DNA from: Planctomycetia bacterium | GTDB taxonomy: Bacteria > Planctomycetota > Phycisphaerae > Phycisphaerales > SM1A02 | Assembly: GCA_005792145.1 (NCBI GenBank) | Contig: SXSS01000133.1 | Span: 1-35,475 of the forward strand | Direction: 5' to 3' | Length of the DNA stretch: 35,475 bases | In this document: one piece after another, positions 1-35,475 of the stretch | Numbering within the stretch: position 1 is the first letter of the stretch | Layout: each line of letters starts with the position of its first letter | Notes under the pieces: model-generated | The model's database searches: none | Told to the model about the DNA's origin: nothing | Seen by the model: the letters and a program-made list of their open reading frames with translations, nothing else | Made by a program: the position numbers and the translations under genes

Positions 1-3
1 AAC

Positions 4-1257
4 TTATGTTTTTCCAACCGTGACTTGTTCGACATGACCTGAGGCGATTTTGGCATGGCCGCTGCCAAGTTCGCCAATTGGATCTGGAGGCACGATGTCA
101 ACTTTCTTTTCTCCAAGCTTCGCATCGCCAGCGAGAACTCGTGCTTCAAATGTCTTGCATTCAAGCAGAAGTCGAGACATGATTTCTTCCTCTGGCACAT
201 TCGCAACTCGTGCGCCTTGGACATAAATGATTCCACGGCGATCTCCAGCGAATACTGCGACATCAGCACCTTCAGCTTCGCCAGGTCCATTGACAATACA
301 ACCCATAACCGCAACCTTGATTGGCAGTTTGATCTCCGGCATCAGCACGCGTTCGACTTCTTTGACGAGCGTGAACAAGTCGACTTGAATGCGCCCGCAA
401 GTTGGACATGCGATCAGGTCGATGCCTTTGCGCTCGCGCTTTCCCAAGCAGTAGAGCATCTCGAAAGCATCCTTGACTTCGTCGATGTGATCGCTTGCAT
501 AGGAAATGCGCACCGTATCGCCGATTCCGTTGGCGATCAGCGATCCAAGTGCAACAACGCTGCGAATCGCGCCTGAATCTTTCGTGCCCGCATGGGTCAC
601 TCCAAGATGCAGCGGGTAGTCAAAGCGGGCGGCTATTTCGGTATAGATGTCGATGACCAACGCGGCATCCATGCTCTTGGCGCTCAATACGACTTGATGA
701 AAATCGCGTGCCGCGAAAATATCAAGATATTCCTCGAGCTTGGTGATCATCAATGCCAATAAATGTCCAGAGCGATGATCGGCGAAGTATTTCCCGAGTT
801 CCTCCATGCGTCGCTGCTTGTCTTTGCGCTCGATGATCGAGCCTTCATTGACGCCGACACGAATTGGAATGCCTCGTTCCTTGCATGCATCGATGACCGA
901 GTTCACCTGATCACGATCGCTGATGTTTCCAGGATTGAGCCGAATCTTGTGTACGCCAGCTTCGATCGCTTCAAGAGCGCGTTGATAATGAAAGTGAACA
1001 TCTGCAACGATGGGAACTTTTACTTGCGGAATGATGGACTTGAGTGCCTCCGTGTCTTTGCGCTCTGGCACAGCCACGCGCACGAGTTCCGCTCCAGCGG
1101 CGTGATAGCGGTTGATTTCGGCAACGCAGGCGTCGATGTCGTGGGTATATCCAGCGCACATTGTTTGCACTGCGATCGGTGCGCCGCCACCAATTGCGAT
1201 GCGTCCAGTTCGGTCATCTCCCACCAATATTTGGCGAGTTTTTCGTCGAGGTTCCAT
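4..1257 (-). CDS. ispG: 4-hydroxy-3-methylbut-2-enyl diphosphate synthase (IspG/GcpE)
   Basis: IspG catalyses the penultimate step of the non-mevalonate (MEP) isoprenoid pathway, the reductive ring opening of MEcPP to HMBPP, using a [4Fe-4S] cluster in the cytosol. The 417-residue protein has an N-terminal TIM-barrel region (motifs VPIVADVHFHYQ and KIRLNPGNI) and a C-terminal cluster domain. That domain carries CPTCGR and GCIVNGPGE, which supply the three cysteines and the glutamate known as cluster ligands in the family. It is the single-barrel bacterial form without an inserted domain. I chose the ATG at 1257; a TTG lies directly before it. There is no Shine-Dalgarno sequence, but TACAAT ends 6 nt upstream, so the transcript may be leaderless. 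It is divergent from the MFS gene at 1333. The stop lies 3 nt from the window edge, so the gene is complete. Confidence 0.97.
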   Translation of the reverse strand: MEPRRKTRQILVGDDRTGRIAIGGGAPIAVQTMCAGYTHDIDACVAEINRYHAAGAELVRVAVPERKDTEALKSIIPQVKVPIVADVHFHYQRALEAIEAGVHKIRLNPGNISDRDQVNSVIDACKERGIPIRVGVNEGSIIERKDKQRRMEELGKYFADHRSGHLLALMITKLEEYLDIFAARDFHQVVLSAKSMDAALVIDIYTEIAARFDYPLHLGVTHAGTKDSGAIRSVVALGSLIANGIGDTVRISYASDHIDEVKDAFEMLYCLGKRERKGIDLIACPTCGRIQVDLFTLVKEVERVLMPEIKLPIKVAVMGCIVNGPGEAEGADVAVFAGDRRGIIYVQGARVANVPEEEIMSRLLLECKTFEARVLAGDAKLGEKKVDIVPPDPIGELGSGHAKIASGHVEQVTVGKT

Positions 1258-1263
1258 CAATAC

Positions 1264-1269
1264 ATTGTA
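1264..1269 (-). promoter_or_regulatory. Candidate -10 box for ispG (TACAAT)
   Basis: On the minus strand TACAAT matches five of six bases of the sigma-70 -10 consensus and ends 6 nt before the ispG ATG. I see no convincing -35 box. Transcription from it would start at or within a few bases of the ATG, giving a leaderless mRNA, which fits the missing Shine-Dalgarno sequence. Confidence 0.4.
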
Positions 1270-1317
1270 CGCAATTTGCTCGACAGAATGGAGGTTATTT
1301 CATACTCTTCTGCGCAC

Positions 1318-1324
1318 AAGGAGG
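1318..1324 (+). promoter_or_regulatory. Ribosome binding site AAGGAGG that fixes the MFS start
   Basis: AAGGAGG lies 8 nt before the ATG at 1333, which is near-ideal spacing. It decides between that start and an open frame that continues upstream to 763 antisense to ispG. Confidence 0.85.
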
Positions 1325-1332
1325 TTTCGCAC

Positions 1333-2679
1333 ATGTCCAAAGCCGTTCTATCTGCACAGCCAGTGGTCGCTTGGGTTCGAACCCGTTTTTCTGTGATGAT
1401 GTTTCTGCAGTATGCAATTTGGGGAGCGTGGTTGCCGCTGCTGTGGCCATATTTGTTCAATGTGCGCAAGTTCACCCCTGTGGAGATTGGATACGCATTC
1501 AGCATCGGGGCAATTGGAGCGATTGTCGCGCCATTTGTGGCTGGTCAACTTGCTGATCGATACTTCAACACTGAAAAATACCTTGGAATCAGCCATATTC
1601 TTGGCGGAATTCTTGTCTTTCAACTGGCGTCCGTTGAAAGTCTCAGTGCATTCCTGATCTTCAGCTTGATCTACAGCATTGTCTATTCGCCGACGCTCTC
1701 GCTGACCAACTCGATCACCCTGAATCATATCGACCGTGATAAAGACTTTGGGAAGGTTCGATTATGGGGAACGGTCGGTTGGATCGTTGTCGGAATCACC
1801 ATGGGGCAGGCGTTGCTCTATAACCACACTCCAAGCACGGGTACGCCACAAGAAATCGCTGCCGCACAGTTTGCGGGAATGGCTGGAGCATTTCGGCTTT
1901 CAGGTTTCTTGGGAGTTCTGATGGGGATTTATTGCCTCACACTGCCCGCGACTCCGCCATCAAAGGGCAAGCAGAAAAATGCGACATTTGAGGCGCTCTC
2001 GAGTGTGAAGTATCAACCGTTGATCGTGCTCTTTCTATTGGCAGTCCCTATTTCGTGTCTCCATCAGTTTTATTTTGTGCACACATCTGGATTCGTCGGC
2101 GCATATCAGGCCGCTGCTGGCGAAGATTCTTTCACGAAGTTTGTGAACAACATCTTTGGAGTTGGTGGCGGTGGATTGATGACAATCGGTCAAATGAGCG
2201 AAGTCATTGTTCTTGCGTTGATCCCAATGTGGGCGGTGAAGTTTTCGCGCAAGACGCTGCTGGCAACAGGCGTGGTGGCATACGGACTGCGCATGTTCCT
2301 CTTTGCATTTTCGACGCAAATTGCAGCGATTCTTGCAGTTCCAGAGGCTGTCGTACTGATCACTGGCATCGCGCTGCACGGATTCTGTTTCGGTTGTTTC
2401 ATCTTTGTGAGTTACATGATTGTCGACGAGGAAACCTCCGACGATGTTCGAGCGAGCGCGCAGAGTTTGTACAACATGGTCATTGTTGGATTTGGAATCA
2501 TCGTCGGAAGTCTTGTTGCTGGTCGGGTTGCCGAGTGGGCAACTATCGATGGCAAGATGGAATATCAACGACTGTTCGGCGTGCCGATGTATGTCGCACT
2601 GGGATGCTTGATCGCGCTGCTTTTGTTTTATGACTCGAAGTCAGGAAAGCGAGCAGCGCTGTTGAGATCCTTGCACTGA
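1333..2679 (+). CDS. MFS transporter, nucleoside:H+ symporter family (NupG/XapB-like)
   Basis: This is a 448-residue inner-membrane transporter of the major facilitator superfamily with about 12 hydrophobic helices. The first helix region (MMFLQYAIWGAWLPLLWPYL), the loop GQLADRYFNTEKYL after helix 2 and the segment KVRLWGTVGWIVVG are typical of the nucleoside H+ symporter family, whose characterised members import nucleosides with protons. The true substrate here is not visible. The start is set by the AAGGAGG site at 1318-1324. The frame stays open upstream to 763, but that part is antisense to ispG and is not membrane-like. The gene ends 18 bp from the convergent topA stop, with no obvious terminator hairpin between them. 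Confidence 0.88.
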   Translation: MSKAVLSAQPVVAWVRTRFSVMMFLQYAIWGAWLPLLWPYLFNVRKFTPVEIGYAFSIGAIGAIVAPFVAGQLADRYFNTEKYLGISHILGGILVFQLASVESLSAFLIFSLIYSIVYSPTLSLTNSITLNHIDRDKDFGKVRLWGTVGWIVVGITMGQALLYNHTPSTGTPQEIAAAQFAGMAGAFRLSGFLGVLMGIYCLTLPATPPSKGKQKNATFEALSSVKYQPLIVLFLLAVPISCLHQFYFVHTSGFVGAYQAAAGEDSFTKFVNNIFGVGGGGLMTIGQMSEVIVLALIPMWAVKFSRKTLLATGVVAYGLRMFLFAFSTQIAAILAVPEAVVLITGIALHGFCFGCFIFVSYMIVDEETSDDVRASAQSLYNMVIVGFGIIVGSLVAGRVAEWATIDGKMEYQRLFGVPMYVALGCLIALLLFYDSKSGKRAALLRSLH

Positions 2680-2697
2680 TTGAACAAACGGGGAAAA

Positions 2698-5487
2698 TCA
2701 ACCGGCCTTGGCGATCGCCGATTGTTCTCGTGTGAATTCCGGGTGGATTGCAAGTTCCTGAACACCTCCAGGAAGTGCGAGCAATTCGATTGGAGTTCCT
2801 TCTGGAATGGCCGTGCCATCGTGGCGTGTCACGACGATTTTTGTAAATCCTTTGAGGTGTTTATCGAGCGCCTTCTGCAGTTCTTTCTGCTTGTCTTCTG
2901 GAAGTTTGGCGAAACTTTCTCTTCCGCGACACTTTGGAAATCTGCTGCATCCAAGCCACGCTCCGCGTTTTCCGTCACGAAGATTCATTGGCGATGCACA
3001 CTTCGGGCAGGGCAAATCCGTCAAAAATGCCGGCGCGGAAGGCAATTTCAGTCCACCTTTGCGGTCGATGTTCAAGATGAATTGGGTCGGCTTCGCAGGC
3101 GCGACGACAGGGGGGACATCGCCTGGACTGGATTTCTTGCTGGATTTCTTTTTAACTTTCGCCGGTTTTTCGGGTCGAGGTAAATCCTCGACAAGAAAGT
3201 CGCCAAACTTTCCATGGCGCTTCACCATAGCGACTCCGTTTGGCGAAACAAGGTCCAGCTTTTCAGGAATCAGAGGTCGGCCTTGACGGTCAACGGCGTT
3301 TGCGTATTTGCACTCTGGATAACTTGCGCAAGAGAGAAAGCGCCCGCCTTTTCCGAGTCGATATTCGGTGCGTGATCCGCACATTGGACAACTGTATGGT
3401 GCCGAGACGCGAATTGATTTCACGTGGTCGAGAAGATTCGCGCTTTTGAGCAGGGGCTCGAGTGTTCGAGTCGTTCGCTTGAGCATCTTCTTCCAAGGTT
3501 CTTTGCCTTGAGCGATCGCATCAAGCTCTTCTTCGATGCGACGGGTGTAATCAATCTCCACAAAGTTTGTTGGGAACGCATCGACCAAAAAGTCAGTGAC
3601 CGCCATGCCAAGGTCGGTGGCGTAAAATCGTCGATCGACTTGCTCGACATATTCCCTTTCTTGGATCGTGCGAATGATGCTGGCGTATGTCGAAGGCCGT
3701 CCAATACCCGCCTTTTCAAGCTCTTTTACGAGCGTTGCTTCGCTGAAACGCGGCGGGGGACTGGAGAATTTCTGCTCTGGTTCGATTGAGAATGGCGCAG
3801 AGAGATCGCCTTGCTTCACACTTGGCAGATTCTGTTCGCTGTCCGAAGTTGGAACTCCAGAGGCTCGATAGCAACCATCGAAAACTAGGACGCGGCCATT
3901 CGCCTTGAATGTCGCCCCTGTTTTCTTGTCGCTGCGCACCAATCTGATCGCGGTGGAATCCCATTCAGCTTCGACCATTTGGCAGGCGACAAATCCGCGC
4001 CAGATCAATCCATAGAGTTTGAACTGTTCTTCAGTCAGTGATCGTGCGAGTGCGTCTGGAGTTCGAGCAGGATCGGTTGGACGAATTGCTTCATGCGCCT
4101 CTTGCGCCGCGGCATTGCTGCTGGAATATTTTCGTGGAGAGTCGGGAAGATATCGATCGCCATAAGTCGATTTGATGAATGCACGAGCGCGGGTGATCGC
4201 CTCGCTGGAAAGATTTGTGCTGTCTGTTCTCATATATGAGATGAGACCGACGCGTCCTTCGCCTGGAATGTCGATGCCTTCATACAGTTGTTGTGCAACG
4301 CGCATCGTTCGATCGGTTGCAAATCCCAGTTTTCCCGATGCTGCTTGTTGAAGAGTGCTCGTGATAAACGGTGGATATGGCTTGGATTTCGTTCGACTTG
4401 TTTCGATTGAATTGACCGAATATCGAGCGGCGGGATCGAGTTTTCCAACAATCAGTGTTTTGGATTTGGCTCTCCCGCGCGCGTCTGGATCCGTGGTGCG
4501 CTGCACTTTCACATCAAGAAGTCCTGCGGCTTCCGCGGCACGGACGACATTTGGGGAAAGATCATCTTTGGAATCCTTGTCCGCTTCAAACTTGAATGGA
4601 ATGCCGGCAACTTCGACCAGTTCGCACTCGAGTCCTTTGTGTTCAGCGAGCCACGCCATTCGATCACGAACGAATGGGCCTCGGCCGCGCTCGTCCTTCT
4701 TCGCGTTGAAATCATTCCATTTTGGAGAAAGCGTCGCCGCCATTGTGGGATCGAGCGCCATAGTCGCAGTCATCGCCCACGATTCATCAGGAGTGAACGC
4801 GGCGATCTCGCGCTCACGGTCAACAATCAAACGCGTTGCAGGACTTTGGACTCGGCCAGCGCTGAGACCTCCAGCGACTTTTTTCCACAGAACAGGCGAG
4901 ACGAGATATCCCACGACTCGGTCAAGAATTCGCCGAGCTTGCTGCGCATCGACGCGATTCATATCGATCGATCTTGGATGGGAAAATGCATCAGCAACAT
5001 CGGATTTGGTGACAGCGTCGAAGACAACGCGCTTCGCTTCGGCGGGCGAAATTCCAAGTATCTCCGCGAGATGCCACGCAATGGCTTCTCCTTCGCGATC
5101 AAGATCTGTTGCAAACCAAATTGCGCTTGCCGACTTGGCAAGTTTCTTCAGTTCGCTGACAGTCTTCAATTTCGCATCGTCGACAACATAAGTCGGATCG
5201 AATGTCGCGAGGTCCACGCCTGGAACAGGTTGTTTGACACCCTTGGGGGCACGCTTGGGCAAATCTCTTATATGTCCGATGCTGGCGCGAACAACGAAGC
5301 CATTGCCGAGGTATTTCTCGATGGTTTTCGCCTTCGCAGGGCTCTCAACGATCACCAATTGATAGGAGTCGCCACCAGTCTTTGAAGCGGTTGCTTTCAC
5401 CTTTGGCGACTTCGCAAGGCCCTTTGTAGCGGGTTTCTTGGTGGTTTTCGTCGCAGTCTTCTTTATGTTTTCAGATTTTTTAGCCAT
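2698..5487 (-). CDS. topA: DNA topoisomerase I (type IA)
   Basis: TopA relaxes negatively supercoiled DNA by single-strand passage. The 929-residue protein begins with a Lys/Ala-rich tail of about 40 residues. The TOPRIM domain follows (LVIVESPAKAKTIEKYLG and ATDLDREGEAIAWHL, which carry the acidic DxDxE metal site). The type IA core contains LISYMRTDST, whose tyrosine near residue 418 is the DNA-linking nucleophile. The C-terminus carries zinc-ribbon modules: CPMC with CASYPEC, and CPKC with CSRFPKC. Length and order fit bacterial TopA. The ATG at 5487 has no Shine-Dalgarno sequence. A perfect TTGACA -35 box with a weak -10 lies just upstream, so the mRNA leader would be only a few bases. 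The Lys-rich N-terminal tail resembles those seen in some actinobacterial and planctomycete homologues. Confidence 0.98.
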   Translation of the reverse strand: MAKKSENIKKTATKTTKKPATKGLAKSPKVKATASKTGGDSYQLVIVESPAKAKTIEKYLGNGFVVRASIGHIRDLPKRAPKGVKQPVPGVDLATFDPTYVVDDAKLKTVSELKKLAKSASAIWFATDLDREGEAIAWHLAEILGISPAEAKRVVFDAVTKSDVADAFSHPRSIDMNRVDAQQARRILDRVVGYLVSPVLWKKVAGGLSAGRVQSPATRLIVDREREIAAFTPDESWAMTATMALDPTMAATLSPKWNDFNAKKDERGRGPFVRDRMAWLAEHKGLECELVEVAGIPFKFEADKDSKDDLSPNVVRAAEAAGLLDVKVQRTTDPDARGRAKSKTLIVGKLDPAARYSVNSIETSRTKSKPYPPFITSTLQQAASGKLGFATDRTMRVAQQLYEGIDIPGEGRVGLISYMRTDSTNLSSEAITRARAFIKSTYGDRYLPDSPRKYSSSNAAAQEAHEAIRPTDPARTPDALARSLTEEQFKLYGLIWRGFVACQMVEAEWDSTAIRLVRSDKKTGATFKANGRVLVFDGCYRASGVPTSDSEQNLPSVKQGDLSAPFSIEPEQKFSSPPPRFSEATLVKELEKAGIGRPSTYASIIRTIQEREYVEQVDRRFYATDLGMAVTDFLVDAFPTNFVEIDYTRRIEEELDAIAQGKEPWKKMLKRTTRTLEPLLKSANLLDHVKSIRVSAPYSCPMCGSRTEYRLGKGGRFLSCASYPECKYANAVDRQGRPLIPEKLDLVSPNGVAMVKRHGKFGDFLVEDLPRPEKPAKVKKKSSKKSSPGDVPPVVAPAKPTQFILNIDRKGGLKLPSAPAFLTDLPCPKCASPMNLRDGKRGAWLGCSRFPKCRGRESFAKLPEDKQKELQKALDKHLKGFTKIVVTRHDGTAIPEGTPIELLALPGGVQELAIHPEFTREQSAIAKAG

Positions 5488-5498
5488 CAACGGGGGAG

Positions 5499-5526
5499 AT
5501 CATGAGGTCACTTTTCGAAATGTCAA
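5499..5526 (-). promoter_or_regulatory. Candidate topA promoter (TTGACA, 16 bp, CATGAT)
   Basis: On the minus strand a perfect TTGACA (5521-5526) is followed after 16 bp by CATGAT (5499-5504, four of six consensus bases). The predicted transcription start is about 5490-5493, only 3-6 nt before the topA ATG at 5487, so the message would be nearly leaderless. Confidence 0.5.
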
Positions 5527-5592
5527 GTTCCTCGGCATCGGCATGATCATCCCATCGCCCCAAGTCTTCATCCAAATTTTTCAATTTTTTCG

Positions 5593-6540
5593 CTAGGAAG
5601 TGCGATTTGTGAGTCCGAGAACCTCTCGAAAAAATTCTTTTGGTTTTTCTCCGTTACAGGGGTCCGTGGACCAAGTCGACCGTTCGATGTGCCGAAATCG
5701 CCTCAACCAAGTCCTTTGCTGACGAGCCAACTTTCGAGTGCGAATCTTGATCGCCTCAAATGCGTCGTCCAATGGCATCGTTCCTGCGATGTGCTGGGAG
5801 AGTTCGCGGTACCCAACGGCCTCGCCCGCTTGCCGCCCAAGCGGTGAGATTTCGAGAAGTCGCCGGACCTCATCAAGAAAACCACTCTCCATCATCTTCT
5901 TCACTCTTCGATTGATCGATGTTGAATTGGACTCTGGATCGGGCAGAAGTCCAAAGCACTGCCAACCCGCGGGCAATGTTGGACCACGCGCGTTCCACTG
6001 TGTTTGATGAGCGCTCAGCGCAATTCCAGTGAGTGTTGTCACTTCAATCGCGCGAATCATTCTGCGCTGATCGTTGGGATGAATTCGTTCTGCAGAAGGT
6101 GGATCAATCGCGAGAAGTCGAGCGCGAAGTTCTGCCAAAGAGAGTTCGCGCAGAGTTGCACGAAGCGTTTCGTCGGCAGCTGGACCTTCAAAAAGTCCTG
6201 CAAGAAGTGCTTGAACATAGAGATTCGTACCGCCCACCACGACAGCCGACTTTCCACTGCGCTGAATATTTTCGATTGCGGCATGCGCGCCTTCGAGCCA
6301 GCGTTCGACGGTAAATCCCTCCTCATATGGATCCGCGACATCGATGAGATGGTGTGGAATTCGCGCTTGTTCTGCAAGCGATGGTTTCGCCGTGCCAATA
6401 TCCATGCCGCGATAAATCTGCATCGAATCTGCGCTGACAATTTCGACTTGCCCTTCGAAAAGTTCCGCAATAGAAAATGCGAGCGCGCTCTTGCCGCTTG
6501 CGGTTGGGCCGAGAATGAGAATGACGGGAGGGATTTCCAT
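5593..6540 (-). CDS. miaA: tRNA dimethylallyltransferase (MiaA)
   Basis: MiaA transfers a dimethylallyl group from DMAPP to N6 of A37 in tRNAs that read U-starting codons. The 315-residue protein shows the P-loop GPTASGKSAL near its N-terminus, then DSMQIYRGMDIGTAKP, the HHLID motif and VVGGTNLYVQALL, all family hallmarks. The length is typical. The frame extends upstream to 7044 but that part is antisense to pgk. The ATG at 6540 begins MEIPPVILILGPTASG as expected for the family. It is divergent from pgk with only 39 bp between start codons, and it lies 105 bp upstream of topA on the same strand, topA having its own promoter. No Shine-Dalgarno sequence is evident. Confidence 0.97.
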   Translation of the reverse strand: MEIPPVILILGPTASGKSALAFSIAELFEGQVEIVSADSMQIYRGMDIGTAKPSLAEQARIPHHLIDVADPYEEGFTVERWLEGAHAAIENIQRSGKSAVVVGGTNLYVQALLAGLFEGPAADETLRATLRELSLAELRARLLAIDPPSAERIHPNDQRRMIRAIEVTTLTGIALSAHQTQWNARGPTLPAGWQCFGLLPDPESNSTSINRRVKKMMESGFLDEVRRLLEISPLGRQAGEAVGYRELSQHIAGTMPLDDAFEAIKIRTRKLARQQRTWLRRFRHIERSTWSTDPCNGEKPKEFFREVLGLTNRTS

Positions 6541-6566
6541 TGGAACAATTGGGAACAAATGAGTTG

Positions 6567-6572
6567 TACCCT
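6567..6572 (+). promoter_or_regulatory. Candidate -10 box for pgk (TACCCT)
   Basis: TACCCT (TANNNT type) ends 7 nt before the pgk ATG in a 39-bp divergent spacer that has no Shine-Dalgarno sequence. No clear -35 is seen. It is one of several similarly placed boxes in this window. Confidence 0.3.
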
Positions 6573-6579
6573 CTATGGA

Positions 6580-7821
6580 ATGAAGCCACGAACGATTGAC
6601 CAACTCGATGTTGCCGGGCGCAGAGTCTTTGTACGCGCAGATTTCAATGTGCCGCAAGATGATGCGGGGAAAATTACCGATGATCGGCGCATTCGACTGA
6701 CTCTTCCAACGATCGAGTCGATCCTGAATCGAGGAGGAAGCGTCATTTTGGCGACGCATCTTGGTCGACCAGAGGGCGTTGGCTTTGAAGCGGAATTCAG
6801 CGTCGCGCCAGTTGCGGACCGTTTGCGAGAACTCTCGCCGCTCTTGCGCGGATTGCGATTGATTGCGGGGAGTGCGACGGACGAAGCGGCAGCGAAAGCT
6901 GCGGCGGCGTTGCAGCCTGGCGAATCTTTGCTCTTGGAAAATCTTCGATTTGAAAAGGGGGAGAAAAAAGGCGACGCCGTTCTCGCTGCAACGCTTGCGA
7001 AATATGCGGACGCATATTGCAATGATGCGTTTGGCGCATCGCATCGAACGGATGCGTCGATGTTCGCATTGCCGATGGCGTTTCGAGCGCAGGGCAATCC
7101 TTGCGTTGCAGGAAAATTGCTCGAGCGAGAAATTCGCTATCTCAAAGGAGTTGTTGATTCTCCTTCGAAACCGTTCGTCGCAATTGTCGGCGGTGCGAAG
7201 GTTTCAGACAAATTGATTGCGCTTCGAAATCTCTGCGGTCGTGTCGATACGATTCTTGTCGGAGGCGCAATGGCATACACATTCTTAAAGGCGCTTGGCA
7301 CGCCTGTGGGACGAAGTTTGGTCCAAGACAAGATGCTCGATGAAGCGAAAGCAATTATGCAATTCGCCGCTGAACACTCGACCAAGATCGAATTGCCGAT
7401 CGACCATGTGTGTGGAGAAGCGCTTGCGCTTGGAACTCCAACGCGCATTGTTGTTGGTGGGATTTCCGATGAACTCATGGGACTGGATATCGGTCCCGCA
7501 ACGGTCGAAAAGTTTTCGACAATCCTGAAAGCTGCCAAGACCATCGTGTGGAATGGCCCTGTTGGAGCCTTCGAAACATCACCTTTTCACGAAGGAACCT
7601 TCCAGTTGGTCGAAGCCGTGGTGGAGTCAACGAAGCGCGGCGCAACAAGCGTGGCTGGTGGAGGCGACACGGCCGCTGCGGTCGAAGCGGCGGGGGCGGC
7701 TTCGCACTTCAGCCATATTTCAACTGGCGGCGGAGCGTCTCTGGAGATGCTCGAAGGGAAAGACTTTGTTTGTCTCAATGCGCTCGATCCCGCGCCCGCT
7801 ATTGGATATAGTAAGACTTAA
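6580..7821 (+). CDS. pgk: Phosphoglycerate kinase
   Basis: Pgk is the ATP-forming glycolytic enzyme that interconverts 1,3-bisphosphoglycerate and 3-phosphoglycerate. The 413-residue protein has the substrate-binding RADFNVP near residue 20, ATHLGRP near residue 60, GGAKVSDK in the hinge region and the nucleotide-domain signatures NGPVGAFE and GGGDTAAAV, so both lobes are complete. I chose the ATG at 6580 because it gives MKPRTIDQLDVAGRRVFVR, a standard Pgk start. The frame is open back to 6004, but that is antisense to miaA. There is no Shine-Dalgarno sequence, and TACCCT lies 7 nt upstream, so the message may be leaderless. It leads a co-directional run into the thioredoxin-like gene, rpe, accD and lnt. 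Confidence 0.98.
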   Translation: MKPRTIDQLDVAGRRVFVRADFNVPQDDAGKITDDRRIRLTLPTIESILNRGGSVILATHLGRPEGVGFEAEFSVAPVADRLRELSPLLRGLRLIAGSATDEAAAKAAAALQPGESLLLENLRFEKGEKKGDAVLAATLAKYADAYCNDAFGASHRTDASMFALPMAFRAQGNPCVAGKLLEREIRYLKGVVDSPSKPFVAIVGGAKVSDKLIALRNLCGRVDTILVGGAMAYTFLKALGTPVGRSLVQDKMLDEAKAIMQFAAEHSTKIELPIDHVCGEALALGTPTRIVVGGISDELMGLDIGPATVEKFSTILKAAKTIVWNGPVGAFETSPFHEGTFQLVEAVVESTKRGATSVAGGGDTAAAVEAAGAASHFSHISTGGGASLEMLEGKDFVCLNALDPAPAIGYSKT

Positions 7822-7843
7822 GAAAGTAGAGGACTCGATCACC

Positions 7844-8953
7844 ATGCGAAACACCATCTTCATTTGTACCGCACTTGCGTTGCTGGCTTTGGCACCGATT
7901 CCACAAGAGGCGCCAACCTTGATTGTTGGATCTGTCGCGCCTCCTATAAATACTCTCGAAATGGTTCAAGGAGAATTAGTTTCGAATCCAAAAGTGCGAG
8001 TCGTTGAATTTTGGGCCACATGGTGTGGACCATGCAAAAAATCTATTCCGCATATCAATGAACTTTATAAATCGCAGCAGGCGAATGGACTTGAAGTGAT
8101 TGGCGTCAGTGACGAGACGCGCGCAAAGGTCGACCCATTTGTGCGCAAGCAGGGAAGCCAGATGTCTTACACAGTTGCTCTTGATCCTGAAAAAAAGGTC
8201 AGCAGTGCATATATGCAGGCTGCAGGTCAGAGTGGTATCCCATGCGCATTCGTCATTGGACAGAACAATAAGATCGTTTTCATCGGTCATCCGATGGATC
8301 CAGAATTCACAAATGCCGTGAAGCTCTCTCTGACTGGTCGATATGACCCAAAACTTTCGAAGCAGGCGGCTCCGCTTTTGGATGCGGCCCGCAACGCAAT
8401 CAAGGCGAAAAACTTTAAGGACGGATATCGACGATTTGATGAAGTGATCGCGCTGGACCCAATGGTTTTCTCTGACATTGCTCTCGAAAAGTATCGGGTG
8501 ATGCTCAACGACGAGAAGAACACTGTCGGGGCAAAGAATTATGCGAAGGAAATGTCAGTTGCATTTTTAGCCGCGGGAGATTCTGGAGCACTTCGTGATC
8601 TTGCATTGACACTTTCGTCGGATCCACGGGTGAGCATTTACGACAATGATCTTGCGCTCGTTGCTGCCGAAGCGATGATGAAATCTGCATCGAGTGGTGA
8701 TCCAAGCGCGAACGCAACATTGGCTTCTGTGCATTATGCGCGTGGCGATTTCGCCAAAGCAGTCGAAGCACAAAAGAAGGCGATGCGTTTGGCGAGTCCA
8801 AATGCAAAGAGTTCATACAAGCCCACCCTCGATGCCTATGAACTGGCGGTCAAGCGGGGGGTAAAAGTTGCCGTTCCCGTAGCCGTAGTGCCTCAGGCTG
8901 CAACCGAAAAGCCAACGACAGTTCCTGCGACTGTTCCAGTTGGGACACCATAA
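7844..8953 (+). CDS. Exported thioredoxin-like (redoxin) protein with TPR-type C-terminus
   Basis: This 369-residue protein starts with a Sec-type signal peptide (hydrophobic residues about 4-18, no clear lipobox). A thioredoxin/TlpA-like domain follows, with WCGPC giving C61 and C64 after VVEFWAT, and a cis-proline region SGIPCAF. From about residue 170 the protein is helical with TPR-like repeats, including a segment ending VHYARGDFAKAVEAQKKAM, and it closes with a Pro/Val/Thr-rich tail. It probably reduces or isomerises disulfides, or carries electrons, in the periplasm; the partner is unknown. TAGAGGA lies 10 nt before the ATG at 7844. It lies 22 nt after pgk and 2 nt before the TTG of rpe. 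The extra cysteine in the SGIPC segment is unusual, since most TlpA-like proteins have a non-cysteine residue after the cis-proline. Confidence 0.82.
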   Translation: MRNTIFICTALALLALAPIPQEAPTLIVGSVAPPINTLEMVQGELVSNPKVRVVEFWATWCGPCKKSIPHINELYKSQQANGLEVIGVSDETRAKVDPFVRKQGSQMSYTVALDPEKKVSSAYMQAAGQSGIPCAFVIGQNNKIVFIGHPMDPEFTNAVKLSLTGRYDPKLSKQAAPLLDAARNAIKAKNFKDGYRRFDEVIALDPMVFSDIALEKYRVMLNDEKNTVGAKNYAKEMSVAFLAAGDSGALRDLALTLSSDPRVSIYDNDLALVAAEAMMKSASSGDPSANATLASVHYARGDFAKAVEAQKKAMRLASPNAKSSYKPTLDAYELAVKRGVKVAVPVAVVPQAATEKPTTVPATVPVGTP

Positions 8954-8955
8954 GT

Positions 8956-9639
8956 TTGCAGCGAGAAAAGTCCTTGCTTTTTCGTAGACCCATCGACTCG
9001 GCATTGATCGGACCATCCATTCTCTCCGCAAATTTTGCGGATTTGGGCAAGGATGTTCGCGCAGTTCTGAAGTCTGGAGCGGATTACATTCATGTCGATG
9101 TGATGGACGGGCACTTTGTGCCCAACCTCTCTATGGGGCCTGCGGTCTGTGCGGCGGTTCGGCGAGCGGCTCCTCGGGCATGGATTGATGTGCATCTTAT
9201 GATCACCAACCCTGCGGACTTCGTAGATCCATTTCTTGCGGCGGGAGCGAACAATCTGACATTCCATATTGAAACAGTTCGTAAACCTGCGGCTCTCATT
9301 CGGCAGATCCAATCGAAGGGCGCCACAGCTGGAATCGCAATCAAACCAGCAACACCGTGGACTGCGATCAAATCACTTTTTTCTTTGGCGGATGTTTTTC
9401 TGGTGATGAGTGTTCACCCTGGATTTAGCGGTCAAAAATTCATCCGGTCTGCACTGCCAAAGGTTCGAGCAATTCGAGAATGCATCAGTGAAAATCAGCG
9501 CGTCGAACTTGACGGAGGCGTGACTCCGCAGAATGCGCAAATATGCAGACGCGCTGGATGCGATGCGCTTGTCTCTGGATCGGAAATCTTTGAAAGCAAG
9601 AATTTCGCTCGAGTGATCACTGCGCTTCGCAGTGGATGA
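8956..9639 (+). CDS. rpe: Ribulose-phosphate 3-epimerase
   Basis: Rpe interconverts ribulose-5-phosphate and xylulose-5-phosphate in the pentose phosphate or Calvin pathways. It is a TIM barrel with family signatures GPSILSANFADL, YIHVDVMDGHFVPNLSMGP (metal and substrate residues), IDVHLMI, MSVHPGFSGQKF and ELDGGVTPQNA, so the catalytic Asp and His positions are intact. No ATG is available before the conserved core. TTG codons at 8956, 8974 and 9004 are the only candidates. I give the first, which starts 2 nt after the preceding stop and suggests translational coupling; 9004 would give a more typical short N-terminus. At 227 residues it is near the usual 220-230. Its stop overlaps the first possible accD ATG (ATGA). 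Confidence 0.95.
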   Translation: MQREKSLLFRRPIDSALIGPSILSANFADLGKDVRAVLKSGADYIHVDVMDGHFVPNLSMGPAVCAAVRRAAPRAWIDVHLMITNPADFVDPFLAAGANNLTFHIETVRKPAALIRQIQSKGATAGIAIKPATPWTAIKSLFSLADVFLVMSVHPGFSGQKFIRSALPKVRAIRECISENQRVELDGGVTPQNAQICRRAGCDALVSGSEIFESKNFARVITALRSG

Positions 9640-10508
9640 TTCGTCTGCGTGTTGTCGCTAGGATGATGCCAATGGCCGAACCAACATGGGAAATTGCAAC
9701 AACACCCGCAACGAAACGGGCAGTTCCAGATGGCTTGTGGATGCAATGTCCCGCCTGCGGAGAAACGCTTTTTCGCAAAGCGGTCGAGCAGAATCTTCAT
9801 GTCTGCCCGCGCTGTGATTATCACATGCGAATGAGTGGTCGGCAGCGTGTCGATCAATTGCTCGATCCAGGATCGTTCGAGCCAATGAACGCCAAGATGG
9901 CGCCGGCAGATCCACTGAAATTTGTTGATCTCAAGGCATATTCCGATCGGGTTGTTCAGGCTCAGAAGCAGACGGGCGAAAATGATGGCGCTCAAACTGG
10001 AACTGGCTTTATCAAAGGTCGAAAAGTTGTCATTGCGGTTATGGATTTCACTTTTCTTGCTGGATCGATGGGATCCGTTGTTGGTGAAAAAGTGACATGT
10101 GCGATTGAGCATGCGACTGAAAATGGGTTGCCATTCATCGCCGTCTGTTGCTCTGGCGGCGCACGCATGCAGGAGTCTGGATTTTCGCTGATGCAGATGG
10201 CCAAGACAAGCGCAGCGCTCGGCAGATTGGATGATGTTGGCGGATTATTCATCTCCGTGCTGACCGATCCAACGACTGGTGGCGTGACGGCAAGCTTTGC
10301 AATGCTTGGCGATGTGATCTTCGCAGAACCCAAAGCACTCATTGGTTTCGCGGGACCGCGAGTCATCCGTCAGACGATTCGCCAAGATCTTCCAGAAGGC
10401 TTTCAAACAAGCGAATTTTTGCTTGATGCTGGCTTCTTGGATCGCATCGTTCACCGTGCGAATCTTCGCAGCGAGATAAGTCGAATCATTGACTATTCGG
10501 GCAACTAG
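9636..10508 (+). CDS. accD: Acetyl-CoA carboxylase carboxyltransferase subunit beta
   Basis: AccD forms, with AccA, the carboxyltransferase half of acetyl-CoA carboxylase, the committed step to fatty acids. The 290-residue protein has the N-terminal zinc ribbon CPAC...CPRC (about residues 38-60) and the crotonase-fold core with FLAGSMGSVVGEK, the oxyanion-type CCSGGARMQESG, and TTGGVTASFAMLGDV. The subunit is complete; accA is not in this window. The first ATG (9636) overlaps the rpe stop as ATGA. AGGA at 9660-9663 sits 8 nt before another ATG at 9672, so the real start may be 12 codons later. It overlaps the GTG of the lnt fusion by one base (TAGTG). Confidence 0.97.
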   Translation: MIRLRVVARMMPMAEPTWEIATTPATKRAVPDGLWMQCPACGETLFRKAVEQNLHVCPRCDYHMRMSGRQRVDQLLDPGSFEPMNAKMAPADPLKFVDLKAYSDRVVQAQKQTGENDGAQTGTGFIKGRKVVIAVMDFTFLAGSMGSVVGEKVTCAIEHATENGLPFIAVCCSGGARMQESGFSLMQMAKTSAALGRLDDVGGLFISVLTDPTTGGVTASFAMLGDVIFAEPKALIGFAGPRVIRQTIRQDLPEGFQTSEFLLDAGFLDRIVHRANLRSEISRIIDYSGN

Positions 10509-13498
10509 TGCGAACCATCTCGACCGAGCCAATGAATCGGTCGACCACGCTAGATATAGGTTCGCTTTCAACGAGGGCTCTCTGGTTCTGTGCCGCGCTT
10601 TCTCCCATTTGCATGGGGCTTGCATTTTCAATCTCTGAATTCTGTTGGCCATTGGCATTCGTTGCCCCACTGGGATGGATGGTGCTTGCTGCGACTCCGG
10701 TGCTTCCTCGCAAAGGTTGGATCGCCGTCACCATTTGCGCTTGGGTGATGTGGATGTGGTTCGAACTTTGGATGATTGATGTCACTGCGCTTGGATATCC
10801 GATTGCGTGCGTCTATCTCTCGCTCTATGCACCGCTTGGGATTTGGTTTTTTCGCCGTGCTCGCAGTGGATCAATTGGACGGCATCTGCCATTCGCGCTG
10901 CTTGCTCCGATTATTGTTTGTGCAATCGAGTGGTTGAAAGATGTTGTGATATTCGACGGCTATCCGTGGTATAGCGTCGGGCAACCTTTGATCGAGTCGC
11001 GGACGATTTCGCAGATCGCCGACTTTGGTGGCGCGGTTTCCGCATCTTTCCTTGTCGTCTGTGTCAGCGGTGCTGCGATTGATCTTCGCGCTTGGATGTT
11101 TGGTGTGCGTACAAATGAACTCCGTCGTCGTGCGATCATTGGTGGCGCGCTTGCAGTTTTCACTCTCGCATTCTCATTTGCATATGGCGTATGGAGAGTG
11201 CAAGAAACGCCGAGTGCATTGATAGATGGTCCACGGATTCTGGCGGTGCAGACGAATCTGACAACCGACAACAAGCTTGGTTGGCCGCGTGAACGGCAAG
11301 AAAGCGATGTGCTGGACTTTGGTCGATTAACACTTTCGCTTGCGGACGATCAACGCGAACAGGGAAATCGAATCGATCTTGTTGTCTGGCCAGAAACGAT
11401 GTTGCCTGGATTTGGATTGGAACCAAAGACAATCGAAACTCTTGTCAGCGGGGGATTTTCTCCAGGTGATCACTTTTCATCTTTCGCCACGATGCTTGCG
11501 AAGCGTCTTGATGCGCCGTTCTTGATCGGCAGTCCGGCTTTTCTTGGACTGCGCGCGCAGAATCAACGCTGGGAATGGGATCGGCAATTCAACAGCGCAT
11601 ATCTCGTCGATGGGGATGGGCCATACCAAAGATATGACAAGGTTTTTCTAACGCCGTTTGGAGAGACCATGCCATACATTTCGAAATGGACGTGGTTGGA
11701 AGAGCGGCTCTTGGCGCTCGGCGCGCGCGGGATGACATTCGATCTTGATGCATCGACAGAATTTCGCAGGATTTCTTTCGAGTGGGGGGCAAAGAATGAG
11801 AAGCGCGAGAAGATGGAGTGTGCGACCCCGATCTGTTTTGAAGACACGGTTCCAAGCGTCGTTCGAAGTCTGGTCTATTTTGATGGTTCAAAGAAGGCTG
11901 GGATGATCGTGAATCTTTCCAATGATGGATGGTTTGGATTCAGCGATTGGGGGCGACGCCAACACGAGTTGATCGCACGCTGGCGCTGCATCGAAAATCG
12001 CACGCCGATGGTTCGAGTTGCAAACACTGGAATTTCCCGAGCTTTTACCAGCGAAGGAGTGGCGATTGATGGCGCAGTCGTGGCTGCACGCACGCTTGGT
12101 GGGTTTGCGGTTTCGGTGCAACTTGATCGACGCGAGACATTGTTTGGACGGTGGGGCGATGTACTCTCTCCATCGATGGCATTTCTCGCATTCATATTTG
12201 TCGCGCAAGGTTTTCGAATTCGATCATGTGCATCGGGGATGACCAAGTCTTTCCCTCTTTTTATTTTTGGATTGCTTGTGTGCGCGGCAATAGTTGGCTG
12301 CGCTTCGAATCCAAATTCGTCGGGAGTTGCAGCGGGACCATCATGGAGTTCTCGTCCTGGGCAGAACGATTCGACCACGCCGCAAGTCGATACATCCACT
12401 TCGCAAGCAAATCAGGCGGCATCTTCGACAATGGAGAATTCTGCTCAAGCGCAGCGCCTCGATGCGCGTGCGAAAGCAAACGCGCTCTCGACTTCGGTTG
12501 TGCAGACCCCTCAGCAAGCGGCTTCGGTCGTGCGTTTGGATGCGAACGCTCCACCTGAAAAAATTGCGATTGATCTTCTTCTCGAAGCGTCGGTCAGTCC
12601 AGACGCGATTTATCGCGCGCATTCGCTTGAGGGATTGGAGTCAAGAGTGGCCGTGCTTCAACCAATCGCTTGCCGACTTCTTGCGGACCCAAATGCTGGC
12701 GTCCGTTTTTCAGCTGCGATTGTGGTCGGCAAGAAGCGATTATCTGATTGCACGCAAATTCTCGAACCTCTGCGGCTGGATCCAGACCCGTCGGTTCGCG
12801 CTGCGGCGCTTTATGCACTCGTTCGACTGGGGAAGACCGTTGACCTGAGTCCCCTCAACGAACTTGTTTCAAGTCCAAATGCTGAAATTCGTGCGAATAC
12901 TTTTTTCGTACTTGGTGAGTTGAAAAATCCTACTGCGATTCCTTTGGTCGAAAGCGTCGTGGGTCGACGACTTCTGGGAGTTGATCAAACGCGCGCTCGC
13001 ATCGTTGATCTTCAGGCTGCCGAAGCGATGGCGAAGATGGGTGATTACCGTCAATACGATCCGATTCGTGCCGCACTTTTCGCGCCGAGCGAGCAATCGG
13101 AAATTGTTGCGCTTGCATGCCAAATGGTTGGCGAGACGAATGATCGTGGTGCGCGAGGTCACTTGATTGGCCTCTGGAATGGTCGTGGTCCACTCGAAAA
13201 ACCGATCGAAATTCGGCTCATCGCCGGCGCGGCCCTCGCGCGAATTGGCGAGCCGAATCTCGAACCAATTATGCAACTATGTCAGGTTGCTGCCAAGGAT
13301 TCGGCGCCGACGATTCGAGCGCAGGCGGCCGCAACATTGGGCTGGGTCGGTGGGAAGCGTGCTCTAGATGCGCTTACTCCTCTCCTGCGCGATCCATACG
13401 CCATGGTGCGATTGTCGGCTGCATCCGCATATTTGCGGGTATTCCCAGACCCAAGTTCGTCAGAGGTTTCTGCGGTATTCGATGCAAATGTTCGTTGA
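10508..13498 (+). CDS. lnt: Apolipoprotein N-acyltransferase fused in frame to a HEAT-repeat lipoprotein
   Basis: Residues 1-577 are Lnt, the inner-membrane enzyme that N-acylates the lipid-modified cysteine of lipoproteins. It has an N-terminal multi-helix bundle, then a nitrilase-fold domain. The Glu-Lys-Cys triad is present: E296 in VVWPETMLPG, K378 in YDKVFLTPFGE, C443 in TPICFED. After its last helix comes Met578, which begins a complete lipoprotein signal (hydrophobic core, then AAIVGCASN with lipobox C598), a Ser/Thr/Gln-rich linker, and from about residue 690 HEAT-like repeats with motifs such as DPNAGVRFSAA and DPSVRAAALYAL. No stop separates the two parts, and no good Shine-Dalgarno sequence precedes Met578 (12239). 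Charge distribution would put the lipobox and repeats in the periplasm. Starts are GTG 10508 or ATG 10532. The fusion may be a self-processed polyprotein, or a stop may have been lost. Confidence 0.9.
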   Translation: MRTISTEPMNRSTTLDIGSLSTRALWFCAALSPICMGLAFSISEFCWPLAFVAPLGWMVLAATPVLPRKGWIAVTICAWVMWMWFELWMIDVTALGYPIACVYLSLYAPLGIWFFRRARSGSIGRHLPFALLAPIIVCAIEWLKDVVIFDGYPWYSVGQPLIESRTISQIADFGGAVSASFLVVCVSGAAIDLRAWMFGVRTNELRRRAIIGGALAVFTLAFSFAYGVWRVQETPSALIDGPRILAVQTNLTTDNKLGWPRERQESDVLDFGRLTLSLADDQREQGNRIDLVVWPETMLPGFGLEPKTIETLVSGGFSPGDHFSSFATMLAKRLDAPFLIGSPAFLGLRAQNQRWEWDRQFNSAYLVDGDGPYQRYDKVFLTPFGETMPYISKWTWLEERLLALGARGMTFDLDASTEFRRISFEWGAKNEKREKMECATPICFEDTVPSVVRSLVYFDGSKKAGMIVNLSNDGWFGFSDWGRRQHELIARWRCIENRTPMVRVANTGISRAFTSEGVAIDGAVVAARTLGGFAVSVQLDRRETLFGRWGDVLSPSMAFLAFIFVAQGFRIRSCASGMTKSFPLFIFGLLVCAAIVGCASNPNSSGVAAGPSWSSRPGQNDSTTPQVDTSTSQANQAASSTMENSAQAQRLDARAKANALSTSVVQTPQQAASVVRLDANAPPEKIAIDLLLEASVSPDAIYRAHSLEGLESRVAVLQPIACRLLADPNAGVRFSAAIVVGKKRLSDCTQILEPLRLDPDPSVRAAALYALVRLGKTVDLSPLNELVSSPNAEIRANTFFVLGELKNPTAIPLVESVVGRRLLGVDQTRARIVDLQAAEAMAKMGDYRQYDPIRAALFAPSEQSEIVALACQMVGETNDRGARGHLIGLWNGRGPLEKPIEIRLIAGAALARIGEPNLEPIMQLCQVAAKDSAPTIRAQAAATLGWVGGKRALDALTPLLRDPYAMVRLSAASAYLRVFPDPSSSEVSAVFDANVR

Positions 13499-13523
13499 CA
13501 TAGCTTCGATTGGGAGGTAAAAC
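13495..13523 (+). promoter_or_regulatory. Candidate sigma-70 promoter for the shape operon
   Basis: A perfect TTGACA (13495-13500), overlapping the preceding stop codon, is followed after exactly 17 bp by TAAAAC (13518-13523, four of six consensus bases). The predicted start near 13530 lies about 80 nt before the GTG at 13610. This is the clearest promoter on the plus strand and would serve the coiled-coil gene, the small membrane gene and mreBCD. Confidence 0.55.
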
Positions 13524-13609
13524 ATCATCGGATATGTTTCGCATCGTAAGTTGCTCCCCAGCATCTGCCTAATTCATTAGTTCTTCATCAAATTTACAAG
13601 GCCAATCAA

Positions 13610-14503
13610 GTGCATATTCTTACGAAAGTTTTTGTCGTTCTCGTTTCCCTTCTCGCAATTGCTTTGGTTCCACTCGCGGCAGTTCAGGCAAGCAATCAAG
13701 CTGTCTTGCGACAACAGATAAAGGACAAAGATGTTCAAGTAAGTGCCGCTCGTAATGAGTTGGATACCGAGCGCGCGCTTCGCGCGAAGTCAGAGAATGA
13801 CACCGCACTGCAAATCAAAGATCTCGATTCCGAAAAGAATCGTCTGCAGAGTGATCTGGCACAGAATGGTTTGCGAGTACGAAGTCTCGAGGCGGACATC
13901 GCTCAGTCAAAGATTCGACTCGCGAGTCTTGAGCAAACGATCGCAGTCACAATGGATGTCGATCGAGCAAAGACGGAGCTGACGAAAACCCTCAGCGAAG
14001 AATTGGATAAGCAGCGAACATTGCTGACCGATTGCGAAGGGATCAGAATTGCTATCGAACAGAAGCTTGGAAAGACGGACAGCGATCTTCGGGTTGCGCA
14101 AGAAGCTCTCGGCGATCTCAAAGAGCAAATCGCATCCCTGTCGAGCGAGAAGGTCAAGTCTGATCAAGTCGTTCAAAGTTTCACAGCGAAGTTTGGACCA
14201 GCTGATAGCGATTCAGGTTCGTCAACTGCTGCTGCGCCAATTCCAGATAGAAATGTTTCTGCTTCAATTGTCAATGTTCGCCGAACCGACAATCAGGTCT
14301 ATGCCGAGATTGATGCTGGAAGCCGAGACGGAGTGAAAGTTGGTTGGACAATGACGATTGGTGACGGCTCGCGATTTATCGGGAAACTAAAAATCACCTC
14401 CGTTGATGTCAATAAGTCTGTTGGAACAGTTGAACTTGAAGATGTTGCTGCTCGAGGCGCTGTGCGGGCCGGTCAAAAAGTGACCATTCGAAAGGGGCAG
14501 TGA
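13610..14503 (+). CDS. Membrane-anchored or exported coiled-coil protein with MreC-like beta domain
   Basis: I do not recognise a named family. The 297-residue protein has an N-terminal hydrophobic segment (about residues 5-27, signal peptide or anchor) and a long charged helical stretch (about 28-185) with heptad-like Leu/Ile/Val spacing, typical of a coiled coil. A Ser/Ala-rich linker follows, then a C-terminal beta-rich domain of about 80 residues with EIDAGSRDGVKVGWTM, GKLKITSVD and AGQKVTIRKG. That alternation of Gly turns resembles the beta domain of MreC (compare LNVGSQQGITAGDIAI in the mreC product). The order anchor, coiled coil, beta domain is also that of MreC. The start is GTG with AAGG about 8 nt upstream. 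It is 3 nt from the next gene and in the shape operon, so a role in the elongation machinery is a reasonable inference. Confidence 0.8.
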   Translation: MHILTKVFVVLVSLLAIALVPLAAVQASNQAVLRQQIKDKDVQVSAARNELDTERALRAKSENDTALQIKDLDSEKNRLQSDLAQNGLRVRSLEADIAQSKIRLASLEQTIAVTMDVDRAKTELTKTLSEELDKQRTLLTDCEGIRIAIEQKLGKTDSDLRVAQEALGDLKEQIASLSSEKVKSDQVVQSFTAKFGPADSDSGSSTAAAPIPDRNVSASIVNVRRTDNQVYAEIDAGSRDGVKVGWTMTIGDGSRFIGKLKITSVDVNKSVGTVELEDVAARGAVRAGQKVTIRKGQ

Positions 14504-14506
14504 AGT

Positions 14507-14896
14507 ATGGCTTTCTTTGGAATTGGTAAAAAAACTCCCAAGGCTGGCAATGCGTCCGCTGAACCTGTCGAATCGGATGATGGGGCACTGGAAATTGGCG
14601 ACGCCGCACCAGTTGCCGTAACACCAGCAAAGAAGGGCAGATTTGGATTTGGTGGCGGCAAATCAGCTGGCAAGCCTGCGGACGCAAAGAAAGCTGCGAA
14701 GACGAAATCGTCCGCAAAGGCGGAAAAGCCAAAGTCGAAAAACAGTGGCGGAGAATTGAATATTTACACAGGCATCTTGGCGGCGGCAGTTGTTGCCCTC
14801 GCTGCAGGGTGTGTGTTTGTTGCTATGGATAATCTGTCCGGAGTTGTAGGTACGAATGATGAAGGAAATCCGTTTGCGGTGATCTCTTCACGCTGA
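14507..14896 (+). CDS. Small single-helix membrane protein with basic N-terminal tail
   Basis: This 129-residue protein is of unknown function. Residues 1-80 are low-complexity, rich in Lys, Ala, Gly and Pro (for example KKAAKTKSSAKAEK), and look disordered. Residues about 86-106 form one hydrophobic helix (GILAAAVVALAAGCVFVA), and about 20 residues follow. The positive charge before the helix predicts an N-in, C-out topology. AAGGGG lies about 10 nt before the ATG. The gene begins 3 nt after the coiled-coil gene and ends 39 nt before mreB, so it is almost certainly in that operon. It could be a membrane adaptor of the shape complex. The sequence is too simple for a homology-based call. Confidence 0.75.
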   Translation: MAFFGIGKKTPKAGNASAEPVESDDGALEIGDAAPVAVTPAKKGRFGFGGGKSAGKPADAKKAAKTKSSAKAEKPKSKNSGGELNIYTGILAAAVVALAAGCVFVAMDNLSGVVGTNDEGNPFAVISSR

Positions 14897-14935
14897 AGAA
14901 CACTGAAAAATACTTTGCCCAAGGAGGGGCTTTAT

Positions 14936-16003
14936 ATGAGTCTAGATAAAATGATGGGTTGGTTTAGCGTGGATATGGGTATCGACCTTGGTACTTGCAA
15001 CACGCTTGTATGCGTTCGCGGAGAGGGAATCGTGCTGAACGAACCTTCCGTCGTCGCAGTGCGCAAAGGAACGAATCAAGTTTTGATGAATGGAACGGCG
15101 GTGGGATTCGCTGCGAAAGAGATGCTCGGTCGCACGCCTGGATCAATCCAAGCCATTCGCCCATTGAAGGACGGAGTGATCTCCGACTTCGAAATCACCG
15201 AGGCGATGTTGAAGTACTTCATCCAGAAGGTCATGGGTCGTAGCAGGATTTTCGGACCGCGCGTAGTCATCTCGATTCCATCTGGAATCACCGCAGTCGA
15301 AAAGCGAGCTGTCTTGGATAGCGCAGAGCGCGCAGGAGCACGCAAAGTCTATTTGCTCGAAGAACCTATGGCCGCGGCGATGGGTGCAAAATTGCCATTC
15401 GATGACGCGGTTGCCAGCATGGTCGTCGATATCGGCGGTGGAACGAGTGAAATTGCGATCCTCAGTTTGGCGGATATCGCCAAGGCTTCCAGTTTGCGAG
15501 TCGCAGGCGACGACTTTGACGAAGCAATCATCCAATATCTTGAAGAGAAGCGAGGAATTCGTGTTGGGGAGCAGACTGCAGAACAGATCAAGATCCGAAT
15601 CGGCAGTGCATGGCCGCTTCAGGAAGAACTTGCGATGAAAGTTCGTGGTCGAGATGTTGCTACAGGATTGCCGCGGCAGATCGAAGTGAATTCTGTTGAG
15701 GTGCGCGATGCACTCTCAGATCCGCTGAAGAAAATTGCAGATGAAGTGGTGAAGACGCTTCGCGAAGCTGACCCAGAACTTGCTGCAGATCTTTGCAATC
15801 CAGAACTTGAGCACAATGGAATCACTGTCGCAGGCGGAGGCGCGCTCTTGCGAGGAATTGATCTGATGCTTGCAAGCCGAACAGGGCTGACAGTAAAAAT
15901 TGCAGATGATCCATTGACTTGCGTCGCTCGTGGAACGGCTGATTACCTTGAGAATCTCGAACAGTACAAGTCGATTCTCGAGTCCAATGTCGAAGAACTT
16001 TGA
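14936..16003 (+). CDS. mreB: Rod shape-determining protein MreB
   Basis: MreB is a bacterial actin that polymerises under the membrane and positions the cell-wall elongation machinery. The 355-residue protein has the actin-fold ATP motifs: phosphate 1 GIDLGTCNTLV near the N-terminus, phosphate 2 VVDIGGGTSEIAIL, and the adenosine motif VAGGGALLRGID, plus LLEEPMAAAMG, so it should bind nucleotide. The N-terminal stretch SLDKMMGWFS could act as a membrane-binding helix. AAGGAGGGG at 14921-14928 sits 8 nt before the ATG at 14936, which fixes that start over an in-frame codon at 14915. It is followed by mreC and mreD. MreB occurs in some Planctomycetota classes and is missing in others. Confidence 0.98.
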   Translation: MSLDKMMGWFSVDMGIDLGTCNTLVCVRGEGIVLNEPSVVAVRKGTNQVLMNGTAVGFAAKEMLGRTPGSIQAIRPLKDGVISDFEITEAMLKYFIQKVMGRSRIFGPRVVISIPSGITAVEKRAVLDSAERAGARKVYLLEEPMAAAMGAKLPFDDAVASMVVDIGGGTSEIAILSLADIAKASSLRVAGDDFDEAIIQYLEEKRGIRVGEQTAEQIKIRIGSAWPLQEELAMKVRGRDVATGLPRQIEVNSVEVRDALSDPLKKIADEVVKTLREADPELAADLCNPELEHNGITVAGGGALLRGIDLMLASRTGLTVKIADDPLTCVARGTADYLENLEQYKSILESNVEEL

Positions 16004-16068
16004 GATTGGCAGGCACGCCCGAAGGCTCTTGATCGAGCGAGTTTTCCAAGTCAGGGAGAGTTCATAGC

Positions 16069-16914
16069 GTGCGACGAATCCCACCAATCGTATTGGTTGT
16101 CGCATTCGTGGTGATGCTGGGACTTTTTCCGACTCGGTGGATCGCGCCATTGACCGGAGACTTGTCTTCAATTCTTTGGGTTCCATTGTCGCCCATTGCG
16201 CACGGATCAACTGCGATAAGGTTATGGCTTCGTCCAAGAACTGCCGCATCGACCGAGGGCGACGCTTCGATCATTGCGGACCGAGATTATTACCGAGGCT
16301 TGTGGCACGCAGAACAGATTCGCGTTCAAGAATTAGAGAAAAAGTTAAAGACATATGAAGTGGTCTCTGCCCAAGCCCAAAGCGGTGGTGCAGTCAGGCT
16401 CGCAGCTGCGAATGTTCTCTCGCGAACGCCTGGCGCTGGAGGAGTAGCGCTGAAATTGAATGTTGGGAGTCAGCAGGGGATAACCGCAGGCGATATTGCA
16501 ATCGTTGATGGAGATGCGATTGTTGGTCGAATCGCCCCCGAAGTTGGTGCTGTTTCCAGCACTGTGCTGTCAATTGGAAATCGTGCGATTGGTCGGGTTG
16601 ATGGATATGTCGTCCCTGCGGATCAAGAAAAATCGAAGAGGCCTCAGGTCATCGCAGTCCAATTGCTTCCAGATGGAAAAGGAGATCTTCGAGGAGACAT
16701 TGATCTTGGATCCTCTGCGCGAGCTGGAGATATTGTGCGTGTGAAAGATCCTGCGTGGCCTGCAGGTGCTCAAGGAATGCGCCTCGGGGTGGTTGTGGAA
16801 ATCAAACGCAAGGACGCGCAACCGCTGCGAGGAGAGGTCATCGTTCGTCCTGCGGTCGACCCCAATATGGTTGGCGAGCTCATCGTCAAACTTTCGCAGG
16901 GAGCGCGACCATGA
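16069..16914 (+). CDS. mreC: Rod shape-determining protein MreC
   Basis: MreC is the bitopic membrane protein that links cytoplasmic MreB to periplasmic cell-wall synthases. The 281-residue protein has one N-terminal transmembrane helix (about residues 5-24), a short coiled-coil segment near RVQELEKKLKTYE (about 85-97), and the two-part beta domain with LNVGSQQGITAGDIAIVDGDAIVGRI and ending in MVGELIVKLS. The length is close to the usual 270-330. The start is GTG at 16069, with AGGGAGAG 8 nt upstream. Its stop overlaps the mreD ATG by ATGA, indicating translational coupling. Confidence 0.93.
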   Translation: MRRIPPIVLVVAFVVMLGLFPTRWIAPLTGDLSSILWVPLSPIAHGSTAIRLWLRPRTAASTEGDASIIADRDYYRGLWHAEQIRVQELEKKLKTYEVVSAQAQSGGAVRLAAANVLSRTPGAGGVALKLNVGSQQGITAGDIAIVDGDAIVGRIAPEVGAVSSTVLSIGNRAIGRVDGYVVPADQEKSKRPQVIAVQLLPDGKGDLRGDIDLGSSARAGDIVRVKDPAWPAGAQGMRLGVVVEIKRKDAQPLRGEVIVRPAVDPNMVGELIVKLSQGARP

Positions 16915-17501
16915 AATGGATTGTCGCCATTCCAATTTTGTTCATCGCCTTGGTCTTGGATGTTTCATTTATGCCCGTCTTCGAGTTGGGTGGAATCACG
17001 CCACGATTGGTTGTTGTGGTCGTTGCATTCGTAGCGATGCATGTTGATGGTCCAATCGTGCGCTGGTTCGCTCTGCTTGCAGGATTTCTTATGGATCTCT
17101 CTGAGCCATCGTTGTCTGGCCCGCGTGCGCCGTTGTATCTCATCGGACCATCGACTTTGGGAATGCTTTTTGGTGTTGAAGCGGTTCTTTCCATCCGCGG
17201 CGTTTTGATCCGAAGGAATCCATTATCAGTTGGTTTCATGTCTCTTCTGTTGAGTCTGACAAGCGGTCTCTTTTGGACGGCGTGGTGGGCGCTGCGCTCG
17301 TGGTACCCAGATTCTCCGCCGCCTTGGGGAGATGGATCGGCGCTGCGTGAATTTGGCATGCAATTTCTCGGGTCAATTTCATCAGGAATCTTCGGAATTC
17401 CTGTCGGTTTTCTCTTGCTTTATTTTTCTGGTGCGTGGGGTTTTCCATCAGTTCTGGCTCGTGCCCGAACGCAGGGTGGACAGGCTCGGATCATTCGCTA
17501 G
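16911..17501 (+). CDS. mreD: Rod shape-determining protein MreD
   Basis: MreD is a small polytopic membrane partner of MreC. This 196-residue protein has about five to six hydrophobic segments, starting WIVAIPILFIALVLDVSF, then PRLVVVVVAFVAM, FALLAGFLMDLSEP, and later segments near 135-155 and 170-185. The short FxxGFxxDL-type motif seen in MreD is recognisable in LLAGFLMDLSEP. Identification rests on position, size and topology, since MreD is weakly conserved. It starts within the mreC stop codon (ATGA), and a GGGAG motif lies about 7 nt before the ATG. The usual following genes (mrdA for PBP2, rodA) are not here; an alternative glmU follows 12 nt later. Confidence 0.85.
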   Translation: MKWIVAIPILFIALVLDVSFMPVFELGGITPRLVVVVVAFVAMHVDGPIVRWFALLAGFLMDLSEPSLSGPRAPLYLIGPSTLGMLFGVEAVLSIRGVLIRRNPLSVGFMSLLLSLTSGLFWTAWWALRSWYPDSPPPWGDGSALREFGMQFLGSISSGIFGIPVGFLLLYFSGAWGFPSVLARARTQGGQARIIR

Positions 17502-17507
17502 TAAAGT
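17502..17507 (+). promoter_or_regulatory. Candidate -10 box for alternative glmU (TAAAGT)
   Basis: TAAAGT (TANNNT type) ends 6 nt before the ATG at 17514. TGGACA at 17477-17482 (five of six -35 bases) lies 19 bp upstream, which is a long spacing. It could drive a leaderless transcript independent of mreBCD. Confidence 0.35.
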
Positions 17508-17513
17508 GCGCAT

Positions 17514-18764
17514 ATGAAATCGACAGGGACAATTGTGGTGCTCTTCGATGATTGTCTGTCGCGGTTTGGACCGCTGGCAGATTTGCGAGCAACATTCGAA
17601 CAGCGCTTGGGAGTTTTGACATGCGTTGAACGAACGATGCTTGTACTCGGTCGAGTTGATGCGCTTTATCCACCAGATTTTCTTGCCGCCGTTGTCACAG
17701 AGCGGCTTCTGTCGAATAAGACTTTGGTGGGAAGATTGCCACCGCATGCCCAAGAAGTGCTGTTGATCAATGGCGCTCTCGATTCACTCGATGATTCGGC
17801 GACTCTTGCTCTTGGAGAAGCGATCGTGACTTGCGATGATCGTATTGCGATGGCTCGATTGTTGGTCAAGGATGCAGAACGCTTCTTGGAACATCCAGGT
17901 GATGCCAGTCGACTTGCTCGGACTGTCGTGCGCCGACCGATCGCACGAGGGCAAACAATCCGCGCGCCATGGGATCTCCTTGGACGATTGGAGCAGAGTA
18001 TTCCCGCTGACATCGCGCTGATGAATCGAACCGGTGAGTTGAATGATCGAAGCGCAGCAGGAGTCATTCGATTTGGGCATCATGCTTTATTGATGGATCC
18101 GACTGCGCGCGTGCTTCCTGGTGCGATCATCGATACGACCGAGGGTCCGGTTCTGTTGGCCCATGGCGCAACTATTCGCCCTGGAGCTGTGGTCAGTGGA
18201 CCAGTTGCGCTGCTGGGAAATTCGACCATTGTCGATCGGGCGCAGATCAAAGCAAGAACGGTCATCGGACCTGGTTGCAAAGTTGGTGGCGAAGTTGGAT
18301 CGACAGTTTTTTATGGTCATTCGAATAAAGCGCACGAGGGTCATTTGGGAGATGCACTCGTGGGCGAGTGGGTCAACATCGGGGCGGGTACTTGCAGTTC
18401 GAACCTTCTCAATACATATGGTGAAGTCACGAGTCGTATCGACGCCGCGGGAAGCAACGAGAAGACTGGGCGTACCTTTTATGGGGGAGTGATCGGCGAT
18501 CATGCAAAGTTTGCGATCATGGTTGCGTTGAATACGGGTTCGACGATCGGTACTGGAGCGATGATCGCCGTTGCAAGGCCGCCAACTTTTGTCGATCGAT
18601 TTGCTTGGTTGACTCCTGAAAGATCTCAGTCGTATCGATTCAACCGATTTGAAACCACTTTGCGCGCTGTGTTGGCTCGACGAGATCGCGTGCCAGGCGA
18701 GGCATATCTCGCGCGACTGCGAGCGCTTCATGAAGCACATGCAAGCCGCGCAGGCCTAGAATGA
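17514..18764 (+). CDS. Alternative GlmU-type sugar nucleotidyltransferase/acyltransferase
   Basis: This 416-residue protein resembles the alternative bacterial GlmU family (TIGR03991-like). That family is common in Bacteroidetes and is proposed to make UDP-GlcNAc or a related nucleotide sugar for the envelope. The N-terminus (VVLFDDCLSRFGPLADLRATFEQRLG and VLTCVER) matches the family signature: an FDD and a PL..LR...E.R.G motif rather than the classical GlmU pyrophosphorylase G-x-G-T-R-M loop. From about residue 195 a left-handed beta-helix of hexapeptide repeats follows. It includes the GlmU-like HEGHLGDALVGEWVNIGAGT, which in GlmU lines the acetyl-CoA site. The actual sugar is unproven. It lies 12 nt after mreD, consistent with supplying precursor to wall elongation, and a TAAAGT box 6 nt upstream could give it its own transcript. 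Confidence 0.85.
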   Translation: MKSTGTIVVLFDDCLSRFGPLADLRATFEQRLGVLTCVERTMLVLGRVDALYPPDFLAAVVTERLLSNKTLVGRLPPHAQEVLLINGALDSLDDSATLALGEAIVTCDDRIAMARLLVKDAERFLEHPGDASRLARTVVRRPIARGQTIRAPWDLLGRLEQSIPADIALMNRTGELNDRSAAGVIRFGHHALLMDPTARVLPGAIIDTTEGPVLLAHGATIRPGAVVSGPVALLGNSTIVDRAQIKARTVIGPGCKVGGEVGSTVFYGHSNKAHEGHLGDALVGEWVNIGAGTCSSNLLNTYGEVTSRIDAAGSNEKTGRTFYGGVIGDHAKFAIMVALNTGSTIGTGAMIAVARPPTFVDRFAWLTPERSQSYRFNRFETTLRAVLARRDRVPGEAYLARLRALHEAHASRAGLE

Positions 18765-18798
18765 TCCGCCAATATATTTTGCAGGCGATCTATTCACT

Positions 18799-21700
18799 AT
18801 GACAACCGACATTCATCTTGGAGTTCTCAAGAATGGCCAATTCCAGAATACGAACTTGCAAAGTCATTCTTCTGATGCAATTCGTCATTCGATCGCGCAT
18901 CAACTTGCCGCGGCGGTGAATGGCGAAATTCGATTCGATCCGCACGATCGAATGCTTTATTCGACTGACGCGAGTTTGTATCAAGTAGAACCAATCGGAG
19001 TCGTGGTTCCAAACACTGTTGCGGATGGAATCGAGGCAGTTCGAGTGTGTGGACAATTGGGGGTTCCCATTCTTGCACGCGGTGGGGGGACCGCTCTGGC
19101 AGGACAAACGGTCAACCATGCTGTGGTGGTTGATTTCAGCGCAAATTGTCGGGCAATTTTGCAGATTGATCCAGTGGCCCGCCGTGTTCGCGTCGAACCA
19201 GGAGTCGTTCTTGATCAACTGAATGAGGCGCTCCTGCCGCATGGTCTGATGTTTGGCGCAGATGTGGCGACAGGATCGCATGCAACACTCGGTGGAATGA
19301 TTGGAAACAACTCAGCTGGCGCGAATTCGATTTTGTATGGTCGAACAGTCGAGCATCTTCTTTCTCTCGATGTCGTGCTTGCTGATGGAACACGAATGCG
19401 ATTTGCAGAGGGATCGAGCGAGAGCGATTCGAAGGTGAAGGAACTGACTCGCCGAGTCGCCGAAATCATCCTTCCCATCGCCGACGAAATTGATCGACGC
19501 ATTCCTAAAATCCTTCGGCATGTTGATGGTTACAACTTGGACATTCTTCTTGCACAACTACGAGCGTCAAAGCCGGGGACTTTCGATCGAGTCAATCTGG
19601 CGCATTTGTTCTGCGGGTCAGAGGGAACCCTCGGCGTCACTGTCGAGGCTGAACTTTCACTGGTTGAACGCCCCAAAGTGCGCGGATTGGCCATCTTGGG
19701 TTTCGAAGGAGTTCCCGATGCGCTTCGACCGCTCACGGCGATGCTTTCAACTGGTCCAAGCGCGGTGGAATTGGTGGATGACATTGTCATCGAGATGGCG
19801 AAGAAAAATGTGATGTATCGCCAAGATGTATACGTGATGCCAACACCAAAGTCCGGCAAATTGGGTGCTGTGATGTATGTCCAATACTTTGGAAACTCCC
19901 GCGAAGAGATTGAATCCAAGATGGATCGCCTTGCACAATTGGTTCCTGATGCGCCGATCGTGCGGCATTTCAGCGCGGCTGGGATGGATGCTGCGTGGCG
20001 GCTTCGCAAGGCTGGAGAACCGCTGTTGCATGGGGTTCCTGGCGATAAAAAGCCGATCACATTTGTTGAAGACACCGCCGTCGATCCCGCTCGACTTGCA
20101 GAATTCATTGACGACTTTCGGGCGATCGTTACTCGCCATGGAACTGTTGCTGCGTATTACGCACACGCCTCGGTTGGATGTTTACATATTCGACCGTTGG
20201 TTTCAATCGCAAGCGTGGAGGGTCTTGCGACGCTTCGATCGATTGCGGTCGATGTTGCCGATCTTGTCGTCAAGTATGGCGGCGCGCTGAGTGGTGAGCA
20301 TGGTGATGGTCGTGTGCGAAGTCCGCTTCTGACGCGCGTTCTTGGTCCAAAGATTGCCCAAGCGATCCGAGAGATCAAGGCGATTTTTGATCCTCGTTCT
20401 CTTCTGAATCCCGGCAATCTGGTTCGCAACGATGATCCATCAGCGATCACTTCGCGGTTGCGTGCTCGCCCGGATGATTCTCACTTTGTCCACGCGCCTG
20501 ATGTTCCAACTTTTTTTCGATATGACAAAGAAGAAGGATTTTCCCACGCACTCGAGCAGTGCAATGGCGCTGGTCTCTGTCGTCGTATGACACCAGGCGG
20601 CACGATGTGTCCTTCATATCGTGTTCTGAAAGATGAACGACACTCGACGCGTGGGCGTGCGAATGCTCTGCGCTTGGCCGTGACTGGGCAACTTGGACGA
20701 GGCGGTGCGAGCGCTGTGAACACTCCCGCATGGAATGATCCTCAGACTAAAGCGACGCTTGATCTCTGTCTCTCATGCAAGGCGTGCAAGACAGAATGCC
20801 CGAGCAATGTGGACATTTCGAAACTGAAGGCAGAATTTACCGCGCAGGAATATTGGCGGCGGGGGGGCGTTCCTTGGCGCGTTCGACTGATGGGGAAAAT
20901 TCGAACTTTGAATCAAATGGGAAGCGCGCTTTGGCCACTTTCGAATTTAGCCATTCAGTTTGACCCAATTCGCCTTGCGATCGCGGCATTGATGCGATTT
21001 TCTCCTCGTCGATCTCTTCCGCCATTTGGACCTTCTTTGCGATCTTGGATGAGTCGTCGAGCGGCGATCAGCGTGAGACAGAATGGCCCAGAGTCCCTCC
21101 AAGAAAGACCGACCGTTCTGCTGATGCCAGATTGTTTCAGTCAATGGTCGCAGCCCGAAGTTGGGCGCGCTGCCGTTGAAGTGCTGCAAGCATTTGGCTA
21201 TCGCGTCGTTCTGCCAAATGCTGGATGCTGCGGCCGCGCGGCGATTTCCAATGGGATGTTGGCAGAAGCCGCGCGGATGAGTCGCGATACTGCGCTTGCG
21301 CTGAGCGATGCGATGAAGCGTGAAGGAGCGGTCGCTCTTTTGGGGCTCGAGCCATCTTGCGTTTCTGCAATCAAGGATGATTGGCTGGACTTGAAGATGT
21401 CAGTCGATCGGAAAGTTCTTGTCGCGCTCGCGGCAAAGACTTGGATGATCGAAGAATGGTTGGATCGCAATTGGGATTCGCATCCGATGCGCCCCGAATT
21501 CGCGAAGACTTCCGAAGAGGTTGTTCTGCACGCACACTGTCATCAGAAAGCGTTGTGGGGAGCGGGGACATCGTATGGATTGCTGCGCCGAATTTTCGCT
21601 GACTCCGCCCAGACTCTTGCGACAGGATGCTGCGGTATGGCCGGTGGATTTGGATTTCAAAATGCGAATTTCGATCTTTCGATGCGTATTGGCGAACAAG

Positions 21701-21849
21701 ATTTATTTGCGAAACTGAACGCGCATCCAGACGCAATCGTTTGCGCTCCAGGTACGAGTTGCCGCCATCAAATCGCCGATGGTCTTGAACGAAAGGCGTT
21801 GCATCCGATCGAATTAGTGGCGCGCGCCATAGCCGACCAAGTCGCCTGA
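18799..21849 (+). CDS. FAD-linked oxidase with Fe-S and CCG domains, YdiJ-type (D-2-hydroxyacid dehydrogenase)
   Basis: This 1016-residue protein has an N-terminal PCMH-type FAD-binding domain (ARGGGTALAGQTV near residues 92-104) and an FAD-linked oxidase C-terminal domain with GGALSGEHGDG and HASVGCLHIRPL. A ferredoxin-like region has CNGAGLC...MCPSYR and CLSCKACKTECPSNVD (about 588-670), which would bind [4Fe-4S] clusters. Two CCG cysteine-rich domains follow (NAGCCGRAA near 810 and TGCCGMAGGFG near 943). Domain order and length match E. coli YdiJ (1018 residues), described as a D-2-hydroxyglutarate dehydrogenase; related proteins oxidise D-lactate or glycolate. Substrate here is inferred, not shown. 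Electrons probably go from FAD through Fe-S centres to a membrane acceptor. The ATG at 18799 lies 34 nt after the glmU-like stop; no Shine-Dalgarno sequence is seen. Confidence 0.93.
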   Translation: MTTDIHLGVLKNGQFQNTNLQSHSSDAIRHSIAHQLAAAVNGEIRFDPHDRMLYSTDASLYQVEPIGVVVPNTVADGIEAVRVCGQLGVPILARGGGTALAGQTVNHAVVVDFSANCRAILQIDPVARRVRVEPGVVLDQLNEALLPHGLMFGADVATGSHATLGGMIGNNSAGANSILYGRTVEHLLSLDVVLADGTRMRFAEGSSESDSKVKELTRRVAEIILPIADEIDRRIPKILRHVDGYNLDILLAQLRASKPGTFDRVNLAHLFCGSEGTLGVTVEAELSLVERPKVRGLAILGFEGVPDALRPLTAMLSTGPSAVELVDDIVIEMAKKNVMYRQDVYVMPTPKSGKLGAVMYVQYFGNSREEIESKMDRLAQLVPDAPIVRHFSAAGMDAAWRLRKAGEPLLHGVPGDKKPITFVEDTAVDPARLAEFIDDFRAIVTRHGTVAAYYAHASVGCLHIRPLVSIASVEGLATLRSIAVDVADLVVKYGGALSGEHGDGRVRSPLLTRVLGPKIAQAIREIKAIFDPRSLLNPGNLVRNDDPSAITSRLRARPDDSHFVHAPDVPTFFRYDKEEGFSHALEQCNGAGLCRRMTPGGTMCPSYRVLKDERHSTRGRANALRLAVTGQLGRGGASAVNTPAWNDPQTKATLDLCLSCKACKTECPSNVDISKLKAEFTAQEYWRRGGVPWRVRLMGKIRTLNQMGSALWPLSNLAIQFDPIRLAIAALMRFSPRRSLPPFGPSLRSWMSRRAAISVRQNGPESLQERPTVLLMPDCFSQWSQPEVGRAAVEVLQAFGYRVVLPNAGCCGRAAISNGMLAEAARMSRDTALALSDAMKREGAVALLGLEPSCVSAIKDDWLDLKMSVDRKVLVALAAKTWMIEEWLDRNWDSHPMRPEFAKTSEEVVLHAHCHQKALWGAGTSYGLLRRIFADSAQTLATGCCGMAGGFGFQNANFDLSMRIGEQDLFAKLNAHPDAIVCAPGTSCRHQIADGLERKALHPIELVARAIADQVA

Positions 21850-21889
21850 ACGAGTCGATTCAACGATTCGCTGGATAAGGCGGATGCCG

Positions 21890-21895
21890 TAAGAT
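21890..21895 (+). promoter_or_regulatory. Candidate -10 box for the response regulator (TAAGAT)
   Basis: TAAGAT (four of six consensus bases, TANNNT type) ends exactly 6 nt before the ATG at 21902. TTCGCT 17 bp upstream is a poor -35. It suggests a separate leaderless transcript. Confidence 0.33.
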
Positions 21896-21901
21896 GCGAC
21901 T

Positions 21902-22384
21902 ATGAACATTCAGAATCCTGTCGAAACTGAAGCTACTTCCCACGCGGAGTCTCAAATCAACCTCGCCGAAGGCAAGGTGCTGATCGTTGACGATAACGAG
22001 CAGAATCTCGAGTTGATTCAGGCATATATGGAAAGTCTCCCGTGCAAGATGATCTTGGCTCACGACGGTATCGAAGCGATGGCCAAGATTGAATCGGAAC
22101 GCCCCGACCTTATTTTGCTCGATGTGATGATGCCCAAGATGTCTGGATTTGAAGTCTGTCAACGCGTGAAGGCAAATCCGTCAACGCGTGAAACGATCAT
22201 CATTATGGTGACGGCACTGCACGAACTCGGCGATATGGAAAGAGCTGTCGAATCTGGCTGCGACGACTTTGTCTCAAAGCCGGTGAATAAAGTTGAATTG
22301 CTGACGCGAGTGCGAGGCCTTATGGGACTGCGATTGCTGAAGAAGAAATTGGCATCTTTCCTCGCAGACAACGAACGCGCTTGA
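21902..22384 (+). CDS. Stand-alone response regulator receiver protein
   Basis: This is a 160-residue receiver domain of the CheY/PleD type with no output domain. The acidic pair DD is in VLIVDDNEQN (about residues 25-34), the phosphoacceptor Asp is in DLILLDVMMPKMSGFEV, the conserved Thr is in MVTALHE and the Lys is in DFVSKPVNK. All phosphorylation and switch residues are present. The first 23 residues and the last 20 (RLLKKKLASFLADNERA, helical and basic) flank the domain. It probably relays phosphate from an unlinked histidine kinase to a protein partner; no kinase is encoded nearby. It is the last gene of the long plus-strand run. No Shine-Dalgarno sequence is present, and a TAAGAT box lies 6 nt before the start. 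Confidence 0.95.
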   Translation: MNIQNPVETEATSHAESQINLAEGKVLIVDDNEQNLELIQAYMESLPCKMILAHDGIEAMAKIESERPDLILLDVMMPKMSGFEVCQRVKANPSTRETIIIMVTALHELGDMERAVESGCDDFVSKPVNKVELLTRVRGLMGLRLLKKKLASFLADNERA

Positions 22385-22435
22385 GCGGTAGGAACTGCGA
22401 ACTACAAGATCGATTTGAATTCTGAAAGCGTTGGC

Positions 22436-22654
22436 TTATGCCGCCGTCCGAGAAACGATGGCAGGGGTGTCGCCAAGTCGTTCCCACGGCGTGGACTCTG
22501 CGCGTGGTTCGAGCGCGCTTTCGAGGTGTTGGAGATAGCGATTCAGGTCATACGCATCGAAGGTGATGAGCCACTCGCGATCTGCTCCTGGATTGAGTGC
22601 GACGATTGATTCAACAAGGTGGTCGACAGTTCCAGTTGCGCGGTCGTTTGTCAT
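22436..22654 (-). CDS. Small hypothetical protein (72 aa)
   Basis: The ORF encodes 72 residues, starting at the ATG at 22654. The composition looks protein-like, with an ordered, amphipathic stretch VDHLVESIVALNPGADREWL followed by FDAYDLNRYLQHLESAL. I do not recognise a named family. It lies alone in the otherwise non-coding gap between the response regulator and the Nudix gene. No Shine-Dalgarno sequence is visible. The lack of a competing ORF, the stretch of plausible helices and the compact end (GDTPAIVSRTAA) support a real gene, but chance cannot be ruled out. Confidence 0.55.
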   Translation of the reverse strand: MTNDRATGTVDHLVESIVALNPGADREWLITFDAYDLNRYLQHLESALEPRAESTPWERLGDTPAIVSRTAA

Positions 22655-22908
22655 AGTGACTATTCATCGGTCTTCAAAGGGCATTTCCTGACATGAAAAT
22701 GCCGAAATGCCTCATGGATTGCAGGCTTTCTGGCGCGGATCAGAGTTCAAACCACGACTTCTTGTGGTCGAAGTTGCTTCGAGCCACGATCTATAGATTC
22801 TTTCAATCGAAAGTTTTTCAATAAATGTTGGCAGTTCGCACGGAAGCAAAGGGTCTCAATCTCCGTCGCCGTACACTTGGCAAGATTTACGACATCGATT
22901 GATTCCGT
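22655..22908. other. Non-coding gap with competing hairpins ahead of the Nudix gene
   Basis: No ORF is supported here. ACCAC (22751-22755) can pair with GTGGT (22764-22768), but the same GTGGTCGAAG (22764-22773) can instead form a 10-bp stem with CTTCGAGCCAC (22777-22787, one bulge, 3-nt loop). Downstream, CTTTC (22800-22804) and GAAAG (22809-22813) form a short stem followed by five T (22814-22818), like a weak intrinsic terminator on the plus strand. Earlier, GCATTT and AAATGC around 22681-22702 form another short inverted repeat. It could be a structured leader, a terminator or a small RNA. The arrangement is suggestive only. Confidence 0.4.
22800..22818 (+). terminator. Weak terminator-like hairpin with T5
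   Basis: A 5-bp stem (CTTTC/GAAAG) with a 4-nt loop is directly followed by TTTTT. The stem is AT-rich and short, so it would be an inefficient intrinsic terminator at best. It lies 90 nt before the Nudix ATG, after a stronger hairpin at 22764-22787. Confidence 0.3.
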
Positions 22909-23583
22909 ATGAGCCTGAAACCTTCTTCAACTGCGAATCGATTGATCTGGTTGAGACGACCCGCACGCTTGGTCGAGAGTGACGTCGAGCTGATTGCAAA
23001 GTCCACGAAGGCAGAGATTGATACCGCATGGAATCAGATGGTTGCGGAGAATCCTCGTCTGACGGACGGACCTTGTTGGCATGTTCTTGGTGTCGGGCGC
23101 GATGGCCACGGCGGGGCGACGATCCATCTCACGCGAACAACATATCGAATGGGCGCTGTGCGAAGCGTTGGAGTGGCAACCGGTTTCGTTGGGCTTGGAA
23201 CGAAAGCCATCGCTCGCTGGCAAGGTCGATGCTTGATCGGCAAGCGTGCGGAGTCTTGCGCGACATATCCCTCGCACTGGGAATTTGCGCCTGGTGGCGC
23301 GGTCGAACCTGGCGAAGATCCGATTGAAGGCATCGAACGAGAGCTAATGGAGGAGTGTGGGGCGCGACCAGTGTCGAGGCCACTTCCAGTTGCGCTTCTC
23401 TTCGATCAGAGCGCGGGTAACTGGGAGATCATCCATGACATCCAGATCGAATCGCCGCCAGATTCTCCGCCAAATTGGGAGTATTCCAGCATGCAAATGA
23501 TGGATGGGTTCCATTTGCCTGCGCCGGTCTCGCCGTGTTCACTCCTGATGATTGAAGTTGCACGGCGCTTGATTGAGAGTTGA
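22909..23583 (+). CDS. Nudix hydrolase
   Basis: Nudix enzymes hydrolyse nucleoside diphosphates linked to another moiety, using divalent metal. The 224-residue protein carries a full Nudix box: GAVEPGE, seven residues, then RELMEECGA, matching GX5EX7REUXEEXGU with all catalytic Glu. It follows FAPGG, as in typical members. The N-terminal half (about residues 1-110) is not a standard part of the Nudix fold and contains IARWQGRCLIGKRA just before the core. Substrate cannot be read from the sequence. The ATG at 22909 has no clear Shine-Dalgarno sequence. The stop is 37 nt from that of the convergent lipoprotein gene. Confidence 0.9.
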   Translation: MSLKPSSTANRLIWLRRPARLVESDVELIAKSTKAEIDTAWNQMVAENPRLTDGPCWHVLGVGRDGHGGATIHLTRTTYRMGAVRSVGVATGFVGLGTKAIARWQGRCLIGKRAESCATYPSHWEFAPGGAVEPGEDPIEGIERELMEECGARPVSRPLPVALLFDQSAGNWEIIHDIQIESPPDSPPNWEYSSMQMMDGFHLPAPVSPCSLLMIEVARRLIES

Positions 23584-23620
23584 AGAAGTACAGAGGCAGC
23601 CACACTGCGAACTTTGTCTA

Positions 23621-24331
23621 TCAGCGCAAAACGAAATTTGAATTGTCCACTTCTGGAGTAGTGTTCAAAGCTTGCTTCTGCATTTCGTTTGCACGCGGGC
23701 CGACCCACTGAACACGCTTGAGGGCATTCGTGACAATCTGGCTTGCAGCTCTGCGTGTTTGTTTGGTTTGCGCCTCATTCAATTTGCTGCGCAATCGTCC
23801 ACTGAGTTGAGCAGGGCTCAGCAAGTCTTTGAATCCATTCGTCGCGGCAAGAAGCGTCGCATTCGAACCAACAATGTCAACGCCATACTCCTCCTCGCCA
23901 GGCTCTCCCTTTGGCCATGCGAATCCACCGCCACCATAGATTCCAACTTCATGCCCAGAGAAAACAATAAGACGAATGCTTATGTTTGTTGCCTCTGGAT
24001 CAATGGCTGTCTTGCCTGCCAAAGGAATCCAAAGCAACTCGACATGCAGAACATAACCAAAGAGTTCGGCTGAATCCCCAGTTGTTGTTTGAAGTTGTTC
24101 AGAACTGAGATCGCTTGAAATGAATGATGTGTTTGCAAGGTCAAGGGAATAGGTGGAATATCCATCCGCTGTTGGAAAAGTTCGTGGTGTATCACCAAGC
24201 GACGTGAACTCCAATCTTTCTGGAGCGCTGACGCCACAACCGCAGATCCACAAGACACTCAGGAAACCAGCCAGTTTGCTACAGTTTTTCCGTGAAAGCG
24301 TGGTTTGGAATTTGAAAGAATGACTTCGCAT
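23621..24331 (-). CDS. Putative lipoprotein of unknown function
   Basis: This 236-residue protein has an N-terminal charged region and a hydrophobic segment ending in LWICGCGVS, a plausible lipobox with the lipidated Cys near residue 32. It would be lipidated and placed in the periplasm or outer membrane. The rest has no motif I recognise; a glycine stretch GIYGGGGFAWPKGEPGEEEYG lies in the middle, and the C-terminal third is helical and basic. GAGGA lies about 9 nt before the ATG at 24331. It follows the degenerate amidohydrolase by 23 nt on the same strand, so the two are probably cotranscribed from ubiE onwards. Homologues would be needed for a function. Confidence 0.78.
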   Translation of the reverse strand: MRSHSFKFQTTLSRKNCSKLAGFLSVLWICGCGVSAPERLEFTSLGDTPRTFPTADGYSTYSLDLANTSFISSDLSSEQLQTTTGDSAELFGYVLHVELLWIPLAGKTAIDPEATNISIRLIVFSGHEVGIYGGGGFAWPKGEPGEEEYGVDIVGSNATLLAATNGFKDLLSPAQLSGRLRSKLNEAQTKQTRRAASQIVTNALKRVQWVGPRANEMQKQALNTTPEVDNSNFVLR

Positions 24332-24354
24332 GTGCGCCGTCCTCAGATATGCAA

Positions 24355-25311
24355 TTACCGCCGATACGGTGATTGCGAGGCGCCGAAATCAGAACGATCC
24401 GCAACAGTTGGTGCCGGGTTCATACTGGCAGAATTGGTATTGCCAGGGGAACTGACGCCAATGAGCAATGGAGCTTTCATTCCCAGAGTTGAAATTGGAT
24501 TTCGCTCGACGATCAATCGCAACGCTGCACGCGGTATGGACGGCAAGTTTGTTCCAAGGGCATATGAGTTCAGTGAATAGATCGCTTCGACCGCGGCCGC
24601 AGGAGAGCCGAATGGAAATCCAGAGCCGAAGAAAATCTTGTCCAAGACACCGGCTTCGTGAGCCTGCAGGAGCGATGTATAGAGACGCCAAGATTGCGAA
24701 GCGATTCCGCTGGTGTCCGCATAGATCCCAGAGTGCTTTGCCAACAACGCGATTGTTTCGTCAATCCAAGGCGAACCAATTTCTGAAAGGACAATCTTGA
24801 GTGTGGGGAATGATCGTGCGACTTCATCCCACGGCGCTGGTCGGTCGTATTCCAAGATCATCGCGGGAGTGAGGATTCCAGGACGAGCGACAAAGATGGG
24901 CAAACTTTCGTTCGCGCATCGATCATAAAAACGCATCGCTGTGGAGTGAGTCGGATGAAAGCCTTGGGCAGAAGGAGAAATGTTCACGCCAACTAATCCA
25001 AGTTCCTTGGCATGATCGAGATCGTCCGACCAAGATGGAGACATTGGATCGATTCCAGCAATGCCCGCCAAGCGCTGAGGCTGTCGGCCAACAATGTCGG
25101 CAATAAATTCGTGGGGGATGACCGCAGAAAGTGCTTGGGACTTGAAACCGTGGACCAATGCGCAACCGATGCAGTCGATCGCACGAGTGTGTGCGCCGAT
25201 GGTCCCGTCAAAGCCACCGGGTCGTCGGGTTCCGCTGCGAATTCCTTCCGCCAACTCGAAACCGAGTTGTTCGGGGGAATGCCAAGCGCGTGTCAGGACG
25301 TCGAAAATCAT
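24355..25311 (-). CDS. Amidohydrolase-2 family protein lacking metal ligands (probable pseudoenzyme)
   Basis: This 318-residue protein fits the amidohydrolase-2 (PF04909-like, ACMSD-type) TIM barrel: the order of motifs, SLPIFVARPG, IYADTSGIAS and KIFFGSGFPFGSP correspond to family blocks. In active members those blocks read DxHxH, PVxxHxG, H in the LxHxG block, and FGSDxPF, and the His and Asp ligate the metal. Here the first block reads FDVLTRAWH, the second IFVARPG, the third VLSEIGSPW and the last FGSGFPF, so all ligands I can place are replaced. It is therefore unlikely to hydrolyse by the usual chemistry. TATACT (25323-25328) lies 11 nt before the ATG. It sits between ubiE and the lipoprotein gene. 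Confidence 0.78.
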   Translation of the reverse strand: MIFDVLTRAWHSPEQLGFELAEGIRSGTRRPGGFDGTIGAHTRAIDCIGCALVHGFKSQALSAVIPHEFIADIVGRQPQRLAGIAGIDPMSPSWSDDLDHAKELGLVGVNISPSAQGFHPTHSTAMRFYDRCANESLPIFVARPGILTPAMILEYDRPAPWDEVARSFPTLKIVLSEIGSPWIDETIALLAKHSGIYADTSGIASQSWRLYTSLLQAHEAGVLDKIFFGSGFPFGSPAAAVEAIYSLNSYALGTNLPSIPRAALRLIVERNPISTLGMKAPLLIGVSSPGNTNSASMNPAPTVADRSDFGASQSPYRR

Positions 25312-25339
25312 GGTCTGTTTACAGTATAACCAATTTGGC

Positions 25340-26167
25340 TCAAAGAGCGACCTGTCCGATAGAAATCACACATGTACCCATCGTCAACTCATGCTGAATA
25401 ACTTTGGAAAACCCAACTGAAATCAGTTGAGCCGAAAGTTGCTTTGGGTCAAGAAAAGTTTCGACTGAGCGCGGGAGATATCGATAAGCGCCGGAGCCGT
25501 CGCGGGCGAGGATGGTCGCTGTCCACGGCATGATGTGATTGGTGTAAAGATTGTGAAAAAAGCGCACAAAAGCAGATGGTGGCTGGGCGAATTCCAGAAT
25601 GACCAGACGACCGCCTGGGCGCAGAACGCGCCTGAATTCTTGGATTGCCTTGAGAGGATCGGCAACGTTGCGAATTCCAAAGGCGATTGAGACGATGTCA
25701 AATGATTGGTCTGGATATGGCAACGACTGCGCATCGCCATCAACATATTGAATCTCTGCGATGCGTCCGCCGATTCGAGAGGCTTTGCTTCGTGCATAGT
25801 CCAACATTGCCGGCGTGTAGTCGAGCCCGATGACCTTGCCCGCGCCGGCTGATACGAAAGCTTGCGCAAGATCTCCAGTGCCGCACGCGACATCAAGCAC
25901 TGTGTCTGCGTGAACTGGATTGGCAAGACGAACAGCCTTCCTTCTCCACGACTGGTCGAGCCAGAAAGAATGCACACGATTATTGATGTCGTACGCGTGA
26001 GCGATTGCAGTGAACATTTCTCGAACACGCTCCGCCTTGTCGGTTCGACCGTGCGGATTTCCTTTGAGCGCATTCGCGTCCCAACCAGAAGATTTCGCGT
26101 CTGGCAAGCTCATTGAAACTTTTTCATCATCTTCTGCGATGCGTTGAATATCACTCTGAGGTGCCAT
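25340..26167 (-). CDS. ubiE: Demethylmenaquinone/ubiquinone C-methyltransferase (UbiE/MenG)
   Basis: This SAM-dependent methyltransferase adds the ring methyl group in menaquinone (or ubiquinone) synthesis. The 275-residue protein has the UbiE signature regions: MFTAIAHAYDINNRVHSFWLDQSWRR at about residues 51-76, motif I VLDVACGTGDLA, then YVDGDAQSLPYPDQSFDIVSIAFGIRN and RVLRPGGRLVILEF, so the SAM pocket is complete. The N-terminal 45 residues are extended compared with the usual 230-250-residue proteins; an in-frame Met at residue 19 is an alternative start. AGGA lies 7 nt before the ATG at 26167, which favours that start. It diverges from the B12-fold gene across a 115-bp spacer and leads the minus-strand group. 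Confidence 0.95.
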   Translation of the reverse strand: MAPQSDIQRIAEDDEKVSMSLPDAKSSGWDANALKGNPHGRTDKAERVREMFTAIAHAYDINNRVHSFWLDQSWRRKAVRLANPVHADTVLDVACGTGDLAQAFVSAGAGKVIGLDYTPAMLDYARSKASRIGGRIAEIQYVDGDAQSLPYPDQSFDIVSIAFGIRNVADPLKAIQEFRRVLRPGGRLVILEFAQPPSAFVRFFHNLYTNHIMPWTATILARDGSGAYRYLPRSVETFLDPKQLSAQLISVGFSKVIQHELTMGTCVISIGQVAL

Positions 26168-26282
26168 TTCATGATCCTAGCCTCAGATAGTGTGCCTGAT
26201 AAATGATCTTTAAGGTGCGGATAACGCTTTTGCTGGTCAATTTTTGCGTCATATTTGTATTCGCACAAGGGCGGACGATGAG

Positions 26283-27029
26283 ATGTGCATGACCAACGCA
26301 ACAAAGAACGTGCAAATGAATTCGGAACTTGCCCTTGAGAGACTTCTTCAACTTTGTGTTTCAGGAGACCGAGTTGCAACAAGAACATTCATACAGCAAG
26401 TGCAATTGCACGGATACACGTCGATGCAACTCTCCAATGAATTGTATTGGCCCACAATGCAGACGATCTTTCGAATGTGGAGACAAGATCAATTGACCAT
26501 GTTGGCGCACCAATATTCAACGAGAATTCTGCGTATGCTTGTTGATCAAGCTCAGGCTGGATATGAACAAGCGCCACGCAACGGGCGAACTATTCTCTGC
26601 ATCTGCGGTGGAAACGAGTCTGAAGATCTTGCTGGACAATTGTGCAGTGATCTTCTTGAAGCGGGTGGTTATGAAATTTTCTTCGCAGCAGGTGGTGTTG
26701 CCAATGATGAACTTTTATCAGAGATCGGACAACGCCGACCAGATGCGGTCGTTGTCTTCGCGGCATCCGCTGCGGATGCGCCAAAGATTCGAAGTCTGAT
26801 TGATAACGTTCGCAGCAGAGAGGCGAACCCAGGAATGCCAATCATTTGCGGTGGAGGGGTCTTCGCAAGAGCGCCAGGACTGGCTGAAGAAATTGGCGCA
26901 GATGCGACGGCTGATGATCCATTCGCAGTCGAACGAATGGTCCGCGGCGCGCTGGCATCGCCCCAAACAAGGGCTGCGCCAGTCGCAGTTCCAGTCGCTT
27001 CGCTTCGTCGCCGTGCAGCCGTAGCATGA
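26283..27029 (+). CDS. B12-binding-fold protein lacking the cobalamin histidine motif
   Basis: The protein is 248 residues from the ATG at 26283 (AAGGG is 11 nt upstream; ATG codons at 26289 and 26313 are alternatives, and a TTG at 26244 is less likely). It has an N-terminal helical part (about residues 10-80) like the helical cap of B12-binding modules. A Rossmann-like domain follows: TILCICGGNESEDLAGQL, then GGYEIFFAAGGVANDELL, RPDAVVVFAAS and PIICGGGVF, then a low-complexity Ala/Pro/Val/Arg tail. In cobalamin-binding members (MetH, MutB, CarH) the first loop is DxHxxG, giving the Co-ligating His. Here it is NESEDL, so classical His-on binding is impossible. It may bind another ligand, bind base-on cobalamin, or be a scaffold. 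It diverges from ubiE and is 5 nt from tilS. Confidence 0.8.
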   Translation: MCMTNATKNVQMNSELALERLLQLCVSGDRVATRTFIQQVQLHGYTSMQLSNELYWPTMQTIFRMWRQDQLTMLAHQYSTRILRMLVDQAQAGYEQAPRNGRTILCICGGNESEDLAGQLCSDLLEAGGYEIFFAAGGVANDELLSEIGQRRPDAVVVFAASAADAPKIRSLIDNVRSREANPGMPIICGGGVFARAPGLAEEIGADATADDPFAVERMVRGALASPQTRAAPVAVPVASLRRRAAVA

Positions 27030-27034
27030 TGTAA

Positions 27035-28045
27035 GTGAAGTCAGCTCCTCCAGATTCGATCATCCTTCGTGCTCGTCGGCATGGACTTTGTGCGGAGTTT
27101 GAGAAGAATCTGAAGCAACGATGCGCTTGGAAAGCGGGGGAAAAACTTCTGATTGGATTGAGCGGTGGTGCGGATTCCACGGCGCTCTTATTGCTCGCCG
27201 CGGTTCTTGCGCAGCGTGATAAAAAAACTTTTGCAATCAATGCGGTCTATGTGCATCATCATTTGAGGATCGCCGCAGATCGTGAAGTGACGCACTGCGC
27301 GAATTTATGCCAGCAGTTAGGGATTGCATTTTCTGCGGTTGATGTTCATCCGACCCGTGGGAAAAGCGGGCTTGCAGCTGATGCGCGTCGGTTGCGTCAT
27401 GCGGCACTCGCAGATTGCGCTGTGAAGTCCGATTCAAAATGGATTTTGTTGGCTCATCACAGCGACGATGTTCTTGAAACGCTCTTGATGCGTATTGGTC
27501 GAGGCGCTGGGAACAGAGGATTGACGACGATTCCTTGGGTGAGGAGATCTGCTCCAAAGAGTTCAATACAAGTTGCTCGCCCATTGCTTTCGATCACGCG
27601 CGCACAGATTGAAGAGTTCTGTCGACACTGCGAAGTTGCTTGGTGCGATGACGCGAGCAATTCGAATGTCAAGTCGGCGCGTGGACTTTTGAGAGATCAG
27701 ATTGTGCCGACATTGCGTGAGCGCTGGCCAGGTATCGCACATCATGCTTTGCTTGCATCCGAGGCTGCTCGCAGTGGTGAGTGGGCACTGAAACAAATCG
27801 CATCATTGGAAGGTTGGACAAATTCCAAAATCCCTAGAAAACTGCTGAAATCTCGAGGACCAGAGCTTTCGGCAGCGCTCTTGGCAAACGCACTAAGACA
27901 GCGGTCAATCCCAATTTCGCTGCGAATGATTCGGCAAGTTGTTGCCGCGGCGTGTGATCGAACTGTGCGTCCGCGATTCTTTCACGAAGAGGGGGTCAGG
28001 ATTTCGCTCAATGCACGCGAATTGAGCATTTCACTTGGCGAATGA
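27035..28045 (+). CDS. tilS: tRNA(Ile)-lysidine synthetase (TilS)
   Basis: TilS converts C34 of the tRNA-Ile CAU anticodon to lysidine, so that it reads AUA. This ATP-pyrophosphatase-type enzyme has the PP-loop IGLSGGADSTALL (about residues 39-52) and AVYVHHHLR and LLAHHSDDVLETLLMRIGRGAG (family core). The C-terminal part is shorter than in E. coli (432 residues) but 336 residues fits the compact PVC/Gram-positive form. The start is GTG at 27035, 5 nt after the B12-fold gene's stop, so coupling is likely. No Shine-Dalgarno sequence is obvious. It ends 34 nt from the convergent thioredoxin-like gene; no terminator hairpin is visible. Confidence 0.94.
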   Translation: MKSAPPDSIILRARRHGLCAEFEKNLKQRCAWKAGEKLLIGLSGGADSTALLLLAAVLAQRDKKTFAINAVYVHHHLRIAADREVTHCANLCQQLGIAFSAVDVHPTRGKSGLAADARRLRHAALADCAVKSDSKWILLAHHSDDVLETLLMRIGRGAGNRGLTTIPWVRRSAPKSSIQVARPLLSITRAQIEEFCRHCEVAWCDDASNSNVKSARGLLRDQIVPTLRERWPGIAHHALLASEAARSGEWALKQIASLEGWTNSKIPRKLLKSRGPELSAALLANALRQRSIPISLRMIRQVVAAACDRTVRPRFFHEEGVRISLNARELSISLGE

Positions 28046-28079
28046 TGAATCGAGTCGAAGCAAACGAAACTGAAGCGAT

Positions 28080-29036
28080 TTATGGCGCAGGCGCTAGGGA
28101 AGTTGGCGCAACTGTTGGTTCGCCCAAGCAGGTTTTCCAATCGCTTTCGGTTGCACAAATGACACGTCCTTCTTCGACTACTAAAACCGTCGGCGGCTTC
28201 AAGACATAAAGTTTGCCTTCTGGCAATTTCAGCCGCTGGCATCCTTCGCAAGGAACTGGTCCTAGGTCGTCGCCAATGAGAGCGGTTGTGCCTGGAGCTT
28301 GTGGGATTTCAATGGCGATCACTTTGACATCTGGGCGCGCGACGGTGAAATAGTTTTCGAAAAGTTCTCTGCAGTGATTGCATTCTGGGTAGTACAAAAT
28401 GATGATGCATCGACCTTCGAGGGTGAGCGCTGTGAGTATCGGCAGGAGTCTGGAAAGCCCTGTGTCGGGCAGCGTTCGTCCTTGCCACTGCACATAATCA
28501 AGCACGACGCTGTCTTTGCCGGTCTCCTGTGGTCTTGGTGATGATGTGATTGCAACTGGAATTCTCAGTGAAATTCCAATAGCGATGACCCAGACGGAGA
28601 AGATTCCGGCGCCAATCCAGAATGCGCTGCGAGATGGCGCAACTTCGACTGCTTTGGATCGATCGATGATCAAGTACAGCCCAAGTGCGACCACGAGTCC
28701 GACTGCGGGAAAGAGCAACGGTGCAAAACCTGCGCCAGCGGGTGTTGATGCCATCACTGATGCAATAGTCGCGACGCAGAAAAATGCGTATGTCACCAAT
28801 CCGAATCGTGAGAAGAACGAACCAATCTTTGGCCTCCTGCCGAAAAGCAAGAGTGAAACTGCAACTGCAAAGAGAACGCCGATCAGCAACTGAGCCGTCG
28901 CAATTTCTGTAAGCCCAAATCTCTTTCCGACATTGCCCGTCCATACTGGCATCCATGCAGATCCGCCCACGATCCACCCAATGGCGGTGATGATCAACAG
29001 GAGCGGTGTCAGAAATCGAAGAGTGAAATGTGTCAT
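28080..29036 (-). CDS. Polytopic membrane protein with CxxC thioredoxin-like C-terminal domain (A)
   Basis: This 318-residue protein has about five hydrophobic helices in the first 160 residues (around 8-24, 46-65, 80-95, 103-124, 138-158). A C-terminal domain of about 140 residues follows. It holds ILYYPECNHCRELFENYF (C219, C222), a thioredoxin-type CxxC after a beta strand, then PCEGCQRLKLPEGKLYVL (C263, C266), a second CxxC. The neighbour at 29070 carries a clearly related domain. I know no family with this second motif. It is probably a membrane-linked redox protein acting outside the cytoplasm (inferred). It lies 33 nt from gene B on the same strand. No Shine-Dalgarno sequence is seen; the region between is AT-rich. 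Confidence 0.82.
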   Translation of the reverse strand: MTHFTLRFLTPLLLIITAIGWIVGGSAWMPVWTGNVGKRFGLTEIATAQLLIGVLFAVAVSLLLFGRRPKIGSFFSRFGLVTYAFFCVATIASVMASTPAGAGFAPLLFPAVGLVVALGLYLIIDRSKAVEVAPSRSAFWIGAGIFSVWVIAIGISLRIPVAITSSPRPQETGKDSVVLDYVQWQGRTLPDTGLSRLLPILTALTLEGRCIIILYYPECNHCRELFENYFTVARPDVKVIAIEIPQAPGTTALIGDDLGPVPCEGCQRLKLPEGKLYVLKPPTVLVVEEGRVICATESDWKTCLGEPTVAPTSLAPAP

Positions 29037-29069
29037 TTGAAAATAAATTTTCTTGAGTCTAATAGAAAA

Positions 29070-30188
29070 TTATGGGGCGATGCAACGCTCGACTGCAGCA
29101 TGGTCTTCAGGATCCGTCACGACAATTGTGACGATTCCGTCGACGACTTTTAACAAGACGGGCGTGGTCAAAACATAGTCCGGTCCCTTGAAAAGTTTCC
29201 GCTGTTGACATTCAGAACAGGGCATTTCTAATGAAGCCGCGGGATCAGTGTCTGGAATAGCAATCGTCAATGTTGGAGTATTCAACGGGCCAGAAAAATA
29301 TTTCTGCAGAAGCTCGTGGCAATGTTCGCAGTCTTCTCTATAGAACATAACGAACCAAGTTCCGGTGTTGATGGATGCGGGAGGAGCTGGAGTCATCAGG
29401 CGAGCCATATCTTGCGAATCCAATCGAACTCCGACCCACTTTGCAAATTCTGGAACGTAATAAGGAGCAGCTTTCTGGGGAAAGCCAGGCCAAGTGAGTG
29501 GTGGAGTTGGTGTTGTGGAGAGTGTTGATGGCAGTGTTGTCGCCGCACTTGTTTCAGGCGTGGTTGCAGGCGTGGTTGCATCAGGAGAAACTGCGGTTTG
29601 GTTGGATTCAGCTTGAGCAACATCTGTAGGCATCTCAATCTCTGCGCGATTTGGAACAAGGGACACGATGCACAAGGAAATCACCCCAAGAACCGCACAA
29701 CTAGGCAATCCAAATCGGATCGATATGTCGGGCGTCATCTTTGTTCGCTTCGACAAGAGAGCAACGATGAGAAGTGTCGCGTCGATTCCCAGCATCATGA
29801 CTGGATTGGGGCCGCTCGCTCCAAAGCATCCGCAAGAACCTTTCATTGCTTGTGCAAATCCACCCTTTTGGAATTCTGGCCAAATCATTGAAAGCAGGAT
29901 GATGCAGAAAAGAGACATCACAGCAATTGCGATAGTGCGCGCAAGTCGTGGCATGCACAACATGGCGGCGACAAGCACAAATTCACTCAGAATGATCAGC
30001 CGTGTCGCACTATCAAGCCACGCAGTTCCGGTGAGCCAGAACATCCCATCCATGCTCTGCAACGCAGACAAGACTGGCGGCGGAAGCAACTTTGGATTGC
30101 GTTCAATCAGTTTATAAATCGCACCTGCCAACAACCAAAGTGGAATCACAAGTCGACAGATGTAAAAGTAAAGGCGATGGCGGGTCAT
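29070..30188 (-). CDS. DoxX/MauE-like membrane protein with CxxC thioredoxin-like C-terminal domain (B)
   Basis: This 372-residue protein has an N-terminal four- to five-helix bundle (about 10-27, 64-80, 84-103, 131-146, 158-178) with CGCFG (C119, C121), a motif of MauE/DoxX-type proteins. MauE members work with thioredoxin-like partners in disulfide handling. A Thr/Pro/Ala-rich linker (about 185-235) leads to a domain with MFYREDCEHCHELLQKYF (C287, C290) and PCSECQQRKLFKGPDYVL (C324, C327), matching protein A in motif order and spacing. It is probably a membrane disulfide oxidoreductase or quinone-linked redox protein (inferred). It lies 85 nt downstream of gmhA on the same strand. The ATG at 30188 has no Shine-Dalgarno sequence. 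Confidence 0.82.
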   Translation of the reverse strand: MTRHRLYFYICRLVIPLWLLAGAIYKLIERNPKLLPPPVLSALQSMDGMFWLTGTAWLDSATRLIILSEFVLVAAMLCMPRLARTIAIAVMSLFCIILLSMIWPEFQKGGFAQAMKGSCGCFGASGPNPVMMLGIDATLLIVALLSKRTKMTPDISIRFGLPSCAVLGVISLCIVSLVPNRAEIEMPTDVAQAESNQTAVSPDATTPATTPETSAATTLPSTLSTTPTPPLTWPGFPQKAAPYYVPEFAKWVGVRLDSQDMARLMTPAPPASINTGTWFVMFYREDCEHCHELLQKYFSGPLNTPTLTIAIPDTDPAASLEMPCSECQQRKLFKGPDYVLTTPVLLKVVDGIVTIVVTDPEDHAAVERCIAP

Positions 30189-30273
30189 AGTCGTGGTTTT
30201 CTATCTTTTATTCGCAGGAAGTTCGCTCTCTGCTCGGTGGAATCGGCAATCGGTTCGTTCGTATTCGACAACT

Positions 30274-30852
30274 TTAAGCAGGTTCGAGGCTTTCACAAAG
30301 AATATGGATGATCATTTGATGGATCTCTTGGACAGCAGCTCCATCGACTCCAGAGACAACGAGTGAAAGGTCGCACAAGGCACGGGCTTTTCCGCCGTCT
30401 GATCCCAAGAGTCCGATGGTTCCTGCGCCCCGCGCTCGTGCTGCTTCAAGAGCGCGAAGAATATTTGGACTATTTCCAGATGTCGAGAGAACGATCAGTT
30501 GATCTCCCTTCGAAGCAAGCGCTTCGATTTGACGGGAATAGATGTGATCGAATCCGAAGTCGTTGGCAATGCAAGTCAGCGCAGTCGTGTCGGCGCACAA
30601 GCAGATTGATTTCAGCGGCGCGCGCGAAGTACGATAACGACCGATGAGTTCTTCAGAAAGATGGAGCGCCTCTGCGGCGCTACCGCCATTTCCACACGTC
30701 AAGATCATGTGCCCATTTGCAAGAGCACGTTGCACGTTTTTGATGAGCGCAGTCAGTTCTTGCTGCATGGCACCAAGATTTCCAAGCGCAACTTTCGCTT
30801 GATCAAGTCGATGTTGAATGCAGGCTTCGGCGGTCCGTGCGGAAGGTGACAT
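30274..30852 (-). CDS. gmhA: Phosphoheptose isomerase (GmhA), SIS family
   Basis: GmhA converts sedoheptulose-7-phosphate to D-glycero-D-manno-heptose-7-phosphate, the first step to the LPS core heptose. The 192-residue protein is of usual length and has the SIS-fold signatures CGNGGSAAEALHLSEELIGRY (about residues 53-73), CIANDFGF and LSTSGNSPNILRALEAAR, with VQEIHQMIIHILCE carrying the conserved Glu and His of the active site. The ATG at 30852 has no Shine-Dalgarno sequence, and TAGACT lies 6 nt upstream. Its presence suggests heptose-containing LPS or S-layer glycan; no other heptose genes are in the window. It is divergent from the SRPBCC-SDR gene. Confidence 0.93.
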   Translation of the reverse strand: MSPSARTAEACIQHRLDQAKVALGNLGAMQQELTALIKNVQRALANGHMILTCGNGGSAAEALHLSEELIGRYRTSRAPLKSICLCADTTALTCIANDFGFDHIYSRQIEALASKGDQLIVLSTSGNSPNILRALEAARARGAGTIGLLGSDGGKARALCDLSLVVSGVDGAAVQEIHQMIIHILCESLEPA

Positions 30853-30858
30853 ATTCGC

Positions 30859-30864
30859 AGTCTA
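30859..30864 (-). promoter_or_regulatory. Candidate -10 box for gmhA (TAGACT)
   Basis: TAGACT (TANNNT type) ends exactly 6 nt before the gmhA ATG on the minus strand. No good -35 is seen. The predicted message is leaderless. Confidence 0.35.
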
Positions 30865-30955
30865 GTGTGAATGCGCCTGTTCATCGACCACTCTGGAAAA
30901 GTTTGAGTCTCTGCGCTTCGCTTGGAAAGAGTGGCTAGGCTTCTGTCCCTCGATC

Positions 30956-30960
30956 GGAGG
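30956..30960 (+). promoter_or_regulatory. Ribosome binding site GGAGG pointing to an ATC start
   Basis: GGAGG lies 5 nt before ATC at 30966, in frame with the SRPBCC-SDR gene. The next in-frame ATG (30999) has no such site. No ATG, GTG, TTG or CTG exists in this frame between the stop at 30936-30938 and 30999. Confidence 0.5.
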
Positions 30961-30965
30961 TCAAC

Positions 30966-32345
30966 ATCGCACGACATACTTTTCAACACCAATCTTCAAT
31001 GCCAGCATCGCGATCTGCGCTTTCTGCGTGGCATTTTTCTCCTGGCGCGATCAATCGATTGCTGCCACCATGGCAGGATGTTCGAATCGAGCAGAACGAG
31101 CCGCTTCGTGATGGCTCCCGCACTGTTCTTGGGCTGAAGGTTGGGCCGATGCGGATTCGGTGGATCGCCGTGCATGAGCAAGTCAAGCCTGGCGAACAAT
31201 TTGTTGATCGTTCGCTTCAAGGCCCATTCAAGCACTGGGTGCACGAGCATTCATTCTTGGACAAGGGAGCGCTGCAGAGCGATCTGCGTGACAGCGTCGA
31301 GTATCAGTTGCCGCTCTCTGTCATTTCGGATCTCTTTATGGGCTGGAAGGTTCGCGGCGATCTCGCACAGATGTTTGCCTTCCGACATCGGCGCACAAGA
31401 GACGATCTCGCTCGACATTCACACTATTCAGACCGTCCGCGCAGAACAATTGCGGTGACAGGTTCGACTGGAGCAGTTGGTCGCGCGCTGTGCGCGTTTC
31501 TTTCCACTGGTGGTCATCGAGTGATTCGGCTCGTTCGTGGTGGATCGCCGCTTGGCCAAGATGAAGTTCGCTGGAATCCAACCGGAGAGTGGGATGCAAG
31601 CAAACTTGAAGGTATCGACGCTGTCGTGCATCTTGCCGGAGCAAATATTGCAGAAGGAAGATGGACTCCAGCGCGCAAGAAAGTGATCTTGGAAAGTCGA
31701 GAATTGGGAACTCGCAATTTGAGCGAGGCAATTTCAAGATTGAATCGTCCACCATCGGTGATGGTCAGTGCTTCTGGAGTTGGATTTTATGGCAAACTTC
31801 AAGATGATTTAGTTGATGAAAGTGCGCCAAGCGGCAGTGGTTTTCTGTCGCAAGTGACGCAGGCGTGGGAGTCCGCATTGCAACCAGTCGAGTCTCGCGG
31901 AATTCGCGTTGTTCGAATGCGAATTGGAGTTGTGGTGAATGCGCGGACTGGCGTGATTGGAAGGCTTCGGCTTCCCTTCCTCTTTGGGGCAGGTGGGCGT
32001 GTTGGAAATGGTCGTCAAGGGATGAGTTGGATTCACTTGGATGATCTTGTCGCTGCGATTCAATTCGCAATTGAAGAGAAAACAATTTCAGGAGCTGTGA
32101 ATGCGGTCTCGCCACGACCTGTTGCTCAAATTGATTTTGCTCGAGCTCTTGCAGGGGTGCTTCATCGTCCATGCATCGCGCCATTACCCGCTCCGATCGT
32201 TCGGCTGATCTTTGGAGAGATGGGCAGCGAGCTCTTGCTTTCTGGGCAATTCGTGCATCCAAAAGTTTTGCTTGAAAGTGGTTTTCGATTTGGATATCCA
32301 ACTATTGATGAAGCGCTCCGCTTTGAATTTGGGAAAATCAAATGA
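30966..32345 (+). CDS. SRPBCC domain fused to TIGR01777-type SDR (YfcH-like)
   Basis: This is 459 residues from a proposed ATC start at 30966, or 448 from ATG 30999. An N-terminal SRPBCC (START-like ligand-binding) domain with WHFSPGAINRLLPPW, then FKHWVHEHSF and FAFRHRRTRDDLARH, spans about residues 1-155. The TIGR01777 short-chain dehydrogenase follows: IAVTGSTGAVGRAL is the NAD(P)-binding loop, then VVHLAGANIAEGRWT, VSASGVGFYG and SWIHLDDLV. Known fusions of this kind begin a few residues before an F..xS..P motif. Here HTFQHQSSMP is in frame upstream of the ATG, which supports ATC 30966, 5 nt after GGAGG. The biochemical role of the family is unknown. It overlaps phrB by ATGA; the two commonly occur together in other bacteria. 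Confidence 0.88.
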   Translation: MARHTFQHQSSMPASRSALSAWHFSPGAINRLLPPWQDVRIEQNEPLRDGSRTVLGLKVGPMRIRWIAVHEQVKPGEQFVDRSLQGPFKHWVHEHSFLDKGALQSDLRDSVEYQLPLSVISDLFMGWKVRGDLAQMFAFRHRRTRDDLARHSHYSDRPRRTIAVTGSTGAVGRALCAFLSTGGHRVIRLVRGGSPLGQDEVRWNPTGEWDASKLEGIDAVVHLAGANIAEGRWTPARKKVILESRELGTRNLSEAISRLNRPPSVMVSASGVGFYGKLQDDLVDESAPSGSGFLSQVTQAWESALQPVESRGIRVVRMRIGVVVNARTGVIGRLRLPFLFGAGGRVGNGRQGMSWIHLDDLVAAIQFAIEEKTISGAVNAVSPRPVAQIDFARALAGVLHRPCIAPLPAPIVRLIFGEMGSELLLSGQFVHPKVLLESGFRFGYPTIDEALRFEFGKIK

Positions 32346-33787
32346 AAGCAGAAGCGCAATCTCGCCCGGTGATCGTTTGGTTTCGTCAAGATCTTCGCAC
32401 GGACGATCATCCGGCACTTCATGCCGCGTCGCAGGACGGGCGTGTGGTGATTCCAGTTTTTATCTGGCATCCCAAGAGTGAAGGAGCATGGAAAGTAGGG
32501 GCTGCTTCGAAGTGGTGGCTTCATTTTTCGCTTTCTTCACTTGGGAAAACGCTTTCTGCTCTGGGGTCTCCGCTGATTCTTCGGCAGGGCGCTCCAGAAA
32601 AAGTGCTCGCAGAAATTGCCAATTCCACTGGCGCTGCAGGAGTCCACTGTTCGATGCGTTACGAACCGTATGCCAAAGAACAAGAAGCGGTGGTCAGAAA
32701 GGAACTGCTTGCAGTCGGAGTCTCGTTTGCAACACACGCTGGAACTTTGATGCACGATCCCGCCGTGATTCGTACTGGTTCGGGAGTTCCATACAAGGTC
32801 TACACGCCATTCGCGAAGGCGTATCGCAGCACGATGAGCAGTGATCCACCGCTCTCGTCGCCGAAAGTCTTGAAGGGAATTGGCGCGAAGATTCCAAGCG
32901 ATTCTTTGGATGATCTCAACCTTCTTCCTGCGATCGATTGGGCAAAGACGATGCGTGTTTGGTGGCAACCTGGCGAAGAGGGAGCGCGCAAGAGATTGTC
33001 GAAGTTCACAGTTGAGGCGGCGAAGGCGTATGGTGAGAGTCGCGATTTTCCAGCTGAAGATGGTTCCTCGCGATTGAGCGCGCACTTGCACTGGGGCGAG
33101 ATTTCGCCGCGTCGAATTTGGCATGAAGTGTCGAAGTCTCCCGCTGCGGCAAGTGTTGGCGCGCAAAAATATCTGGCGGAGATTCTCTGGCGAGATTTTG
33201 CATATCACGTGATGTCAAATTTCCCACGCACTGCCGAGAGCCCGCTGCGACCAGAGTTTGAGTCTTTTCCTTGGCAGCCATCTACTCAACGATTGAAAGC
33301 GTGGAAGCGAGGTCAGACGGGATATCCAATTGTCGACGCAGGGATGCGGCAACTTTGGGCAACTGGTTGGATGCATAATCGAGTTCGGATGATTGTCGCA
33401 AGTTTTTTGGTGAAGCATTTGCTGCAAGATTGGCAGCATGGCGCGAAATGGTTTTGGGAGACGCTTGTTGACGCGGATCTTTCGAGCAATTCGCTTGGAT
33501 GGCAATGGAGTGCGGGATGCGGCGCGGATGCGGCGCCATACTTTCGAATCTTCAATCCGATTTTGCAAGGTGAGAAGTTTGACTCGCAGGGGACGTATGT
33601 GCGCGAGTGGATTCCTGAATTAGCAAAGCTGCCTAACGAATTCATTCACCAACCATGGAATGCGCCGCCTTTGGTATTGCTTCAATCGGGAGTCGAACTT
33701 GGTGAAAATTATCCCGCGCCAATTGTTGATCACGTGACAGCGCGAAATCGAGCACTGGCCGCGTTGAGTGAATTCGGCAAGAAGTAA
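32342..33787 (+). CDS. phrB: Deoxyribodipyrimidine photolyase, class I
   Basis: Photolyase repairs UV-induced cyclobutane pyrimidine dimers in DNA using blue light, FAD and an antenna cofactor. The 481-residue protein is typical in size: N-terminal alpha/beta antenna domain (VIVWFRQDLRTDDHPAL) and C-terminal FAD domain with TGYPIVDAGMRQLWATGWMHNRVRM, WFWETLVDADLSSNSLGWQW, and AAPYFRIFNPILQGEKFD. Residues for FAD binding and the tryptophan electron-transfer chain region are conserved. Cryptochrome-like function cannot be excluded but the motifs fit photolyase. The ATG overlaps the stop of the SDR gene (ATGA), so translational coupling is likely. The organism is presumably exposed to light, as expected for a surface-water habitat. 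Confidence 0.95.
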   Translation: MKAEAQSRPVIVWFRQDLRTDDHPALHAASQDGRVVIPVFIWHPKSEGAWKVGAASKWWLHFSLSSLGKTLSALGSPLILRQGAPEKVLAEIANSTGAAGVHCSMRYEPYAKEQEAVVRKELLAVGVSFATHAGTLMHDPAVIRTGSGVPYKVYTPFAKAYRSTMSSDPPLSSPKVLKGIGAKIPSDSLDDLNLLPAIDWAKTMRVWWQPGEEGARKRLSKFTVEAAKAYGESRDFPAEDGSSRLSAHLHWGEISPRRIWHEVSKSPAAASVGAQKYLAEILWRDFAYHVMSNFPRTAESPLRPEFESFPWQPSTQRLKAWKRGQTGYPIVDAGMRQLWATGWMHNRVRMIVASFLVKHLLQDWQHGAKWFWETLVDADLSSNSLGWQWSAGCGADAAPYFRIFNPILQGEKFDSQGTYVREWIPELAKLPNEFIHQPWNAPPLVLLQSGVELGENYPAPIVDHVTARNRALAALSEFGKK

Positions 33788-33813
33788 ATTTGCCGTGGGA
33801 AGTTTGTTGGACA

Positions 33814-33858
33814 AGCCACGGATACAGCCACGGATACAGCCACGGACACAGCCGCGGA
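33814..33858. repeat. 12-bp tandem repeat (AGCCACGGATAC), copy 1
   Basis: AGCCACGGATAC is repeated exactly at 33814-33825 and 33826-33837, then AGCCACGGACAC at 33838-33849 and a partial AGCCGCGGA. Downstream comes ATAAGTGATCAGCCGTGA (33864-33881). The same block of repeats plus the 18-mer occurs again about 200 bp on. It lies just after the phrB stop. Confidence 0.85.
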
Positions 33859-33873
33859 AATGCATAAGTGATC

Positions 33874-33997
33874 AGCCGTGAAAAGTCCTCTCGGGGCTCA
33901 AACAGTCCTCGGCGACCGACACGATCCGATTTACGATTTTTTTCGCAAGCGCAGTCGGCCGCCTGCGGAACTCGCCCGAGAGGACTTTCCAACGGCT
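33874..33997. repeat. 124-bp imperfect palindrome
   Basis: The left arm (33874-33897) and right arm (33974-33997) share AGCCGT, then AAAGTCCTCTCGGG in inverted orientation, with only one gap and few mismatches. A second pair lies inside: GGCGACCGAC (33911-33920) and GTCGGCCGCC (33954-33963) with one mismatch. The loop is about 33 nt, containing a run of T. Transcripts from phrB and from the MFS gene would both fold here, so it may act as a bidirectional terminator. It may also be a dispersed palindromic element. Confidence 0.75.
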
Positions 33998-34016
33998 GGA
34001 GACGCAAACGGATTCG

Positions 34017-34072
34017 AGCCGCGGACACAGGCGCGGATACAGCCACTGAATTGAATAAGTGGCTAGCCGTGA
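34017..34072. repeat. 12-bp tandem repeat block, copy 2, with 18-mer
   Basis: AGCCGCGGACAC (34017-34028), AGGCGCGGATAC (34029-34040) and AGCCACTGAATT (34041-34052) are degenerate copies of the same 12-mer. ATAAGTGGCTAGCCGTGA (34055-34072) matches 15 of 18 bases of the sequence at 33864-33881 in direct orientation. The rest of the gap, 34073-34140, is non-coding and holds only a short inverted repeat, GATTC/GAATC. Confidence 0.7.
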
Positions 34073-34140
34073 CATTCGGGCGAATCAGTCCGCAGCACAG
34101 CGTGTAAAAACTCGGATTCAATATCGAATCTTGCGAGACC

Positions 34141-35385
34141 TCAAATTCGTTTTTGCCTGCAAGAATCGCGAAAGGGCAACACAGCTGGAATTGCAGCGAT
34201 TGCGAGCAGTCCCCACACGATCGCAACAGTCCATCCGCCGCCTCCCAAAAGAAATCCGCAGAGCCCCGCTGCAGGTCCAACGACATATCCAAGTCCGATG
34301 AGTGCTTCGTGTGTTCCACCCGCATCGATCCCTGCGCATCCAACTCGCAATGCGTAATAAAGAGCTGCGTAATAGATAATTCCGTGCCCCGCGCCAAAGA
34401 GCGCGAGCCCGATGACGATGACCGGCACGGATGGAATTGTCACCACGATCGCAAATCCGCCGGCAAGCAGAACAGATCCAGTAAGTAGCGTGCTCCAGCG
34501 ACCATGCCAGAACGCGATGTGCGCCATAAGTGCGGCGACGACAACACGCGTGCTCAACCAGACTGCAGTCAGCGGTGTTTCGCTTGTCGCATCCAGTTTC
34601 AATCGCTCGAGCAGATATGGCATCAGAGGACTCAACGCACCAACGAGCAAATATGAAGCGGGCAAAAGAATTCGCGCGCTTTTTAGATGCAAGATGTAAT
34701 CAGCCGGAGCTTCTTCCGCGGGTGCATGGTGATGTCCAGGGTGAGAGGGCACAAACCAAAGACACGCCATCGAGAGCAAACTCATCGGCAGAAGTGCGAA
34801 GAGTGCAAGACGCGGATTCATCCAGCCATCGCTTTGCTGCAGTGGGGCCATCAAAAAGAGCGCCAACGAAACGGATGTCATCCACACAATGCACCATTGT
34901 CCGATTGCTTTTCGCGTCTGCAGTGCGCTTCTTCCCGCCGCCACATACGACTCGATGATTGGCCAAAGACACGCGCCGGTGAAACTCGTGACGATCGCGA
35001 TCACGATCAAGCCCACACTGGAACTGCCGACATAAATGAGTGGTGCGACCAAGACCTGTATCAGAAACAAGATCATCATCACTTTGCGTGCGTTCACTTG
35101 TCGTTCGAATCTTCGAACGAGTCGGCCACAGTAAAGCGCCGAGAATGCATAGACAGCACCAGTGACGATATAGAGCGCGTATGTTTGCGCGGCTGAATAG
35201 TGAAATTCTTGGGAGGTGATGAATCCAAGACCGTTCCAAAGCACGCCAGTCGCAAGAGAATTGAGAAAAGTGATCGCCTTGATTCCGAGGCTTCCTCTGC
35301 GCGAAATTCGATCCACGATTTGATGCCTGCCGTGAGAGCCATCAGCAGGCGGTGTTGTCTCTTGAGTGATCAATTCTTGCGCCAT
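34141..35385 (-). CDS. MFS transporter, substrate unknown
   Basis: This 414-residue protein has about 12 transmembrane helices and no soluble domain. Short conserved MFS features are visible: YCGRLVRRFERQVNARK in the loop after helix 2, and GSVLLAGGFAIVVTIPSVPVIVIGLALFGAGHG in the C-terminal half. A His-rich loop (HPGHHHAPAEEAP, about residue 215) lies in the central cytoplasmic loop. It is not close enough to any subfamily for a substrate call. The ATG at 35385 has no Shine-Dalgarno sequence; TAGCCT lies 9 nt upstream. The gene is divergent from the tRNA gene at the window edge and its stop is 353 bp from that of phrB. Confidence 0.88.
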   Translation of the reverse strand: MAQELITQETTPPADGSHGRHQIVDRISRRGSLGIKAITFLNSLATGVLWNGLGFITSQEFHYSAAQTYALYIVTGAVYAFSALYCGRLVRRFERQVNARKVMMILFLIQVLVAPLIYVGSSSVGLIVIAIVTSFTGACLWPIIESYVAAGRSALQTRKAIGQWCIVWMTSVSLALFLMAPLQQSDGWMNPRLALFALLPMSLLSMACLWFVPSHPGHHHAPAEEAPADYILHLKSARILLPASYLLVGALSPLMPYLLERLKLDATSETPLTAVWLSTRVVVAALMAHIAFWHGRWSTLLTGSVLLAGGFAIVVTIPSVPVIVIGLALFGAGHGIIYYAALYYALRVGCAGIDAGGTHEALIGLGYVVGPAAGLCGFLLGGGGWTVAIVWGLLAIAAIPAVLPFRDSCRQKRI

Positions 35386-35438
35386 AAAGTCGCGAGGCTA
35401 GTCCCGCAATGGGTTTAGAGGGTTAGAATTGGGCAAGA

Positions 35439-35475
35439 GTCTTCGTAGCTCAATTGGATAGAGCGTTGCCCTCCG
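35439..35475 (+). tRNA. tRNA-Arg (CCG anticodon), 3' part outside window
   Basis: The first 37 nt of a tRNA are present. The acceptor 5' strand is GTCTTCG, then TA. The D-stem GCTC/GAGC encloses the D-loop AATTGGATA. G26 follows, then the anticodon 5' strand TTGCC and CT before the anticodon CCG, where the window ends. CCG reads CGG (Arg). The 3' half (T-arm, acceptor) cannot be seen, so the folding is only partly checked. TAGAAT (35424-35429, five of six -10 bases) lies 9 nt before, so it may be transcribed from its own promoter. Confidence 0.88.

Follow-up and report, generated by a model that had tools for sequence, protein, structure and literature searches.

Behind its lipoprotein N-acyltransferase (Lnt) domain, one planctomycete reading frame continues into what resembles a complete lipoprotein, which raises the question of whether the frame is genuine and, if so, whether its product is cut into two proteins. 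The window, by which we mean the whole 35,475-nucleotide stretch of DNA analyzed, carries this frame on the plus strand at 10508–13498, where 996 codons run from a GTG at 10508 without interruption up to the stop at 13498, as an earlier note on this DNA had described. In 39 other loci, too, Lnt and HEAT-repeat parts share one frame. A possible alternative true start is the ATG at residue 9 (10532). The gene directly upstream is accD-like (Pfam Carboxyl_trans and Zn_ribbon_ACC; 9636–10508, plus strand), and its stop codon and the GTG overlap by one base.

Lnt and a lipoprotein-like part in one frame

All features described here lie on the plus strand. By our grouping, the hydrophobic runs of the fusion protein form eight Lnt segments and a ninth segment over residues 577–602. 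Hydropathy places helices 1–7 of the Lnt membrane part at residues 24–229 (10577–11194), with a Pfam LNT_N match inside them (residues 36–188; 10613–11071), and helix 8 at residues 549–569 (12152–12214); the Pfam CN_hydrolase (nitrilase) domain spans residues 285–509 (11360–12034). The Lnt part scored 198.1 bits against the TIGR00546 lnt profile, compared to a cut-off of 132.9, and E296 (11393–11395), K378 (11639–11641), and C443 (11834–11836) occupy columns that are invariant in 36 aligned fusions (of 40 fused loci) and align with the WPE, RYxK, and IC[FY]E motifs of E. coli Lnt (5n6h), in agreement with the earlier identification of a complete Lnt. The fusion thus shares with the E. coli enzyme its eight helices, its nitrilase domain, and the catalytic E-K-C residues with their surrounding motifs. 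E. coli Lnt (PMC5500888) has both ends in the cytoplasm and stops after the eighth helix, whereas the chain of the fusion continues into a lipoprotein.

This continuation starts with a positively charged loop (RIRSCASGMTKS; 12215–12250), followed by the hydrophobic core of an internal signal peptide, assigned from hydropathy and alignment (residues 582–597; 12251–12298) and ending in I-V-G, and by the lipobox cysteine C598 (12299–12301). An n-region with RIRS and K, a hydrophobic core, and IVG-C598, the elements of a lipoprotein signal, are all found in the window, at residues ~578–597 of 996 and thus internally rather than at the N terminus, where bacterial lipoproteins are defined to carry them. 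The predicted topology, with a positive loop and a ninth helix after the eight Lnt helices and the lipobox on the outside, is the one that the earlier note required. Beyond C598, alignment of the fusions marks a variable linker (residues 599–690; 12302–12577) with a conserved W613-S-S-R motif (12344–12355), and a HEAT-repeat domain follows at residues 691–985 (12578–13462), with the Pfam HEAT_2 family matched in the window and by all 36 aligned fusions. A PDB search with the whole fusion protein returned 20 sequences, all HEAT or alphaRep, and gave no hint of function. The lipobox and HEAT domain previously read from the letters thus held up. At the level of genes, two proteins that are separate elsewhere are encoded here as a single precursor.

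The genome of the window has one LNT_N, one LspA, and one Lgt, and a search of it for a second, separate Lnt found none. Second copies were also sought in the 39 other fused genomes except G007, G010, and G017, and in each of these 36 genomes the fused LNT_N was the sole full Lnt found. G305 has a second LNT_N piece above the cut-off at a contig start, either a half or a copy, and G062 has an extra match below the cut-off besides its fused gene. As the only full Lnt found, the fused enzyme must also serve the genome's other lipoproteins, and the two parts are therefore not a dedicated enzyme–substrate pair.

Distribution and persistence of the fusion

In the genus of the window, the fusion occurs in 15 of 18 other genomes and a stop codon between the parts was seen in none. 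The remaining three are contig-end or fragmentary cases: in G003 the frame is open through the lipobox up to the contig end, G015 begins within Lnt at a contig end, with a frame that stays open across the lipobox and includes a HEAT match, and G006 contributes an uninformative 171-residue fragment. Across the family, 40 of 104 classified loci, in nine genera and down to 34% identity, are fused, with the frame open across the junction in all 40; long open frames were fetched first, and this fraction overstates the frequency of the fusion and is not a prevalence. In 86 other loci with both genes, lnt and the HEAT gene are adjacent and separate, and often overlap. Separate genes are the rule beyond the fused genera, and outside the family none of 22 loci holding both parts is fused. 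Ten long Lnt frames from other classes of the phylum carry their extension upstream of Lnt and lack HEAT matches. Left out of this classification were 20 of 146 loci in which no HEAT match was in reach, seven of them in the family (G276, G234, G003, G015, G029, G209, and G025); the HEAT match of G015 came from a different search. The earlier note had made the fusion depend on the lack of a stop codon between the parts in relatives; this test favors the fusion within the genus, and separate genes are usual outside the fused genera.

The earlier note had offered a lost stop codon or a sequencing error as the alternative to a real fusion. The window's assembly, in 152 contigs and 90% complete, would leave room for such an error, and G267, the single fused g53 genome, with ATGA still present at the junction, may be a case of this kind. 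For the lineage of the window, however, this explanation is refuted, with a chance we regard as negligible, because the fusion is kept in relatives and purifying selection acts across the junction. Values of dN/dS were 0.11 for residues 546–577 and 0.20 for residues 601–690, compared to 0.14 for Lnt and 0.08 for the HEAT domain; they were 0.29 for the signal core and 0.31 for residues 546–600. A scan of the junction for repeats, RNA fold, promoters, and terminators detected one weak two-copy repeat and nothing else.

The fusion probably arose from an operon pair in which lnt precedes a HEAT-lipoprotein gene and stop and start often overlap, and from this origin the likeliest benefit would be that two cooperating proteins are produced in a constant 1:1 ratio and delivered jointly. 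Mapping the fusion state on a 110-row tree (104 family loci and 6 others) required at least three changes, and on a 46-row tree (43 and 3) it required four, two of them forced by starred branches. A single clade of fusions was rejected when G267 was included (p = 0.00016) but not without it (p = 0.33); we do not claim several origins, because G267 is one genome that retains ATGA at the junction.

The junction and the fate of the precursor

C598 is invariant in all 36 aligned fusions, which span nine genera, and is the sole invariant column between G550 and A687. A relaxed lipobox follows a hydrophobic run at the junction in 37 of 40 fusions, compared to ~1.8 expected from the rate in the Lnt part. 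In the whole set of loci, fused or separate, the lipobox cysteine was placed by eye in four (L010, L111, L029, and L134). At least two K or R residues precede the ninth helix in 39 of 40 fusions, with L043 having none across the 26 residues checked. We favor, at a probability of roughly 0.7, the reading that the fusion is a polyprotein in which Lgt would lipidate C598 and LspA would cut at this residue to yield Lnt and a HEAT lipoprotein. One co-translated precursor would be made from the fusion gene, with helices 1–8 forming Lnt and its catalytic domain on the outer side of the inner membrane. From the cytoplasm, the short positive loop would lead the chain back into the membrane, where the ninth helix would act as an internal lipoprotein signal peptide. 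Lgt would add a diacylglyceryl group to C598 and LspA would then cut before this residue, releasing the HEAT-repeat lipoprotein, which Lnt would N-acylate like other lipoproteins; Lnt itself would keep the former signal helix as its ninth transmembrane segment, at the C terminus. We infer lipidation, cleavage, N-acylation, and the partnership of the two products. The earlier suggestion of self-processing was too strong, as the cut would be made by LspA.

Lipidation without cleavage would leave Lnt with a covalently attached, lipid-anchored HEAT domain serving as a periplasmic part of the enzyme. We consider this outcome unlikely. An invariant cysteine demands lipidation only, and the spacing from GD to the cysteine is short and hairpin-like (32–61 residues, median 44.5), but in all 36 aligned fusions a small residue precedes the cysteine (G in 29, A in 6, and S in 1), matching the lipobox consensus (PMC8048626), and LspA was detected in 34 of 36 fused genomes searched, the exceptions being G001 (92% complete) and G205 (93% complete). 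Furthermore, the HEAT protein of relatives is separate and mostly lipobox-bearing, with a lipobox cysteine in 78 of the 86 loci by rule and in 3 more by eye, which answers the earlier note's question of whether the HEAT part occurs elsewhere as a lipoprotein in its own right.

The ninth helix might instead be an ordinary membrane anchor that simply tethers the HEAT domain, with some other role for the cysteine. A helix alone would put the HEAT domain in the periplasm, and the strict lipobox form [LVI][ASTVI][GAS]C fits only 19 of 40 fusions (compared to 24 of 81 separate HEAT lipoproteins). However, the invariant cysteine directly follows the helix and is preceded by a small residue, the excess of relaxed lipoboxes over expectation is large, and the HEAT part is homologous to the separate HEAT lipoproteins, many of which, within the family, share a W-S-[ST]-[RK] motif with the fusion. 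We judge a plain anchor very improbable.

The second part had also been described as a complete precursor starting at Met578 (12239–12241, in the positively charged loop). The one frame might then yield two proteins: translation from the GTG would give Lnt or the fusion, and internal initiation, for example at this codon, would give the HEAT lipoprotein. The position of Met578 does suit the beginning of a signal peptide; synonymous differences are few in residues 546–577 (pS of 0.18 compared to 0.37 in Lnt, ~25 sites), which might mark constraint at the RNA level; some ATG lies 17–32 codons ahead of the cysteine in 27 of 40 fusions; and a start 14–45 codons ahead has an SD energy ≤ −6 in 12 of 40. 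Methionine is found at position 578 in only 2 of 36 aligned fusions, however, and the codon is ATT (Ile) in three of the four next-closest genomes, so the claim of a precursor from Met578 is not supported. Moreover, those 27 loci hold 42 such ATGs, of which 37 fall within helix 8, an ATG beyond helix 8 is present in only 5 of 40 loci, and the junction has no promoter-like site and an ordinary RNA fold (z = −1.2). Separate HEAT genes have their own start, and a ribosome-binding-site signal is commoner in them than in the fusions: a start 17–32 codons ahead of the cysteine with an SD energy ≤ −5 was found in 10 of 40 fused loci compared to 52 of 81 separate ones, whose starts were set by rule and not by annotation, and about one quarter of random stretches reach −5.2. 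With Met578 unconserved and ribosome-binding-site signals at background, internal initiation is decidedly improbable.

Known systems and implications

The polyprotein reading has partial precedents. FbcH of Bradyrhizobium japonicum is a cytochrome b/c1 polyprotein that is cut by signal peptidase I. In both FbcH and the fusion, a polytopic membrane protein is followed within the precursor by an internal signal peptide and then by a partner that is exported; FbcH differs in relying on signal peptidase I where the fusion has a lipobox for Lgt and LspA, and only in the fusion is the first product an enzyme of the lipoprotein pathway. In Mt-Ppm1 (Rv2051c; PMC3460810), an Lnt domain is followed by polyprenol-phosphate mannose (PPM) synthase, the partner being a separate adjacent gene in relatives, and in this respect the two fusions are alike. 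The partner here, however, is a HEAT-repeat lipoprotein, which belongs to the substrate type of Lnt, and an internal signal peptide links the two. No Lnt–lipoprotein fusion is described in the titles and abstract openings of the literature matches listed, and 'polyprotein' and Planctomycetes do not appear in two reviews searched for these words.

If the polyprotein reading is correct, the fusion would represent a naturally occurring polyprotein that needs the lipoprotein signal peptidase to come apart, and it would unite in one chain a protein-modifying enzyme and a protein of the class that the enzyme modifies. More tentatively, Lnt might be gated by its own pathway, becoming a free enzyme only once the attached lipobox has been processed by Lgt and LspA; the last maturation step would then be linked in cis with the two before it, and Lnt would have in the HEAT lipoprotein both its first substrate and a lasting partner. 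We regard this extension as possible but doubtful. That a lipobox can evidently persist for long within a multispanning membrane protein is relevant to substrate recognition by Lgt and LspA, and predictors that scan N termini only would miss lipoproteins with internal signals. In many related genomes the gene for the HEAT-repeat lipoprotein lies beside lnt, and its product is likely an unrecognized partner of Lnt.

Architecture of the fused protein

Lnt and the HEAT-repeat lipoprotein are encoded by a single open frame of 996 codons, which runs from GTG to a stop at window positions 10508-13498 of the forward strand. The GTG overlaps the stop of an upstream accD-like frame by one base, and the true start could alternatively be the ATG at residue 9. 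Pfam-type domain matches in this frame were LNT_N (residues 36-188), CN_hydrolase (residues 285-509), and, after the Lnt part, HEAT repeats; domain and structure-database searches of the HEAT part returned repeat matches only. The fused protein scored 198.1 bits against TIGR00546 lnt (cut-off 132.9), and a profile of fused relatives retrieved E. coli Lnt (5n6h) from the PDB at 6e-36, with the WPE, RYxK, PFGE, and IC[FY]E motifs of 5n6h, which hold E296, K378, E386, and C443, aligning with the fused relatives. Grouping hydrophobic runs by hand gave eight segments in Lnt and a ninth at residues 577-602, around the lipobox cysteine C598. E. coli Lnt has eight helices with both ends in the cytoplasm (PMC5500888), and thus a ninth helix would place the HEAT part outside.

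Distribution and origin of the fusion

The fusion is real and old. The earlier note had proposed seeking it in related genomes, and it was indeed present as one frame in 15 of the 18 other genomes of the window's genus; in genome G003 the frame is open through the lipobox up to a contig end, in G015 it starts inside Lnt at a contig end, and in G006 there is a 171-residue piece. The window's source genome comprises 2.5 Mb in 152 contigs. The first search of relatives matched 61 of 61 genomes, and the order and phylum searches matched at least 295/301 and at least 217/294 genomes, respectively, among the matches listed, a minority of which were fetched. We classified 146 fetched loci as fused (40), adjacent separate genes (86), or without a HEAT match in reach (20), counts that do not measure prevalence because long frames were fetched first. 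All 40 fusions were confined to one family, in 9 of 39 represented genera, with no mixed genus among those classified; among 22 loci outside the family that carry both parts, none is fused. The label 'fused' requires at least three changes on a 110-row tree and at least four on a 46-row tree. A single fused clade was rejected with G267 included (p = 0.00016) and not rejected without it (p = 0.33). G267 is one genome that retains ATGA at its junction and has a sister genus with 4-nt overlaps; it may reflect either a separate fusion event or an erroneous base.

Of the 79 separate pairs in which a rule could place the start, 36 overlapped, the overlap being exactly 4 nt in 24 cases, and the others were spaced by 0-50 nt (25 pairs), 51-200 nt (16), or >200 nt (2). 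The HEAT part does exist elsewhere as a separate putative lipoprotein, a question also raised earlier: of 86 separate proteins, 78 by rule and three more by eye have a lipobox-like cysteine behind a hydrophobic stretch. Five had no such cysteine by rule or eye (loci L079, L080, L103, L104, and L155, from G049, G060, G057, G053, and G428, respectively) and may represent a soluble periplasmic form. In relatives lnt is thus adjacent to a HEAT gene that mostly encodes a lipobox, and the fusion joined the enzyme gene to that of a neighboring lipoprotein.

The junction and its translation

Between G550 and A687, C598 was the sole invariant column among 36 aligned fusions, and residue 597 was G in 29, A in 6, and S in 1. 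At the junction, 37/40 fusions carried a relaxed lipobox preceded by a hydrophobic stretch, compared to 1.8 expected from the rate within the Lnt part. The stricter pattern [LVI][ASTVI][GAS]C fit 19/40 fusions and 24/81 separate proteins, so fused and separate proteins alike have a loose lipobox. Spacing from GD to the cysteine was 32-61 residues (median 44.5), roughly enough for a pair of helices plus a short loop. Over 26 residues of loop and early helix, 39/40 fusions had at least two K/R, locus L043 having none, and D/E were absent in 30/40. About 15 residues past the lipid cysteine lies a W-S-[ST]-[RK] motif (window 12344-12355); W613 and S614 each occur in 35/36 aligned fusions, and by eye the motif also occurs in many separate HEAT proteins of the family.

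Using the five closest genomes, we obtained dN/dS values of 0.14 for Lnt, 0.11 for residues 546-577, 0.29 for the signal core, 0.31 for residues 546-600, 0.20 for the linker, and 0.08 for HEAT. In the same genomes, pS in window 12143-12238 (residues 546-577), just before Met578, was 0.18 over ~25 sites, compared to 0.37 in Lnt. Met578, previously taken as the start of a lipoprotein precursor, did not hold up in this role: Met occupies this position in just 2/36 fusions, codon 578 being ATG in the window and G002 and ATT in G010, G012, and G013. Requiring a Shine-Dalgarno-like energy ≤ -5, we found a start located 17-32 codons ahead of the cysteine in 10/40 fusions versus 52/81 separate genes; a range of 14-45 codons with energy ≤ -6 gave 12/40 versus 54/81. 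Random stretches attain -5.2 in approximately a quarter of cases and -6 in 14.6%. Any ATG at 17-32 codons was present in 27/40 fusions and 69/81 separate genes, 37 of the 42 such ATGs in fusions fell inside helix 8, and 5/40 fusions, the window among them, had an ATG beyond it.

Predicted processing and genomic setting

Because the cysteine is invariant and preceded by a small residue, the most likely course is that Lgt would lipidate C598 and LspA, the lipoprotein signal peptidase, would cleave just ahead of it; the products would be an Lnt that carries a ninth helix and a HEAT lipoprotein. In the window's genome, to which the Lgt search was confined, LNT_N (the fused gene), LspA, and Lgt gave one match each. 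The fused LNT_N was present in 36/36 fused genomes searched, with extra matches in G305 (another piece, which exceeds the cut-off and lies where a contig starts) and G062 (below the cut-off); LspA was found in 34/36 and not in G001 or G205. Because the fused gene is the only full Lnt found, its product is most likely the general Lnt of these genomes and would also N-acylate its partner. Adjacency together with fusion suggests a stable Lnt-HEAT partnership.

No working analogue is known to be closer than the FbcH cytochrome b/c1 polyprotein, of which the papers listed by our literature searches showed no description. Among the matches listed, the literature searched contained no Lnt-lipoprotein fusion or lipobox polyprotein, and term searches of the reviews PMC8689077 and PMC8048626 returned no mention of either. 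According to PMC3460810, Mt-Ppm1 consists of an Lnt domain followed by PPM synthase, which elsewhere are two separate adjacent genes; to that extent, Mt-Ppm1 and the window gene both join an Lnt domain to the product of a gene that is separate and adjacent in relatives.

In loci from other classes of the phylum (L144-L147, L149-L153, and L161), the stop-free Lnt frame extends ~270-640 residues ahead of LNT_N, a stretch in which Pfam gave no further match and which is either extra N-terminal protein sequence or open frame that goes unused. Downstream in the window, positions 14915-18764 hold MreB, weak MreC and MreD matches below cut-offs, and then a GlmU-like sugar nucleotidyltransferase; by predicted gene content, this is a cell-shape cluster in a planctomycete.
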